A stretch of DNA of 64,000 nucleotides from Saccharofermentans sp. (GTDB taxonomy: Bacteria; Bacillota; Clostridia; Saccharofermentanales; Saccharofermentanaceae), in NCBI GenBank assembly GCA_024688685.1, contig JAILDX010000038.1:1-64000 (forward strand), given 5' to 3'. Positions within the stretch are counted from its first letter, which is position 1. The number at the start of each line of letters is the position of its first letter. A model generated the notes under the pieces. That model did not search any database. It worked only from the letters and a program-made list of their open reading frames with translations, and was not told the DNA's origin. Shown here in pieces: positions 1 through 64,000 of this stretch. A program made the translations under genes and the position numbers.

Positions 1-211
1 CTTAAACAAACGGCTGTGGTTATTGCCTATCTAAAAACGTCAAAGCGTTAGGAAAACAAGACTAATCCACAGCGTCTGTTAGAAATTATAAGACCTTGAT
101 GAGGGTCTATAAAAACTACAAATTAATAATACGAGGATAATTACAGTATATCTTATCTAAGCACCGGATAATCACGGATGAGATAATTCTTAATTCCAAC
201 TGTATGCTTAT

Positions 212-246
212 AACTTCGGCTCAAAATGAGCCGAAGTTTGTATTTT
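212..246 (+). terminator. Rho-independent terminator-like hairpin
   Basis: Perfect 11-bp inverted repeat AACTTCGGCTC-aaaat-GAGCCGAAGTT followed by a T-rich tract (tgtattttt). Confidence 0.75.
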
Positions 247-353
247 TGGGAAGCATTATGCGTTTCCCATCTGTTATTCGTCTTTTCATGAGAATAGAGA
301 TGAAATAAATCTCTTAATTTGGTGACCCTCCGGGGTTGCCAAATCCTCTTTAG

Positions 354-836
354 ATGTCCTTCATAACAAAATGTGAAGAAAGTTCAAAAGTGTTAACAAT
401 TTGTAAATGTTGCTTAATTGGTAAACCGACGTGGTTACCAATTACCTGTATGGTGTCCCTCAGAACACCATGGTTAATAATGCGCTATGTTCTATCGAAT
501 CTCGATAATCAAATAGAAACGGCACTGGCAGAGAAACTCGAGACAATTCTTTCAAGAGGCATAGGAAATACAAGGCCAAGGGATTTCTATGATATCTATA
601 TGCTTTCTTCCGTCGGATATGAAACGGATACTCTAAGGAAAGCTTTTATTGAAACATCAAAGCACAGATGCAGCTACGATAAGATTCAAGATTTCCGCAT
701 TATACTTGAGAATATTGTTAACGATCCCTGTATGAATCAGCGATGGGCAAGTTATCAAAAGCAGATGCCGTATGCTGAAGGTATTTCGTTTGATGATACG
801 ATAGATGTTATACAACAAATGTTGTTTGCACTTTAG
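354..836 (+). pseudogene. Truncated AbiEii/AbiGii-type nucleotidyltransferase toxin (C-terminal remnant)
   Basis: Only the segment IETALAEKLETILSRGIGNTRPRDFYDIYML and downstream matches the AbiEii family pattern; the N-terminal nucleotidyltransferase domain is absent and the first ~45 aa are low-quality sequence running through palindromes. Confidence 0.65.
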
Positions 837-917
837 GTTTTACAGAGTGAATATGTTAAAATGCTTATGATCTAGGTCTATAATATGCTATAATAAAATA
901 TTAACGACAATGGAGGA

Positions 918-1367
918 ATATGGACCATAGAGAACGAGACTGAGATAAAGCGCGACATTAAACCTAAGAAGCGCAAGAAGACATCGATCGATTATGCTGT
1001 TGAATTCGCAGTTAAGATAGCGGTAACAATAGCAGCAGTTGTTGTTTTTTGTGTTTTTGTGGTAGGCATTCACGTTAATCACGGCAATACCGCTTATCCG
1101 ATGCTCACGGACGGTGATCTGGTGATCACGTACAAGATCGGTGATGTTGATGATGGTGACGCGATCGTTTACTGTGCAGGCGGCCAGGTGAAGCCTTCAG
1201 AAATCAAGTTTGTTAATGAGGCTATAAGATCTGACGAACAAAATGCGTTAGTTGCTACCGGTGAGACGGCAAGTGTGTTTTTCCCTTATGCTATTGCCAT
1301 GTTTCTAACAGGTGGCATAGTCCTTTTCCTGGCTCTAAGGCGCAGAAAGGAGGATACGTATGAATAA
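918..1367 (+). CDS. S26 signal peptidase-like membrane protein, apparently degenerate; start codon unclear
   Basis: GNTAYPMLTDGDLVITYKIGDVDDGDAIVY resembles the S26 box (GNSMxPTLxDGDLV); the same frame upstream of the called start (1059) encodes IENETEIKRDIKPKKRKK plus a TM helix; C-terminal TM helix. Confidence 0.6.
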   Translation: MWTIENETEIKRDIKPKKRKKTSIDYAVEFAVKIAVTIAAVVVFCVFVVGIHVNHGNTAYPMLTDGDLVITYKIGDVDDGDAIVYCAGGQVKPSEIKFVNEAIRSDEQNALVATGETASVFFPYAIAMFLTGGIVLFLALRRRKEDTYE

Positions 1368-4300
1368 GAAGATACGTGTGCTCCTTTGTGCGCTCCTTGC
1401 AGCCGCCAATATTATTGCGATGTTCGCACCGCAGGTGACAGTAATCGCCGAAGATATTGTGGAATCTGAAGATCTTACTGAGGATGAAATATCCGGAACT
1501 GAGATACCTGCCGAGACATCAGATGAGTTATCAGCAGAATCATCATCTGAGACGGAGCCCGTATCTGACGCGGTTACACCGACAGAGACAACAGCCGATG
1601 GATCTGCCACAGTAGATGAGCAGGGCCTGTACTCCTATTCAGGCGAAGCTTTTATACTAAGCCTTGATTATGGTGATTCTGATGTAACGGTTGATGACAC
1701 ATTTACGGATGTGTTGCTCCCCAGCGAGGGTCATGAATTCATCAGGGCGTACATGTTCTCAGGCAATGACGATCAGAATATCAGTCTTGATATATCAGTT
1801 CCTGAGGATGCTGAACCTCTAAGTGACGGAGTCATTGAAGTATATTCTGTCGAGGATGGTTCTGCCGGGGATGTTCTGGTAGAAGATATTTCTGCCGCAT
1901 CTGGTGTGATCGAAATTGGTGCAGGTACTGAAGGCATAGTGATAACAAAGGATACCGGAAGAAGGTTGATGAATCTGGAAGTCAATCCGGAAGGGTCATC
2001 GGAAGATATCACTTTGTCCGTAGAGGGACTTATGCCGCAGAATGCTTCTGTTGATGCGTCTGAGGTGGAAGTCGATGATGCTCTGGCAGCATACGATATT
2101 TCTATTATGGATGGTGACAATGAATATCAGCCCGATGAAGATAACCCTCTGTCAGTTGAGATCACGGATCCCCGTATCAGTGCTGATAAAGAACATATCC
2201 TGTGGCATATTTCCAATGACGGAACGAGGGAGAGGGTAACGGATCTCACCATATCAGACGGTAAGATCACTTTCATCGCACGGTCGTTTTCCATGTATGA
2301 GATAGTTGAGGTGGAAGAGCCTGCTCCCGTCGAGCCGGGAGATGTAGATGATCTTATCGGACAGACATTACATATGTATAATGTGCTCAACAATAATAAG
2401 TACTATTTTGGAAATTCTATCGCCACTAAAGGTTCGACTACTCTGATATCCAAGACAGAAGCCAATTCAATTACAACTGCTGCACTGTGGCACTTCGATC
2501 TAGTTCCGGGAACCACAAATAATTTCATACTCTCCTCCGTTGACGGATCAGGGAATACCGTCTATATGTGCATGAACGATTCCGGCAACATGTCATTAAC
2601 GGATAATGCAGAAAACGCCACATCATTTACAATCGAGCTATACGATAACAATGCGGGACAGTATTACATTTATAAGAAGGTAGGGAACAAAAAGTATGGC
2701 CTGAATCAGTTCAATGGTGTAAACGGAAAGGGCTTTGCAGGATGGGATGGAAAGGATCAAGGAAGCATTATCAGGATGACTTATCCCATTGTTGAGGAGG
2801 ATGACCCTGCAGGCCTTGACGGAAAGAGCTATGGACTTGTTATCTATGGAAAGCGTGCAGCGATGATGTCCGAGACAAAAGTGGTCGGGGAAAGTGAAAG
2901 AAGAGTTGCCAAAGCTATTACATTCCGGAAAAATGTTCTTAATCAAGAGGAACTGATCGTAACTAGTGGTTACGATATGACAATGTGGAAATTCCAAAAT
3001 ATCAGCGGAGACAAGTATTATGTTACAACAGAAGTAGATGGAGTTACCAAGTATCTTCAGATCACTGACACTTCGATAAGTCTTGTTGATGCTGATCAGA
3101 CAGATGATAACTGCATCCTTACAGTCACTCAGGGTACTGGAACGTACAGCGGCAAGATACGTATATCCAATGCAAATAACTATTCCCCGAACCTCTACAG
3201 CGGGGGTGTTAGTAACGGCTTCGGAAGCTTTAATGACGGAAAGGGTAATGAGTGGTTCAATCTGGCTACCCCATCTGAGATTAAAGAGGATGATTTTGTT
3301 TCTTATGAGGCTACTAAGGTAAGTATTTCAGACCGCGTCAGCGTCCCTGACGGAGCAAAGGTAATCGTCTATACCAGAGTCTGGGATGATGCCGCCAAGA
3401 AATACAATTACTATATTATTGATTCACTCGGCAACCTGGTTCCTGCTATCGACGATGGAAACAAGATTACCTGGATGGGGCTCAAGGTTAATACATTGCT
3501 GTGGGATTTTACCGAATACCACTATGAGGGAACAAACGAGCCGAATTACTATTATGAGCTCTATAACTCATATACACGCAAGTATCTTGCACCTCAGATA
3601 ACAGATGGTCAGGTCCTGTCTGATAATCCAATAGGTATCAATCTTAACGGCCGCAGAAACGGTGAATACAGTTCTTCTATCCTCGCCTGGGATGATCCCT
3701 ATTACCAGTACGCCGGAATAAAGACGCAGGACGGCAAGATAGTATCATGTCTTTTTACAATGGCAGAGGATTTCTTTTTTGCAATCGTTGATGATATCCC
3801 TGAAGTTGATGAAGAACTCACTGTAGTTGATACTGTCGATAATGATGACTATGGTATCACTCTGAAGATGATAGATTTCAATAATCCTCTGGATAAAGAC
3901 AAAAGGGATAGTCTGCAGGCAGCTGTTATGGGAACCAATGCGTATTCGCAGGGTGGATCACAGCCGGATCTCGTTACAAAATGGCTTGATGACGGTTACC
4001 CTACTGCTGTTTTATCCGACAGGTCTCTTAGTGATCTCTTTGGATCTGCTACAGAAGTAAATCATCTCTTCCTTCAAAACCGCTATAAGGAAAGTGGTTA
4101 TTTTGAGTACAACTGCACAGAGAATTTTGCTCATCTGGGTGATGATAACAACTTTGTCGTTTATGATCAGGTCGGAACTGTTGAGTCAGTAAAACTAAGC
4201 CTTGATCATGGACAATTCCTGCCTTATAACGATCTTACGAGGGGACAGATATCCCAGCTGCACACCAATACTACAGATGAAAGTGATAATTCTTTGGCAT

Positions 4301-7104
4301 CTGATGATCCGAGACGTGATAAGCTGCTGTATGCTATTCCTGAGGCTGAGACGAATCATTTCTTCGGAATGGAAATGAGTGCCAGATTCACACAGACAGT
4401 CAGCGGACTTGATGCCTGGGGACACGATATTATATTCGAATTCACAGGTGATGATGATTTCTGGCTATACGTAGATGATTATCTGATCCTAGATCTTGGC
4501 GGTATCCACAAAGCGTTGTCCGGCAAGGTTAACTTCAGGAACGGTGAGGTATCTCTTACAAACGAGGATGGCGGGATTACCAATACGAATCTCCGCACGC
4601 TGTTCGAGGAGGCTTATCGGGCTAAGTATCCTGATGCAACAGACGATGCAGTTAATTCCTTCCTTGCGACCAAATTCGAGCCCGGGGAGAATGTGTTTAT
4701 TGATTATTCTGCACATACGATGAAGGCTTTTTACATGGAGAGAGGCGCTGGTGCGTCCAATCTCAGGATGAGATTTAATCTCAGCGCTGTAGAGCCCGGT
4801 TCTGTTGTATTGACCAAGTCCTTGTCTGATGACAACGGTATATTTGATGATGTTGACAGCAGCCTTGCATCATTCCCGTTCCAGGTGTGGTACCAGAATG
4901 TGGAAGGCGGAGAATATAAGCTTCTGGATGATCCTGATGCCGTATCCTATTACAACTCGTATAAGACAAATGTTGATTACAGACCGTCCTATACTCTGCC
5001 GGATGGTTCCAAGACATACGATCATGTATTCTTCCTCAATGCTAACGATTCATTGCTGATCGATTTCCCGGATAATACGATCAACTACAGGATAGTTGAA
5101 TGCGGTGTAAATAATGCGGTTTATGATCATGTATCATGTAACGGCGCTGAGATAGAAGGAAATCAGGTCGGAACCAGCTCAAGATATGATTACTACAGTG
5201 TTGAAGGCAGGGTAGATGAAAGGCCTATAATCGTATTTGATAATAAGATCAGCGACAATCCTTTCAGATCTCTCAATATCAGAAAGAGATTGATCGACAA
5301 GGATGATCATGAGATAACCAGGGAACAGGATCCCACATATTTCAATTTCAGAGTATATCTCGGAAGCGAGAATGCCAGGATCGCCGATCTCAAGCCCGCA
5401 AATATGAGCAAGTACAGGGTAAAGGATCCGCATGGTTATTATTGTAAATGGGTAGTCGGATCAGGATTTGTATCTACCGGTATATCTGATGTATCGCAGA
5501 TCGACAGCGCAGAGACAACATTCTACACATCTCCTAACGGTGCGATCTCCAATATTCCTGCCGGCTATGTTGTCGAACTGTTCGGACTTCCCATTGGAAC
5601 AAAGTTCAGAGTCGAAGAACGTAAAAACGAGATACCTGTAGGATATCAGTTTGTAGAGTATAGCCGTGATGATGACCCGACTTACCAGGAGGGACAGCAT
5701 AAGGACGAAGGAAACATACAGGCCAGAGAAGAATCCAGTATCGTTACGGTCGTAAACAGGCAGGGATACGGTATAAAGGCACAGAAGGACTGGTCCGATG
5801 CTTCCTTTACATCATCCCACGATGTTATACACTTTGCGGTATATGTGAAGGATCCTGGTACAGGCGTTGAGACATTGATCAATGATTCTGTTCGTGCGAT
5901 CCGTCATCCGAATACTGAAGTGATATGGTTCTTTGATGATCTTAACGGTGTAGATTTCAGCAACTATGTCGTGCGCGAAGTAGAGGTAACATCACCTGTA
6001 TATGATGCATCTGATGACACAGTGGTAACCTCTTTCGGTTCAGTTAATAAGATAGTATCGGGAGGCTTAACCACAGTTGACGCTACTCCGAAGGGACAGA
6101 CTGACAGTTCTCCTTTCGGATATACAGTTGAGTACGATCAGGGACAGCCTACCGGTGCTTCGACTACCCTAATGAATTCCAGAACAGATAAGGTAACGAA
6201 CACCAGGGACGGAGGGATCGTTATCAATCTCGGAAAATGGAATGGAACCGACACGGAAAGAACGATCGACACGCCACTCGAAGACGGTGTATTCACGTTG
6301 CAGCATTACAAGAATGGTACTGTTGAGAACATCGGCAGTTTTACATCTGATCCGGATGGTGTTGTAACGATACTGTATGATTATGAGAGCGGCGGAGCTG
6401 ACAACTATTATATCATTACTGAGATCAAGTCTCCGGAAGGTTATATCGGACTGCCTGAGCCTGTTAAGTTCTATGTCAATGACGATCAGTCAGATGTAGT
6501 ATTTATCGACTGTGATCCTGCCGATGGATGGGCTAACCATAACACAAGACCGGCAGATAAGCTTATTGTTGATATAAATATCTATAATCCGCAGTTCGTA
6601 TTCGAAGTAGTCAAATACTCCGAAAAGATCAATGCTCCGCTGTCGGGTGCACAGTTCGGTCTGTACCGTCAGGTACAAGGTGTGGACGGTAATCCCATGA
6701 AGGATTATCTGCCTGTTTCAGGCATGGGTGCGATCTCGAGCGGCGGAGACGGTATTCTCCCCGGAGTCGACAGTACACTCTCTCCCGGTGTTTATTACCT
6801 GACAGAGAGATTTGCTCCAACGGGTTACGATATAATCGGTTCCGACATTATATTTGAGATAACAAAAGCGGGAACAGTAGAGCTTATAAGTGCACCATCA
6901 GGTGTTACGATGGATAGTCCTGTATTTGCAGACGGTACATATACATACAGGATGAAGGTAGTCGATCCCGCCAGTGGCTCGAAGGTAGTCCCCACCGGTA
7001 TCGATATGGACAGCGAAATACCGCTGATAGTAATACTATCGTCTCTGTCTGTATTGTCCTTGGCAGGATATATCTACAGCAGACGCAGCAACAGTAAGTG
7101 GTAA
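1360..7104 (+). CDS. Large cell-surface protein with fibro-slime domain and SpaA/prealbumin-like repeats, C-terminal sorting-like signal
   Basis: 1914 aa; N-terminal signal peptide; fibro-slime-like HDIIFEFTGDDDFWLYVDDYLILDLGGIHKALSGKVNF; C-terminal prealbumin-like (SpaA) segments (INAPLSGAQFGLYRQ...YYLTERFAPTGY); VVPTGI + hydrophobic helix + YSRRSNSKW tail. Confidence 0.85.
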   Translation: MNKKIRVLLCALLAAANIIAMFAPQVTVIAEDIVESEDLTEDEISGTEIPAETSDELSAESSSETEPVSDAVTPTETTADGSATVDEQGLYSYSGEAFILSLDYGDSDVTVDDTFTDVLLPSEGHEFIRAYMFSGNDDQNISLDISVPEDAEPLSDGVIEVYSVEDGSAGDVLVEDISAASGVIEIGAGTEGIVITKDTGRRLMNLEVNPEGSSEDITLSVEGLMPQNASVDASEVEVDDALAAYDISIMDGDNEYQPDEDNPLSVEITDPRISADKEHILWHISNDGTRERVTDLTISDGKITFIARSFSMYEIVEVEEPAPVEPGDVDDLIGQTLHMYNVLNNNKYYFGNSIATKGSTTLISKTEANSITTAALWHFDLVPGTTNNFILSSVDGSGNTVYMCMNDSGNMSLTDNAENATSFTIELYDNNAGQYYIYKKVGNKKYGLNQFNGVNGKGFAGWDGKDQGSIIRMTYPIVEEDDPAGLDGKSYGLVIYGKRAAMMSETKVVGESERRVAKAITFRKNVLNQEELIVTSGYDMTMWKFQNISGDKYYVTTEVDGVTKYLQITDTSISLVDADQTDDNCILTVTQGTGTYSGKIRISNANNYSPNLYSGGVSNGFGSFNDGKGNEWFNLATPSEIKEDDFVSYEATKVSISDRVSVPDGAKVIVYTRVWDDAAKKYNYYIIDSLGNLVPAIDDGNKITWMGLKVNTLLWDFTEYHYEGTNEPNYYYELYNSYTRKYLAPQITDGQVLSDNPIGINLNGRRNGEYSSSILAWDDPYYQYAGIKTQDGKIVSCLFTMAEDFFFAIVDDIPEVDEELTVVDTVDNDDYGITLKMIDFNNPLDKDKRDSLQAAVMGTNAYSQGGSQPDLVTKWLDDGYPTAVLSDRSLSDLFGSATEVNHLFLQNRYKESGYFEYNCTENFAHLGDDNNFVVYDQVGTVESVKLSLDHGQFLPYNDLTRGQISQLHTNTTDESDNSLASDDPRRDKLLYAIPEAETNHFFGMEMSARFTQTVSGLDAWGHDIIFEFTGDDDFWLYVDDYLILDLGGIHKALSGKVNFRNGEVSLTNEDGGITNTNLRTLFEEAYRAKYPDATDDAVNSFLATKFEPGENVFIDYSAHTMKAFYMERGAGASNLRMRFNLSAVEPGSVVLTKSLSDDNGIFDDVDSSLASFPFQVWYQNVEGGEYKLLDDPDAVSYYNSYKTNVDYRPSYTLPDGSKTYDHVFFLNANDSLLIDFPDNTINYRIVECGVNNAVYDHVSCNGAEIEGNQVGTSSRYDYYSVEGRVDERPIIVFDNKISDNPFRSLNIRKRLIDKDDHEITREQDPTYFNFRVYLGSENARIADLKPANMSKYRVKDPHGYYCKWVVGSGFVSTGISDVSQIDSAETTFYTSPNGAISNIPAGYVVELFGLPIGTKFRVEERKNEIPVGYQFVEYSRDDDPTYQEGQHKDEGNIQAREESSIVTVVNRQGYGIKAQKDWSDASFTSSHDVIHFAVYVKDPGTGVETLINDSVRAIRHPNTEVIWFFDDLNGVDFSNYVVREVEVTSPVYDASDDTVVTSFGSVNKIVSGGLTTVDATPKGQTDSSPFGYTVEYDQGQPTGASTTLMNSRTDKVTNTRDGGIVINLGKWNGTDTERTIDTPLEDGVFTLQHYKNGTVENIGSFTSDPDGVVTILYDYESGGADNYYIITEIKSPEGYIGLPEPVKFYVNDDQSDVVFIDCDPADGWANHNTRPADKLIVDINIYNPQFVFEVVKYSEKINAPLSGAQFGLYRQVQGVDGNPMKDYLPVSGMGAISSGGDGILPGVDSTLSPGVYYLTERFAPTGYDIIGSDIIFEITKAGTVELISAPSGVTMDSPVFADGTYTYRMKVVDPASGSKVVPTGIDMDSEIPLIVILSSLSVLSLAGYIYSRRSNSKW

Positions 7105-7114
7105 TTATTACTGT

Positions 7115-8047
7115 ATGAATAGCAGAAATATCATCAGACATTATGTAATGCCATTTATCATGCTGGCACTGGGTGCTTCGATAGCTGCGTTTGCGCTGGA
7201 GGAATTTCTGGTTCCCTTTACGATCCTGGACGGCGGAGTTGTCGGTGTGTCTATGATCATCAGTAAATACGTTCCTTTTAAACTCGGTCTGCTTACGATA
7301 ATAATCAATATTCCGTTCCTCTGGATGGGATACAAAAGACTGGGCAGGTTATTCCTGGCAAAATCCGTATTTGCAATGATCGTTTTTTCGTTCATGCTCG
7401 GAGTGTTCGAGGATATGAAAGCTATCACTGACAAGGAGATCCTGGTAGTCGCCTTCGGAGGTGTGCTGTTGGGGATCGGAGTAGGACTGATCTTAAAGAG
7501 CGGCGGATGTCTTGACGGAACAGAAACAGTTGCACTTATCATGAGCAGAAAGATGGATTTGTCGGTTGGTCAGATCGTGCTTGGATTCAATATCGTTATC
7601 TACGGGGTAGCAGGAGTTCTTTTCGGGATCGACAGGGCATTATACAGCCTGCTGACTTATTTCATCACATCAAAGGTTATAGATATTATTGAACATGGAA
7701 TGGAACAGGCCAAGTCGGTCATGATAATAACTGATCATGCAGAAGAGATCGCAGATGCCATTCATACCAGACTTGGCAGAACATGTACGGCAATTGAAGG
7801 CAGAGGCCGCATCTCTTCAGGCAAAAAGACGGTCCTTTATTGCGTAATAACCAGGATCGAGGTATCCGCGATCAAGAAGATAATTAACGATACGGACGGA
7901 TCCGCTTTCGTTACGATCAGCGATGTAAACGAGATCATTGGTTCACATATCAAGCGTAAAAAAAGCACCGTCTCCCGGAAATGGGACGGTGCTGGTGATC
8001 CCTCCAAAGAGCCTGTGATCACATCCCCGTCAAAGAATTCACAATAA
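7115..8047 (+). CDS. YitT family membrane protein (DUF161 + DUF2179)
   Basis: FALEEFLVPFTILDGGVVGVSMIISKY and GRGRISSGKKTVLYCVITRIEV...VTISDVNEIIGSH are typical of YitT proteins. Confidence 0.85.
   Translation: MNSRNIIRHYVMPFIMLALGASIAAFALEEFLVPFTILDGGVVGVSMIISKYVPFKLGLLTIIINIPFLWMGYKRLGRLFLAKSVFAMIVFSFMLGVFEDMKAITDKEILVVAFGGVLLGIGVGLILKSGGCLDGTETVALIMSRKMDLSVGQIVLGFNIVIYGVAGVLFGIDRALYSLLTYFITSKVIDIIEHGMEQAKSVMIITDHAEEIADAIHTRLGRTCTAIEGRGRISSGKKTVLYCVITRIEVSAIKKIINDTDGSAFVTISDVNEIIGSHIKRKKSTVSRKWDGAGDPSKEPVITSPSKNSQ
7958..7992 (-). terminator. Minus-strand terminator embedded in the 3' end of the YitT ORF
   Basis: GCACCGTC...GACGGTGC inverted repeat with an A7 run on its + strand left side (T7 on the minus strand). 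Confidence 0.6.
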
Positions 8048-8272
8048 TGATCCCCAGGACGGTATTGAACAGCGCATATACCGTTATGACCAAGAATGCC
8101 TAGGTTGAGAAAAACGTTTTTGCTGTCAGATTATTTGTGGGAGTCTTGGCCAACTCTATATAATCAGCCGGATAATGTAACAGGGTACTTATTAAAATTG
8201 AGATAAGAGACAATGGTTATTAATAAGGTGTATGTCTGTTTGACCTGTATACGCGTGACAGATATAATAAGT

Positions 8273-8524
8273 GTGATTAAAAGTTTTGCAGATAAAGAAA
8301 CGGAAAAAGTGTTTCAACAACATTTTTCCAGGAAACTTCCCCATTCTATTCAGGGAATAGCCTTGAGAAAAATGATAATGATGAACAATGCTAAAGTGAT
8401 TGATGATCTTCGCGTACCACCGGCGAATCACTTGGAGATGCTAAAGGGAGACAGGAAAGGGCAATACAGCATTAGAATTAATGATCAGTATAGAATATGC
8501 TTCAAGTTTGAACAGAGTGCTTGA
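8273..8524 (+). pseudogene. HigB/RelE-type toxin, C-terminally truncated
   Basis: VIKSFADKETEKVFQQ...LPHSIQGIALRKMIMMNNAKVIDDLRVPPANHLEMLKGDRKGQYSIRINDQYRICFKF is HigB-like; the usual C-terminus after RICFxW is missing. Confidence 0.75.
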
Positions 8525-8693
8525 GATAATACACGACAAGAGGAAGATAACTGCTGATACGTCACTAAGATTGGCAAAGTATTTTGGAGTATCAGAGAAA
8601 TACTTTCTGGATCTTCAGAATGAAATTGACATCCGGATCTTAAAAGAGTCCTGTCAGGAAGACTTTGATAAGATAATGCCGTTCTCTGCTTAG
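8508..8693 (+). pseudogene. HigA-type antitoxin, N-terminally truncated
   Basis: EIIHDKRKITADTSLRLAKYFGVSEKYFLDLQNEIDIR is the C-terminal half of HigA; the N-terminal half of the HTH domain is missing; different frame from higB. Confidence 0.75.
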
Positions 8694-8811
8694 AGTAAAT
8701 TGAAATAATACAAAGTTCATTGACTCTCGATCATAATATGTGACAACTTTGACACAACTGCCTGATACAATAACACTAGTTATTCTAATCTGTCTGCAAT
8801 CGGGGGTGGAT

Positions 8812-11073
8812 ATGAGGCGCATCCGTTCAGCAATAGCTTGTATTCTTACAGCATCCTTTCTGATGCCTCTGATGTCATGTTCGAAAGATGATGATCATAA
8901 CGGCAGTGATACTCTTGATATTCGTTCCCCGGATTATGTGTGCGGCAATGAGAATGTGGACGACCTGTATTTCACATCTAAAATGTGCACTCTGCCATTC
9001 GGTTGCTTGTCGAGCAGTACAGCAATTTTCAAACGAGGCGATGATATCTGTGTGATGATGCTGTCTGAAGATGAGAACTATCAGCCTTTTGAAGGCCTCT
9101 GTATTATTAGTGGAGATGGTGAACTGTTGTCTTCTCGAAGGGTAGATAATTCGGAACTTATAGAGACTAGTGATAATACGGTTACTGATATAGACGGACA
9201 GTATATGGCTGGTATTGATAGTTACCGCAATGCAGTCATGTTTTTTGATTATGAGGGAAATACGGTCGATACAATCGAGATCGGAGAAGATGCGGGAAGG
9301 GCGTGTTCGCTGATCGATCTTGATGACGGGTTTGCAGTGTGTTCACAGTCATGTGCCATTAAGTTCGATAATGACCGCAATGAAATTGCCAGGATAGATT
9401 TTGATTTTGATTCAGGCACGCTTAATGACCCGTTTATGCTCGTGCAGAAAGGAAATCTGTTCATGAGCACGGAAATTGGTTTTTATAAACTGGATTTTGA
9501 CACAGGGCGCACACAGTACTTTTCAAAACAGACGATGTGTGAAGGTGCGAGTGTTTTTGGTAAAGCCGGAGACTATGCTTTCAGCCAGAGGAACAGCCCG
9601 GCGTTCGAACTGTTCTGGGGGAGTGTCTATTACTGGGAAACAGATATTGAGTCCAAAGGAATCTATAAAGTTGCAAAGCGCAGTAATATTATGCAGATTC
9701 CGCCGAGAGTTGCCTGTCCGTGGTCTTATGACGATAACTGGGTCTGCATACTCGATAAAGAGCATTTTGTAAAGACTTATATTTATGAAGATTATGGTTT
9801 TACAGATATTGTGTTGATATCGGCCGACCATAATACCGACTATGCACAGCGTGAGAAGATTACCATACAGGGTAATAACATTTTCCATGATGACAGCATA
9901 AGACGGGCTGCATATCTGTATAATTCTTCTCAGAGTGACTATTATGTCGAACTGCAGACATGTGGCATTTTCGATCCCAACACCAGGGAAGAAGAAATGA
10001 GATTCCTTATAAATGTCTTGGTTGATTATCAGAATGGAAATACACCGGATATCTTTTATGGAAACATTTTTGATTATCAGTATTGGGGAAGTAGTGGTAT
10101 GGTGATCGATATGAGCCCGTATCTGGAACTGGATAACGATTTGTTTCCGGGGGTAAAGACTGCAATGACTGATGGTGAAGGTCATATTTATCAGATTTTC
10201 TCATCATTTCGTATTTATGGACTATGGGGGAGGCAGACTGATTTTCAGAATGCTGATCTTACAGTAGAAGACCTTATGAGCCTGCCGCTCATTAGCGATA
10301 GTGGATTAAAGGTTACATCTTACGGATTATTGTATGGAATGCTGAGATATAATCTTAAGGACCTCTATGCTGAAGGAAGGCTTACCCGAGAGACCATTGA
10401 TTATATAGTCAGTACAGTTATGTCACATGGGAATGCTGATTATGCCGGCGGAGCAGAAGTATCAGGAGATGATTACCAGCGTGTAATTGATAGGTCGGAT
10501 CTGATAGAAGAAAGTGCCTCCAATGCAACTGATTATTGGGGAATACAGTATGTTCTTAAAGATATTCCTGTCTTTGTAGGTTATCCGTCTTCAGGGATGC
10601 AGGTACGTGTAATGGATCCGCAGGGGCTCGTTGCTGTATCTTCTTCGGCTTCTGACCCTCAGGCGTGTTGTGATTTTATATCGTTTATGCTGTCTGATGA
10701 GTTCCAGTCTTATGTTGCTTTGTATCAGGGCTTTCCGGTGAACAGGGCGGTATATGAACGTCATTTGGGATATCGTAAGAACCCGTCATCGATTCCTGAT
10801 GATATCAGTTTTATGTATAAAGGCGTGCTGATGAAGGAGTATTCTGACATTGACAGAGATATATATGAGACGGTGCCTATGGATGCAGAGTTAGCAGATG
10901 CTTTGCTTCAGCAGTTAGAGTCTGCAAATACAGTTCCTGAATATGACTGGGGTATAGGAAGCATAATCTCGGAAGAATTACAGACATATTATTCTCAGGG
11001 GAAGGCAGTTGATGATATGGCTGATTCTCTGTATTCCAGACTGCTGTTATATGCTCAGGAGAATTACGGATGA
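8812..11073 (+). CDS. Solute-binding-protein-like lipoprotein (paralog of 12603..14849)
   Basis: Lipobox LMPLMSC; PDIFYGNIFDYQYWGSSGMVIDMSPYLELD resembles extracellular SBP family 1; C-terminal YDWGIGSIISEELQTYYSQGKAVDDMADSLYSR typical of family 1 SBPs. Confidence 0.75.
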   Translation: MRRIRSAIACILTASFLMPLMSCSKDDDHNGSDTLDIRSPDYVCGNENVDDLYFTSKMCTLPFGCLSSSTAIFKRGDDICVMMLSEDENYQPFEGLCIISGDGELLSSRRVDNSELIETSDNTVTDIDGQYMAGIDSYRNAVMFFDYEGNTVDTIEIGEDAGRACSLIDLDDGFAVCSQSCAIKFDNDRNEIARIDFDFDSGTLNDPFMLVQKGNLFMSTEIGFYKLDFDTGRTQYFSKQTMCEGASVFGKAGDYAFSQRNSPAFELFWGSVYYWETDIESKGIYKVAKRSNIMQIPPRVACPWSYDDNWVCILDKEHFVKTYIYEDYGFTDIVLISADHNTDYAQREKITIQGNNIFHDDSIRRAAYLYNSSQSDYYVELQTCGIFDPNTREEEMRFLINVLVDYQNGNTPDIFYGNIFDYQYWGSSGMVIDMSPYLELDNDLFPGVKTAMTDGEGHIYQIFSSFRIYGLWGRQTDFQNADLTVEDLMSLPLISDSGLKVTSYGLLYGMLRYNLKDLYAEGRLTRETIDYIVSTVMSHGNADYAGGAEVSGDDYQRVIDRSDLIEESASNATDYWGIQYVLKDIPVFVGYPSSGMQVRVMDPQGLVAVSSSASDPQACCDFISFMLSDEFQSYVALYQGFPVNRAVYERHLGYRKNPSSIPDDISFMYKGVLMKEYSDIDRDIYETVPMDAELADALLQQLESANTVPEYDWGIGSIISEELQTYYSQGKAVDDMADSLYSRLLLYAQENYG

Positions 11074-11130
11074 ATTATACGATATGGCTCCTATGGTATA
11101 ATCGTCTTATGTAAAGGGGGGGGGATCGCC

Positions 11131-11937
11131 TTGAGTAATGAGAATGATTCAGGCAGCGGAAAAGCTTGTGCTATCGTCTTGTCTGTAATACTCGTTGTTA
11201 TCCTGTTTTTCCCGATGATGGCGACAGTTACTGATGGAGGATCCTTTTACATTTTCTCTCCGCTAAGAATATATGAGATAAAGAAATGTCATGAAGTTCA
11301 TGCCTCAATAGCTGATATTGACGGAGTGACATATGGGTATTCGCCTTCTTCAATCAGTTATCGGGTCGGATATGAAGTGAGGATATTCGGGTTCGTTGTT
11401 TTTGATAATACTTATTTTGATCCGCCTTTGGAAACCCGTTTGAAGTATCAGGAGGATATCGAAGACATTGTAATGTACTATAACCGGCATCGGGTTGATA
11501 ATGTTGAGCTCAAAGATATTTCTGTCAGTGAAAGATTTGATGACCGGAAAGGGATTAATCTATCCTTTAGCGAGGTAGATAACCTTGAAACGTCGGATAG
11601 AATACTGAAAGTTATGAAAAAGTACCTTGAGAACAATCCTGAAAGCTTTTTGTATGATGGATTTCAAGTATGGATTGGGTCGAGACATGATGAGCGGATT
11701 GAAGGCGCGAGAGGTTCTGTAACAATTAAGACCTATGAAGCAAATTATGTTATTGAACTACCTGACGTTTCTGTGACAGAACTAAGATTGTCAGGTAATA
11801 TGATTCCTGATTCTGTCCCGTCAGGATATGCTTTCGAGGATGTTCGCAGAGTTAAAGTGATATTTAATGACTCAATAGATGAGAGTCAGGAACAAGTTTT
11901 GAGAAGTATATATCCTAATGCAGAGATAGAACAATGA
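11131..11937 (+). CDS. Membrane-anchored hypothetical protein (TTG start)
   Basis: 268 aa ORF, N-terminal TM helix, promoter-like tataat and G9 tract upstream. Confidence 0.6.
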   Translation: MSNENDSGSGKACAIVLSVILVVILFFPMMATVTDGGSFYIFSPLRIYEIKKCHEVHASIADIDGVTYGYSPSSISYRVGYEVRIFGFVVFDNTYFDPPLETRLKYQEDIEDIVMYYNRHRVDNVELKDISVSERFDDRKGINLSFSEVDNLETSDRILKVMKKYLENNPESFLYDGFQVWIGSRHDERIEGARGSVTIKTYEANYVIELPDVSVTELRLSGNMIPDSVPSGYAFEDVRRVKVIFNDSIDESQEQVLRSIYPNAEIEQ

Positions 11938-12503
11938 GAAAGAATTATGTGATTGAATATATATTGATATTTATTCTGTTAGTCCTGTTTGGCTTTGCTC
12001 TGACAGGAACGCGTTTGTTTGACCTTACAAGAAAAGATGTTTACTCATACAACAAAGACCTGACTCTAAGAGAAGACGTCAGCACAGAGGTAACAGTATA
12101 TGGTGACGATTTTCACTATTAGACCCGTGTTCTCAGTGAGGGAACTGTTCTCAGTGCGCAATTCCTTGGCGTAAACGGGAATGTTTACAATCTCAATTTG
12201 AAAACTGATCCAAGGGAACCGGTCAGTATAAAAGACTTGCCGGCTGATTATTTCGCGGAAGAAGATATGATAAAAGAGGATCTGTCTTTGCTGATAGACG
12301 GCACGAGACAGGATATAAGAAGCATCATAATTAGAATGATCGTGATCTCGCTCTTTTGTTTGCTGATATCGGGATTTGTTGTTTTTGTTATGTATCGTAA
12401 GGACATTCCTCTTAAGACTCATAAAACTATAGTCGGGTTATTATCTTTAGCAATAGTGTTGATGATTGGTTGGTTTTTGGGATTAGTATTCTTAACAAGG
12501 TAA
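11934..12503 (+). CDS. Membrane hypothetical protein interrupted by an in-frame TAG at 12120-12122 (pseudogene or recoded)
   Basis: ORFs 11934..12122 and 12198..12503 lie in the same frame; the frame stays open across 12123-12197; start overlaps the upstream stop; N- and C-terminal TM segments. Confidence 0.6.
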
Positions 12504-12602
12504 TTCTTGAGTTGCTGCATGATACAACTTTGACACATCTGCTTGCTACAATTAAGAATAGATAACTATATTCTATATTGATAGTGATGGGGGAAAGTGT
12601 CT

Positions 12603-14849
12603 ATGTTTAAGAAAATCATTGCGTTGTTTTTGTCTGTAAGTGTAATGATGACTGCAGCAGCTTGCAGTAAAGAACCTGAGGAGAGCAATAATACACCTTC
12701 CGACGAGTTCACGGCAGGAAATCCCGATCATGAGACTACATATTATTCCACGAAGATGATCACACTGCCTCAGCATGCAGATTTCATCCTCTCATTTGTG
12801 AATGAAACAGGTCCTGTTTTCATTGCGGATAAAAGCACGATCAATACCGAAGAGCATAGAACGTATTGCGAATACACTCTTTATCAGTGTGATTACGAAG
12901 GTCAGGTGTTATCTGATACAGAATTGCAGGTTTCTGAACTGTACTATATCGAAGATCTGTGTGCACTAGATAATGAAAGGTTTGTCACCGTGGGGAAAGG
13001 TTCCGATTTCAGGATCTATTCCAACGATGGAAGCATAATAAGGGAAGGTGAAGATACAGGAATCGAATGCAACAGAGCAGTGTGTAAGACGACTGAAGGC
13101 TTCATGGTATGGATTGGTAATAAGATCGTGAAATATGATAACGAAGGTAAGTTCCTTGATTCGGTCGATGTGGAACTCTTCCCGGAAGGCTATTCCAAGA
13201 TTGGCATAACAGGAATTTTTGAACAGCGTGGAACTTGTTATGCCTATGGCGAAGCGTTTATAACAGAGAACTCCAGTACTGCTGGCTATTTCAGAATAGA
13301 TTTTGATGCTGGGTTACTGGAGGAATATGTCCACCCATATGAAATGGCCCAGGGATTTATGCCGGATTTCTTTCTATGGGCGGTTGACTATCACAGGAAT
13401 ACAATAGGAGAAGCTAATCGCGGAGATATAGTTGAGCTGGATCTTGAACAGAAGAAAGCCGAGATATGTGCGGACAGGAATAATATGCTCATATGTCCTC
13501 CCACATATGGTAATGATGACGGTCAGCCGATTAAGGTTCTGGATAAGTCTCATTTCTACAGAGACTATACTTACAGAGAGTTTAATCTTGATATTGCAGA
13601 GATAGCGCTTGTTGTTCCTGATGACAGCCTTGATCTTGGCAGCAGAACGAATATAACGATTCAAGGGGCTGGGGTATCTACTGATTCTTTGATACAGAAT
13701 GCCGCTTACTACTATAATGTGTCGCAGAATGATTATTTCATTACCTTTGATGAACTTACTGCAAGATATGGGTTCAATTCTCCCGAAAGCATGAAGACCA
13801 CAAAGCTTCAGTTGATCGCTCAGTATTCAAACGGCAAAGCTCCTGATATCTTTTACGGCGATTTCTTCGACTATGAGTATTTCGGTGAGAATGATATGGT
13901 CATTGATCTCAAACCGTATCTCGGTGACGATGAGATGTATGACAAGATGACGCGTGATGAAGGCAAGATATATCAGGTCTATGCAGGTTATGGTCTGCGC
14001 GGTTATTTCGGAAGATCAGATTTGTATTCCAGTGATGTTGATATTTCGTCGCTTCCTGATATCCCTGACGGACAGCAGAGATTTGGCAATGTTTTCGCGC
14101 CGGATCTCGTGTATGACATGATCGGAAGAGATCTCCGTTCAATATACCGCAGGGGAGAACTGACATATGAGAATGTGTTTGCGGCGGTTAAGACAGCCGT
14201 GGATTACGGGTATGAGCCTGATTATACATATGAGAATTATGATCCGACATTCCAGGAGGATGTCGGGAGCGGAAAGACATCTCTTAATAACAGCGCTATA
14301 AGTAATCCTCAGTCATATTATCAGATGAGTGTGGATTTCAGGGGAGATCCGGTCTATGTCGGATATCCTTCTATCGGAGGTTCAGTACATTCTTTTATGC
14401 CGGTATCGCTGGTGGCAGTGTCGTCTTCAACAGAACACGCAGATGTCTGTTGTGATTTTATCAGAACGCTGATGACTGTGGATACGCAGCGGAAGGTATG
14501 CTCATCAGGTTATATCCCGTCGAACGATGAAGTTCTTAATGAAATGATCGGTGTTGTTAAGGATCCGGATAATGCCTCGGATGAACTGATGACAATCTAC
14601 AGAAGACAGTTGATATATGACCGGAACAGGCAGGGTGAAGAGCAGATCATTCCGTTTACCTCTGAAATGGCTGACAACTATCTGGCAATGATCGGTGAAG
14701 CAGATACTGTCGATATTTATGACTGGGGACTTTGGATCATAGCAAGGGATGAAGTGACAGCTTACTATACTCAGGATAAGAGTGCTGAGGATGTGGCCGA
14801 TGCACTGTATTCAAGGTATCTTGTATATGCGCAGGAGAATTATGGGTAA
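12603..14849 (+). CDS. Solute-binding-protein-like lipoprotein (paralog of 8812..11073)
   Basis: Lipobox MTAAAC; PDIFYGDFFDYEYFGENDMVIDLKPYLGD and YDWGLWIIARDEVTAYYTQDKSAEDVADALYSRYLVYAQENYG shared with the paralog. Confidence 0.75.
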   Translation: MFKKIIALFLSVSVMMTAAACSKEPEESNNTPSDEFTAGNPDHETTYYSTKMITLPQHADFILSFVNETGPVFIADKSTINTEEHRTYCEYTLYQCDYEGQVLSDTELQVSELYYIEDLCALDNERFVTVGKGSDFRIYSNDGSIIREGEDTGIECNRAVCKTTEGFMVWIGNKIVKYDNEGKFLDSVDVELFPEGYSKIGITGIFEQRGTCYAYGEAFITENSSTAGYFRIDFDAGLLEEYVHPYEMAQGFMPDFFLWAVDYHRNTIGEANRGDIVELDLEQKKAEICADRNNMLICPPTYGNDDGQPIKVLDKSHFYRDYTYREFNLDIAEIALVVPDDSLDLGSRTNITIQGAGVSTDSLIQNAAYYYNVSQNDYFITFDELTARYGFNSPESMKTTKLQLIAQYSNGKAPDIFYGDFFDYEYFGENDMVIDLKPYLGDDEMYDKMTRDEGKIYQVYAGYGLRGYFGRSDLYSSDVDISSLPDIPDGQQRFGNVFAPDLVYDMIGRDLRSIYRRGELTYENVFAAVKTAVDYGYEPDYTYENYDPTFQEDVGSGKTSLNNSAISNPQSYYQMSVDFRGDPVYVGYPSIGGSVHSFMPVSLVAVSSSTEHADVCCDFIRTLMTVDTQRKVCSSGYIPSNDEVLNEMIGVVKDPDNASDELMTIYRRQLIYDRNRQGEEQIIPFTSEMADNYLAMIGEADTVDIYDWGLWIIARDEVTAYYTQDKSAEDVADALYSRYLVYAQENYG

Positions 14850-14854
14850 TTGAA

Positions 14855-15490
14855 TTACTTGATCATAACGAAAGCATTATATAGCATCTGAAGGTCCTCG
14901 TCTTCAAAAGGTGCCATATAAATCTCAGAAAACCGGTGTTCATCATCCGCATCCGGGTCATATTCATAATCTGTGATACAGACTGCATACTGCCCATTGA
15001 TGGCGCTGATAACACAAGGCTGATTCCAGCCGTTTGAAGGATCATCATTTGATGTATATGTAACCATGATCATATCTCCGGCTTTCAGGTTCTTATACAG
15101 TTCTGAATCTGTATTAAACTCTATAACTCTGAAAAACAATGACCTTACAGCAAGAGGATAGTTCTCACTGAAAACAATGTCTTTGTTGAACAATACTGCG
15201 CCGATTATCCCATCCTCATAGGATTGCGTATAATAATGCTGGTCATCACAGTACCAGTTCTCACAAAAAATATCAGTAGTGGGGGTGCCGTCAGTTAACT
15301 CAATACCGCTATTCAAAAAAACTGTATCAGCAACCTTATCGATCGTCATATCAAGCAAAGCAGCATCAGTAACGGACTCTCCCGTAGTGATTGATGTTCT
15401 TTCATGATCTGCTGAAGTATCTTCAGATGACCCGCATGAAGTCATAAAGATCGATGCAGTGATAACTAAAACAGCTAAACTTCTTTTCAC
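14855..15490 (-). CDS. Hypothetical lipoprotein
   Basis: Lipobox FMTSC; 211 aa. Confidence 0.6.
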   Translation of the reverse strand: MKRSLAVLVITASIFMTSCGSSEDTSADHERTSITTGESVTDAALLDMTIDKVADTVFLNSGIELTDGTPTTDIFCENWYCDDQHYYTQSYEDGIIGAVLFNKDIVFSENYPLAVRSLFFRVIEFNTDSELYKNLKAGDMIMVTYTSNDDPSNGWNQPCVISAINGQYAVCITDYEYDPDADDEHRFSEIYMAPFEDEDLQMLYNAFVMIK

Positions 15491-15676
15491 GATCCCGTCT
15501 CCTTAAAGATGACACATACGCTCACTTTATAACAAAACGGAAAGCAATTTAACACATACTGTCTTTTGTGTTGATTAAGCAACATTTTGAGTATTCTTTA
15601 ATCATTGAACCGGGGGTAGATGACTGTGATAATGAAACTGTCAAACAAAGAACTAAATCTTAAGGAGGACAAGGTT

Positions 15677-15853
15677 ATGACAGAGAATAAAGACGAGAAG
15701 CTTAATGAGCTGAATAATGAACAGATGAAAACAGTATCAGGCGGAGACGGATTGAGAATCAGAGTTCCGGAGCGTCCGATCTTCAGACCGAAGAGGGATG
15801 GAATCAGGCTTCCTAAGAAGCCGATCATACGCCCAAATGAGAATTTATACTAA
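15677..15853 (+). CDS. Small double-glycine-leader peptide with Pro/Arg-rich core
   Basis: RBS aaggaggac then ATG; MTENKDEKLNELNNEQMKTVSGG | DGLRIRVPERPIFRPKRDGIRLPKKPIIRPNENLY; alternative in-frame start at 15620 preceded by ccgggggtag. Confidence 0.65.
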   Translation: MTENKDEKLNELNNEQMKTVSGGDGLRIRVPERPIFRPKRDGIRLPKKPIIRPNENLY

Positions 15854-15875
15854 TAAAAGAAAAGGAGACAATACT

Positions 15876-16142
15876 ATGGAAAACAATGAACTTAATCTTG
15901 ATGAGCTTATGCAGATCAATGGTGGTAACACTGAGGTAGCAGAGTACATTCGTACTTTGGCGTCAGAGTATGATTGTACTGACAGCGATGGCAGAATTGA
16001 CAAGGATCAGTTGAAAAAACTCATTACAGAAGAACAGAGGAGAAGGCTTATCGGTTTAGGCAATGGCCTTGGCAGCGGAAGAAAGATCGTTGTTCCCAGA
16101 CCGGCACCCCGTCCCGGTGGTACGCGTCGTTTGCTGAAGTAA
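15876..16142 (+). CDS. Small double-glycine-leader peptide with Pro/Arg-rich C-terminus
   Basis: RBS aaaggagac; MENNELNLDELMQINGG leader; C-terminus GLGNGLGSGRKIVVPRPAPRPGGTRRLLK. Confidence 0.65.
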   Translation: MENNELNLDELMQINGGNTEVAEYIRTLASEYDCTDSDGRIDKDQLKKLITEEQRRRLIGLGNGLGSGRKIVVPRPAPRPGGTRRLLK

Positions 16143-16181
16143 GACCCCTTGCTGTTCCGGCGATAACAAGCTGTAATAAGG

Positions 16182-16208
16182 CCTCGACATTATGTGTCGA
16201 GGCTTTTC
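16182..16208 (+). terminator. Rho-independent terminator after the small peptide genes
   Basis: GCCTCGACA-ttatg-TGTCGAGGC followed by ttttct. Confidence 0.8.
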
Positions 16209-16376
16209 TATATTTATAAATCTCCATACCGCAAATTCATTTATCTTTGAATTAGTCAAACTGTCAAAAATATGATTGCATCTTCTGCGAATTGCCGATT
16301 TTGGCAGTTTCCCGTCAATGTCATAAAAGAATCGGGGATAGAAATGTAGAATTGAGAACAGTGAGGTGAGTTGGTT

Positions 16377-16505
16377 ATGGATATTGAAGAATCATTACTT
16401 AAGAATATGCTTGATCAGGAGAAGACTCAATTATCATCAGATGACCAGATGTATCTGGATATGATCGATTTCCTCAATATGCTTGAAGAGCTTGAAGGTA
16501 AGTAA
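16377..16505 (+). CDS. Small acidic ORF (42 aa)
   Basis: gtgaggtgag RBS-like; MDIEESLLKNMLDQEKTQLSSDDQMYLDMIDFLNMLEELEGK; followed by a terminator; not in the supplied ORF track. Confidence 0.45.
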   Translation: MDIEESLLKNMLDQEKTQLSSDDQMYLDMIDFLNMLEELEGK

Positions 16506-16530
16506 TAGATTACAAATATAACAGAACTTT

Positions 16531-16565
16531 AGCAGGTGTAGCACATAAGCAACACCTGCTTTGTT
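16531..16565 (+). terminator. Terminator hairpin
   Basis: AGCAGGTGT...ACACCTGCT followed by ttgtt. Confidence 0.65.
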
Positions 16566-16611
16566 ATAATATAAGAGTCGCTTCAACAAATCGAGAGAAT
16601 GGGGTTCTGTT

Positions 16612-16971
16612 ATGATAGATGTTCTGAAGATAAAGAAACTCGATTATGTTCAGGCAACGAGGACTCTTGGCGCAAGTCATATGCACATTATCATTAAGTA
16701 GATAATCCCTAATACGATAGGGCACCTTATCCCTCAGCTTATGCTTACGGTACCTTCAGCGATATTCTTTGAGACATTCCTCAGCTTTGTCGGACTTGGT
16801 ATGCCGATAGGCAGCTGCTCACTCGGTACTCTCCTGTCAGATGGTTTTGATAATGTTCTTATTCACCCGTATAAACTTGTTCCGCCTGCGGTTGTCATGA
16901 TAACGCTGATGATATCATGCCACCTTATCGCAAGAGGTCTTGAGAAGATAATCACCGGACGTGAAGGCTGA
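16612..16971 (+). pseudogene. 5'-truncated DppC/OppC-type peptide ABC transporter permease with in-frame TAG at 16699-16701
   Basis: YVQATRTLGASHMHIIIK*IIPNTIGHLIPQLMLTVPSAIFFETFLSFVGLGMP...LGTLLSDGF matches the BPD-permease C-terminal third. Confidence 0.8.
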
Positions 16972-17026
16972 CAGCATCATTGTATGATAAAATTGTTTGT
17001 GAAATTACCTTTTCGGGGGTGTTGTG

Positions 17027-18019
17027 ATGGATAGAAGACCTGACATAAGAGATCTTATCGGAATCTGCAAAGACCACAAGATCTATATTCAGACGCATAA
17101 TATACCTGATCCTGATGCGATAGGTGCGGCATTTGGCCTTCAGAGGCTTTTTCTTGAATTCGGGATACCGTCGACTATCTGTTATGACGGCGATATCGAT
17201 AAGCTGAGTTCTTCGAAGATCCTTGATATGTTTGGCATAGAGATGTTTGCCGATCAGGACCTTCAGGATGTGATGACAGAAGAAGATTATACTATCTGTG
17301 TTGATTCTCAAAAAAACTCCGGGAATATAACTGATCTTAAGGGCCGTGAGATAGCGGCAATAGATCATCATCCGACTACTGAAACCAACGCCGGGGTTGA
17401 TTATCTCTACAAAGATATCAGAATGCTCGGAGCGTGCTGTACGATAATTGCGGAGTACTACAGAGATTTGGATATAGAACCTTCTCAGGATGTTGCAACG
17501 GCTTTGCTTTACGGCGTTAAGATGGATACTCTCCAGTTCTCCCGAGGCATTACGGAAGAAGATATTACTGTCTTTGCGTATCTTAACAGTTATATTGATC
17601 CCGAGAAGCTAAAGTGTCTTGAGATGAACAGCATCGAGTTCGACGATCTTAAGGCTTATGGTGCCGCGATCAGCAACATTCAGGTGTTTGATTATGTCGG
17701 TGTTTCTTATATTCCGTTTGCTTGTCCTGATGCAATGGTTGCGATCGTAGCTGATTTTATCCTTTCGCTTGTTGAAGTCGAGGTGTCTGTCGTATACTGC
17801 GAACGTCCCGACGGGCTTAAGTTCTCTGTCAGGTCTGAACGTAATGATGTTGATGCCGGCGAACTTACAGCTAAAGCTTTAGCCGGTATCGGTGACGGCG
17901 GAGGACATCCTTCGATGGCCGGTGGAAGGGTTCCGCTGTCCGGAGTTGAAAAACTCGGTGAATATAAGAATAATGCGATCATAGAGCGTTTCGTTAAGGC
18001 TCTTGGTCTGACATTCTGA
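17027..18019 (+). CDS. DHH family phosphoesterase (NrnA-like)
   Basis: IYIQTHNIPDPDAIGAAFGLQ, AIDHHPT, GGGHPSMAGG motifs. Confidence 0.85.
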   Translation: MDRRPDIRDLIGICKDHKIYIQTHNIPDPDAIGAAFGLQRLFLEFGIPSTICYDGDIDKLSSSKILDMFGIEMFADQDLQDVMTEEDYTICVDSQKNSGNITDLKGREIAAIDHHPTTETNAGVDYLYKDIRMLGACCTIIAEYYRDLDIEPSQDVATALLYGVKMDTLQFSRGITEEDITVFAYLNSYIDPEKLKCLEMNSIEFDDLKAYGAAISNIQVFDYVGVSYIPFACPDAMVAIVADFILSLVEVEVSVVYCERPDGLKFSVRSERNDVDAGELTAKALAGIGDGGGHPSMAGGRVPLSGVEKLGEYKNNAIIERFVKALGLTF

Positions 18020-18026
18020 GGTTATT

Positions 18027-18134
18027 ATGAAGAGAATGGCACTTTTCATTTCTTTTGCTCTTGTATTGACTTTATTTGCGTGCACATCTGAACCTGAGTT
18101 AACGAAGACCTGCGAAGTTACTGTAACACGTTAA
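18027..18134 (+). pseudogene. Short lipoprotein signal remnant
   Basis: MKRMALFISFALVLTLFACTSEPELTKTCEVTVTR*: lipobox followed almost at once by a stop. Confidence 0.35.
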
Positions 18135-18150
18135 ACAGGAGGGTTACTAT

Positions 18151-19020
18151 ATGGCTTTTATGGCGATGTTTATGGTAATGATCTTTTTCGCGGTGGTCGC
18201 GATAGGTCTTATTAACCTGATCATAGGCATAGTCCTTGACATTATCTGGGGTGTCAGAAAAAAGAAGGAGAAGAAAGTCTATCCTGCGCACAAGGTTTTT
18301 GCGGTTATATTTACCGTGATCGGAGTTGTTCTGGGAATCTGTCCTGTCGCTTTTGTAGGTATTGCTTCCGGTATTGAAAAGTATAAAGAATACGCTGAGA
18401 TAAAGGACTTTACCGATGAAGAAAGAGTATATTCCACTGATTTTCCTGACGTTTCCGAGGCCTTTGATTTCAGAGGAGATCATTATGTCCGCGTCTATGA
18501 TATCCATCCGCAGCCAAGTCATGACAATTTTAAAGAGACTCCTGTAGGTGCGATCATATATGATAATAATCATGGAACAGATGATCATAGTCTTATTTAC
18601 AGCGTTGAAAACGTTATGGGTATAATGATCCTTGATCTTGAGTACACCAGCGATCTTTTTATTAAAGAGTCCGAAGTGGACAGATTTGTTGAATACTACA
18701 CAAATGAAGTTCCTCTGTACTGTCAGGTCACAAATTACAAAGACTCTTCTTCTGAAACTGTTATTCAGGATGTGGATTCAGCACGTGTAAGGGAACTGCG
18801 GGACAGGATAGAGAATAACGGAGGACAAGCTTACGATTATGATTATGACAGAGAAATAGGTTATCTGATATTCTATGCCGTTGATGATATCGGCTATATT
18901 GATTTTTCATGTTTTGATACCGACAGAGGACTGATGGTTGCTTATCTTGGAAAGCAATGTATCGTTGAAGGCGAAGATGAGGCTTTTATCAGAAGTTTTT
19001 TTGATAACAAAGGTGTCTGA
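18151..19020 (+). CDS. Hypothetical membrane protein
   Basis: 289 aa ORF with two N-terminal TM segments; RBS caggagggt. Confidence 0.6.
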   Translation: MAFMAMFMVMIFFAVVAIGLINLIIGIVLDIIWGVRKKKEKKVYPAHKVFAVIFTVIGVVLGICPVAFVGIASGIEKYKEYAEIKDFTDEERVYSTDFPDVSEAFDFRGDHYVRVYDIHPQPSHDNFKETPVGAIIYDNNHGTDDHSLIYSVENVMGIMILDLEYTSDLFIKESEVDRFVEYYTNEVPLYCQVTNYKDSSSETVIQDVDSARVRELRDRIENNGGQAYDYDYDREIGYLIFYAVDDIGYIDFSCFDTDRGLMVAYLGKQCIVEGEDEAFIRSFFDNKGV

Positions 19021-19030
19021 ATCAGATAAT

Positions 19031-19480
19031 ATGGCTGTTATCGTTGATTATACAGATAGTCTTAAGAAGGATGTCTTTAGGTTTACGGATGACTGTTTCG
19101 AGGGCCTTGGAAAAGTGTTCGAACCTCGGGGAAGGCATTCCTTCTATAATGATATTCCGGGAAACTTTGATCATTTCTGGTGCCTGATCAGTGATGGCAG
19201 CGTAAAGGGAACAGTGGCTGTCAAAAGAATGGATGATTCAACTGCTGAACTGAAGGCTCTTTATCTTGCTTCGGAACTGAGGGGAAAAGGGTATGGACAT
19301 AATCTGCTCGACACGGCAGTATCATATGCCAAAGCGAGAGGATATAAACGTATAGTCCTTGATTCAATGGCAATATACGAAGATGCGTTGAGATTATATG
19401 ATAGATACGGATTTAAGCACATACCGAGATATAACGATAACAGTTACGCGGATATCTTTATGGAGTATTCATTTGTATAA
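19031..19480 (+). CDS. GNAT family N-acetyltransferase
   Basis: AELKALYLASELRGKGYGHNLLDTAVSYAKARGYKRIVLDS...LYDRYGFKHI. Confidence 0.85.
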   Translation: MAVIVDYTDSLKKDVFRFTDDCFEGLGKVFEPRGRHSFYNDIPGNFDHFWCLISDGSVKGTVAVKRMDDSTAELKALYLASELRGKGYGHNLLDTAVSYAKARGYKRIVLDSMAIYEDALRLYDRYGFKHIPRYNDNSYADIFMEYSFV

Positions 19481-19519
19481 GTGTTATAATCAAAGAATAT
19501 TGTTTTTTGGGAGGTCTTT

Positions 19520-21019
19520 ATGAAAAAGTGTTCTTTCTGTGGAAGCGAGAATGAGGACAGCGGTAAGTTTTGCAAAAACTGCGGGGCTGAACTGCCTCAG
19601 GCTGTGGTAGCTGAGGTTGCAGAAGTCATCAGTGAACCTGTTACTGTAATTGAACCAATAATTGCAAAACCTGTTTCAGACCATGTTGCGGCTCAGACTG
19701 TAATGCCGGATGTTGAATACGGACAGGCAAAGGAGAATACGAATAACGGCCTTTGTGTTGCAGGTCTTATCGTTTCCATAGCATCGATATTCTGCTGCGG
19801 CATTACAGCTTTTATCGGCCTTATACTTTCGATAATCGGTCTTGTTTCGGTCAAAAAGAGTAAGCAGAAGGGTAAGGGAATGGCCATTGCCGGCATTATC
19901 ATTTCTGTAGTAGCAACGATCATCGGTTTCATTTTCTCTGCTGCAGGCGGAACATCATGGGTTAGCTCTCTCGTAGGACAGGATACACGTACTACGAAGG
20001 CTACGGAAGAAGATGACGGTGATGCTGACGAGATTAAGGATGCCATTACCGGTGAGAACTGGGTAGAGATGAATTCCGGTTCTTATCTGGTATTTAATTC
20101 CAGCAAAAAGTTCACATATTTTAAAGATTACGGTGTCTCTGATAACTATTATTATGAAGGCAAGTATGAGCTCTATGTCGGCGACGAAGCTCTCGAGTAC
20201 ATAACTGAAGACCTCAGCGAATATGACATTGATGAAGATGATATCGAAGACCTGATGGATGAGAATAAGTACTATGATATATCGAATCTTGTCTGTCTTG
20301 TCCTGAAGAATAACAAACAGATAATAGACGGTGAGAATCAGCTGGATGATACTGTTGTAGCTAATTATTACGGATTCTATGTTGATGCAGGTGATACTTT
20401 TATCAACCTCACACATATGGATACGAATGTGAACTTTCTGTTCGTTCCCGAAGACGATTATGAGCCTGTCGTAATTCCTTCGTATACAATGGATACAGAG
20501 CCTTCCGGGTCTTCTGCAGAGACTTCAGGAACTTCTTCCGAGACTACAATTGAGACTTCGGCTCAGACATCTGAAACTACCGGTTCTGCGACTGCTCTTA
20601 CAGTGATCGGAAACGATATTGTCGGTCACGTTCCGGTAACTTATGGCAACTGGGTAACATGGACAGAGGCAGGCGGTTACGATTCGACGATAACTTCTCA
20701 CGAAGCTGCTATGAATACAGCTACCGGTTCTATCATTAATATTCAGGTCTGGAATACTGATATGACCCCTGAGGATGCAGCTCAGGGAATAATGCAGAAT
20801 ATGGAAGTTAACGGGCATGCTTCGGGCGTCACGGGTGCACAGGTAACAATAGGCGGACAGAGTGCGGTTCAGGCATATGGGCTGTATCCTGACGGACAGT
20901 ATCTTGTATGCTGGTTCTTCAGGACTCCGGATAACGTTTTCCACTATATTTCAGTAGAGTTCACTTCATCAGACTATAACAGCTTCTCAATGGTTGAGGA
21001 TAATTACACATTGAATTAA
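19520..21019 (+). CDS. Zinc-ribbon / DUF4190-type membrane protein
   Basis: MKKCSFCGSENEDSGKFCKNCGAELP zinc ribbon; GLCVAGLIVSIASIFCCG...GKGMAIAGIIISVVA membrane segment. Confidence 0.7.
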   Translation: MKKCSFCGSENEDSGKFCKNCGAELPQAVVAEVAEVISEPVTVIEPIIAKPVSDHVAAQTVMPDVEYGQAKENTNNGLCVAGLIVSIASIFCCGITAFIGLILSIIGLVSVKKSKQKGKGMAIAGIIISVVATIIGFIFSAAGGTSWVSSLVGQDTRTTKATEEDDGDADEIKDAITGENWVEMNSGSYLVFNSSKKFTYFKDYGVSDNYYYEGKYELYVGDEALEYITEDLSEYDIDEDDIEDLMDENKYYDISNLVCLVLKNNKQIIDGENQLDDTVVANYYGFYVDAGDTFINLTHMDTNVNFLFVPEDDYEPVVIPSYTMDTEPSGSSAETSGTSSETTIETSAQTSETTGSATALTVIGNDIVGHVPVTYGNWVTWTEAGGYDSTITSHEAAMNTATGSIINIQVWNTDMTPEDAAQGIMQNMEVNGHASGVTGAQVTIGGQSAVQAYGLYPDGQYLVCWFFRTPDNVFHYISVEFTSSDYNSFSMVEDNYTLN

Positions 21020-21027
21020 TTCATATT

Positions 21028-21333
21028 ATGATTGCTGATTATGCAGTGGAAAGGATTGTTATTACGACTATTGAAGAAAGCGTAAGAGATGATTCTACAA
21101 AGTTTGAGGCACTTCTGAAGACAAAGACTCCTGAGTTCAAGAAAGCTCTTGAGGAGTTTTCAGTAAGGCTGGACAGTATTATCGGCGCTATGCTTAAAGA
21201 ATACTGTGATGCTGAGAATGTTGAAATGAATATTGAAGAAGCAAAAAGCTATAAGACCACTAACAGGCTTATTACCGGCAAGCTTGATGCCGTAATAGGC
21301 GAACATATCAAGGATAAGCGTTCAGCTCTGTAA
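21028..21333 (+). CDS. Hypothetical protein
   Basis: 101 aa ORF just downstream of 19520..21019. Confidence 0.45.
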   Translation: MIADYAVERIVITTIEESVRDDSTKFEALLKTKTPEFKKALEEFSVRLDSIIGAMLKEYCDAENVEMNIEEAKSYKTTNRLITGKLDAVIGEHIKDKRSAL

Positions 21334-21349
21334 AAACATATCTGACATA

Positions 21350-22177
21350 ATGAGAAAATCTTTCCGGTCACTGTTAGCTATATTGCTGGTTCTTTGCCTT
21401 TCTGCGTGCGGGCTGCAGATCCCTATGTAATGATCGAGAGAGAAGGAATAAAGATTGCTTTCGTCGGTATTACGACTCCCTGGACTGTTACGAACTCTTC
21501 CAGACAGCATTTTGTTAATCCTAATGGGCATCTCATATATGGATTCTTCGGCCACTCAGCGGAACCGTAATTATCTTGCGAGAAGAGGAGAGACAAATCT
21601 TGGAGATTTCCTGGCTGATTCATTAAGGTACGGAACCTCTGCTGATGTTGCCTTCTGCATGGCAAGTGCGTGTGCAACTGATTTTTCTGCAGGTGATATC
21701 ACCGCTTATAATCTGCTTACCCTGTTTCCTTATGACAACTCGCTCTGCGTAGTTGAGGTTCAGGGGAAAGCAATACTTGATGCTCTTGAATGGGGGGCAT
21801 CTTCGCTGCCTGATGATTCACCTGTTTTGATCCAGGTCTCAGGTATGAGCTATGAGATCGATCTCAGTGTTCCGAGCGGCGTAGTAAAGGACGAGAATGG
21901 AGATTTTGTAAGATATGAAGGCGAGCACAGAGTAAAGAATGTTTATATTGGTGGTATTCCTCTTGAACTCGATTCATATTATAAAGTTGCAGGGTCAGAT
22001 TTTGTTCTCCGTTATCTCGGCAATGGGTTTACAATGTTCAGAAATGCTAATGTTGTTGCTTCTGAATACTCTACCGAATGCTTATTGTTTAAAAACTATA
22101 TCAGAAGCTTTCCGGATTCAACTATAGGTGATGAATACAGTAACCCGCATGGACAGGGCCGCATAATTGTCAGATAA
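21350..22177 (+). pseudogene. 5'-nucleotidase (UshA-like) lipoprotein, decayed
   Basis: Lipoprotein signal MRKSFRSLLAILLVLCLSACG is followed in another frame by PYVMIEREGIKIAFVGITTPWTVTNSS and in a third by NYLARRGETNLGDFLADSLRYGTSADVAFCMASACATDF...(5'-nucleotidase C-terminal domain). Confidence 0.75.
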
Positions 22178-22190
22178 GATGTCATTCAGA

Positions 22191-22565
22191 TCAGAGAATA
22201 TGGTCTACCGTAACCTCTGCTCCGAAAGGCATTAATGATACAGATGCGATCTTAAAGAACTGCTTTCCAAATGGAATTCCGATGATAGTAACGCAAAGGA
22301 TTGCACCAAGGATCAGGTTGAGCAGAGCCAGCTCCCAGCCAAAGAGGATTATCCAGAGAATGTTGCCGAAAGTTGCGGTGAACCCCACATCATGAGTAAC
22401 AGTTTTCCCAAAAGGACAAAGCGACAGCCCGGCAAGCTTAAAGCACTGAACTCCCCACGGGATGCCGATAATAGTGATGCAGAGAACAAGTCCTGTAAGG
22501 ATCCAGTCAAGCCAGCTTAAGAATCCGCCACATATAAACCATAATATATTTGCAAGTATACGCAT
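22191..22565 (-). CDS. YccF domain-containing membrane protein
   Basis: ANILWFICGGFLSWLDWILTGLVLCITIIGIPWGVQCFKLAGLSLCPFGKTV. Confidence 0.85.
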   Translation of the reverse strand: MRILANILWFICGGFLSWLDWILTGLVLCITIIGIPWGVQCFKLAGLSLCPFGKTVTHDVGFTATFGNILWIILFGWELALLNLILGAILCVTIIGIPFGKQFFKIASVSLMPFGAEVTVDHIL

Positions 22566-22648
22566 ATTAAATCTCCCTTCAGATTCGTATTAAAAAATAG
22601 CACAAGAAACGGATAATTTCACTTAACAATCCATTAACAGTTTATTTA

Positions 22649-22676
22649 TTGACTTATATTTGCGCAATTCTATAAT
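22649..22676 (+). promoter_or_regulatory. Predicted sigma-A-type promoter of the lanthipeptide operon
   Basis: TTGACT-N16-TATAAT upstream of the precursor gene. Confidence 0.65.
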
Positions 22677-22711
22677 TCAACTGTAAATCCAAATCCGAGG
22701 AGGTATTTAAA

Positions 22712-22936
22712 ATGGATAAGAGCTTTTTTGAGGAAATGAAGGGAAAGACAAGAGAAGAGAGAGCAGAACTGCTCAAGAATAATAAGGATGTTGCACTGTG
22801 TCTTGATGAGCTCGGTGCGGTTAACGGCGGTAACAATGAACGCGCGAATATGAATCCTAATTCTTCGGAGTGTCCGTACGTTGGCAACTGGATCTCTTCA
22901 TTTGGTTACATTTGCCGTGGTGAGGTAGTCTGCTGA
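22712..22936 (+). CDS. Class II lanthipeptide precursor
   Basis: 74 aa; leader ends in CLDELGAVNGG; core NNERANMNPNSSECPYVGNWISSFGYICRGEVVC contains Ser/Cys; directly upstream of LanM; RBS gaggagg. Confidence 0.85.
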   Translation: MDKSFFEEMKGKTREERAELLKNNKDVALCLDELGAVNGGNNERANMNPNSSECPYVGNWISSFGYICRGEVVC

Positions 22937-22964
22937 TAACAGATCCTGACAACTGATTAACTTT

Positions 22965-22996
22965 AAGTGGGATTGACCTATGGGCCAATCCCACTT
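22965..22996 (+). promoter_or_regulatory. Intercistronic hairpin between lanA and lanM
   Basis: Perfect 11-bp inverted repeat AAGTGGGATTG-acctatggg(c)-CAATCCCACTT. Confidence 0.7.
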
Positions 22997-23008
22997 ATAT
23001 TATTAGAT

Positions 23009-25741
23009 ATGTTTGAGAAGGAAGACTTATTATTCTATAAAATATCAGGATTTCTTGTTGAGTCTGTCGGTCTTGAGATTCCTGTTCTGAGCGCCGGAAG
23101 ATTTGTAATTACTCCTTCCTGTCAGGACGATATCAGAGAAGGTTTTGTAAGAAGAACTGCAAAGATTATAACTCCGGCATTATCCAAGATGCTCTTAATG
23201 TATCTGAATGATATTGATGTCCTCGACAGTTACATAGAGGACAGCGGCAGTGATTCACTTGATGTTTACAGAGATCAGTTTCTTGAGAAGATGACCGCTG
23301 ACAGCTGCGGAGAACTCCGGGGCAGAGTTCCGCAGCTCATAGAACTGATAAGAAAGATACATACGCAGTATATTGCGGTTATCGATGAGTTTATCCTGAG
23401 AGTTGATAATTCATATGATGTTATATGCAGCAGTCTTCTTCATAATCGTTTTTCCGAGCTTACCGGAATCTCTGTAGACAGCGGGGATGTCCATAATCAC
23501 GGCCATACGACTTCGATAGTTACGACAGATAAAGGGAAGTTCGTATATAAGCCTCATGATGTAAGGATAGATCTGCGTTCTTATGAACTTTTTAACCGTT
23601 TCTTCTCTGACATAATGAGGGCCCCGGCGGTCTGTTCCTTTGATGATTACGGTTTTTCCGGGTTTATTGAGAACAGATCTGCTTCCACGACTGAAGAAGC
23701 TGAGAAGTATTTCTATAATCTGGGAGGATTCGTTGCAGTAACCCTTATGCTTTGCAGCAGCGACCTTCACCATAACAATGTGCTTGCACAAGGCATCTAT
23801 CCTGTCATTATTGACTATGAACTGATGATGACCCCCGGAAAAAGAAAGCGTGACAACAGCCTCTCGCAGGAACTCTCGGATTCGCTCCTGTTTGGGTCGA
23901 TGATGCCCTGCAGACACGGCGATGTCGAAATGTGCATCCTCTATGCAGACGACAACAATAACCGGTCAGCCCCTGTAATAGATGGTGTACGCAAGACTGT
24001 TCTTGATTTTCCTGACGTATTTATCAGTGGCTTCAGAGATATCTACAGGCGCTGTATCGAGCAGCGTAATGATATAAAGGAATTCATTTCGTCCATGAAA
24101 GGCCTTTATATGAGGCATATTTACAGGGGAACGCGCGTCTATAACGAATTGCTGAAGAGTTCCACATCTCCGGCATGGATCACCGATGATAATCTGAGAG
24201 AAGAACTGTTTGACAAGCTGTCCCTGGCAATGAGACGGAGCGGCAACGATAAGGCCGGGGATATAACCAACGCTGAGGTTGATGCTATCCTTCGCGGTGA
24301 TATTCCATACATCTATATGAGAACAGATGAATGTGACCTCTATGCAGACGGAAAGGTCGTATATAAGGATTTCTTTGTCACGAGCTGCATTGACAATGTG
24401 CTGGACAGGATCGATCACTTGAATGAAGCAGATATGGAATTCGAGATCACGCTTCTTAGGAAATCGATGAACCGCTGCGTAAGAAAGGCGGAAGTTCCCG
24501 GCGCGGCAGGCCCCGTAATCACTGAACAGATTGAGATCTCAGACAATAAGCTGCTTAAGGAGGCAGAGTCCATCCTGAAAAAGATAGATGATGAGGCTGT
24601 GTATTCTCCTTCCGGCAAGGTGTGCTTTTTCGCTCCCAATTATTTCCTTGAGACCGGCATGAACTATATGAATAACGGTCTTATCGACGGAACTCTCGGT
24701 ATCGGTCTGTTTTGTGCCGCACTCGGCAGTATGACTTCGGACGACAAGACAAAGGAAATATGCGCACGTTATGTGAAGGTGTTTACGGAGAGACTGAAAA
24801 ACTCTGTTGATGCCCTTTCCAAACAGGAGGTCATCTATCCCAACGTCGAGAATGTTTCGTACATATCAGGCCTGACGGGAAAGATCCTCGGATCATATCT
24901 CATCTCGAAATACACATCCGATACCTCACTGAAAGAAACCTGCCGGAAGCTGATATCCCTTATCAACAAGATGGAGCTTGGGTTTGAGAGGACAGATATA
25001 TTTAACGGGCTTGCAGGACTTCTTAAGCTTCTTTGTAAATATGATGAACTCTATTCAATTAACGGAGTTCCGGAGATGTGTTCAAACCTGGCTGACAGAC
25101 TTGTCGCGTCTGCAGGCATTCCTTTTAACGGAAAGATGATATGGAAGACGCTTTCGTCAAACTGGGCAATATCCGGAGCAGGACACGGTCAGTCGGGAGT
25201 CTCGTCAGCTTTGTATATGGCTGGGAAGAGGCTTAACAGACAGGATCTGATCAATTTCTCACAAGCCGGTTTTGAGTTTGAGACCGGTGTTTACGATGCG
25301 AAACTTGGTGCATGGCCGGACAGAAGAGGCGGTGAGGTTACTGAGAAATACCTGACAGGATACTGCTCGGGAGCTCCGGGTATCGGCCTTAACGCTCTTG
25401 AGATCATGTATGACGGATATGAGGAAAACCTTGAGAGAGCAATCAGGGGAACTCTGAAAGAACCAATGAATCATAAGGATTTCCTTTGCTGCGGGAACTG
25501 CTCATCCATCGATTTCCTGCTCGAAGCAGGGCTAAAGACCGGCAGGACGGACCTCATAGGGGAAGCAAGGACAAGGATGGCATTTATCATTGACAGAGCT
25601 GAAAAGAACGGTGATTTCAACTACGTAAACAAGAGTCTGGTCAATATTTTCTCGCCGAGTCTCTTTTACGGAGCCTCAGGAGTTGGATATGAGATGCTCC
25701 GTCTGATCAATCCTGATATAATTCAAAGAGTTCTTCTTTGA
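23009..25741 (+). CDS. Type 2 lanthipeptide synthetase LanM
   Basis: DUF4135 dehydratase motif HNHGHTTSIVTTDKGKFVYKPHDVRID, DLHHNNVLAQGIYPVIIDYE; LanC-like GAGHGQSGVSSAL, GYCSGAPGIGL, DFLCCGNCSSIDFLLE. Confidence 0.93.
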   Translation: MFEKEDLLFYKISGFLVESVGLEIPVLSAGRFVITPSCQDDIREGFVRRTAKIITPALSKMLLMYLNDIDVLDSYIEDSGSDSLDVYRDQFLEKMTADSCGELRGRVPQLIELIRKIHTQYIAVIDEFILRVDNSYDVICSSLLHNRFSELTGISVDSGDVHNHGHTTSIVTTDKGKFVYKPHDVRIDLRSYELFNRFFSDIMRAPAVCSFDDYGFSGFIENRSASTTEEAEKYFYNLGGFVAVTLMLCSSDLHHNNVLAQGIYPVIIDYELMMTPGKRKRDNSLSQELSDSLLFGSMMPCRHGDVEMCILYADDNNNRSAPVIDGVRKTVLDFPDVFISGFRDIYRRCIEQRNDIKEFISSMKGLYMRHIYRGTRVYNELLKSSTSPAWITDDNLREELFDKLSLAMRRSGNDKAGDITNAEVDAILRGDIPYIYMRTDECDLYADGKVVYKDFFVTSCIDNVLDRIDHLNEADMEFEITLLRKSMNRCVRKAEVPGAAGPVITEQIEISDNKLLKEAESILKKIDDEAVYSPSGKVCFFAPNYFLETGMNYMNNGLIDGTLGIGLFCAALGSMTSDDKTKEICARYVKVFTERLKNSVDALSKQEVIYPNVENVSYISGLTGKILGSYLISKYTSDTSLKETCRKLISLINKMELGFERTDIFNGLAGLLKLLCKYDELYSINGVPEMCSNLADRLVASAGIPFNGKMIWKTLSSNWAISGAGHGQSGVSSALYMAGKRLNRQDLINFSQAGFEFETGVYDAKLGAWPDRRGGEVTEKYLTGYCSGAPGIGLNALEIMYDGYEENLERAIRGTLKEPMNHKDFLCCGNCSSIDFLLEAGLKTGRTDLIGEARTRMAFIIDRAEKNGDFNYVNKSLVNIFSPSLFYGASGVGYEMLRLINPDIIQRVLL

Positions 25742-25761
25742 TAGTGTGGTACAATAGCTTT

Positions 25762-27942
25762 ATGAAGATTCCTTTAGTAATACAGACACACAGTGGTGAG
25801 AATGCTATAGCGACGATTGCGTCAATGCTTTCTTATTATGGCAGGATTACTCCTCTTTCCGAGATGAGAGAGGGTAATATCACGTCAAGAGGCGGCTCCA
25901 CCCCTGAACAGATGAAGAAGATGGCCGCTAATTACGGCCTTGACTCTGAGATCGTAAAAGTCGGTGTTGACGATATTAAGAAAATGAAGTTTCCCGTTGT
26001 TGTCAGATGGAAGAGACTCTATTACTGTATCGTTAAGAAGATAAGTGGGAACAAAGTTTATCTTGCAGATCCGTCAAAGGGTGAATATCCTGTAGATCTC
26101 GCTACGTTTGAACGCGGCTATATGGGCACTGCGATCATCATGACGCCTAACAAGGACTTTGTTAAGGGCGGAAAGAGGCCTTCTCTTTACAAACTGATCG
26201 CCGTCCGTCTGAGCGGTGTAAGACAGAAGCTTCTTCTTCTTGCATTCCTCAATCTTATGGCTGTCGCTCTCAATATCCTTATGGTCGATGCCACGAAGGA
26301 TATGCTCGATCTTGCTTCCACCGGCAAGCCTGAGAGCATCCTCAATAATATCGTATCGATGGATGCCCTTAAGAGCTTTACTCCATATAATATCCTTGTT
26401 GTTGTTATGGGAGTGCTCCTTTTACTTCAGACCATTGTTGATATCTTCAAGACACTCCATATCTACCGTACATCATATTCTGTCGCTGCAAAGTCCAGTT
26501 CTTCAGTTTTTAAGAAGATACTGTACCAGCCTATGAGCTTCTTTGAGCAGTACAGAACAGGTGAACTTATCCAGCGTATGGAGGATAATACAAAACTCGA
26601 CCTTTCACTAGTCAGGACAATGGTCCCGAGAGTGCTCGATTTCTTCATGACCATCGTTTACTTTATCCTTATCGTCTCTTATCACTGGAAGATCGCCCTT
26701 ATGAGCGTCGGTGTTGAGATCATTTATCTCATCCTCTCGATGCAGATGAGAAGCAGGATCATCATGCAGTCAAGAAGCAATGCGGTCAATTCAGCGGCGA
26801 TGAACACATCGATCCTCAATGGTCTTGATACTATTGAGACGATCAAGTCCGGAGGCGTTGAGAGACTTTTCTTCTCCGGATGGAAGAAGACTCAGTCTGA
26901 TCTTGATTCGAGCAGAGTCAGCGGTATCGGCATTAATGCAATGTCAGGAGTTATCGACGGACTTCACGGTCTGTTATCACAGGGAATCCTTCTGTTTGCT
27001 GGTGCGTACTTTATCATCAACGGGGAGATGACACTTGGTATCATGGCTGCTCTTCAGACTGTATTAGGCAATTTCAGGAATACTTTCTCGAACTGCGTTA
27101 ATATGACAAACAGTCTTCAGAAGACAAGAACAGATATCGAACGAGTTGAAGATATCAGAGAGAGGGGAGAGCTTCCCCAGTATGATCTGCCTGAGGATGC
27201 TGAGCCTGACAAGCTTCTCGGAGAACTTGATATTTCGCATGTCTCCTACAGGTATCAGGCAGGCGAGCCCTTGTCTGTAGATGATGTTTCTTTTAAGGTT
27301 AAGCCGGGCCAGATCATTGCGATAGTCGGCGCTTCCGGATGCGGTAAGACAACTCTCCTTAAGTGTATACTGTCGCTTTATAAGCCTACATCGGGAGAAG
27401 TCAGATATAACGGCCTTCTGAGAGAAGAGATTCCTGATGTCGTATTCCATTCCACTATAACTGCTGTTGATCAGGAGTGTGTTGTATTTGAAGACACTAT
27501 CGCAAATAACCTCACGATGTGGGATACAACCGTAAATGATTATGAGATGATAATGGCTGCTAATGACGCGCACATCCATAAGAGGATCGCGCAGGAGAGA
27601 GAGGGCTATTATTCAAAGATGCTGGAGAACGGTCGTAACTTCTCCGGTGGTGAGATACAGAGACTTGAGCTTGCAAGAGCACTCTCTGCAGAACCTACGA
27701 TACTTCTTCTCGATGAGTTTACTTCTGCTCTTGATGCCGTTACGGAAGAAGAGGTGTTCAAATCGATAAGGCTTAAGGCTACGACATGTATCATTGTTGC
27801 TCACAGGCTTTCAACTGTTTCGCTCTGTGATTATATCCTTGTAATGGATAAGGGTAAGGTCGTACAAGAGGGAACACATGAAGAATTATATAACGTAGAC
27901 GGTCCTTACAGGGATCTTGTCAAAGTGTCAGGAGGATCGTGA
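25762..27942 (+). CDS. NHLM/LanT-type ABC exporter with a degenerate C39 peptidase domain
   Basis: N-terminal C39-like fold (VIQTHSGENAIATIASMLSYYGR...YLADPSKGEYPVDL), TM domain, Walker A GASGCGKTT, signature FSGGEIQRLELARAL. Confidence 0.9.
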   Translation: MKIPLVIQTHSGENAIATIASMLSYYGRITPLSEMREGNITSRGGSTPEQMKKMAANYGLDSEIVKVGVDDIKKMKFPVVVRWKRLYYCIVKKISGNKVYLADPSKGEYPVDLATFERGYMGTAIIMTPNKDFVKGGKRPSLYKLIAVRLSGVRQKLLLLAFLNLMAVALNILMVDATKDMLDLASTGKPESILNNIVSMDALKSFTPYNILVVVMGVLLLLQTIVDIFKTLHIYRTSYSVAAKSSSSVFKKILYQPMSFFEQYRTGELIQRMEDNTKLDLSLVRTMVPRVLDFFMTIVYFILIVSYHWKIALMSVGVEIIYLILSMQMRSRIIMQSRSNAVNSAAMNTSILNGLDTIETIKSGGVERLFFSGWKKTQSDLDSSRVSGIGINAMSGVIDGLHGLLSQGILLFAGAYFIINGEMTLGIMAALQTVLGNFRNTFSNCVNMTNSLQKTRTDIERVEDIRERGELPQYDLPEDAEPDKLLGELDISHVSYRYQAGEPLSVDDVSFKVKPGQIIAIVGASGCGKTTLLKCILSLYKPTSGEVRYNGLLREEIPDVVFHSTITAVDQECVVFEDTIANNLTMWDTTVNDYEMIMAANDAHIHKRIAQEREGYYSKMLENGRNFSGGEIQRLELARALSAEPTILLLDEFTSALDAVTEEEVFKSIRLKATTCIIVAHRLSTVSLCDYILVMDKGKVVQEGTHEELYNVDGPYRDLVKVSGGS

Positions 27943-27943
27943 T

Positions 27944-30103
27944 ATGGGTATATATACCAAGACAATTAAAGACCGCGATCGTCTTGATAAGGATATGGTG
28001 GAGCAGGCTGAGCTTCACCTGATGAACAGGATCAGGAATAATGCGACCGACAAGACTACTGACGGGTCTCAAACTGCTGTTAATTACATATTAAACAAGT
28101 TCAGTCTCTCTTCGCGCGAGGTTTATGAGTATTCCGATACTTTCGAGCTTCTTGATCAGATGCTCGATCCTCTGGGTGTTATGTATGAGCAGGTTGATCT
28201 AACTGATCCCGTATGGAAGAAGAGAACTGAATATATGCTCGGTTATCTGGATAATGGAAGAGCCGTTGTTCTTTATCCTTCAGTTCATGGATACAGATAC
28301 TTTTATCCTTACGATGGTAAGAAATACAGGGTAACTAATGATACAAAGCTTCAGAATACAGGTTATGTTATTCACAGACCTTTAAGATGCAGTTCCGCAT
28401 CTATCCTGTCTCTTACCAATTTTATGCTTCATCTTATTTCGAAGAGAGACCTGATCCTTATCGGAGTTTCTTCGATGCTTGTCTCTCTGCTCGGTCTTGT
28501 AACGCCTAAGATGAATCAGTACGTGCTCAACGATATCGTTCCGTTAGGGAACAGCGGCTATGCACTTCTTTTCAGAGCTCTTATGCTGTTCCTGCTCTGC
28601 GGGATCTTAAAGACTGGTATTACGACTATCAAGACCGTTTTCCTTGGAAAGATGCGTATCCGCATCTCTTCTGAAGCCCAGTCAGCAACGATGACGAGAC
28701 TTCTTCTCCTGCCGCAGTCTTTCTTTACAAAGGCATCTACCGGTAAACTTTCAAAGCAGATAGGCAATTCAAGAGCCCTTTATGATCAGATTATCGGTTT
28801 TATAATGGGTTCAGCTCTTACGGTTATCTGTTCATTGGTCTATCTCCATCAGATGGGAACATTCTCTCCCGTACTTCTTGTTCCTGCTGTTTCTGTTCTT
28901 GTTGTACGAAGCATATTCAGATTTGTTGCAGGCATCTTCCATTCAGACAACCAGCGCAATCATCAGGAAGCCGGAATGGAAGAAAGATCATTCATGTATA
29001 CTTCTCTCAGGGGTATACAGAGGATCAAGGAAAGCGGAGCCGAGAAGAGGATATATGCAAGATGGGCAGAACGTTTCCATAGTGTTCTGACGCTTGAACT
29101 CGACCAGCCTGCAATACTGAAGTTTGAGGATGTCGTTCTCGGATTCCTCAGCTCTCTCTGTACTGTCATAATGCTGTCCCTTATAATTCCGAATGATATT
29201 TCCAAGGCTGACTATATCGCATTTAACTCATCTTTTGCCATCATTACAACAGCCGTTTCCGAGCTGCTGGATGCTCATCGCAAGATCATAACGATGAAGC
29301 CTATGCTCGAGAATTTCAAGATACTTATCGATACACCTCCTGAGGCAAACGAGAATCAGATCGTTATGCGCAAGGTCAAGGGTGATATCAAGCTTGAGAA
29401 TGTCTGTTTCTCATACGATGACGGCAGGATCGACTGTCTAGATGATGTTTCGATACATGTGTCGCAGGGTGAGAAGATCGCTATTGTAGGTGAGAGCGGA
29501 TGCGGCAAGAGTACGTTGCTCAAGATAATACTCGGTTCGCTCAAACCGAACAGCGGTTCTGTATATATCGACAATATCCCGATAGATACACTGAACCTCA
29601 GATCATACAGAAGACATATCGGTGCTGTTTTCCAGTTCAGCAGGGTAATGCCGGGAACAGTTTATTCCAATATCGCGTTCTGCCCGCGCCCTGTCAGCCT
29701 TGAAGAGGCAAAGGACGCTGCAGAGAAGGCTGCTATAGCTGATGTTATTGATAATCTGCCGCTTCAGTACGATACTGAGCTTTCTGATTCCAATTCCGGC
29801 GGCTTCTCCGGAGGCCAGAGGCAGAGGCTCCTTCTTGCAAGAGCTTTCGCGAGCAAGCCCGGTATAATGATCCTCGATGAGGCAACATCCGCTCTTGACA
29901 ACATTGCTCAGAATAAGGTTCTCGACTCTGTTTATAAGGAAAAGTGTACCGTTGTTATGGTCGCTCACCGTTTGTCCACTGTTATCAACTGTGACAGGAT
30001 AATCCTTCTTAAGAACGGAAGGATTGCTGAAGAAGGCAAATATCAGGAACTCATGGACCTTAAGGGCGAATTCTATGAACTTATGAGACGTCAATCAGAT
30101 TGA
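27944..30103 (+). CDS. NHLM-type second ABC exporter subunit (no C39 domain)
   Basis: Walker A GESGCGKST, FSGGQRQRLLLARAF, extended N-terminal region typical of NHLM_micro_ABC2-like proteins; one start after the lanT stop. Confidence 0.85.
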   Translation: MGIYTKTIKDRDRLDKDMVEQAELHLMNRIRNNATDKTTDGSQTAVNYILNKFSLSSREVYEYSDTFELLDQMLDPLGVMYEQVDLTDPVWKKRTEYMLGYLDNGRAVVLYPSVHGYRYFYPYDGKKYRVTNDTKLQNTGYVIHRPLRCSSASILSLTNFMLHLISKRDLILIGVSSMLVSLLGLVTPKMNQYVLNDIVPLGNSGYALLFRALMLFLLCGILKTGITTIKTVFLGKMRIRISSEAQSATMTRLLLLPQSFFTKASTGKLSKQIGNSRALYDQIIGFIMGSALTVICSLVYLHQMGTFSPVLLVPAVSVLVVRSIFRFVAGIFHSDNQRNHQEAGMEERSFMYTSLRGIQRIKESGAEKRIYARWAERFHSVLTLELDQPAILKFEDVVLGFLSSLCTVIMLSLIIPNDISKADYIAFNSSFAIITTAVSELLDAHRKIITMKPMLENFKILIDTPPEANENQIVMRKVKGDIKLENVCFSYDDGRIDCLDDVSIHVSQGEKIAIVGESGCGKSTLLKIILGSLKPNSGSVYIDNIPIDTLNLRSYRRHIGAVFQFSRVMPGTVYSNIAFCPRPVSLEEAKDAAEKAAIADVIDNLPLQYDTELSDSNSGGFSGGQRQRLLLARAFASKPGIMILDEATSALDNIAQNKVLDSVYKEKCTVVMVAHRLSTVINCDRIILLKNGRIAEEGKYQELMDLKGEFYELMRRQSD

Positions 30104-30116
30104 TGGACGTCTTTTT
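30086..30116 (+). terminator. Terminator at the end of the lanthipeptide operon
   Basis: AGACGTC...GGACGTCT followed by ttttgtttttttt. Confidence 0.75.
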
Positions 30117-30176
30117 GTTTTTTTTATTTATAGTGTTATAATCTCAAGGTTGAGTTTCTTATTCAGGGGGGAAAGG

Positions 30177-31718
30177 ATGAAGAAGGTTGCACAGGAAAGG
30201 GCTCGCAGGGCCAGAATAAAGAAAAGGATCATTATTATTTCCGTCGTATCTGTTCTTGCTGTAGCATTGATCGCAGCAGGCGCATTCTTCTATATCAAAA
30301 CTACAGGCTACAAGGGAACGGTCGGTTCCTGTTCATGGACGCTTAATAATGACGGTGTCATGACTGTCAGCGGCAGCGGAAGCACAAAGGGCCGGGTATT
30401 TGTTACATTCGGAATCGGCAAATGTTCGCTTGAAGATGTTAAGGAGATCGTTCTGGAAGAAGGTGTAACCGATGTTTCAGCTCCCTTTATCAAGGCCATG
30501 ACGAATCTTACGAAGGCAACTGTTCCTTCATCCGTAGGTGACATCGAAGACGGTACATTCACTTCAAACAAGCTTCTTTCTTCTATTCTTGTAGCTGAAG
30601 GCAATGCAAACTATTCATCTCTCGACGGAAGCCTTTACGATAAGGGCAAGACAAAGCTCATCTGCTATCCGTCAGCTATCGCTAATACTGAATTCATAGT
30701 ACCTGATTCTGTTCAGGAAATCGGTGTTTATGCATTTAAGGATGCAGCTAACCTTACATATATCTGTATTAACAGCGGACTTATGGTAATTGATGATCTT
30801 GCTTTTATCGGTATGCCCAAGCTTGAGACGATCGGTGTCTCTGAAGGCAACGGCAGCTATATTTCAGAAGGCCACGCACTTTATGATATCGGAAAGACAA
30901 CAGTCATCAGATTCCCTTCTTCATGCTCTGCTCTCACATTTGAGACTCCGGATACGGTTACACAGATTGCTGATGCTGCATTTGAAGGCTGTACGAATCT
31001 TACCGGCATCACTCTGAATGACCGCATAAACCGCATCGGTGTAGGCGCTTTCAGCGGATGCTCAAGCCTTACTGAAATCACAGTGCCTGAAGGTTGCAGA
31101 AGGATCTGTGACAGTGCGTTCTCCAAGTGTACAAGTCTCAAATCGGTAACACTTCCTTCAGAATATACATCTATCCCTTCGAATCTGTTCTGGGGATGCA
31201 CATCTCTTGCAAATGTGTCTATCCCTGAGACAGTTACTTCGATAGGTGACGGTGCTTTCTGTAACTGTACAGCTCTCACTAACATTAATATTCCTGTTAA
31301 TGTAACTTGTATTGGAAAGAATGCTTTTGGCGGATGTATCGGACTTGCGTCTGTCCAGCTTCCGGAAGGTCTTTCCGCTATTTCAGATTACGCATTTAAC
31401 AAGTGTACTGCACTTAAGGAACTTGTAATTCCCGAGTCAGTATCTGCAGTCGGATATGCATCTTTTGCAGACTGCAAGAGCCTGACTGCAGTAACTGTTC
31501 CTGACGGCGTTGCTTCGGTCGGAGATTTTGCGTTCTTTAACTGCAGCGGACTTTCAACCGTCAATCTCGGAAGAGGCGTTAAGACTGTAGGTGAATCAGC
31601 CTTCAGGAACTGCACAAGCCTTGGCAGCGTCTTCTATGCAGGAAGTCAGGCAGAATGGTCAGGTGTTTCTGTTGGAAGCAATAACGATAAGCTCGCATCT
31701 TCCGTACAGTTCAAATAA
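30177..31718 (+). CDS. BspA-like leucine-rich repeat protein, membrane-anchored
   Basis: N-terminal TM helix; multiple ~23-aa LRR_5 repeats such as AFSGCSSLTEITVPEGCRRICDSAFSKCTSLKSVTLPSEY. Confidence 0.9.
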   Translation: MKKVAQERARRARIKKRIIIISVVSVLAVALIAAGAFFYIKTTGYKGTVGSCSWTLNNDGVMTVSGSGSTKGRVFVTFGIGKCSLEDVKEIVLEEGVTDVSAPFIKAMTNLTKATVPSSVGDIEDGTFTSNKLLSSILVAEGNANYSSLDGSLYDKGKTKLICYPSAIANTEFIVPDSVQEIGVYAFKDAANLTYICINSGLMVIDDLAFIGMPKLETIGVSEGNGSYISEGHALYDIGKTTVIRFPSSCSALTFETPDTVTQIADAAFEGCTNLTGITLNDRINRIGVGAFSGCSSLTEITVPEGCRRICDSAFSKCTSLKSVTLPSEYTSIPSNLFWGCTSLANVSIPETVTSIGDGAFCNCTALTNINIPVNVTCIGKNAFGGCIGLASVQLPEGLSAISDYAFNKCTALKELVIPESVSAVGYASFADCKSLTAVTVPDGVASVGDFAFFNCSGLSTVNLGRGVKTVGESAFRNCTSLGSVFYAGSQAEWSGVSVGSNNDKLASSVQFK

Positions 31719-31814
31719 AATTGAGATTCTCATCTTTCCTGTGGTAACCTTTACAAAGTGAAGGTTATGCTATAATGATTTAGAAATTGTTTGTTTTTGG
31801 GGGTTTTTTGATCT

Positions 31815-33812
31815 ATGTCAGCAAAGAAAGCTTACGGAAATGAGAGTATTTCCATGCTCAAAGGAGCCGACAGGGTAAGGAAACGTCCTGCGGTCATATT
31901 CGGTTCGGACAATCTTGAGGGATGTATTCATTCATTCTTTGAGATCCTTTCCAATTCTATCGATGAAGCCCGTGAGGGGTATGGTAATCAGATAATCATT
32001 ACAAGGTATAAAGACGGTTCCATTGAAGTCGAGGACTTCGGACGTGGTATCCCGCTTGATTACAACACAAAGGAGAACCGTTATAACTGGGAACTCGTTT
32101 ACTGTGAACTTTATGCAGGCGGCAAATACCTTAACAATTCAGCCGGAGATTATGAATTCTCCCTTGGTCTGAATGGTCTTGGTGCATGTGCTACCCAGTA
32201 TGCATCTGAGTATTTCGATGTTACTGTTATGAGAGATCATACAAGGTACACGATGTCGTTCAAGAAGGGTGAACCCGTGACTGAGCTCATGAAGGAACCC
32301 TACAGGTTTAAGAGGACCGGTACGATTCAGCGCTGGAAGCCTGATTCCGAGGTCTTCACTGAGACATTTATTCCTCTGGAGAGCTTTAAGGAGATAATAA
32401 AGCGTCAGTCAGTCGTTAACAGCGGGATTGAGTTTATCCTGAAGGATGAGCTTTCCGGAGAAGAGTTTACTTATCTTTATAAAGAGGGAATAAAGGGTTA
32501 CTGTGATGAGCTCTCTGATATGAGAGGCATTACGGAGACTTGTTATTTTACCGGCGAGGGCAAGGGCAGAGACAGCGATGACCGTGATGAGTACAAGGTT
32601 AAGGCTGAGGTTGCTTTCTGCTTCAACAATGAGATCAATGCGATGGAGTATTACCATAACTCCAGTTACCTTGAGCATGGTGGATCTCCGGATAAGGCCG
32701 TAAGAAGCGCGTTCTTAAGCGAGATAGACAAGCAGATAAAGGCAAAGGATAAGTATAAGGCTAATGAGGCTAAGATCACTTTCCAGGATATAGCTGATTC
32801 CCTTATTGTCATTACTAATACTTTCTCCACGCAGACGTCTTATGCAAATCAGACTAAGAAAGCTATCAATAACAAGTATATCCAGGATTATATGACTCAG
32901 CTCATCAGGACTAATCTCGAGATATGGTTTATCGAGAATAAGCAGGCAGGTGAGAAGGTAATCGAACAGATCCTTGTTAATAAGCGCTCGAGAGAGAATG
33001 CCGAGAAGACGAGGGTCAGCATAAAGAAGAAGCTGATGGGTTCTATCGATATCAATAACAGGATCAAGAAGTTTGTTGACTGCAGAAGCAAGGATGTCGA
33101 TCAGAGAGAACTCTACATTGTTGAGGGTGATTCTGCTCTTGGTTCTGTTAAGATGGGCAGGGATGCCGAGTTCCAGGCAGTTATGCCTGTCAGAGGTAAG
33201 ATACTTAACTGCCTCAAGGCCGATTATGCACAGATCTTCAAGAGCGAGATAATTACTGACCTTCTTAAGGTTCTTGGATGCGGTGTTGAGATAAGTGATA
33301 AGCATAACAAGGAGATAAGCGCCTTTAATATCGACAATCTTCGCTGGAACAAGATCATTATCTGTACCGATGCCGATGTGGACGGTTTCCAGATAAGGAC
33401 TCTCATCCTGACTATGATCTACAGACTTACGCCTACGCTCATTGAGAAAGGCCATGTCTATGTCGCTGAATCTCCTCTCTTTGAGATCACATACAGACCT
33501 AAGGGGAAGAAGGCTGATCAGGAAGAGACGCTTTTCGCTTTCAATGAGAAAGAGAAGGCGGATATACTTGCAAAATACGATAATTCATGCCTGACGATCC
33601 AGAGATCAAAGGGTCTCGGTGAGAATGAGCCTGAGATGATGTGGCAGACGACCATGAATCCCAAGACCAGAAGGCTTATCAAGATCTGTCCCGAGGATGC
33701 AAAGAAGACTGCAGAGGTCTTTGATCTTCTCCTGGGAGACAATCTGGCAGGCAGAAAGCTTCATATCGAGCAGGACGGACACCTGTATCTCGATATGCTC
33801 GATATAGGTTAA
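31815..33812 (+). CDS. parE: Type IIA DNA topoisomerase, ParE/GyrB-like subunit
   Basis: SMLKGADRVRKRPAVIFGSDNLEGCIHSFFEILSNSIDEA, EGDSALGS, CTDADVDGFQIR. Confidence 0.85.
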   Translation: MSAKKAYGNESISMLKGADRVRKRPAVIFGSDNLEGCIHSFFEILSNSIDEAREGYGNQIIITRYKDGSIEVEDFGRGIPLDYNTKENRYNWELVYCELYAGGKYLNNSAGDYEFSLGLNGLGACATQYASEYFDVTVMRDHTRYTMSFKKGEPVTELMKEPYRFKRTGTIQRWKPDSEVFTETFIPLESFKEIIKRQSVVNSGIEFILKDELSGEEFTYLYKEGIKGYCDELSDMRGITETCYFTGEGKGRDSDDRDEYKVKAEVAFCFNNEINAMEYYHNSSYLEHGGSPDKAVRSAFLSEIDKQIKAKDKYKANEAKITFQDIADSLIVITNTFSTQTSYANQTKKAINNKYIQDYMTQLIRTNLEIWFIENKQAGEKVIEQILVNKRSRENAEKTRVSIKKKLMGSIDINNRIKKFVDCRSKDVDQRELYIVEGDSALGSVKMGRDAEFQAVMPVRGKILNCLKADYAQIFKSEIITDLLKVLGCGVEISDKHNKEISAFNIDNLRWNKIIICTDADVDGFQIRTLILTMIYRLTPTLIEKGHVYVAESPLFEITYRPKGKKADQEETLFAFNEKEKADILAKYDNSCLTIQRSKGLGENEPEMMWQTTMNPKTRRLIKICPEDAKKTAEVFDLLLGDNLAGRKLHIEQDGHLYLDMLDIG

Positions 33813-33827
33813 TAACGGAGTAAAAGA

Positions 33828-36095
33828 ATGGCTGGCAAGAAGAAAAAGAACGAAGATAAGAAGAGTGACTCGCTGAAGGCGAGACTTACTGATACAAATG
33901 CGAAGGATATGCCCGCAGTAGAGCAGCCTATCACGGAGATGCTCGAGATGAACTATATGCCTTATGCTATGAGTGTAATAGTTTCGAGAGCAATCCCCGA
34001 GATCGATGGATTTAAGCCGTCACACCGCAAGCTTCTCTATACGATGTATAAGATGGGCCTCCTTAACGGCAACAGGACAAAGTCCGCCAACGTTGTCGGA
34101 CAAACTATGAAGCTCAATCCTCACGGTGATCAGGCTATCTATGACACCATGGTGCGTATGACGAAGGGTAATGCAGCTCTGCTTCATCCGTATGTTGATT
34201 CAAAGGGTAATTTCGGTAAGCAGTATTCACGTGATATGCAGTGTGCAGCGCCCCGATATACAGAGGTCAGGCTCGAGAAGATCTGTGGTGAGATCTTTAA
34301 GGGCATCGATAAGAATGCCGTCGATCTTGTTGATAACTATGACGGTACTCTTAAGGAGCCCGTTCTGCTTCCGACGACATTCCCGGCGATCCTTGTTAAC
34401 AGTAATCAGGGTATTGCTGTCGGAATGGCATCCAATATATGTTCATTTAATCTGAGGGAAGTATGTGAGGCAACAGAAGCTTATCTCAAGGACTGCAGCT
34501 GTGACCTTCTTGAATATATGCCGGCACCTGATTTCTCCGGCGGCGGACTGATTCTTTACGATAAGGAACAGATGAGACAGATATATGAGACCGGTAAGGG
34601 CTCGATCCCTATCAGGAGCAAGTATGAGATCGATAAGAAGAATAATCTTATCGAGATAACGGAGATCCCGTATTCCACCAGCTCTGAAGCGATCATCGAC
34701 AGCATTGCCGATCTTGTTAAGGCCGGCAAGGCAAAAGAAATCGCCGATATCAGAGACGAGACCGATCTTGATGGCCTCAAGATAACCATTGACTGCAAGC
34801 GTGGAACTGATCACGAAGCTCTCATGAAGAAGCTCTTCAGATTCACAAAGCTCCAGGATACATTTGCCTGCAACTTCAATATCCTGATCAACGGTTCCCC
34901 GAAAGTAATGGGTGTCCGTGAGATAATCAATGAGTGGCTCATCTGGAGAAGGCAGTGCATCACGAGAGAGCTTGAGTTCAATCTCAATAAGATGAGACGT
35001 CAGCTCCATCTCCTCGACGGCCTTGCAGCCATCCTTCTTGATATCGATAAAGCGATAAAGATCATCCGCAATACCGAGCTTGAGGAAGATGTTGTTCCCA
35101 ACTTGATGAAGGGATTCGGTATTGATAAGGAACAGGCTGAGTATGTTGCTGAGATCAAGCTTCGCAATATCAATAAGCAGTATATCGTCAACAGGATCGC
35201 TGACAGAGATAAACTCAAGGAAGATATTGCTGATACTGAGGATATCCTTAAGAGTCCGAGAAGGATCAATACCCTGATCTCCAAGAGTCTTAAGGATGTT
35301 GCTGCAAAGTTCGGTCAGGAGAGACGCACACAGCTTATTGCAAATGAGACTGTTGAAGCGTTTACGCCAGCTGTCGAGATTGCAGATTACCGTCTGCATC
35401 TCATGCTTACAAGACACGGATATCTTAAGAAGCATTCTCTTGTTTCGATGCGTAACGCGGGCGAACTCAAGACGAAGGAAGATGACGAGATCTTCCTGGG
35501 ATATGAGACTGAAAACAAGAGCGATATCCTGTTCTTTACAGATAAGTGCAATGTCTATAAGGCGAAGACTTACGATTTTGCTGATACAAAACCCGGAGAT
35601 TTCGGTTACTATCTGCCGTCTGAACTTGGCTTTGAAGAAGGTGAGAATGTTGTATTCATGATCCCTACGACTGATTATAAAGGCAAGATAATGATCGGTT
35701 TTGAGAACGGTAAGGCTGCATTGTTCCCGATCAATGTTTATGAGACAAAGCAGAACAGGAAGAAGCTTCTGAAGGGCTACTCAGATCTTTCAAAGGCAGT
35801 ATCTTTCATACTTCTTGCAGATGATGAGGATCCTGATCTCGTTGCAAGATCAGATCTGAAGAAGGCCGTTGTGTTTAAATCATCTCTCATACCTCTCAAG
35901 ACTACCAGGACTACACAGGGTGTCCAGCTCCTCGCATCAAAGAGAGGTTCCAAGATGGTGGAGATCAGAAGACTTGCAGAATCGGGTATCGGCGATGCTG
36001 AATACTACAGGATCAGAAAGGTACCTGCGATAGGTTACTATATCAAGGAAGATTCCTTTGAGAACAAGCAGTTAGGCTTTGAGGATTTTAGTTGA
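33828..36095 (+). CDS. parC: Type IIA DNA topoisomerase, ParC/GyrA-like subunit
   Basis: YAMSVIVSRAIPEIDGFKPSHRKLLYTMYKMGL, NFGKQYSRDMQCAAPRYTEVRLEK. Confidence 0.85.
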   Translation: MAGKKKKNEDKKSDSLKARLTDTNAKDMPAVEQPITEMLEMNYMPYAMSVIVSRAIPEIDGFKPSHRKLLYTMYKMGLLNGNRTKSANVVGQTMKLNPHGDQAIYDTMVRMTKGNAALLHPYVDSKGNFGKQYSRDMQCAAPRYTEVRLEKICGEIFKGIDKNAVDLVDNYDGTLKEPVLLPTTFPAILVNSNQGIAVGMASNICSFNLREVCEATEAYLKDCSCDLLEYMPAPDFSGGGLILYDKEQMRQIYETGKGSIPIRSKYEIDKKNNLIEITEIPYSTSSEAIIDSIADLVKAGKAKEIADIRDETDLDGLKITIDCKRGTDHEALMKKLFRFTKLQDTFACNFNILINGSPKVMGVREIINEWLIWRRQCITRELEFNLNKMRRQLHLLDGLAAILLDIDKAIKIIRNTELEEDVVPNLMKGFGIDKEQAEYVAEIKLRNINKQYIVNRIADRDKLKEDIADTEDILKSPRRINTLISKSLKDVAAKFGQERRTQLIANETVEAFTPAVEIADYRLHLMLTRHGYLKKHSLVSMRNAGELKTKEDDEIFLGYETENKSDILFFTDKCNVYKAKTYDFADTKPGDFGYYLPSELGFEEGENVVFMIPTTDYKGKIMIGFENGKAALFPINVYETKQNRKKLLKGYSDLSKAVSFILLADDEDPDLVARSDLKKAVVFKSSLIPLKTTRTTQGVQLLASKRGSKMVEIRRLAESGIGDAEYYRIRKVPAIGYYIKEDSFENKQLGFEDFS

Positions 36096-37972
36096 GCAAT
36101 CTTGTAAACGACAATATATACGGTGACCGATACGGCAAGTTTGGCAATACAGTGCACAGGCTGCTCACTGTACTCTGTCTTGTGATAACAGTATTGTCAT
36201 TCGGAGCATATTTCTATATTGAAGGCTTCACGGGCAGTAAGACCGATCCTGTTCCTTCTTTCGAGAAAGCGATAACTGAAGGCAGATACGATGAAGCTCT
36301 TGATATCTACAGGAGCGTACAGGATTCTGTTATTTCCAAATCCCCTGAAGAAGCCGCAAAGATGACAGAAGAGAACGAAGCGCTCTCTCAGATGGAGAGC
36401 ATTGTAAATCTGAGAGTTAACGATATATGTGATAAGGTCAGATACAACCGTTATCAGCCGTCTTCAGAAGATATTGCTTTCCTTGGCGGTATGCAGGAGC
36501 TTACAACATCACTCGTATCCAACTGGCTCAGCGATCTTTGTACAGAGTTCCTGCTTGGTAATATTGAGAAGCCTGACATTACTTATGTCTTTAAGCAGAT
36601 GGCGCCAATAAGCAACTTTGCCGCTACGGTAAGGCCTTTGCAGGCGGAACTCGACATGATAGAGATGGCTACGGGTGATGTCCAGAATGCCGAGTCCCAT
36701 TTTGAGGAGGGAGACTATATTACCTCTGTAAAGACTTATCAGTCGGTAATCGCACGTAATAACGGTTTTGTTTATGAATACTGCACCAAAAGGCTTGAAG
36801 AGATAATGGACATCATGTATGAGCCTATGATCCTGTCAGGGGAGCATATGCTCGAGACGTTCAAGTTCTATTCTGCAGAGAAACTTCTTTCTGATCTCGC
36901 AGCCATCTTCCCGAATGATGCAAGGTGTGCGAACGATCTTCTTATTGCGACTTCCAATACGACAGAGACTGTCACATATAACGGAAAGGTCGAGGTTCTC
37001 TGCGTTCGTAATCTTATAGCTGATACAGATCTTGCAAGATCCGGCTCATACGGAAACTCTATTCTTGAGAAATATCTGACATGTACCGAGTTTGAGAATA
37101 TGATCTCTGCTCTGTATGAGAATAACTACTGCCTTATCGATGCGGAAGCACTTGCAGGCCTTGATAACGATACATATCTTGTCGAGATGCCTCTTAACGT
37201 GCCTCTTGGCAAAAAGCCTTTGATCCTTGTAATCGAATCACTTGATTACAGTGCGCGTAATTACGGGCAGGGACTATGTCAGAGACTCGTTCTGAACGAT
37301 CAGGGACAGGTATGCAGCGAATATATCGATGTTAACGGAGATGCTGTAGTAAGCAGTACAAAGGAAGCTATCGGAATCCTTGAGAGATTTGTCGAGGAGC
37401 ATCATGACTTCACGTATGATGGCGCGAAGGGCGTTATTTCCGTCAGTGGATACGAATCATGCTTCGGATATGTAGTGTCACAGGATGAGATCGATGACAG
37501 GAATAGTGCGCTTGCTTCTGCAGGTTACCCGAATGTTAACCTGAATGATTCGGAACTTGATGCTAACAGGGATACCGTAATGGCTATTGCTGATGCCCTT
37601 AAGGATACGGGGTGGAAGTTTGCGTCATCCACATACGGATATATTAATGCCAGACAGTCTGATATGGATGAAATCGAGGCGGATACCTCGAAATGGATGG
37701 AACAGATCGAACCTCTCCTGGGAGACACCCACATGATCGTCTATCCCAACGGGGACTATATCTTCGGAACTGATCAGAGAGCCGTATATCTCAAGAATAA
37801 CGGGTTCAGGATCTTTTTTGGAATCGGGCCGAGACCTTACTATATCTATGGCGATAATTATTTGTACTATGACAGGACGATCATCAACGGCAAGTCACTG
37901 AGGAACAGCGATCTGTCGCGCCTGTTTGATGCTTCTGCGTTAATAGAACAGTTTGAGGATCAGCAACCGTAA
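36092..37972 (+). CDS. Membrane protein with polysaccharide-deacetylase-like C-terminal region (TTG start)
   Basis: N-terminal TM helix; ILVIESLDYS...YPNGDYIFGTDQRAVYLKNNGFRIFFGIG; overlaps the parC stop. Confidence 0.6.
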   Translation: MSNLVNDNIYGDRYGKFGNTVHRLLTVLCLVITVLSFGAYFYIEGFTGSKTDPVPSFEKAITEGRYDEALDIYRSVQDSVISKSPEEAAKMTEENEALSQMESIVNLRVNDICDKVRYNRYQPSSEDIAFLGGMQELTTSLVSNWLSDLCTEFLLGNIEKPDITYVFKQMAPISNFAATVRPLQAELDMIEMATGDVQNAESHFEEGDYITSVKTYQSVIARNNGFVYEYCTKRLEEIMDIMYEPMILSGEHMLETFKFYSAEKLLSDLAAIFPNDARCANDLLIATSNTTETVTYNGKVEVLCVRNLIADTDLARSGSYGNSILEKYLTCTEFENMISALYENNYCLIDAEALAGLDNDTYLVEMPLNVPLGKKPLILVIESLDYSARNYGQGLCQRLVLNDQGQVCSEYIDVNGDAVVSSTKEAIGILERFVEEHHDFTYDGAKGVISVSGYESCFGYVVSQDEIDDRNSALASAGYPNVNLNDSELDANRDTVMAIADALKDTGWKFASSTYGYINARQSDMDEIEADTSKWMEQIEPLLGDTHMIVYPNGDYIFGTDQRAVYLKNNGFRIFFGIGPRPYYIYGDNYLYYDRTIINGKSLRNSDLSRLFDASALIEQFEDQQP

Positions 37973-38062
37973 GGTTATGACTATACATATTTACGCAATT
38001 CGTATAAAATAAATGAGAAATCAATAATATGATATAATTTATCCATTGGAGGTATTAATTAT

Positions 38063-38359
38063 ATGGAAGTAAAGTTTGACAGAAACGGTTCTGAACTCAC
38101 AGTTGCAGTAGAGGGAAGAGTTGATACTCTTACAGCTCCTACTCTTGAAGAGCAGGTTAAGGGCGAGATCAACGGAGTTACAAAGCTCGTTCTTGATTTT
38201 ACAGAACTCAAGTATATATCCAGTGCCGGCCTCAGAGTTCTTCTTTTCCTTCACCAGGAGATGTCTCAGAATGGAGAGATGATCGTTAAGAATGTATGTC
38301 CTGAGGTTATGGACGTATTTGATATTACCGGATTAAGCGACGCACTTACTATTGAATGA
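38063..38359 (+). CDS. STAS-domain anti-sigma factor antagonist
   Basis: VDTLTAPTLEEQVKGEINGVTKLVLDFTELKYISSAGLRVLL. Confidence 0.92.
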   Translation: MEVKFDRNGSELTVAVEGRVDTLTAPTLEEQVKGEINGVTKLVLDFTELKYISSAGLRVLLFLHQEMSQNGEMIVKNVCPEVMDVFDITGLSDALTIE

Positions 38360-38378
38360 TATCGGAGGAAATTGAGTT

Positions 38379-38789
38379 ATGAAGGATCTTGAAATTCTCG
38401 CCTTAACGGAGAATCTCCCACAGGTTCTTGAGTTTATTGATCAACAACTCGAAGAGTATAACTGTCCTATGAAGATCCTTTCGCAGATTGACCTTGCTGT
38501 TGAGGAGATATTTGTTAATATCGCTTCTTATGCATATAATCCTAAGGTCGGTCCTGCAACGATCAGGACAGAAGTTTTAGAGAATCCTTTGACTGTTGTT
38601 ATCAGCTTTGTTGATAACGGAGTTCAATATGATCCTTTGGCAAAACCTGATCCTAATACAACGCTTTCTGCTGACGAGCGCCCGATCGGCGGTCTCGGAA
38701 TCTTCCTTGCGAAGAAGACAATGGACGATATCAACTATGAGTATAAGGACGGTCAGAATATCCTTACAATCAAGAAAGCAATCAGCTGA
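38379..38789 (+). CDS. Serine kinase/anti-sigma factor (HATPase, RsbW-like)
   Basis: QIDLAVEEIFVNIASYAYN, FVDNGVQYDPL, GGLGIFLAKKTMDDINYEY. Confidence 0.9.
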   Translation: MKDLEILALTENLPQVLEFIDQQLEEYNCPMKILSQIDLAVEEIFVNIASYAYNPKVGPATIRTEVLENPLTVVISFVDNGVQYDPLAKPDPNTTLSADERPIGGLGIFLAKKTMDDINYEYKDGQNILTIKKAIS

Positions 38790-38819
38790 TATTGACTTGA
38801 TTCTGTGTAATTAACTGAT

Positions 38820-38850
38820 GCATCCGTTATCTGACGGATGCTATTATTTT
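38820..38850 (+). terminator. Terminator hairpin
   Basis: GCATCCGT-tatctg-ACGGATGC followed by tattatttt. Confidence 0.7.
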
Positions 38851-38935
38851 CAAAGGAAAATGTTTATAAAAAAGACATATCATATATGTTATATTTAAGT
38901 TGTGTTTGACTTTTAAGTTCAAGGAGGATTCATTG

Positions 38936-41236
38936 ATGGCCAAGCGACTGAATATCGGATTTCTGATCGACGATCCGAATAACTACTTCACCAGTCAGTG
39001 CTGCAAGGGTGCGGAACTCGCCGCAAAAGCACTGGATGCGAATCTCCTGCTTTTCCCGGGACACTATATCGGGAAGCCTGACGGACGTTTTGAGAGTACT
39101 GAGTATGAGTATCAGTACAGTTTCGTTTTTGATATTCCTAATGAGCAGAATGTAGATATCCTTTATGTATTGTTAGGTACGATATGTTCGAGAGCCGACA
39201 AGGAACTTCAGGATAAGTTCGTTGCGGGACTTCCCAGGGTCCCGATCGTAACTCTCTTTGCCGATATGCCGGGTTATCCTTCGGTAACTTTTGATAATAA
39301 ATCCGGACTCGGCCGCGCTTTAAAGCATCTGATCCATAAGCATGAAGCCAAGAGAATTGCTTTTGTAAGCGGACCTGAGACGAATAAGGATGCAATTGAC
39401 AGACTTCAGGCTTTCAAGGATATCATGGAGGAAGAAGGCCTTGAGGTTACTGATGATCAGATCGTTTTCGGTGATTTTACAGAGAACAGTATGGATGCCG
39501 TGAATCAGCTGTTTGATAAGTATGGTAAGCCGGATGCCATCGCATTTGCGAATGACAGTATGGCTTTGGGCGGTTACCGTGTTATAGAGGAACGCGGTTT
39601 CGTTCCAGGTAAGGATATCCTTGTTGTCGGATTTGATGATGATATTTTCGCGGCATCGATGACACCTCCTCTTACAACTGTTGAGGCAAGTTCTGCGGAA
39701 CTGACATATCAGGCTGTTCTTGCAGCAAATTATTATATTACAGGTCAGACCACACATAATATTGCTGTTGAGACTTATCTCGTTCAGCGTAATTCTTGCG
39801 GATGCAGAGGCCTTGATGTTGCGGATCTTAGCGAGAGACTTAGTATCAGCCACATCGGTGAGGATAACACTCTGTTTATTGATGCTCTGAAGAAGTATCT
39901 TTTCGGTGTGTTTGATGATGATGACAATACTGCAAAGGTCAAGGATGCTTTGGAGACGTTCTGTCAGCAGTATTCTGAATATCTCTCTTCCGGTGAACAC
40001 AGGGACAGAGTCGATAAGGCTTTCAGAAAGCTCGTTGATACAGATGTTCTGCTTTACGTTAATACTGAGAGACTCTTTAATGTCCTTCAGACACTGCAGA
40101 ACTATGGTACAGATCTGATGAGGGATAATCTTAAGACGATCGCTCTTGATGATATGATATCTGAATACTACAGGATCCTGTCGCTGAAGGGTCTCAATAT
40201 CATAAGCAGCAATCTCAGTAAGCGTGACAAGGTATCAAGGCTTGTAAACAGGCAGACCGGCAGTATCTTTATTATGTCTCATGAGAGTGAAGTTCCGTAT
40301 AAGCTACTGCTTGAAGGCCTTGATACAGTTGGGTTTGACAGATCATATATGTATATGTTCCAGGGCAACCAGAAGCATATTGAAGAAGACGGATGGAAGT
40401 GTCCGAAGTCGATCCTTCTTAAGGCTTATGCAGATAAGGGCGTATTTACACCAAGCGAAGAACGTCAGCTCGTACGTACAGAGAAGATCTTCAAAAATGA
40501 TTTCGTTGATATAGATGAGCGTGCAACAATGATCGTTTTTCCGTTGTTTGTAGGTGATGATGTATATGGACTGATTGTTAATCAACTTGATACTGTTGAT
40601 CTGTCCAACGTTTCTGTTGTTGCATATCAGTTATCTGTATCGATCAAGTCTCTGCTTATGATCGAAGAGCAGAATAAGGTCAAGAGGGAGCTTCAAAACT
40701 CTCTTGAGCAGTTTATGCGCGATAACAGCCTTTTGTCAAAGGAAGCAAAGTCTGACGAGCTTACAGGTCTTTATAATAGAAGAGGCTTCCTTGAGTATAC
40801 GCAGAAGGCGATCACGGATCCGATCAATAAAGGAAAGAGAGCTCTCGTCTGTTATGCCGATATGGACAATCTTAAGATGGTCAACGACAAGTTCGGACAT
40901 GATGACGGTGATTTCTCTCTCAGACTGATCGCATCTATTCTTACTGATACATTCAGGAACAGTGATGTTATCGGAAGACTCGGCGGAGATGAGTTCGTTG
41001 TATTTGCTGTTGTCGGTGTTGATAACTACGAAGATGCGATCAAGGAAAGGATAAAGGCAATCACCAAAGCCAAGAATGAAGAAGCAGGCAAGCCATATCC
41101 GATCGAGATGAGCGTGGGTGTTTGCGAGTTTATCTGTTCTGATGATACTGATATCTTTGAACTGCTTGAACAGGCAGACGAGAAGCTTTATATGGAGAAG
41201 CGTGCGAAGAAGACTAAGAATGGTTCATACAGATAA
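38936..41236 (+). CDS. Diguanylate cyclase with LacI/periplasmic-binding-like sensor domain
   Basis: N-terminal LacI-type ligand-binding domain (GFDDDIFAASMTPPLTTVEAS); GGDEF motif GRLGGDEFVVFA. Confidence 0.88.
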   Translation: MAKRLNIGFLIDDPNNYFTSQCCKGAELAAKALDANLLLFPGHYIGKPDGRFESTEYEYQYSFVFDIPNEQNVDILYVLLGTICSRADKELQDKFVAGLPRVPIVTLFADMPGYPSVTFDNKSGLGRALKHLIHKHEAKRIAFVSGPETNKDAIDRLQAFKDIMEEEGLEVTDDQIVFGDFTENSMDAVNQLFDKYGKPDAIAFANDSMALGGYRVIEERGFVPGKDILVVGFDDDIFAASMTPPLTTVEASSAELTYQAVLAANYYITGQTTHNIAVETYLVQRNSCGCRGLDVADLSERLSISHIGEDNTLFIDALKKYLFGVFDDDDNTAKVKDALETFCQQYSEYLSSGEHRDRVDKAFRKLVDTDVLLYVNTERLFNVLQTLQNYGTDLMRDNLKTIALDDMISEYYRILSLKGLNIISSNLSKRDKVSRLVNRQTGSIFIMSHESEVPYKLLLEGLDTVGFDRSYMYMFQGNQKHIEEDGWKCPKSILLKAYADKGVFTPSEERQLVRTEKIFKNDFVDIDERATMIVFPLFVGDDVYGLIVNQLDTVDLSNVSVVAYQLSVSIKSLLMIEEQNKVKRELQNSLEQFMRDNSLLSKEAKSDELTGLYNRRGFLEYTQKAITDPINKGKRALVCYADMDNLKMVNDKFGHDDGDFSLRLIASILTDTFRNSDVIGRLGGDEFVVFAVVGVDNYEDAIKERIKAITKAKNEEAGKPYPIEMSVGVCEFICSDDTDIFELLEQADEKLYMEKRAKKTKNGSYR

Positions 41237-41239
41237 AAA

Positions 41240-41314
41240 TGGTGGAAGTTAAGGGGTTCGAACCCTTGACCCCTCCCCTGTGAAGGGAGTGCTCTCCCGC
41301 TGAGCTAAGCTTCC
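41240..41314 (-). tRNA. tRNA-Val (anticodon CAC)
   Basis: Reverse complement GGAAGCTTAGCTCAGCGGGAGAGCACTCCCTTCACAGGGGAGGGGTCAAGGGTTCGAACCCCTTAACTTCCACCA folds as a cloverleaf; CCA encoded. Confidence 0.9.
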
Positions 41315-41356
41315 ACATAAACTAATATAACATAAAAACGGTTAAAGGATTTATCC

Positions 41357-41812
41357 ATGAGAATAGAAAGAGCAACAAAAGAAGATCTTCAGCCGATACT
41401 GGAACTGCAGTACCGTGCCTTTGAGAGCGAAGCCCGCATCCTCAATAATTACAAGATCCCGCCTATGGTTCAGACGATTGACGAGATGATCGAAGAGTAT
41501 AACAAAGGCATTTTCCTTAAGGCTTTGGATGACAGTGGAACGATAATCGGTGCATCCCGCGGTTACCGTGAGGGAACTGATGTTTACATCCGCAAGATAT
41601 GTGTTGAGAAGGAGTTCAGATGCCGTGGTATAGGCACAAAGTTGCTCTACAAAACAGAAAAAGAACTTCCTAATTCAAGATATGTAATATTCACGACCAA
41701 TAAGAGTGTCGGTAATGTTGCGCTGTTTGAGACTCTCGGATACAGTGTGTTTAAGAAAGAACCGTTCAATGATGAACTTACATACATATATATGGAGAAG
41801 ATCGTTAAGTGA
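41357..41812 (+). CDS. GNAT family N-acetyltransferase
   Basis: VYIRKICVEKEFRCRGIGTKLLYKTE...NVALFETLGYSVFKKE. Confidence 0.85.
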   Translation: MRIERATKEDLQPILELQYRAFESEARILNNYKIPPMVQTIDEMIEEYNKGIFLKALDDSGTIIGASRGYREGTDVYIRKICVEKEFRCRGIGTKLLYKTEKELPNSRYVIFTTNKSVGNVALFETLGYSVFKKEPFNDELTYIYMEKIVK

Positions 41813-42699
41813 AGATCGTAGATCTGAAATGCCCGAACTGCAGCGGGAATCTAAAAAAAGACGGGGATAACTATATCTGCAATTCCTGCGGCGGAGTTTT
41901 CGCGGTTGATTATGATGAGTCTGATGTCGAATATGAGAGACTTCAGACAGAGGCGGAAAGGGAAGAGAGAAGACTTGCTCACGAGAAAGAACTCCTTGAG
42001 AAGAAGTATGAGCTTCAGCAAAAGTCTGATATTGAATCCGAGAACAGAAAGTATAAGAGGGAACAGGCGAGAAAACGCAGTGAATCTGTAAAGAATGCAG
42101 CTTCCGACTTTGTTGCACTTGTATTTATTGGTGCGATTATCTGCGGGGGCGTGTTGCTCTTCTTTTTCATCAAAGGGATGGGAAGTAATGGAGGAAGTCA
42201 TTTCAGCGAACAGACTGTTGCAACGCCTACACCGGCACCCGATTATAACGTTACTGCTGACGATCTGAAGGATCAGATGAATGATTTTATCGAAGCGGGA
42301 AGAGTAGCCCAGATGAATATCGATAAATGTGCTTACTTGGATAATGTGATCAAGAACTACGAGAAGACTGATGCCGTTTTCCTTGATGCATATCTGGTCA
42401 CGGATATTCCCGAGACAAGACCGAACCGCTCCAACAGGCTTGTGCTGATATATCAGGTTACATGGCACAATGATGACAGAGGTGATCAAATCTGTTATGA
42501 CGGCGTTTATTTTGAGGGGATTCGCGTTAATCCCAATGGTGGTATTATCAGCAATTTCAGTGCGGAGACTATCTGGAGAAGTGATGCGGCATGGGGCTGG
42601 GGAATGGCTTACAGCTTTGAGGACCGTGACCAGTGCTACCGGGAGAATGTTACTGCACTTGGAGGTAAAGTAACTCCGATAACGATTGAAGACGCGTAA
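41809..42699 (+). CDS. Zinc-ribbon membrane protein, hypothetical
   Basis: CPNCSGNLKKDGDNYICNSCGGVF zinc ribbon, central TM helix. Confidence 0.7.
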   Translation: MKIVDLKCPNCSGNLKKDGDNYICNSCGGVFAVDYDESDVEYERLQTEAEREERRLAHEKELLEKKYELQQKSDIESENRKYKREQARKRSESVKNAASDFVALVFIGAIICGGVLLFFFIKGMGSNGGSHFSEQTVATPTPAPDYNVTADDLKDQMNDFIEAGRVAQMNIDKCAYLDNVIKNYEKTDAVFLDAYLVTDIPETRPNRSNRLVLIYQVTWHNDDRGDQICYDGVYFEGIRVNPNGGIISNFSAETIWRSDAAWGWGMAYSFEDRDQCYRENVTALGGKVTPITIEDA

Positions 42700-42799
42700 G
42701 AAGTCTTCTCGCTACAGTCCTCGACACTAAAGTGTCTGCGGAAGTCCGCTCGAAGAAATTCTTACTCTCCAATAATGCATTTAATTAGCTAATAAATAA

Positions 42800-42833
42800 G
42801 GGACTGTCTCAATGCTGAAACAGTCCCTTTTGG
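42800..42833. terminator. Terminator hairpin between 41809..42699 and tRNA-Trp
   Basis: AAGGGACTGT...ACAGTCCCTTTT inverted repeat. Confidence 0.7.
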
Positions 42834-42844
42834 TTTGTCTATAT

Positions 42845-42919
42845 TGGCAGGGGAGACAAGATTCGAACTCGCAACCGGTGGTTTTGGAGACCACTGCTCT
42901 ACCATTGAGCCACTCCCCT
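42845..42919 (-). tRNA. tRNA-Trp (anticodon CCA)
   Basis: Reverse complement AGGGGAGTGGCTCAATGGTAGAGCAGTGGTCTCCAAAACCACCGGTTGCGAGTTCGAATCTTGTCTCCCCTGCCA. Confidence 0.92.
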
Positions 42920-43038
42920 AAATAGAACATTGTGTAGTTTAATTGAGAGTTTATCAGATGTCAAGTAATTGTTACCACATTTTTTCTTTCCTTATATTAT
43001 AATAATATATTATTAAAACTTCGAAGGAGAGATTTATT

Positions 43039-43836
43039 ATGAATATAGCCGTTATCGGTACAGGTAATATGGGTAAAGCTCTTGCAAGAGGGTTTGCTGA
43101 AGGTTATGACGGAGAGCTGTCAATCAGGCTCTTTGATGTGTATCAGAAGTCAGCTGCTGACCTTGCTCAGCAGATCGGCGCTACTGCAGCCTCCGGGATC
43201 GATGATTGCGTAAAGGATGCTGACTATGTCCTTATCGCTGTAAAGCCGATCAATTTTGATGACTGTCTCAGGGATGTGGCTAAGAGTCTTAAGAGCGGAG
43301 CAGTCCTCCTTTCGATCGCTGCAGCTGTTACAACTGATAGGATCGCAGGAATACTCGGAGAGGGCAGACCTTTTGTAAGGATCATGCCTAACACCCCCGC
43401 ACAGGTTGGCGCAGGTGTCTCGGCGGTTTGTCCTGTCGGACTCAGTGAAGAGCAGGTAGATACAGTTACAAAGCTTCTCAGGACATGCGGAGAGGTCATT
43501 CTCTGTGATGAGAAGACTCTTGATAATATCGGATGTGTTTCGGGAACGGGTCCTGCTTATGTAATGCTCTTTATCGAGGCTATGGCAGATGCTGCAGTTG
43601 CTCTTGGAATAAAGAGAGATGATGCGCTTAAGATCGCGGCTGCAACTGTTATGGGATCAGGCAAGCTTGTGCTTGAGACAGGTGAACACCCTGCAGTGCT
43701 TAAGGATAAGGTCTGCTCTCCGGGAGGAACGACGATTGAGGGTGTTAAGGCTCTTGAAGAGTGCGGTCTGCGCAACAGTGTTATCAAGGCAGTTGATGCG
43801 GCTGCAATTAAGACAAAGCAGATGAAGAACGGTTGA
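43039..43836 (+). CDS. proC: Pyrroline-5-carboxylate reductase
   Basis: MNIAVIGTGNMGKALARGF, RIMPNTPAQVGAGVSAV, GTGPAYVMLFIEAMADAAV. Confidence 0.95.
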   Translation: MNIAVIGTGNMGKALARGFAEGYDGELSIRLFDVYQKSAADLAQQIGATAASGIDDCVKDADYVLIAVKPINFDDCLRDVAKSLKSGAVLLSIAAAVTTDRIAGILGEGRPFVRIMPNTPAQVGAGVSAVCPVGLSEEQVDTVTKLLRTCGEVILCDEKTLDNIGCVSGTGPAYVMLFIEAMADAAVALGIKRDDALKIAAATVMGSGKLVLETGEHPAVLKDKVCSPGGTTIEGVKALEECGLRNSVIKAVDAAAIKTKQMKNG

Positions 43837-43837
43837 T

Positions 43838-44287
43838 ATGGCAGACGGACTTACAAAGGTAACGATATATACAGATGGTGCATGTTCAGGCAATCCCGGT
43901 CCCGGAGGCTGGGCCTGCATACTGATGGCCGGCGGAAAGAGCAAGGAGCTTTGCGGAGGAGATGCTTCAACAACTAATAACCGTATGGAGCTTATGGCTG
44001 TTATACAGGGACTTAAGGCACTCACCAGGCCGTGTGATGTTGACGTTTATTCTGATAGTGCTTATGTTGTGAACGCATTTAATCAGAACTGGATAGGCAA
44101 CTGGTCTAAGAACGGCTGGCGCAACAGCGCAAAAGCTGAGGTTGCCAATGTTGATCTCTGGAAGGAACTCGTAGCTCTTACAGCTGTTCATAAAGTGACA
44201 TTTATCAAGGTAAAAGGTCATTCGACCAATGAGTACAATAACAGATGCGATGAGCTTGCAGTTATGTGCTCAAGGGAGTTTAAGTAA
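43838..44287 (+). CDS. rnhA: Ribonuclease HI
   Basis: VTIYTDGACSGNPGPGGWACIL, TNNRMELMAVIQGL, VKGHSTNEYNNRCDELA. Confidence 0.95.
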   Translation: MADGLTKVTIYTDGACSGNPGPGGWACILMAGGKSKELCGGDASTTNNRMELMAVIQGLKALTRPCDVDVYSDSAYVVNAFNQNWIGNWSKNGWRNSAKAEVANVDLWKELVALTAVHKVTFIKVKGHSTNEYNNRCDELAVMCSREFK

Positions 44288-44288
44288 T

Positions 44289-44849
44289 ATGGGCAATACT
44301 AATTGCAGCGACAGCGAACTGTTTGAGAAGACGATAAAGGAGCAGGAGATCTTTAATGGCCGTGTCTTCAGGTGTGTCGTTAAGGATGTTGAGCTCTGTG
44401 ACGGTTCAAAAGCAAACCGTGAGGTCATATTACATACAGGCGGTGCATGTGTTCTTCCGGTAGATGATGAACTTAACTGCTATCTTGTAAGGCAGTACAG
44501 GAGCGGCGCTGATGAAGTCCTTACAGAGGTTCCTGCAGGCAAGGTTGAACCCGGCGAAGACCCCAGAGGATGCGCAGAACGTGAGATCGGTGAAGAGACC
44601 GGCTTTATGGCAGGAAAGATAGAGGATCTGGGAGTTATTATTGCGACTCCGGCATACTGTTCCGAGAGGATACATATGTACCTTGCAACTGATCTGGTAA
44701 AGACTGAATCTTCGCCTGATGCCGGTGAGTTCCTGAGAGTTATCAGGATCCCGCTTACTGAAGCTGTCAGGATGTGTGACAGCGGTGAGATCAAAGACAG
44801 CAAGACTGTCGCAAGCTTATATAAAGCATACAGGAGGCTTATTAAATGA
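44289..44849 (+). CDS. NUDIX hydrolase (ADP-ribose pyrophosphatase-like)
   Basis: LTEVPAGKVEPGEDPRGCAEREIGEETGFMAG Nudix box. Confidence 0.92.
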   Translation: MGNTNCSDSELFEKTIKEQEIFNGRVFRCVVKDVELCDGSKANREVILHTGGACVLPVDDELNCYLVRQYRSGADEVLTEVPAGKVEPGEDPRGCAEREIGEETGFMAGKIEDLGVIIATPAYCSERIHMYLATDLVKTESSPDAGEFLRVIRIPLTEAVRMCDSGEIKDSKTVASLYKAYRRLIK

Positions 44850-47701
44850 GTTCAGGGTCCTTCGACGGTAAGAAAGAAGTAATGGGAATACTCCTGTTCT
44901 TCCTTGGTATCGCAATGATGCTGATGTTTTATCTTCCTGCCGAATTTACAGGAACGGTAGGAGCTTTTATAAAGAATACGGGTTTTGGTCTTGTCGGCAT
45001 TATGGCCTATGGCCTTCCTGTACTGCTTGTTTATATGGGAATCGACTATTTTATCGAGAAGAGAGCAGGTGTCTCCAAGATAAGGGTAAGATCGGTCCTG
45101 ACGCTTCTTGTCTGTGTATCGGCATTTCTGGCGATCGTATCGATGGATTTCGAGCACTTTGAGAGTCTCTGTGTTAATGAGCACGGATATTCTGTTGCGA
45201 CTAAGGCAATCGCACTTTTGTGGGATTCAGGTCTCGACAGTTCACTTATCACGCCTCAGGCAGCTTCAGCCAATGTAATCTCCGGAGGCCTTCTCGGCGG
45301 CGGAATTGCCATTGCTCTCAGAACAATACTCGGAAATCTTATCAGCTGCATTACCATAGTTGTGTTTATCATTGCGCAGCTCATACTCGTGTTCCATGTT
45401 TCGATCAAGAAATCAGCAAAAAAGACTGCTCAGGCAATTAAAAGCGGAACGAGCAGGGTATACCAGAATGTTAACCGCAGCCGTAACGAGCATCAGGTTT
45501 ATTCAGGAAACGGATATACTGAGTTTGCTCCGACTGCGCCTGCGTCATCTCCATTTGTAAACTACCCGGCACAGAACATGTATCAGCAGCCACAGCACGC
45601 AACCCAGCCCGTATATCCTCAGCAGACCAGGGCAAAGGCGGTAAGACCTAAGAAGGATCCTTTCTATGCGAAGATGCCTGTAGATGGTGAGTCAGGTTTT
45701 ATCGATGTATCTGATAAGGAGTTTGGAGCCGATATACAGCCTCATCCTGACAGACTGAAATACGGAGAGAAATCATACAGAGTTCCTGAAGAAGAGACCC
45801 GCGCTGATTTCTCGTATACACCGCTGCCGAAGAATCCTCCTCTTCATAAGAAAGGAAAGATGGACGTTCCTTCATTCCTTGACAATCGTCAGCAGGATTT
45901 CTACGACCTTTCTGACGGAAAGACTCCTGCAGCACCTGATGATACATTGCCTTACGAAGTTTCATCCTATACTAGCACAACTATAAGGAGACCTTCTGTA
46001 GATACAGAGGCTTTTGGAGAACTGGAAGATGATATTCCTGCGGCAGCAGCACCTGTACCTTCGTCAGTGCCTGCAGCTGCAGAAGACTCTTCATCCATGA
46101 TAACGATCAACAAGAAAACAGAGAATAACGGCTACAGTGCCACAGAAGGACGTATTGTTGATACCGGTAAGGTGAGGACTGAGACTCCTGTCGATCTTCC
46201 GCCTTCGGGAAGAGCCCCTGCAAAGAAGATGAACGGCGTTTATAAGCCGGCTCCGGCAAAACTTCTCTCGAATGATGAGAAGACAAGTTCTACCGCTAAT
46301 ACAAATGCCGAGCTTAAGGCAAAAGCCGAGAAACTGGAAGGCGCATTGAAGAGCTTTGGTATTGATGCACAGGTAGTAAATATCACTCACGGGCCTTCAA
46401 TTACCAGATTTGAGCTTACTCTTGCTACAGGTACAAAGGTCAACAGAGTCCTGTCACTTCAGGATGATATCCAGCTTGCCATGGCTGCATATTCAGTCAG
46501 AATAGAAGCTCCTATCCCGGGTAAGAGTGCCATCGGTATCGAGATACCGAATGATAAGACAACGGCAGTGCACTTACGAGGTCTTCTTGAAGACCAGAAG
46601 TTCAGAGAATCCACTCCGCTTACGGTTGCTCTTGGAAGAGATATTCCGGGCAAACCTATATACTGTGATCTTGCGAAGATGCCTCATCTTATGATCGCAG
46701 GTCAGACAGGTTCAGGTAAGTCGGTATGTATCAATACTATTCTCTGCAGCATTCTCTGTAAGTCTTCACCTGATCAGGTGAGGCTTATAATGGTTGACCC
46801 AAAGGTTGTTGAGCTTTCTATCTACAACGGCATTCCGCACCTCATCATGCCTGTTGAGACTGATGCCAAGAAGGTTTCAAATATCCTTAAGTGGGCAGTT
46901 GTCGAGATGGAGAGAAGATATAAGCTCTTCTCCCAGAATGATGTAAGGAACCTTGACGGATACAACGAATTCCTCAAATACAATGATGAGAAGCCGCTGC
47001 CGCTTATCCTTATCATTATTGATGAGCTTGCGGACCTTATGACCGTTGCCGGTAAGGATGTTGAGACTCAGATCTCACGTCTTGCAGCGAAAGCGAGAGC
47101 GGCAGGTATTCACCTTATTATTGCTACACAGCGTCCTTCAGTTGACGTCATAACAGGTGTCATCAAGGCTAACCTTCCTTCAAGGATCGCTTTCTCTGTT
47201 GCTTCAGGTGTCGACAGCAGAACCATTCTTGATCAGGTAGGTGCCGAGAAACTTCTTGGTAAGGGCGATATGCTCTATTATCCCGGAACTGCTCCGAAGC
47301 CTATCAGAGGACAGGGAGCATTTGTTTCGGATAAGGAAGTTGAGACAATCGTAAATTATCTTAAGAATACTTACGGTTCAATGTATGATAATGAGATCAT
47401 CGACAAGGTAAATCAGGGTGTTGTTTCTGAAGAATCCGGCGGTGGAGAAGATGGTAAGTCTTCCTCAGGATTCGGCGGAGATGATCTCTTTGAACAGGCT
47501 GTTGAAGTGGTTCTCGAAGTTGGTCAGGCAAGTTCTTCTGTTCTTCAGAGAAGACTTGGTGTAGGATATCCCAGAGCATCCAGACTTATCGATCTTCTTG
47601 AGAAGAACGGTATAATAGGACCTTTTGAGGGCAGTAAGCCGCGTAAAGTGCTTATAACTGAGATAGATTGGCTCGAAATGAAGGCAAAGGGAGGCAAATA
47701 A
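44846..47701 (+). CDS. ftsK: DNA translocase FtsK/SpoIIIE
   Basis: N-terminal TM segments; PHLMIAGQTGSGKSVCINTIL; gamma-domain ASSSVLQRRLGVGYPRASRLIDLLEKNGIIGP. Confidence 0.95.
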   Translation: MSSGSFDGKKEVMGILLFFLGIAMMLMFYLPAEFTGTVGAFIKNTGFGLVGIMAYGLPVLLVYMGIDYFIEKRAGVSKIRVRSVLTLLVCVSAFLAIVSMDFEHFESLCVNEHGYSVATKAIALLWDSGLDSSLITPQAASANVISGGLLGGGIAIALRTILGNLISCITIVVFIIAQLILVFHVSIKKSAKKTAQAIKSGTSRVYQNVNRSRNEHQVYSGNGYTEFAPTAPASSPFVNYPAQNMYQQPQHATQPVYPQQTRAKAVRPKKDPFYAKMPVDGESGFIDVSDKEFGADIQPHPDRLKYGEKSYRVPEEETRADFSYTPLPKNPPLHKKGKMDVPSFLDNRQQDFYDLSDGKTPAAPDDTLPYEVSSYTSTTIRRPSVDTEAFGELEDDIPAAAAPVPSSVPAAAEDSSSMITINKKTENNGYSATEGRIVDTGKVRTETPVDLPPSGRAPAKKMNGVYKPAPAKLLSNDEKTSSTANTNAELKAKAEKLEGALKSFGIDAQVVNITHGPSITRFELTLATGTKVNRVLSLQDDIQLAMAAYSVRIEAPIPGKSAIGIEIPNDKTTAVHLRGLLEDQKFRESTPLTVALGRDIPGKPIYCDLAKMPHLMIAGQTGSGKSVCINTILCSILCKSSPDQVRLIMVDPKVVELSIYNGIPHLIMPVETDAKKVSNILKWAVVEMERRYKLFSQNDVRNLDGYNEFLKYNDEKPLPLILIIIDELADLMTVAGKDVETQISRLAAKARAAGIHLIIATQRPSVDVITGVIKANLPSRIAFSVASGVDSRTILDQVGAEKLLGKGDMLYYPGTAPKPIRGQGAFVSDKEVETIVNYLKNTYGSMYDNEIIDKVNQGVVSEESGGGEDGKSSSGFGGDDLFEQAVEVVLEVGQASSSVLQRRLGVGYPRASRLIDLLEKNGIIGPFEGSKPRKVLITEIDWLEMKAKGGK

Positions 47702-48177
47702 TGGGTAATATCAGCGAACTTGCTGCACAGATAGTCTCTCTTTGCACTTTTAACGGGTTGAAGATCGGTTTTGCCGAGAGCCTGACAGGAGGACTTATTT
47801 CGGCTGAGGTTGTTTCAGTTCCTGGAGCTTCAGCTTGTCTGGAAGGCAGCATTGTTTCATATTCGAATGAAGTTAAGATTCGCGTTCTCGGAGTTGAGGA
47901 GAGCGTTATCAGAGATTTCGGTGCTGTATCCGAGCAGTGTGCAATGCAGATGGCTGAAGGCGCAAGAAGAGTTCTTGGCACTGATCTTGCAGTTTCAGTT
48001 ACGGGTATTGCAGGTCCTGCAGGTGGAAGTAAAGAGAAGCCTGTCGGGACAGTCTATATTGGTTTCGCAGGATCCGGAAAGAATTATGCGAGACATTTTA
48101 TTTTCAGTGGAAATCGCGACAGTATTAGGCTTCAGACGGTGGAAGAAGCCTTTAATATCGCATTGGATAATACTTGA
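47701..48177 (+). CDS. CinA C-terminal family nicotinamide-nucleotide amidohydrolase
   Basis: GFAESLTGGLISAEVVSVPGAS, GSIVSYSNEVK, SVTGIAGPAGGSKEKPVGTVYIG. Confidence 0.93.
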   Translation: MGNISELAAQIVSLCTFNGLKIGFAESLTGGLISAEVVSVPGASACLEGSIVSYSNEVKIRVLGVEESVIRDFGAVSEQCAMQMAEGARRVLGTDLAVSVTGIAGPAGGSKEKPVGTVYIGFAGSGKNYARHFIFSGNRDSIRLQTVEEAFNIALDNT

Positions 48178-50633
48178 TGAGTGAACAGAGATTAACGGCC
48201 AGAGAGAGAAGAAGAAGCGGCATTTCATCCGCAAAGATCGCCACAGCTATAGTTATGGTCGGCCTTATTCTTTCAAAAGGATCAGGATTTATAAGAGACA
48301 TCGTTGTAAGCCACAGATTTGACGAGACATACAGAGATGCATTTTCTCTGGCATTTACCATTCCTGATCTGTTCTACAATCTTATAATCGGCGGCGCTGT
48401 CTATTCATCTATCGCTCCTTATATGTCGGGCGCTCTTGCCGTAAACGAGGAGAAACGCGGAATTAGAACGATCAGTATATTCGTTTCTGTTATTTCTGTT
48501 GTGATGATTATCGTCTGCGTACTAGGTGTTGTTTTTGCAAACCCGATATACCAGCTGTATGCTCTCGACAAGAGCGATATCGATCCCGAGACACTTACGC
48601 TTGCTGCATCTGCTTCAAGGCTTCTTTTTCCGCAGATATTCTTCATGATGCTGGCGGCTCTTTGCATGGGCATCCTGAACTCCTACAGGAGATTTAATCA
48701 GACAGCTCTTGCACCATTCCTTTACAACGTATTTGTTATCCTCGCCATCTATTTCTTGGCAGACAATTCAGAGTACAGACTTATGATGACAACAGGAGGA
48801 ATCCTAGTTGCATCGCTCATCTATTTCTTTTATCAGTACATAGTCGGTTTTGATAAGCTGAAGAGTTTCAGATTCATCTTCAAGCCGCGTGATCCTGAGT
48901 TCATCAAGCTGCTGAAGAGAGCTCTTCCAATAATGTTCTCAACATCTGTTGTTCAGATCAATGTAATCGTTCTTAATTACTTTGCCGGCAATTTTGACAA
49001 GGGAAGTATATACGCTCTTCGAAATGCATCCACAATATGGCAGATACCGTATGGAGTCTTTACGGTTGCGATCAGCACTATCATGACACCTAATATTGCT
49101 GCGGCATTTGAAGCAAAGCGCTATAAGGATACATCAAATTATCTGTCAAACAGTTTGAAGAGCGCTTTGTTTATTGCGATACCCTGTGCGGGTTTTATTG
49201 CTCTAATGAGTACTGATGTAGTAAAGGCGATATATCAGTGGTCTTCTAACTATACGGATGAGAATGCTTCGAAGGCAAGTGTTTTCCTTATCGGATACTG
49301 TTTCGCGATAGTAACGCATTCAGTTGTTCATCTTTATAATCAGGCATTCAACTCGATAGGAAGGACGAAGATCCCTTTGTATGCCGGATGTATCGGCCTT
49401 ATATCGAATCCGCTGGTATGTATCATCCTGACACATTTCAATTTCGGACCGATCGCTCTTACCATCGCTTATTCGGTAACAAGTGTGTTGCAGATGCTTG
49501 TCCTTCTTATTCTTTACAGGCGTGATAAGGCGATAGCTCCGCACGGCGTTATCAAGTCAATAATGCTGAGCTTTATGTGTTCGATCGTAATGTGTCTTGT
49601 CATCTTCTGCATTGACATTATCCTTCCCGGAAACGGTTCAAAGGCCATGCAGCTTACGATAATAGCGATCAAGGGAATACTTGCAATATCCATCTATTTC
49701 GGTATGGCACTTATGCTCAAGATGGAGGAGGCAACTTACTGGATCAACTGGGCAAGGGACAAGATATTCAGCAGGGTCATTGTCAAGATGGAGAGCAGAA
49801 GAGTCCTTATCATTCTTATGCCCATCTATTTTCTCGTTGCTCTCGTCGGCTATTTTGGTATTACTGAAGGAGTTGCTTCAGAGATCGACCTTTCCAACAA
49901 TAAGAGATACGATATTACTGTTCATAGTGTAACTGTTGTGGAAGAGTTTACAACAGGTGCACATTATTACAACGACCGTAAATCTCAGACTGTCGTTAAA
50001 ACATTCCCGGTCGGAGCAACAATGGACATTCATATGATCGATGAGGACGGAAACTGTTCAAAGATCTATTACAGGACAGGACTTGATGAGAATTACTATA
50101 TTGAAGCAAATGTAAAAGAGTATGTATTCTCTGAAGACGATATCGTCAGGCTCGATCAGGCACGTGATGTAGCAAGAATGGAGCGTCAGGGTGAGATCGA
50201 TACCCTCAGGACGGGATTCGGCTACAGTATAGGCGGTTATATTGTAATCCTGGTATTTGTTTTGGCGATCACGATCCTTTCAAACCGTCTGGCCAAAAAG
50301 TTTGCTCCGGTTCCCGGAACTGAACGTGTTGAAAGAGTCACACCTGATTCTACGCGTAAGGCAGCAGTGTTTATTGAAGCATTCTTTATAAGTGTAAGTA
50401 TTTATGCAATATCGAAAGCTCCGGTATTTGTCAGCAATACTCCGGGAATACATCTGATAACATTCATCGTCAGGATAGTTGTCTCGATAGTCCTTGCAAT
50501 CGTATGTGCGCTTGTATTCAGAAAGATTCCGAAGAAGTACAACTGGATACATATTGTTCTGATAATGGTGTTTACGGCTGCGGCTGTAATGTCCGTAATA
50601 CTGATGTTCCAGTATCTTGCTGTTATTTCCTGA
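48174..50633 (+). CDS. murJ: MurJ/MviN-type lipid II flippase with ~290-aa C-terminal extension
   Basis: SKGSGFIRDIVVSHRFDETYRDAFSLAFTIPDLFYNLIIGGAVYSSIAP; total 819 aa. Confidence 0.88.
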   Translation: MMSEQRLTARERRRSGISSAKIATAIVMVGLILSKGSGFIRDIVVSHRFDETYRDAFSLAFTIPDLFYNLIIGGAVYSSIAPYMSGALAVNEEKRGIRTISIFVSVISVVMIIVCVLGVVFANPIYQLYALDKSDIDPETLTLAASASRLLFPQIFFMMLAALCMGILNSYRRFNQTALAPFLYNVFVILAIYFLADNSEYRLMMTTGGILVASLIYFFYQYIVGFDKLKSFRFIFKPRDPEFIKLLKRALPIMFSTSVVQINVIVLNYFAGNFDKGSIYALRNASTIWQIPYGVFTVAISTIMTPNIAAAFEAKRYKDTSNYLSNSLKSALFIAIPCAGFIALMSTDVVKAIYQWSSNYTDENASKASVFLIGYCFAIVTHSVVHLYNQAFNSIGRTKIPLYAGCIGLISNPLVCIILTHFNFGPIALTIAYSVTSVLQMLVLLILYRRDKAIAPHGVIKSIMLSFMCSIVMCLVIFCIDIILPGNGSKAMQLTIIAIKGILAISIYFGMALMLKMEEATYWINWARDKIFSRVIVKMESRRVLIILMPIYFLVALVGYFGITEGVASEIDLSNNKRYDITVHSVTVVEEFTTGAHYYNDRKSQTVVKTFPVGATMDIHMIDEDGNCSKIYYRTGLDENYYIEANVKEYVFSEDDIVRLDQARDVARMERQGEIDTLRTGFGYSIGGYIVILVFVLAITILSNRLAKKFAPVPGTERVERVTPDSTRKAAVFIEAFFISVSIYAISKAPVFVSNTPGIHLITFIVRIVVSIVLAIVCALVFRKIPKKYNWIHIVLIMVFTAAAVMSVILMFQYLAVIS

Positions 50634-50689
50634 GTTATTGACTTTTTGCTTTATTTTGTTTATATTGCACATAATAACTAAAGGCTTAG

Positions 50690-50960
50690 AAGAGGAATAG
50701 TACTCCTGCATTCGAACTTTCAGAGAGTTGTCGTAAGGTGCAAGACAATAAGTTTGAACAGAAGGAACTCACCTTGGAGCTGTCCGGTTGAAAGATCTGC
50801 GATTAGACCGGAACGTAGGAGTTCCACGTTACAGGAACAGGATATCGGCATATGAGTTGCCTGTATCCGCAAAGAGCACCCGATATGACGGGTGAAATAG
50901 AGTGGTACCGCGAACGCCCCTTCGTCTCTATACAGCAGATGAAGGGGTATATATATTTAG
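50690..50960 (+). promoter_or_regulatory. T-box leader upstream of leuA (Leu specifier CTC likely)
   Basis: T-box sequence gagtggtaccgcg; terminator ccccttcgtc...gatgaagggg; gaactcacc specifier region. Confidence 0.9.
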
Positions 50961-50972
50961 CGGAGGTACGAG

Positions 50973-52634
50973 ATGAACTTTAATCGTTATGTTAAGATCC
51001 CTGAAGTGGATCTGCCTGACAGAAAGTGGCCGCAAAGGACTATTGAGAAAGCTCCGATCTGGTGCTCTGTCGATCTTCGTGACGGGAACCAGGCACTTGA
51101 AGTTCCGATGAATCTTGAGCAGAAGGTCAGATTTTTTAAATATCTGCTTAAGTGCGGATTTAAGACTGTTGAGATCGGTTTCCCTGCGGCATCTGAAACA
51201 GACTATAATTTCTGCCGTTATCTTATCGAGAACGATCTGATCCCGGATGATGTTGCGATCCAGGTTCTGACGCAGTCAAGAAAGCATATAATCGATAAGA
51301 CGATGGAAGCTGTTAACGGAGCTCCCAATGTGGTTGTGCACCTCTATAATTCAACGTCGACACTTCAAAGGGACGTGGTATTCGGTTTCGGGAAGAAGGA
51401 GTGCATCGAGCTCGCCGTCGAAGGGGCGAAATTGATTAAAGAGTATATCAATGAGGATGACAGTGATACGAACTGGATACTGGAGTACTCTCCTGAGAGC
51501 TATTCATCCACTGAACCTGATTTTTCTGTTGAGATATGTGACGCTGTCTGTGATATTTGGAAGCCGACACCTGACAGGAAGGTAATAATCAACCTGCCGG
51601 AGACTGTTGAGTATACGCTGCCAAACGTTTATGCGGATATGGTCGAATTCTTCTGTGAGAAGACGAAGTGGAGGGATTCCATTATCGTTTCGCTGCATAC
51701 GCATAATGACAGAGGTACGGGTGTCGCGGCATCTGAACTCGGACTGCTCGCAGGCGCGGACAGGGTGGAAGGTACGCTGTTTGGCAACGGTGAGAGAACG
51801 GGCAATGTTGATATCATAACGCTTGCAATAAACATGATGATGCAGGGTATCGATCCGGGTCTCGATTTCTCGAATATGAATGAGTGTATCGATGTGTACG
51901 AGGACTGTACAGGGATGCATGTTGAACCCAGACATCCGTGGGCCGGGAAGCTTGTATTTACTGCGTTCTCAGGGTCTCATCAGGATGCTATCAACAAGGG
52001 CAAAAAGCATATGGATGATACAGGTTCTGCAGTCTGGGCTGTTCCTTATCTGCCGATCGATCCTGCAGATGTCGGAAGGGATTACGAGCCTATCATCAGG
52101 ATCAACAGCCAGTCCGGCAGAGGCGGTGTTGCATATGTCATGGAGCAGTACTATGGTGTTATGCTGCCCAAGAGTTTCCAGAGAGATTTCCTGTCGATCA
52201 TTAAGGAAGAGACCGATCACGGAGAGAAGGAACTCCTTCCTCAGCAGGTATTCGATCTGTTTGATGAGTATTATATCAATGTCATGGCTCCGTACAGTCT
52301 CGAATCATTTTCTGAGCATGCCGTCAACGAGAAGAAGAGCAGGGTAGACGCTGTTATTTCATACAATGGCGAACAACATTCGATAAGTGCTGAAGGTAAT
52401 GGTCTCCTCGATGCGTTCACCAGAGCGTTCAAAGAGTTTACAGGCGTTGACTTCTCAATCGGTATGTACAGCGAGCACGCTATGAAATCTGGTTCTGATT
52501 CAGCCGCTATCACATACATTGAACTGAAGAATCACGATGACGGAAAGACTTACATCGGAGCAGGTGTATCGAGCTCTGTAACAAAATCTTCTGTAAGAGC
52601 TGTTATCAGTGCATACAACAGAATGATAAAATAA
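50973..52634 (+). CDS. leuA: 2-isopropylmalate synthase
   Basis: KAPIWCSVDLRDGNQALEVPMNLEQK, SLHTHNDRGTGVAASELGLLAGADRVEGTLFGNGERTGNVDI. Confidence 0.96.
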   Translation: MNFNRYVKIPEVDLPDRKWPQRTIEKAPIWCSVDLRDGNQALEVPMNLEQKVRFFKYLLKCGFKTVEIGFPAASETDYNFCRYLIENDLIPDDVAIQVLTQSRKHIIDKTMEAVNGAPNVVVHLYNSTSTLQRDVVFGFGKKECIELAVEGAKLIKEYINEDDSDTNWILEYSPESYSSTEPDFSVEICDAVCDIWKPTPDRKVIINLPETVEYTLPNVYADMVEFFCEKTKWRDSIIVSLHTHNDRGTGVAASELGLLAGADRVEGTLFGNGERTGNVDIITLAINMMMQGIDPGLDFSNMNECIDVYEDCTGMHVEPRHPWAGKLVFTAFSGSHQDAINKGKKHMDDTGSAVWAVPYLPIDPADVGRDYEPIIRINSQSGRGGVAYVMEQYYGVMLPKSFQRDFLSIIKEETDHGEKELLPQQVFDLFDEYYINVMAPYSLESFSEHAVNEKKSRVDAVISYNGEQHSISAEGNGLLDAFTRAFKEFTGVDFSIGMYSEHAMKSGSDSAAITYIELKNHDDGKTYIGAGVSSSVTKSSVRAVISAYNRMIK

Positions 52635-52640
52635 CCTTGT

Positions 52641-53693
52641 ATGGCTAAGGATAAGATCGAAATATCAGGAAAGGGCGATCTGGCCCTGATATCAAAGTAC
52701 CGCAATGCCCTGATGGGTGTTGCGGCGCTTATTATCTGCTATTTCCACGAGTTCCTGCCTGTATTCCCGGACGGCACTGCCTTGTATGAGGCAGAAGATC
52801 TTATCATCAGGGTATCATTCTACGGCGTCGACATATTCATGCTCCTTTCGGGAATGTCCGTCGCGACTTCGCTCCTCAGGGACAGCAACATAGGACACTT
52901 CTATGCGAAACGTGCGAAAAGGATCCTTCCCATATATCTCCTCTCCGGCGTTTTTATGATCCTCATAAACGGGTGGAGTTTTAAGGATTATCTCCTGAAC
53001 ATATCAGGAGTCCGTTTCTTTACCGAAAAGGTCGATTCATATCTCTGGTTTGTTATCGCGATCATTTTGTTCTATCTTTTTGCTCCGCTGTATCAGAAAC
53101 TGATCGGGAAGACGGGGAGACCCTTTATCACATATGTCGTATCATTTGTGATGTGGTATGTGATCTCGCTCGTTTTGCTCAATTATATACGTGCAGATTT
53201 CTATTACATGATCGACAGGATACCTGTATTCCTGCTTGGTATGTCAATCGGAAACATGATCAACAAGGGAACGGTTATTAAGTACAGATCCGTTTTCTGG
53301 CTTGGAGTCATTTGCAGCTTCGTTATCGGCTGGTTACTGAGCTATATGCTGAACTACTACGGATATCTCTATCTGTTTGGTATTATACTCCGTTGTTTTC
53401 CCCGTATCCTGCTTGGTTTTGGAACTGCTTATCTCGTTGCAGGCCTGCTTGATATCGTCAAACAGAAATGGCTTGTGACCATTCTCGAGTTCTTTGGGTC
53501 TTTCTGTTTCGAACTCTATGTCGTTCAGCGTGTATTTGATGCAAAGATCCATTATTTCCTAATGGACAGGAATATCTGGGGAGTTCCGCGTAATCTCATA
53601 ATGCTCGTATCGCTGTCGCTTATTGCCTTTGCCCTGAGCCGTGCGGTGAATTGGGTCGTTGATAAGGTCTGCTATCTTGACATTAAGAAATAA
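52641..53693 (+). CDS. Acyltransferase 3 family membrane protein
   Basis: Multi-TM; KYRNALMGVAALIICYFHEF, FYGVDIFMLLSGMSVATSLLRD. Confidence 0.85.
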   Translation: MAKDKIEISGKGDLALISKYRNALMGVAALIICYFHEFLPVFPDGTALYEAEDLIIRVSFYGVDIFMLLSGMSVATSLLRDSNIGHFYAKRAKRILPIYLLSGVFMILINGWSFKDYLLNISGVRFFTEKVDSYLWFVIAIILFYLFAPLYQKLIGKTGRPFITYVVSFVMWYVISLVLLNYIRADFYYMIDRIPVFLLGMSIGNMINKGTVIKYRSVFWLGVICSFVIGWLLSYMLNYYGYLYLFGIILRCFPRILLGFGTAYLVAGLLDIVKQKWLVTILEFFGSFCFELYVVQRVFDAKIHYFLMDRNIWGVPRNLIMLVSLSLIAFALSRAVNWVVDKVCYLDIKK

Positions 53694-53719
53694 TAAAAGT
53701 ACAATTCTAATCTGGTAAT

Positions 53720-53794
53720 GCCAATGTGGCTCAGGGGTAGAGCAATTCACTCGTAATGAATAGGTCGTGGGTTCGATTCCCACCATTGGCTCCA
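53720..53794 (+). tRNA. tRNA-Thr (anticodon CGT)
   Basis: GCCAATGTGGCTCAGGGGTAGAGCAATTCACTCGTAATGAATAGGTCGTGGGTTCGATTCCCACCATTGGCTCCA. Confidence 0.93.
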
Positions 53795-53802
53795 AGAGTT
53801 AC

Positions 53803-53870
53803 ATAATGCCTTTCGGGATTCATTCCTCGGTGCGTGGCACCTCGTCAAAAGCAATCCCGGAAGGCATTAT
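53803..53870 (+). repeat. Long inverted repeat / hairpin downstream of tRNA-Thr
   Basis: ATAATGCCTTTCGGGATT ... AATCCCGGAAGGCATTAT (18-nt arms, one G-U) enclosing an inner GGTGC-gtg-GCACC. Confidence 0.8.
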
Positions 53871-53890
53871 TCATTCAAAAGGGTTTTAAT

Positions 53891-54820
53891 ATGTTTATGA
53901 TAAGAACAGCTGGGAAGAGATTGGTTAAGTCGCTGCTGGCGGTAATATTCGTTTTGAGTTTTGTTTCGTGCAGTTCGCAGGCAGATGTTCCGCATAAGGT
54001 GCCGGTCGATTACAGCGGGAAGACTGTCAGTTTCCTCGGTCCTGCCGGTACGTATACGCAGGAGGCGTGTGAGAAGTTTTTCGGGATGGATGCAGAGCTT
54101 ATTCCTTATGAGACTGTTCCTGCGGCGGTGGATGCTCTGACTGCGGGTGAGTCAGATTATGCCGTTATTCCGATTGAGAATACGATTGGCGGGGCTGTAA
54201 CGGATAATATCGATACGCTTATCGCAAGTGAGATCGTGGTAGTTGTCGGTGAGGTCGAGCTGCCGATCAACCAGAATCTGCTCGTTGTCCCCGGAACGGA
54301 ATTGTCTGATATCAGAACGGTTTATTCGCATAAGCAGGGAATAGCATAGGGTCGTGAATGGCTTTCTGCAAATCTTCCTGATGCTGAGATAATCGAAGTG
54401 TCCAGCACGGCTGAGGGCGCGCGTATGATCAGCGAGGCAGGTGATAAGTCGTGTGCGGCTATTGCGTCTGCCGGCTGTGCGGATGTATATGGACTTGAAG
54501 TGTTTGCTGAAGCAATACAGAATAATGATATGAACGTCACGAGATTCTATGTTCTTTCGCTTGGTGAACCCGGAAGGGATCTGTCTCAGAGGACTGCATT
54601 TATTGTAACGGGAAGTGCGGAAGATCTGAGGGGGCTGATGGTCAGTCTGAGTAAAAGCGATGCTGAACTGATCTCTGTACACGAGAGACCGGAGAAGACG
54701 GAGCTTGGCAAGTATCATTACCTGATCGAATGTACCGGTATCGGATATGACAAATTGTCAGTGATGACAGAGAGTTTTTCGACGGGTTTCCGATTCCTTG
54801 GAAACTATGATGTATTTTGA
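53891..54820 (+). CDS. Prephenate dehydratase (PDT + ACT) with lipoprotein-like signal peptide; interrupted by in-frame TAG at 54347-54349
   Basis: MFMIRTAGKRLVKSLLAVIFVLSFVSCSSQ; TVSFLGPAGTYTQEACEKFFG, VIPIENTIGGAVTDNIDTL, VYSHKQGIA*GREWL; frame open to 54820 including ACT-like HERPEKTELGKYHYLIECTG. Confidence 0.8.
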
Positions 54821-54842
54821 TCCAAAATGATATAATTAGATC

Positions 54843-56213
54843 ATGAGCAGTTTCAGAATAAAGAGCAGTTGTTTCCTGCTCGCGTCTTTGATGTGTTTCA
54901 GTTTCATTGGCAGCGGGTGCAGGCATAAGGGGAATGAGTTTCCGGTGATCGAGTATCCGGAGAATATTAAGACTGAGCCTTCTTCCGAAGAGACATCTGC
55001 CTCTGAAGATGATCACGCCGGCGTAAGCAACATTACCGTTGCGTCGCCTTATTCGCAGAACACTATTCAGTATCTTTCAAAGCTTTATTATTGTAAGCGT
55101 CATGACCTTATGGATGAGAACAATGGTTCCACGATAGAACTGGAGTATCTGGACGGATTAGATCCCGATTTTATTGTTGATTCGATCCTCACATCAGGTG
55201 AAGGCGCTTCAGTCGATAACATTATCTCATGGAATGAAGAAGGGAATGCTCCCGATATCTTTCTTACGGGAAGAGTTGATGAGATGAGAAGACAGGGGCT
55301 TATCGAACCTCTTAACGATTACATTGCAGAGAATACCCTTTACTCATCCGGAAGGATCTATGTAAATGCTCTCAGGCAGGTTACGAATAACGGTTCAGTC
55401 TATGGAGTTCCATTTTATTCTTCTGTTGTTCTGATCGCGGGTAATGCTGATTTTATTCCGTCAACAGGTAAGCTTTCTTTCAAGAACTCAACAGAGCAAT
55501 TTTATGAGTATCTTCAGACAATAGCTTCTGAGTCATCATGTATTCCGTTTTCATCCGGATATGATGCGGTCCCTTATATTAATTCTGCTTTTTCAGATGC
55601 TCCGTGCTCCTTTATGATGCGTGATGAGTATAAGCGTGATAAGGCGACCGCGCTGGAGGTCATTGGGGTCACACTGGAATATGTTAACCGCCTCTACCGC
55701 GAAGGGCTGTCTTCGAATGTGACCTCAGACGGAACTAATCCTGTATTTGGAAGACAGGCAGCGTGCTGGGTTGCAAGTTCATCGGATATCTCCGGTTGGA
55801 TTACGTATTATCCAAACAAGCTGTATTTGCTCGATCTGCCGTCATCGGCTGATTCTTCTGAGGCAACTCCTATGGCGAGCCTTTATTCTTTCTGTATTAA
55901 TTCCGAATCTTCAAGCAAGGAGTTTGCTGCTGATTTCGCTTCGTTCATGGCACTCGATCCTGATGCGAGAATGCTCATTGAGAGACTTGAACATCAGTCG
56001 GGTTTTCTGCCGAGCATAAAGAATGCCGAAGTATGGAGTTTTATTACCTCTGATGAGGTCTTTGGCGCAGCTGCGCTGAACTATTCACAGTCTCTGGAGA
56101 ATGCGGTCTATTGTCCGCCGCTTAATGATTCACTGTATATTTCTGTGACTGAATACTTCGCTTCGTATGACGGAGGGGTGTTCAATCCGGAGGCTTGTTA
56201 TGGTCAGCCTTGA
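54843..56213 (+). CDS. Extracellular solute-binding-like lipoprotein
   Basis: Lipoprotein signal FSFIGSGC; NEEGNAPDIFLTGRVDEMRRQGLIEPLNDYI...VYGVPFYSS typical of SBP family 1. Confidence 0.8.
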   Translation: MSSFRIKSSCFLLASLMCFSFIGSGCRHKGNEFPVIEYPENIKTEPSSEETSASEDDHAGVSNITVASPYSQNTIQYLSKLYYCKRHDLMDENNGSTIELEYLDGLDPDFIVDSILTSGEGASVDNIISWNEEGNAPDIFLTGRVDEMRRQGLIEPLNDYIAENTLYSSGRIYVNALRQVTNNGSVYGVPFYSSVVLIAGNADFIPSTGKLSFKNSTEQFYEYLQTIASESSCIPFSSGYDAVPYINSAFSDAPCSFMMRDEYKRDKATALEVIGVTLEYVNRLYREGLSSNVTSDGTNPVFGRQAACWVASSSDISGWITYYPNKLYLLDLPSSADSSEATPMASLYSFCINSESSSKEFAADFASFMALDPDARMLIERLEHQSGFLPSIKNAEVWSFITSDEVFGAAALNYSQSLENAVYCPPLNDSLYISVTEYFASYDGGVFNPEACYGQP

Positions 56214-57261
56214 TAAGATCAGGATCGGTGATGCAAAAAAACTCCGTGACATGGGGCTGATGACGGGGTCTTTGTCTTCGATAGAAGATGAGATCAGGAT
56301 GTTCAACGAGTTCCCTCAGATCAACGTTATTATCGCATGGGATGATGAACTTCCCGTTGCCATGATCAAGATGCATCTTCTTGACCGCAAGAACTGCCGT
56401 GTTCATATCGATCCCGTGATTGCTGATGGATTTGATGAGAACAGATATGCTGAGCTCTTTGACAGCATTGTTCATTATTCTCTCGTCGGAAAATGCTATC
56501 ACAAACTGACGGTTACGCTTTCCTCAGAAGACAGAGTACTGGAAGAGGTCTGTACAGGACTTGGTTTCGTCCAGGAATCTGTTCTCGCCGACGAGATCGA
56601 TAAAGGCGCATACTTTGAGGATGCCGGTCTTTTCAGGATCCTGTCCGGAGACTATTCGAATTACAATGTCTGCTTTGTTCCGTTTGATCTCGGCGTTGCG
56701 GTTATAACAGGAGGTACTGATTATATTGACGGTATCGTTCTTAAGAGGTTCGGAACTGCTCCTGACAACGGCTTTGTCAGGAATGTTGCAAAACAGTTAC
56801 GCCTCCTTGATAATGAAGGCCTCTTCCTGAAGAATACCGACGGACTCTACAACATGGAGAAGGAAGAGATAGACAATCTCCCCGGAGAAGTGGCAAAGGC
56901 CTATGTTCAGGTGTCTAAGTATTTCGCGAAGAATCTTTCAGTATTTGACCTCAATCTGAGACTTCCTTACGGAACAGAGTTCCAGAAGAGCGTTTGGAAT
57001 GAACTCCTGAAGATTAAATACGGCAGTACTAACAGCTATGAAGATATTGCGCTCGTAATCTCTGATGGCGATATGGATAGGGCTGCAAAGCTTACGCGAG
57101 CAGTCGGCAACGCGTGCTCAGAAAACCCCCTGATGCTCGCTATACCGTGCCACAGAGTCGTGCGTAAGGACGGCAAGCTTGCCGGTTTTTCCGCGGGTGT
57201 TGAAGTAAAGGATTTCCTTCTGACTTTTGAGGCATTCTCATATATCACAGGTATATACTGA
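56200..57261 (+). CDS. GNAT-like + methylated-DNA-[protein]-cysteine S-methyltransferase fusion
   Basis: C-terminal GTEFQKSVWNELLKIKYGSTNSYEDIA...LAIPCHRVVRKDGKLAGFSAG (PCHRV active site); N-terminal GNAT-like region. Confidence 0.85.
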   Translation: MVSLDKIRIGDAKKLRDMGLMTGSLSSIEDEIRMFNEFPQINVIIAWDDELPVAMIKMHLLDRKNCRVHIDPVIADGFDENRYAELFDSIVHYSLVGKCYHKLTVTLSSEDRVLEEVCTGLGFVQESVLADEIDKGAYFEDAGLFRILSGDYSNYNVCFVPFDLGVAVITGGTDYIDGIVLKRFGTAPDNGFVRNVAKQLRLLDNEGLFLKNTDGLYNMEKEEIDNLPGEVAKAYVQVSKYFAKNLSVFDLNLRLPYGTEFQKSVWNELLKIKYGSTNSYEDIALVISDGDMDRAAKLTRAVGNACSENPLMLAIPCHRVVRKDGKLAGFSAGVEVKDFLLTFEAFSYITGIY

Positions 57262-57274
57262 AAGGGGTATTACA

Positions 57275-57874
57275 ATGGCAAAACACGACAAGATCGATGT
57301 AGGTCTTTCTACTATACTTAATCCGGTTCCGGTAGTTATGATCTCAACGGCAAACAAGAACGGTGATAAGAATATCTGCACAGTCGCTTGGACGGGAACT
57401 GTTAATTCCGAACCTCCGATGGTATCCGTTTCGATCAGAAAATCACGGCTTACTCACGACTTTATTGAAGAGACGGGTGAATTCGTTATAAATCTTGTGA
57501 ACAAGAACCTTGCAAAACCCTGCGATTACTGCGGTGTAAAGTCGGGAAGAGACGAGGATAAGTTTAAGAAATGCGGCCTTTCTTCGATTGTGGGAAAGAA
57601 CCTTGAATATGCCGTTGCTATTAAGGAAGCACCGGTAAATATATCATGCAAAGTTGTCAGCAAGACGGAGCTCGGTTCTCACGATATGTATATTGCCGAG
57701 ATAGTCGGTATTACGGCTGATTCCTATCTGAACGATGAGAACGGAAGACTTTGTCTGGATAAGGCAAAACTCGTTGCTTACAACCATGGGGAGTATTTCC
57801 TGCTTGGTGAGAAGATTGGGTTCTTCGGTTATTCTATAGCAAGCGAAGACGTTCTTAAGAAAAGGCTTGGCTGA
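57275..57874 (+). CDS. Flavin reductase-like (FMN-binding split barrel) protein
   Basis: NPVPVVMISTANKNGDKNICTVAWTGTVNSEPPMVSVSIRKSRLTHDFI. Confidence 0.9.
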   Translation: MAKHDKIDVGLSTILNPVPVVMISTANKNGDKNICTVAWTGTVNSEPPMVSVSIRKSRLTHDFIEETGEFVINLVNKNLAKPCDYCGVKSGRDEDKFKKCGLSSIVGKNLEYAVAIKEAPVNISCKVVSKTELGSHDMYIAEIVGITADSYLNDENGRLCLDKAKLVAYNHGEYFLLGEKIGFFGYSIASEDVLKKRLG

Positions 57875-58298
57875 TCTTATCAAGTTCTTCTTCCGTAAAA
57901 ACAGGTATCCCGTTCTGTATCAGAAGATCTGCCGTTACGCCGTTGCCATCGCATTTGCCTCCGGTAAAAGAACCGTCATAGATCGTGCCCTTTCCGCATG
58001 AAGGACTGTTTGCTTTGAGGATTGCAAAGTCCACATCTAATTCTTTTGCAAGATAAAGTGCGGTTTTTGCACCTTTGTCATATTCTGCTGTAACATCACG
58101 TCCGTCTTTTGATATTACCTTGTCGCCGACACGCTCAGATGGAATTCGAGGCGTGGGGAGTCCTCCGGCCTGTTCAGGACATACCGGGATCAGCGTATGT
58201 CTGTCTTTGAGGGCGATTATCTCCTGACAGGGAACGGAATCCCCTTTGTATCTGCATTCAACGCCCAAAAGGCAGGCACTGACAAGAATCTTTGCCAT
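57855..58298 (-). CDS. DUF523 family protein
   Basis: MAKILVSACLLGVECRYKGDSV, PVCPEQAGGLPTPRIPSERVGD, ILKANSPSCGKGTIYDGSFTG. Confidence 0.93.
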   Translation of the reverse strand: MAKILVSACLLGVECRYKGDSVPCQEIIALKDRHTLIPVCPEQAGGLPTPRIPSERVGDKVISKDGRDVTAEYDKGAKTALYLAKELDVDFAILKANSPSCGKGTIYDGSFTGGKCDGNGVTADLLIQNGIPVFTEEELDKISQAFS

Positions 58299-58405
58299 AT
58301 ATAAACCTCCGTGAATTGTTCTAAAATCTATTTATTAAATCCTATTTTTTTATTATAATTTTTTTGATGTGCATTTTGCAAATATATTAAACGAGGTGAT
58401 GATTT

Positions 58406-59065
58406 ATGGACAGTAAGTACATGCAGAACGTTACTGTATTTGATCACCCTTTGATCAGGCATAAGGTAACACATCTTTGCGATGTAAATACCGGATCAAA
58501 GGAATTCTGCGAGATCGTTTCAGAGATCACGATGTTAATGGGGTATGAGGTGCTTAAGGATCTGCCTGTGAAGATGGTAGAGATTCAGGCACCTTTATCT
58601 AAGTTTGAATCTCCTGTTCTGGCAGAAGATTTTACGATCGTTCCCATCTTAAGAGCCGGACTTGGAATGGTTGACGGACTTCGTTCGCTTCTTCCTACAG
58701 CTAAGGTTGGTCATGTAGGTATCTACAGAGACGAGAAGACATTGCAGCCTATTCAGTACTATTTTAAGATGCCTGTTGATGTAGCACAGGGCGAGGTTAT
58801 CATCGTAGATCCTGCGTTCGCTACAGGCGTAAGCGCTGACGCCGCTATCAAGCTTCTCAAGGAAGCAGGCTGCAAGCGTATCAAGTTTATGTGTATCTTT
58901 GCTGCTGACCAGGGAATTGAGATGGTGGCAAAGAATCATCCTGATGTACCTATCTATGCTGCATATCACTCAACAAAGCCTTTGAATGCTCACGGTTATA
59001 TTGTTGATGCAGCAGGTGATGCAGGCGACAGAGTCTGCGGAACTGTAAGCTACAAGCCGCAGTAA
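58406..59065 (+). CDS. upp: Uracil phosphoribosyltransferase
   Basis: VFDHPLIRHKVTHLCDVNTGSKEFCEIVSEIT, VPILRAGLGMVDGL, VIIVDPAFATGVSADAAI. Confidence 0.96.
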   Translation: MDSKYMQNVTVFDHPLIRHKVTHLCDVNTGSKEFCEIVSEITMLMGYEVLKDLPVKMVEIQAPLSKFESPVLAEDFTIVPILRAGLGMVDGLRSLLPTAKVGHVGIYRDEKTLQPIQYYFKMPVDVAQGEVIIVDPAFATGVSADAAIKLLKEAGCKRIKFMCIFAADQGIEMVAKNHPDVPIYAAYHSTKPLNAHGYIVDAAGDAGDRVCGTVSYKPQ

Positions 59066-59086
59066 GGGTTTTTCAGGAGGGTATTT

Positions 59087-60562
59087 ATGAAACTGGTTTA
59101 TGATGTTTTTGACAAGCCGTCGATGGGAAAGACGCTCGTATTTGCTTTCCAGCAGATGATCGCCATTATGGCTGCAACGATCCTTGTACCTATGCTCGTA
59201 ACTTCTTACGGGCTTGTAGCAGATCCTGCTGCAGCGCTCTTTGGTGCAGGTATCGGTACTTTGGTCTATATTCTCTTTACAAAGAAGAGAAGCCCCGTTT
59301 TCCTTGGAAGCTCATTTACTTTCCTTGGTGCATATGCTGCTTCGATCGGACAGAACTTCGGTTATCTCGGAATCATCCTCGGTGTATTCTTTGCAGGCCT
59401 TGTTTATGTCCTCATCGGTTTGATTATCAAGATGGTTGGTTCTTCATGGGTAAACAAGCTCATGCCTGCTGTCATTATCGGACCAGTAGTTACGCTTATC
59501 GGTCTTTCTCTTTCCGGTACTGCTACGAGCTGGATGGCTCTCAACGGTTCTCAGAATGCAGATGATTACAGCCTTGTAACTATCCTTGTAGGTGCAGTTA
59601 CATTCTTTGCCATCGTTATTGCATCAGTAAAGGGAAGCGACAACATCAAGCTCATTCCTTTTATCGTCGGTATTTCAGTCGGTTATGTATTTGCTCTTGC
59701 TCTCACACTCATGGGAAGAGCTTCTTCAAATGAGACAATGCAGATCATGAGCCTTCAGTCATTTAAGGACACTTTTGAGCCTCTGACACTGTCATCCTTC
59801 ATTAAAGTTCCTGACTTCTTCTTCCTGAAGGCAATTCAGGAGAAGGGCTGGCAGACACTGTCCGCAGCTGATGTCGGAAGCATTGCTCTTATTTACATTC
59901 CTATCGGTATCGTTGAACTCGCACAGCATATTGCTGACCATAAGAACCTTGGAAACATCATCAACAGAGATCTCATTACGGATCCCGGTCTTGACAATAC
60001 ATTGTTCGGTGACGGTGTAGGATCCATCGTTGGTTCACTATTCGGTGGTGCTGCGAATACTACTTATGGTGAGTCAATCGGTTGTGTTGCCATTACAGGT
60101 AATGCTTCCATCATCTCGATCATTGTTGCTTCATTAGGTTGTATGATCCTTTCGTTCTTTACACCTTTTGTCGCTCTGATCCATTCGATCCCTAAGTGCG
60201 TAATGGGCGGAGCATGTGTTGCTCTCTACGGATTCATCGCTGTTTCCGGTCTTCAGATGCTCAGAAAGGTTGACCTCAATAACAGCAAGAACCTGTTTAT
60301 TGTTTCGGGTATCCTTGTTACAGGCATCGGCGGACTTACACTCAAGTTCGGTTATAACGAACTTACAGGCGGAGCTATCCTTGAGATTACAGCTCTTGCA
60401 GTAGCGCTCCTCTTCGGTATTGTCACAAATCTTATCGTTAATAACGGAAAGCTTGAATCTGATTCTTCTGATAAGGATGCAAAGGTTCAGCCTGAACTGC
60501 TTGCCGCAAAGGGCGTTACCCCTTCGACACCCCGTAAGGACCGCAAGAAAGGGAAGAAGTAA
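59087..60562 (+). CDS. uraA: Uracil permease (NCS2 family)
   Basis: QQMIAIMAATILVPMLV, GSSFTFLGAYA, VGIVELAQHIADHKNLGNIINRDLITDPGLDNTLFGDG. Confidence 0.93.
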   Translation: MKLVYDVFDKPSMGKTLVFAFQQMIAIMAATILVPMLVTSYGLVADPAAALFGAGIGTLVYILFTKKRSPVFLGSSFTFLGAYAASIGQNFGYLGIILGVFFAGLVYVLIGLIIKMVGSSWVNKLMPAVIIGPVVTLIGLSLSGTATSWMALNGSQNADDYSLVTILVGAVTFFAIVIASVKGSDNIKLIPFIVGISVGYVFALALTLMGRASSNETMQIMSLQSFKDTFEPLTLSSFIKVPDFFFLKAIQEKGWQTLSAADVGSIALIYIPIGIVELAQHIADHKNLGNIINRDLITDPGLDNTLFGDGVGSIVGSLFGGAANTTYGESIGCVAITGNASIISIIVASLGCMILSFFTPFVALIHSIPKCVMGGACVALYGFIAVSGLQMLRKVDLNNSKNLFIVSGILVTGIGGLTLKFGYNELTGGAILEITALAVALLFGIVTNLIVNNGKLESDSSDKDAKVQPELLAAKGVTPSTPRKDRKKGKK

Positions 60563-60580
60563 TCCCCGGTTTCGAGATAT

Positions 60581-61111
60581 ATGATCAGGGTTGAGAAGAT
60601 CTATTTCGATATGGATGGAGTCCTTGCTGATTTCGACCGCGGAGTTAAAGAGATGTGCGGCATTGAGCCGCCTTCTCAGCCCGGCGGGAGAAGATCGCAA
60701 GAGGAAGACGATCTTATGTGGGAACGAATGAAGCATGTCGATCATTTTTACGATAAGCTTCAGCCTGTGGATGGTGCTGTTTCCATGTTCTTCAAGATTT
60801 ATGGAGAATTCGGGGATAAATGCGAAATACTCACAGGTATCCCAAGACCTCACAGAGGGATCGATACCGCTGCTGAAGATAAAGTCAGATGGGTAAACCG
60901 CATACTGACTTGTTCTGACAATATCAGGGTAAATACTGTTTACAGACTCGAGAAAGTCAGATACTGCAAAGGCGAAGGATACATACTGATCGACGATCTT
61001 GAACAGAACATTGCTGACTGGGAGAATGAAGGAGGAACCGGTATTCTTCATAGTAATGCAGCGGACACGTTGATCAGATTAAGTTCAATTACCGGCATAA
61101 GTTTCGGTTAA
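60581..61111 (+). CDS. 5'(3')-deoxyribonucleotidase-like HAD protein
   Basis: IYFDMDGVLADFDRGVKEMCG, ILTGIPRPH, ILIDDLEQNIADWENEGGTGIL. Confidence 0.82.
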   Translation: MIRVEKIYFDMDGVLADFDRGVKEMCGIEPPSQPGGRRSQEEDDLMWERMKHVDHFYDKLQPVDGAVSMFFKIYGEFGDKCEILTGIPRPHRGIDTAAEDKVRWVNRILTCSDNIRVNTVYRLEKVRYCKGEGYILIDDLEQNIADWENEGGTGILHSNAADTLIRLSSITGISFG

Positions 61112-61130
61112 TTGATTTTTGGAGAGAAAA

Positions 61131-61375
61131 ATGGAGTATACATTAATACCAGTTTTCTGTTGTTTTTTGAGCTTCTTTGTTTTGTCTTTTGGTATCTATT
61201 CGATATCAGGAAAACTTAAATGGCCAAAGAGGTGGAAGGCCCTGATCGCAGGTCTGTGTTTCTATTGTCTCGGTGATTCTGTAGGACTCAAAAATGAAGG
61301 CATTTACTGCGGAATCATGGATGTGCTGTCGTTTCGATCATCGCACTGAAGTTCGTTGATAAGGATAATAGATAA
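61131..61375 (+). pseudogene. Small membrane protein with a frameshift near 61320
   Basis: Frame 1 ends ...YCGIMDVLSFRSSH*, but the alternative frame continues as a TM-like AVVSIIALKFVDKDNR* after an apparent TG duplication (gatgtgctg). Confidence 0.5.
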
Positions 61376-61380
61376 TAGAA

Positions 61381-61410
61381 AAAGGAGCTGCACAGTGCAG
61401 CTCCTTTCTT
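61381..61410. terminator. Bidirectional terminator between convergent genes
   Basis: AAAGGAGCTGCAC-a-GTGCAGCTCCTTT, A-rich left flank and T-rich right flank. Confidence 0.85.
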
Positions 61411-61428
61411 ATTTATCAGATATGTTTA

Positions 61429-62031
61429 TTACTTTACCTTCAGGCTTTCCAGGATCTTGACAACATCGCTGCTGGTAACGCTTATTTCAGCCTCATCTGA
61501 AACTTCTCCTGAGCTGTCGATAACAATGTGGAAACAACTGTTATCAGAGAGAGGGATCATTACATGAGTTTGTGCGTAAGCATCCGTGTCAGCACCGGCA
61601 TACTCATAGCATACAAGACACTCAGTTCCGCTTACCGAAATACTGTCTGCGGGAGCAACAGAGTTATTCTCATTTTTGATCGAATCATAAACATTCTGTG
61701 CACTCCTGTCGGAGAAGTATATCGGTTCAACTGTAGGTCTGTAAACACTCTGTGCGCTCTTCTCGTTCTTTATGAGCATGATCACATCAGTGAAGTTAGA
61801 ATGAGGTCCGAATATATCTGCTCCGTCTTCCGTATTCTCCATAGGCTCTGCAATCCAGCCCGCAGGTACAAGAACAGTAAAGTCACCAACGTCAAAGGTT
61901 CCATCCGATTCGTAGAGAGATGAAGCCGTTGTGTCTGAATTCTGAATGCCTGATGCACTGCCGGCATCACATGCCGTAAGAGCCAGTCCGAAAGACGCAA
62001 TGAGAATTGCTGCAATAATCTTTGTTTTCAA
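61429..62031 (-). CDS. Hypothetical lipoprotein
   Basis: MKTKIIAAILIASFGLALTACDAGSAS lipobox. Confidence 0.7.
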   Translation of the reverse strand: MKTKIIAAILIASFGLALTACDAGSASGIQNSDTTASSLYESDGTFDVGDFTVLVPAGWIAEPMENTEDGADIFGPHSNFTDVIMLIKNEKSAQSVYRPTVEPIYFSDRSAQNVYDSIKNENNSVAPADSISVSGTECLVCYEYAGADTDAYAQTHVMIPLSDNSCFHIVIDSSGEVSDEAEISVTSSDVVKILESLKVK

Positions 62032-62042
62032 TTGTCTCCTCC

Positions 62043-62465
62043 TTATTTCAAAAGCTTTTTGATGAACATACTCTCTTTAAGAGTGATCCTGTTGTCAGCA
62101 GATACGATACAGAGCATAAAAGATACCATATCTGCCTTGATGCTGATATCAAGTCCGCCAAATACATCAACGATGATATCTGCAAGTTCTCTCAGTGCTT
62201 TGGGATTTGTGTTCTTTACAAGATTCTCTGCATTCTCGTAGCCTATGTCCAGTCCTGTCGCAGAAGCAACGAGAGTGTACTCAGACCCCTGAAGTTCCCC
62301 GTCTGCAGCGCAGGCAGCCCTGACGAGGATCTTAAATGCCTCAAGTCCGTTAGGGAGCAGCATGAGAGCAGGAACGATCCTCTGAGAAAGCTGCTCAAGC
62401 TCATCTCTGCGCTGTTCATATGTGAGATCCTCATACTGATGACAAAGCTTTTCAAATTCGAACAT
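62043..62465 (-). CDS. Hypothetical protein, possibly TerB-like
   Basis: 140 aa helical; LVRAACAADGELQGSEYTLV...MLCIVSADNRITLKESMFIKKLL. Confidence 0.55.
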   Translation of the reverse strand: MFEFEKLCHQYEDLTYEQRRDELEQLSQRIVPALMLLPNGLEAFKILVRAACAADGELQGSEYTLVASATGLDIGYENAENLVKNTNPKALRELADIIVDVFGGLDISIKADMVSFMLCIVSADNRITLKESMFIKKLLK

Positions 62466-62469
62466 GTTA

Positions 62470-63297
62470 TTAAACCTCCGTTAAGTTAAACTCTTCAGGT
62501 GAAGCGATTCCCTTGTCGATAGCTTTCTGTCTCATGACAAGATAGAACTCACCGTATGTTGTCTGCGAATAAGGATTTACAAAATACATACCGATGCAGC
62601 AGCAGAGCATACCGAGCAGATACCATCCGATGAATGAGAGCTGAAGAACGAAAAGATCCCATTTCTCGCCATCCATTGTCTTCATGCTGATCTCGAAAGC
62701 TCTGTCCTTGCTGATATCAGGGTTGTCTGAAAGAATATAGGGAATAAGGAAATATGAATATGACTTGATAATTCCGGGAATAACAAAGAGTAAGCCCCAG
62801 AGGAATTCATAGAGAGTCTTGAAAAACATTACCTTAACTCTCGCCATATACTTGCCGCCTGTGAAGCCGGAGAACAGGTGAGCAAAGTTGATGTCTCCGT
62901 AATGCTGCCTGATAAAATATTTGTGGTAGCCTACGGTAAGCGGATTCGTAACGAATATATTGAACACAGTCTTGAAAAGGAAAATGACAAAGCTCAGAAC
63001 AGCACCTGCAATACCGACACCGATCGTCACAGGATTAAGGTAGGAGTCGATCAACTGCTGCAGTTCCTGTCTCTGAGCATTTGTAAGATCTTCTGAACCT
63101 TCGATATCGTCAATATCGATCATATGTGTCTGTGATACAGACGTATTATTGCGGGAAAGAGATGAAGTGTTTACACTCGAACCTCCGTTCCCGAATCCTG
63201 CAATAACTGCAAATACGAAACATACCAGAAATGCCCACCAGTAGGAACCCCTCAGGATGTCCTTGGCTCTTGTTTTAAGTTGTTCTCTTGTCCACAT
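62470..63297 (-). CDS. DUF975 family membrane protein
   Basis: MWTREQLKTRAKDILRGSYWWAFLVCFVFAVIAG; FVIPGIIKSYSYFLIPYILSDNPDISKDRAFEISMKTMDGEKWDLFVLQLSFIGWYLLG. Confidence 0.88.
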   Translation of the reverse strand: MWTREQLKTRAKDILRGSYWWAFLVCFVFAVIAGFGNGGSSVNTSSLSRNNTSVSQTHMIDIDDIEGSEDLTNAQRQELQQLIDSYLNPVTIGVGIAGAVLSFVIFLFKTVFNIFVTNPLTVGYHKYFIRQHYGDINFAHLFSGFTGGKYMARVKVMFFKTLYEFLWGLLFVIPGIIKSYSYFLIPYILSDNPDISKDRAFEISMKTMDGEKWDLFVLQLSFIGWYLLGMLCCCIGMYFVNPYSQTTYGEFYLVMRQKAIDKGIASPEEFNLTEV

Positions 63298-63416
63298 GGT
63301 AAAAACCCCCTTTTGAATATCTGAATAATTATATCAAAAAAAACAGTAAACTTATAATTTATAGTATAATTATCCCGTGGCAGATGAACACTGCCGGTGA
63401 AAGAGAGGTATTAATT

Positions 63417-63581
63417 ATGAGTAAGTATCAGTGTGCACCATGTGGTTATATCTATGATCCCGAGGTCGGTGATCCCGACAGTGGAATTGCGCCGGGAACG
63501 CCTTTCGAGGACCTTCCTGATGATTGGTGCTGCCCCATCTGCGGCGTAGACAAGAGTATGTTTGAGAAGATTGACGACTGA
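63417..63581 (+). CDS. Rubredoxin
   Basis: [48 protein letters not shown] (two CxxC). Confidence 0.97.
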
Positions 63582-63583
63582 TA

Positions 63584-64000
63584 TGAGAAAGACAAAGATT
63601 ATTTGTACGATCGGTCCTGCTTCTGAGAATGAGCAGACACTCTCGGAAATGTGCCGTGCAGGCATGAATGTTGCGAGGCTCAATTTCTCTCACGGCACAC
63701 ATGAGGAACATCAGAAGAAGATCGATCTCATCAAAGATGTGCGTGAGAAGCTTAATCATCCGCTTCCCATAATGCTTGATACAAAGGGCCCGGAATACAG
63801 GATCAAGACTTTTAAGGATAAGAAAGCTGTTCTTGAGGACGGTCAGGATTTTATCTTCACTGTTGCCGAGTGCGAAGGCGATAATACGAGAGTATCCGTA
63901 AGTTATAAGAATCTTGTCAATGAGCTTAATGTCGGTGACAGGATCCTTGTTAATAACGGACTCCTTGTTTTTGTCGTTAAGGAGCTTTCCGGTGATGATG
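63584..64000 (+). CDS. pyk: Pyruvate kinase, N-terminal part (runs off the window)
   Basis: MRKTKIICTIGPASENEQTLSEMCRAGMNVARLNFSHGTHEEHQKKID...IMLDTKGPEYRI; not in the ORF track because it is open-ended. Confidence 0.95.

Follow-up and report, generated by a model that had tools for sequence, protein, structure and literature searches.

As a rule, a double-glycine leader is cleaved by the exporter encoded in its own cluster. The question raised by the locus at positions 22712-30103 of the window (the whole stretch of 64,000 nucleotides from Saccharofermentans sp. that was analysed) is how a class II lanthipeptide could be matured when the exporter encoded beside its precursor has lost its catalytic residues.

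Organization of the locus

The four open reading frames lanA-lanM-ABC1-ABC2 reported in a preliminary description of this DNA were all found on the + strand and in that order, and so were the promoter and the terminator predicted there. The promoter, TTGACT-16-TATAAT upstream of lanA (22649..22676, + strand), is a strong sigma-70-like sequence with 11/12 matches to the consensus, identified by consensus match only. The operon is closed by a terminator-like (intrinsic) inverted repeat, GACGTC...GACGTC, with a T-run (around 30087..30126, + strand), which was seen by eye and is absent from the list produced by the consensus scan. Immediately 3' of the operon lies a gene for a BspA-type leucine-rich-repeat surface protein (30150-31718); it is preceded by a promoter-like TATAAT of its own and probably has nothing to do with the operon.

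Three features are additions to that description, namely the distal precursors and the dead C39 domain treated below, and a strong RNA hairpin (z -4.1) between lanA and lanM (22964..22997, + strand), a predicted attenuator or partial terminator. An equivalent intergenic hairpin, followed by TTTTT, is found in the sister locus of Ruminococcaceae bacterium YRB3002 (L012), and the structure probably reduces the share of the abundant lanA transcript that continues into lanM. The lanM frame is open from a GTG at 22967, which falls inside the hairpin stem, so that the ATG at 23009 is the likelier start (23009..25741, + strand). The frames of ABC1 (25762..27942, + strand) and ABC2 (27944..30103, + strand) are open from TTG codons at 25738 and 27917, respectively, and the ATG codons at 25762 and 27944 are the more likely starts, in agreement with the homologues; that of ABC2 is supported by the start of its homologue in L012. 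The operon showed neither a LanP-type protease gene nor LanFEG-type genes.

The LanA precursor

The lanA gene has a good ribosome-binding site and codes for a leader of 40 amino acids (22712..22831, + strand) that ends in VNGG and carries Val at position -4, Leu at -7 and Leu at -12. This is the pattern by which C39 peptidases recognise leaders (PMC6363468, PMC10885120), and it is retained, together with the double glycine, in 5/5 related leaders. The core, NNERANMNPNSSECPYVGNWISSFGYICRGEVVC, followed by the stop codon (22832..22936, + strand), contains four Ser, no Thr and three Cys, exactly as had been quoted, and is conserved with a YRB3002 precursor (81% identity across the 27-residue core tail). 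In line with the earlier remark that it was not recognised as a named lantibiotic, the precursor had no match in Pfam or NCBIfam. A leader followed by a core with Ser/Thr and Cys thus adjoins lanM, as in other class II clusters, and the product would be a class II lanthipeptide, a known kind, with a core lacking a known family match.

Peptides of the lacticin 481/mersacidin type carry a TxSxEC motif. The core has NSSEC, with neither Thr nor Ser five residues ahead of the Cys, and was therefore not assigned to this type.

A CCG-type LanM synthetase

LanM is complete and has both a dehydratase and a cyclase domain, which bears out the proposal of a class II lanthipeptide precursor accompanied by LanM and a paired exporter. 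Its domains match PF13575 (DUF4135; 1.9e-61) and PF05147 (LANC-like; 1.5e-40), and it scores 505 bits with the class II model TIGR03897, well over the cut-off of 304. Alignment to LicM2 and CylM located the dehydratase motifs GDVHNHG, VYKPH, SSDLHHNNV, VIIDYE and RHIYRGT, and the cyclase motifs GAGHG, YCSGAPG and LCCGN. The last of these stands where CylM reads LCHGN, so that the third zinc ligand is Cys, not His, and LanM is of the CCG type. The same CCG motif is present in the YRB3002 LanM, which is 51-52% identical to it.

This lanM is the single LanC-like gene of the draft genome. A LanM homologue was found in just one other of 117 family genomes, and no close relatives outside the family appeared, at a threshold of E <= 1e-60, among 399 genomes sampled at the level of the phylum and 392 at that of the class, two sets that partly overlap.

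Dispersed precursors with two types of core

Two further precursors were detected in the draft genome with a model built from three sequences, the precursor of the window and the tandem pair of YRB3002, the two distal ones themselves not being included. They are encoded at C27:2731-2931 (- strand, profile match 4e-27) and C2:43520-43771 (+ strand, 3e-21), both are intact and have ribosome-binding sites, and a terminator-like hairpin belonging to the C27 gene was seen by eye. The "compact operon" of the preliminary description therefore stands as to gene order but is incomplete, because two more precursors, probably for the same LanM, sit on other contigs. Beyond these five, no convincing precursor was found in the genus or family (best other match E 0.001), and the model search found none in 391 other class-level genomes.

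The neighbour genes of the distal precursors have homologues in 55/59 and 58/59 genus genomes; the flanks are thus native to the genus. This makes contamination by foreign DNA less likely, but not the admixture of a congener. The draft is ~90% complete with 1.8% contamination, and in this state a distal precursor may belong to a closely related organism, or a further LanM may be absent from the assembly. With one LanM in the genome, modification in trans is the natural reading, and the same enzyme probably also modifies the C27 and C2 precursors.

Two types of core can be told apart, CPY (window, C2 and the second YRB3002 precursor) and GFW (C27 and the first YRB3002 precursor). Core-tail identity in the nearest cross-genome pairs is 81% (CPY) and 69% (GFW); it is 58-62% between the C2 core and the remaining CPY cores, and 31-54% between types. 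All precursors share a Ser/Thr in NPNS/NPDT, an S/T-S pair before [FW]G[YF]xC and two C-terminal Cys, and the GFW-type core lacks the first Cys. Each type occurs in both genomes (n=2 genomes only), which suggests that the CPY and GFW peptides may form a two-peptide product.

Immediately 3' of the CPY-type precursor on contig C2 of the same genome (G000), and adjoining it, there is an ORF of 83 amino acids (L058:6798-7049) in which a GG leader (MITNLTPDQLYDISRL...ELEEVSGG) precedes a zinc-ribbon-like core containing CPVC; it resembles a substrate of the intact NHLM exporter described below.

An exporter with a dead C39 domain

Both transporters carry ABC membrane and ATPase domains, and their best-scoring models were NHLM ABC1 and NHLM ABC2, respectively (TIGR03796/TIGR03797), with scores that stay below the equivalog cut-offs (571 of 853 bits for ABC1, 500 of 709 for ABC2). 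The proposal of two NHLM-type exporters is thus right in terms of similarity. ABC1, however, is not functional as a processing exporter, having lost the two catalytic residues of its C39 domain, and its partner ABC2 has no peptidase domain.

The degenerate C39-like domain of ABC1 (25768..26154, + strand; PF03412, 8e-24) aligns full length to the LahT protease (6mpz), with GENAIA for ECGAAS and KRLYYCIV for NFNHFVVL. The codon of Asn14 (25801..25803, + strand) aligns with the catalytic Cys and that of Tyr87 (26020..26022, + strand) with the catalytic His, whereas Asp103 and the oxyanion-side Gln are retained, so that the triad reads Asn14/Tyr87/Asp103. Of the traits that define the AMS/PCAT exporters, ABC1 has the C39 fold fused to an ABC transporter and lacks the catalytic Cys-His-Asp. 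The first 460 residues of the protein were modelled; the membrane part is of low confidence, and the comparison used the C39-like domain (residues ~10-135, pLDDT mostly 60-88), which matches the C39 structures of LahT (TMt 0.82) and the C39-like domain of HlyB (TMt 0.68).

The Cys and His are lost in 6/6 members of the ABC1 clade (the window, YRB3002 and four rumen Lachnospiraceae MAGs) and in 0/27 other near relatives, those inspected from the class-level survey (24 plus L110-L112), all of which have Cys/His/Asp. Within the clade the change from Cys to Asn is invariant (6/6), the His is replaced by Tyr or Trp, and the Gln and Asp are kept, in lineages that share only 47-73% identity.

Without the catalytic Cys and His, the usual route of leader cleavage is closed to this locus. 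Type I secretion is known to include exporters without the catalytic Cys, whose C39-like domain recruits the substrate (PMC6363468), and by a role borrowed from HlyB we infer that the C39-like domain of ABC1 may serve as a docking domain for the lanthipeptide leader. A single further full NHLM-type C39 exporter is encoded in the genome; it lies on contig C40 and retains Cys, His and Asp. In YRB3002 two additional C39 exporters are present. The simplest explanation would be that the leader is cut in trans by the intact exporter of C40.

The sister locus and relatives beside a reverse transcriptase

The YRB3002 locus (L012) consists of a lanA pair, lanM, ABC1 and ABC2. It shares with the window the order lanM-ABC1-ABC2, the dead C39 domain and the intergenic terminator hairpin, and differs from it in having both core types in tandem at the locus, other flanking genes and a LanM only about half identical. 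A small membrane protein (DUF2809; L012:8582-8971) overlaps the end of ABC2 in YRB3002 and is a possible immunity gene, which is not in the window operon. Elsewhere in that genome (G063, contig C19), an ORF with a GG leader and a TGPLG-repeat core (L059:8782-9117) adjoins an HlyD-like gene and an intact NHLM exporter. From the sister locus and the MAG relatives we infer a rumen origin for the window.

In the four rumen Lachnospiraceae MAGs, a UG26-type reverse transcriptase is followed directly by a dead-C39 ABC1 and ABC2 (L010:6761-13768, L011:1823-8812, L013:391-7373 and L014:1619-6140), an unexpected pairing of a reverse transcriptase with a peptide-exporter operon. The enzyme of L010 matches the PADLOC UG26 group (2.9e-89), that of L013 matches PF00078, and a methyltransferase-like gene follows the exporter pair in L010, L011 and L013, the three loci that are long enough. 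No LanC-like gene was found in these four genomes. The clade is therefore not lanthipeptide-specific, and this is the main argument against naming ABC1 a dedicated LanT.

A conserved non-coding stretch of ~215 nt (80% mean identity) lies between ABC2 and the methyltransferase gene (L010:12328-12541, L011:~7390-7640, L013:~5960-6200), and occurs twice in L010, flanking that gene (12328-12541 and 13758-13972). It had no Rfam match and its predicted fold shows little covariation; it is a candidate RNA partner of the reverse transcriptase.

The open-access literature that was searched yielded no account of a lanthipeptide exporter whose C39 domain is dead, of the YRB3002 locus or of a UG26 reverse transcriptase beside an exporter. 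A 2026 survey of the Hungate1000 collection counts 30 class II clusters; YRB3002 does not appear in its main text and may be among them (PMC13289728).

Proposed maturation route and alternatives

On balance, the locus probably makes a class II lanthipeptide in the following manner. LanM would bind the conserved LanA leader, dehydrate Ser residues of the core, probably that of NPNS and the SS pair before FGYIC, and couple them to the three Cys, and it would act on the C27 and C2 precursors in trans. ABC1/ABC2 would export the modified peptide, with the C39-like domain limited to docking of the leader because it is unable to cut. Removal of the leader would fall to a different protease, the best candidate being the intact C39 domain of the C40 exporter, or else would take place outside the cell, and the CPY-type and GFW-type peptides would probably act as a pair, possibly with an antibacterial role.

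Part of this would also be covered by an ordinary operon for a single-peptide class II lantibiotic, with the leader retained during export and cut extracellularly by a general or host-gut protease and the distal precursors left as relics. Activation by a second protease that acts outside the cell is known for some lanthipeptides, for example by LicP in the case of lichenicidin, and neither an ABC1 that cannot cut nor the operon, where no dedicated LanP-type gene was seen, offers a peptidase of its own. However, the leaders keep the full double-glycine, V-4/L-7/L-12 pattern that is read by C39 enzymes, and the distal precursors are intact, with ribosome-binding sites and both core types kept, so that we consider this unlikely. 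Still less likely is that ABC1/ABC2 have a role in immunity or export something else, the lanthipeptides being both cut and exported by the intact NHLM exporter of C40. That exporter is available in the same genome and the dead-peptidase clade does occur next to a reverse transcriptase with no LanM, but in both lanthipeptide genomes ABC1/ABC2 lie directly 3' of LanM in the same order, and the clade retains a C39 fold that, to judge from the model, could bind the leader.

The two missing catalytic residues could also reflect drift in a decayed, non-functional cluster. We regard this as highly improbable, since all the ORFs are intact, the same kinds of replacement (invariant Asn; Tyr or Trp) are maintained throughout such divergent lineages along with the Gln and Asp, and identity between the two genomes is higher in the CPY core (81%) than in LanM (51%).

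Beyond the route that we favour, a wider proposal is possible, if rather doubtful: a split system outside the cyanobacteria, in which a CCG-type LanM works in trans, one exporter docks and a second one cleaves, and whose docking exporter module has also been recruited by a reverse-transcriptase system.

Comparison with known systems and significance

With class II (LanM) clusters in general, the locus shares a GG-leader precursor, a bifunctional LanM and ABC export genes in one operon, and it departs from them in its peptidase-dead exporter, the lack of LanP/LanFEG-type genes and the presence of precursors on other contigs as well. ABC1 has the C39, ABC membrane and ATPase order of LahT and PCAT1 (AMS/PCAT, NHLM-type), their C39 fold and their leader residues V-4/L-7/L-12, but Asn and Tyr for the catalytic Cys and His. 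The C39-like domain (CLD) of HlyB likewise has the C39 fold without the catalytic Cys and keeps it for substrate recruitment (PMC6363468), although HlyB is part of a type I system of three components that carries a large protein, whereas here the cargo is presumably a GG-leader RiPP, the His is lost as well and the exporter is an ABC1/ABC2 pair.

ProcM is a CCG-type LanM with 29 dispersed substrates, and the prochlorosin-like clusters of marine cyanobacteria are described as the only earlier case of a highly promiscuous CCG LanM with diverse precursors (PMC10027976). Judged from its gene content, the window system is a small prochlorosin-like arrangement: it has one LanM with the CCG motif, the only one in this draft genome, and several precursors scattered across the genome and unlinked to it. 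It differs in having three precursors with conserved cores in a Clostridia-type host, instead of highly diverse cores on a Nif11-type leader, its own leader being without Pfam or NCBIfam match.

Unlinked precursors of this kind would be missed by cluster miners based on proximity, and the system would bring dispersed substrates for a CCG-type LanM into a gut/rumen-type lineage of Clostridia. An exporter clade with a docking fold but no active site would separate recognition of the leader from its cutting, and makes a non-proteolytic role of the C39 domain testable.
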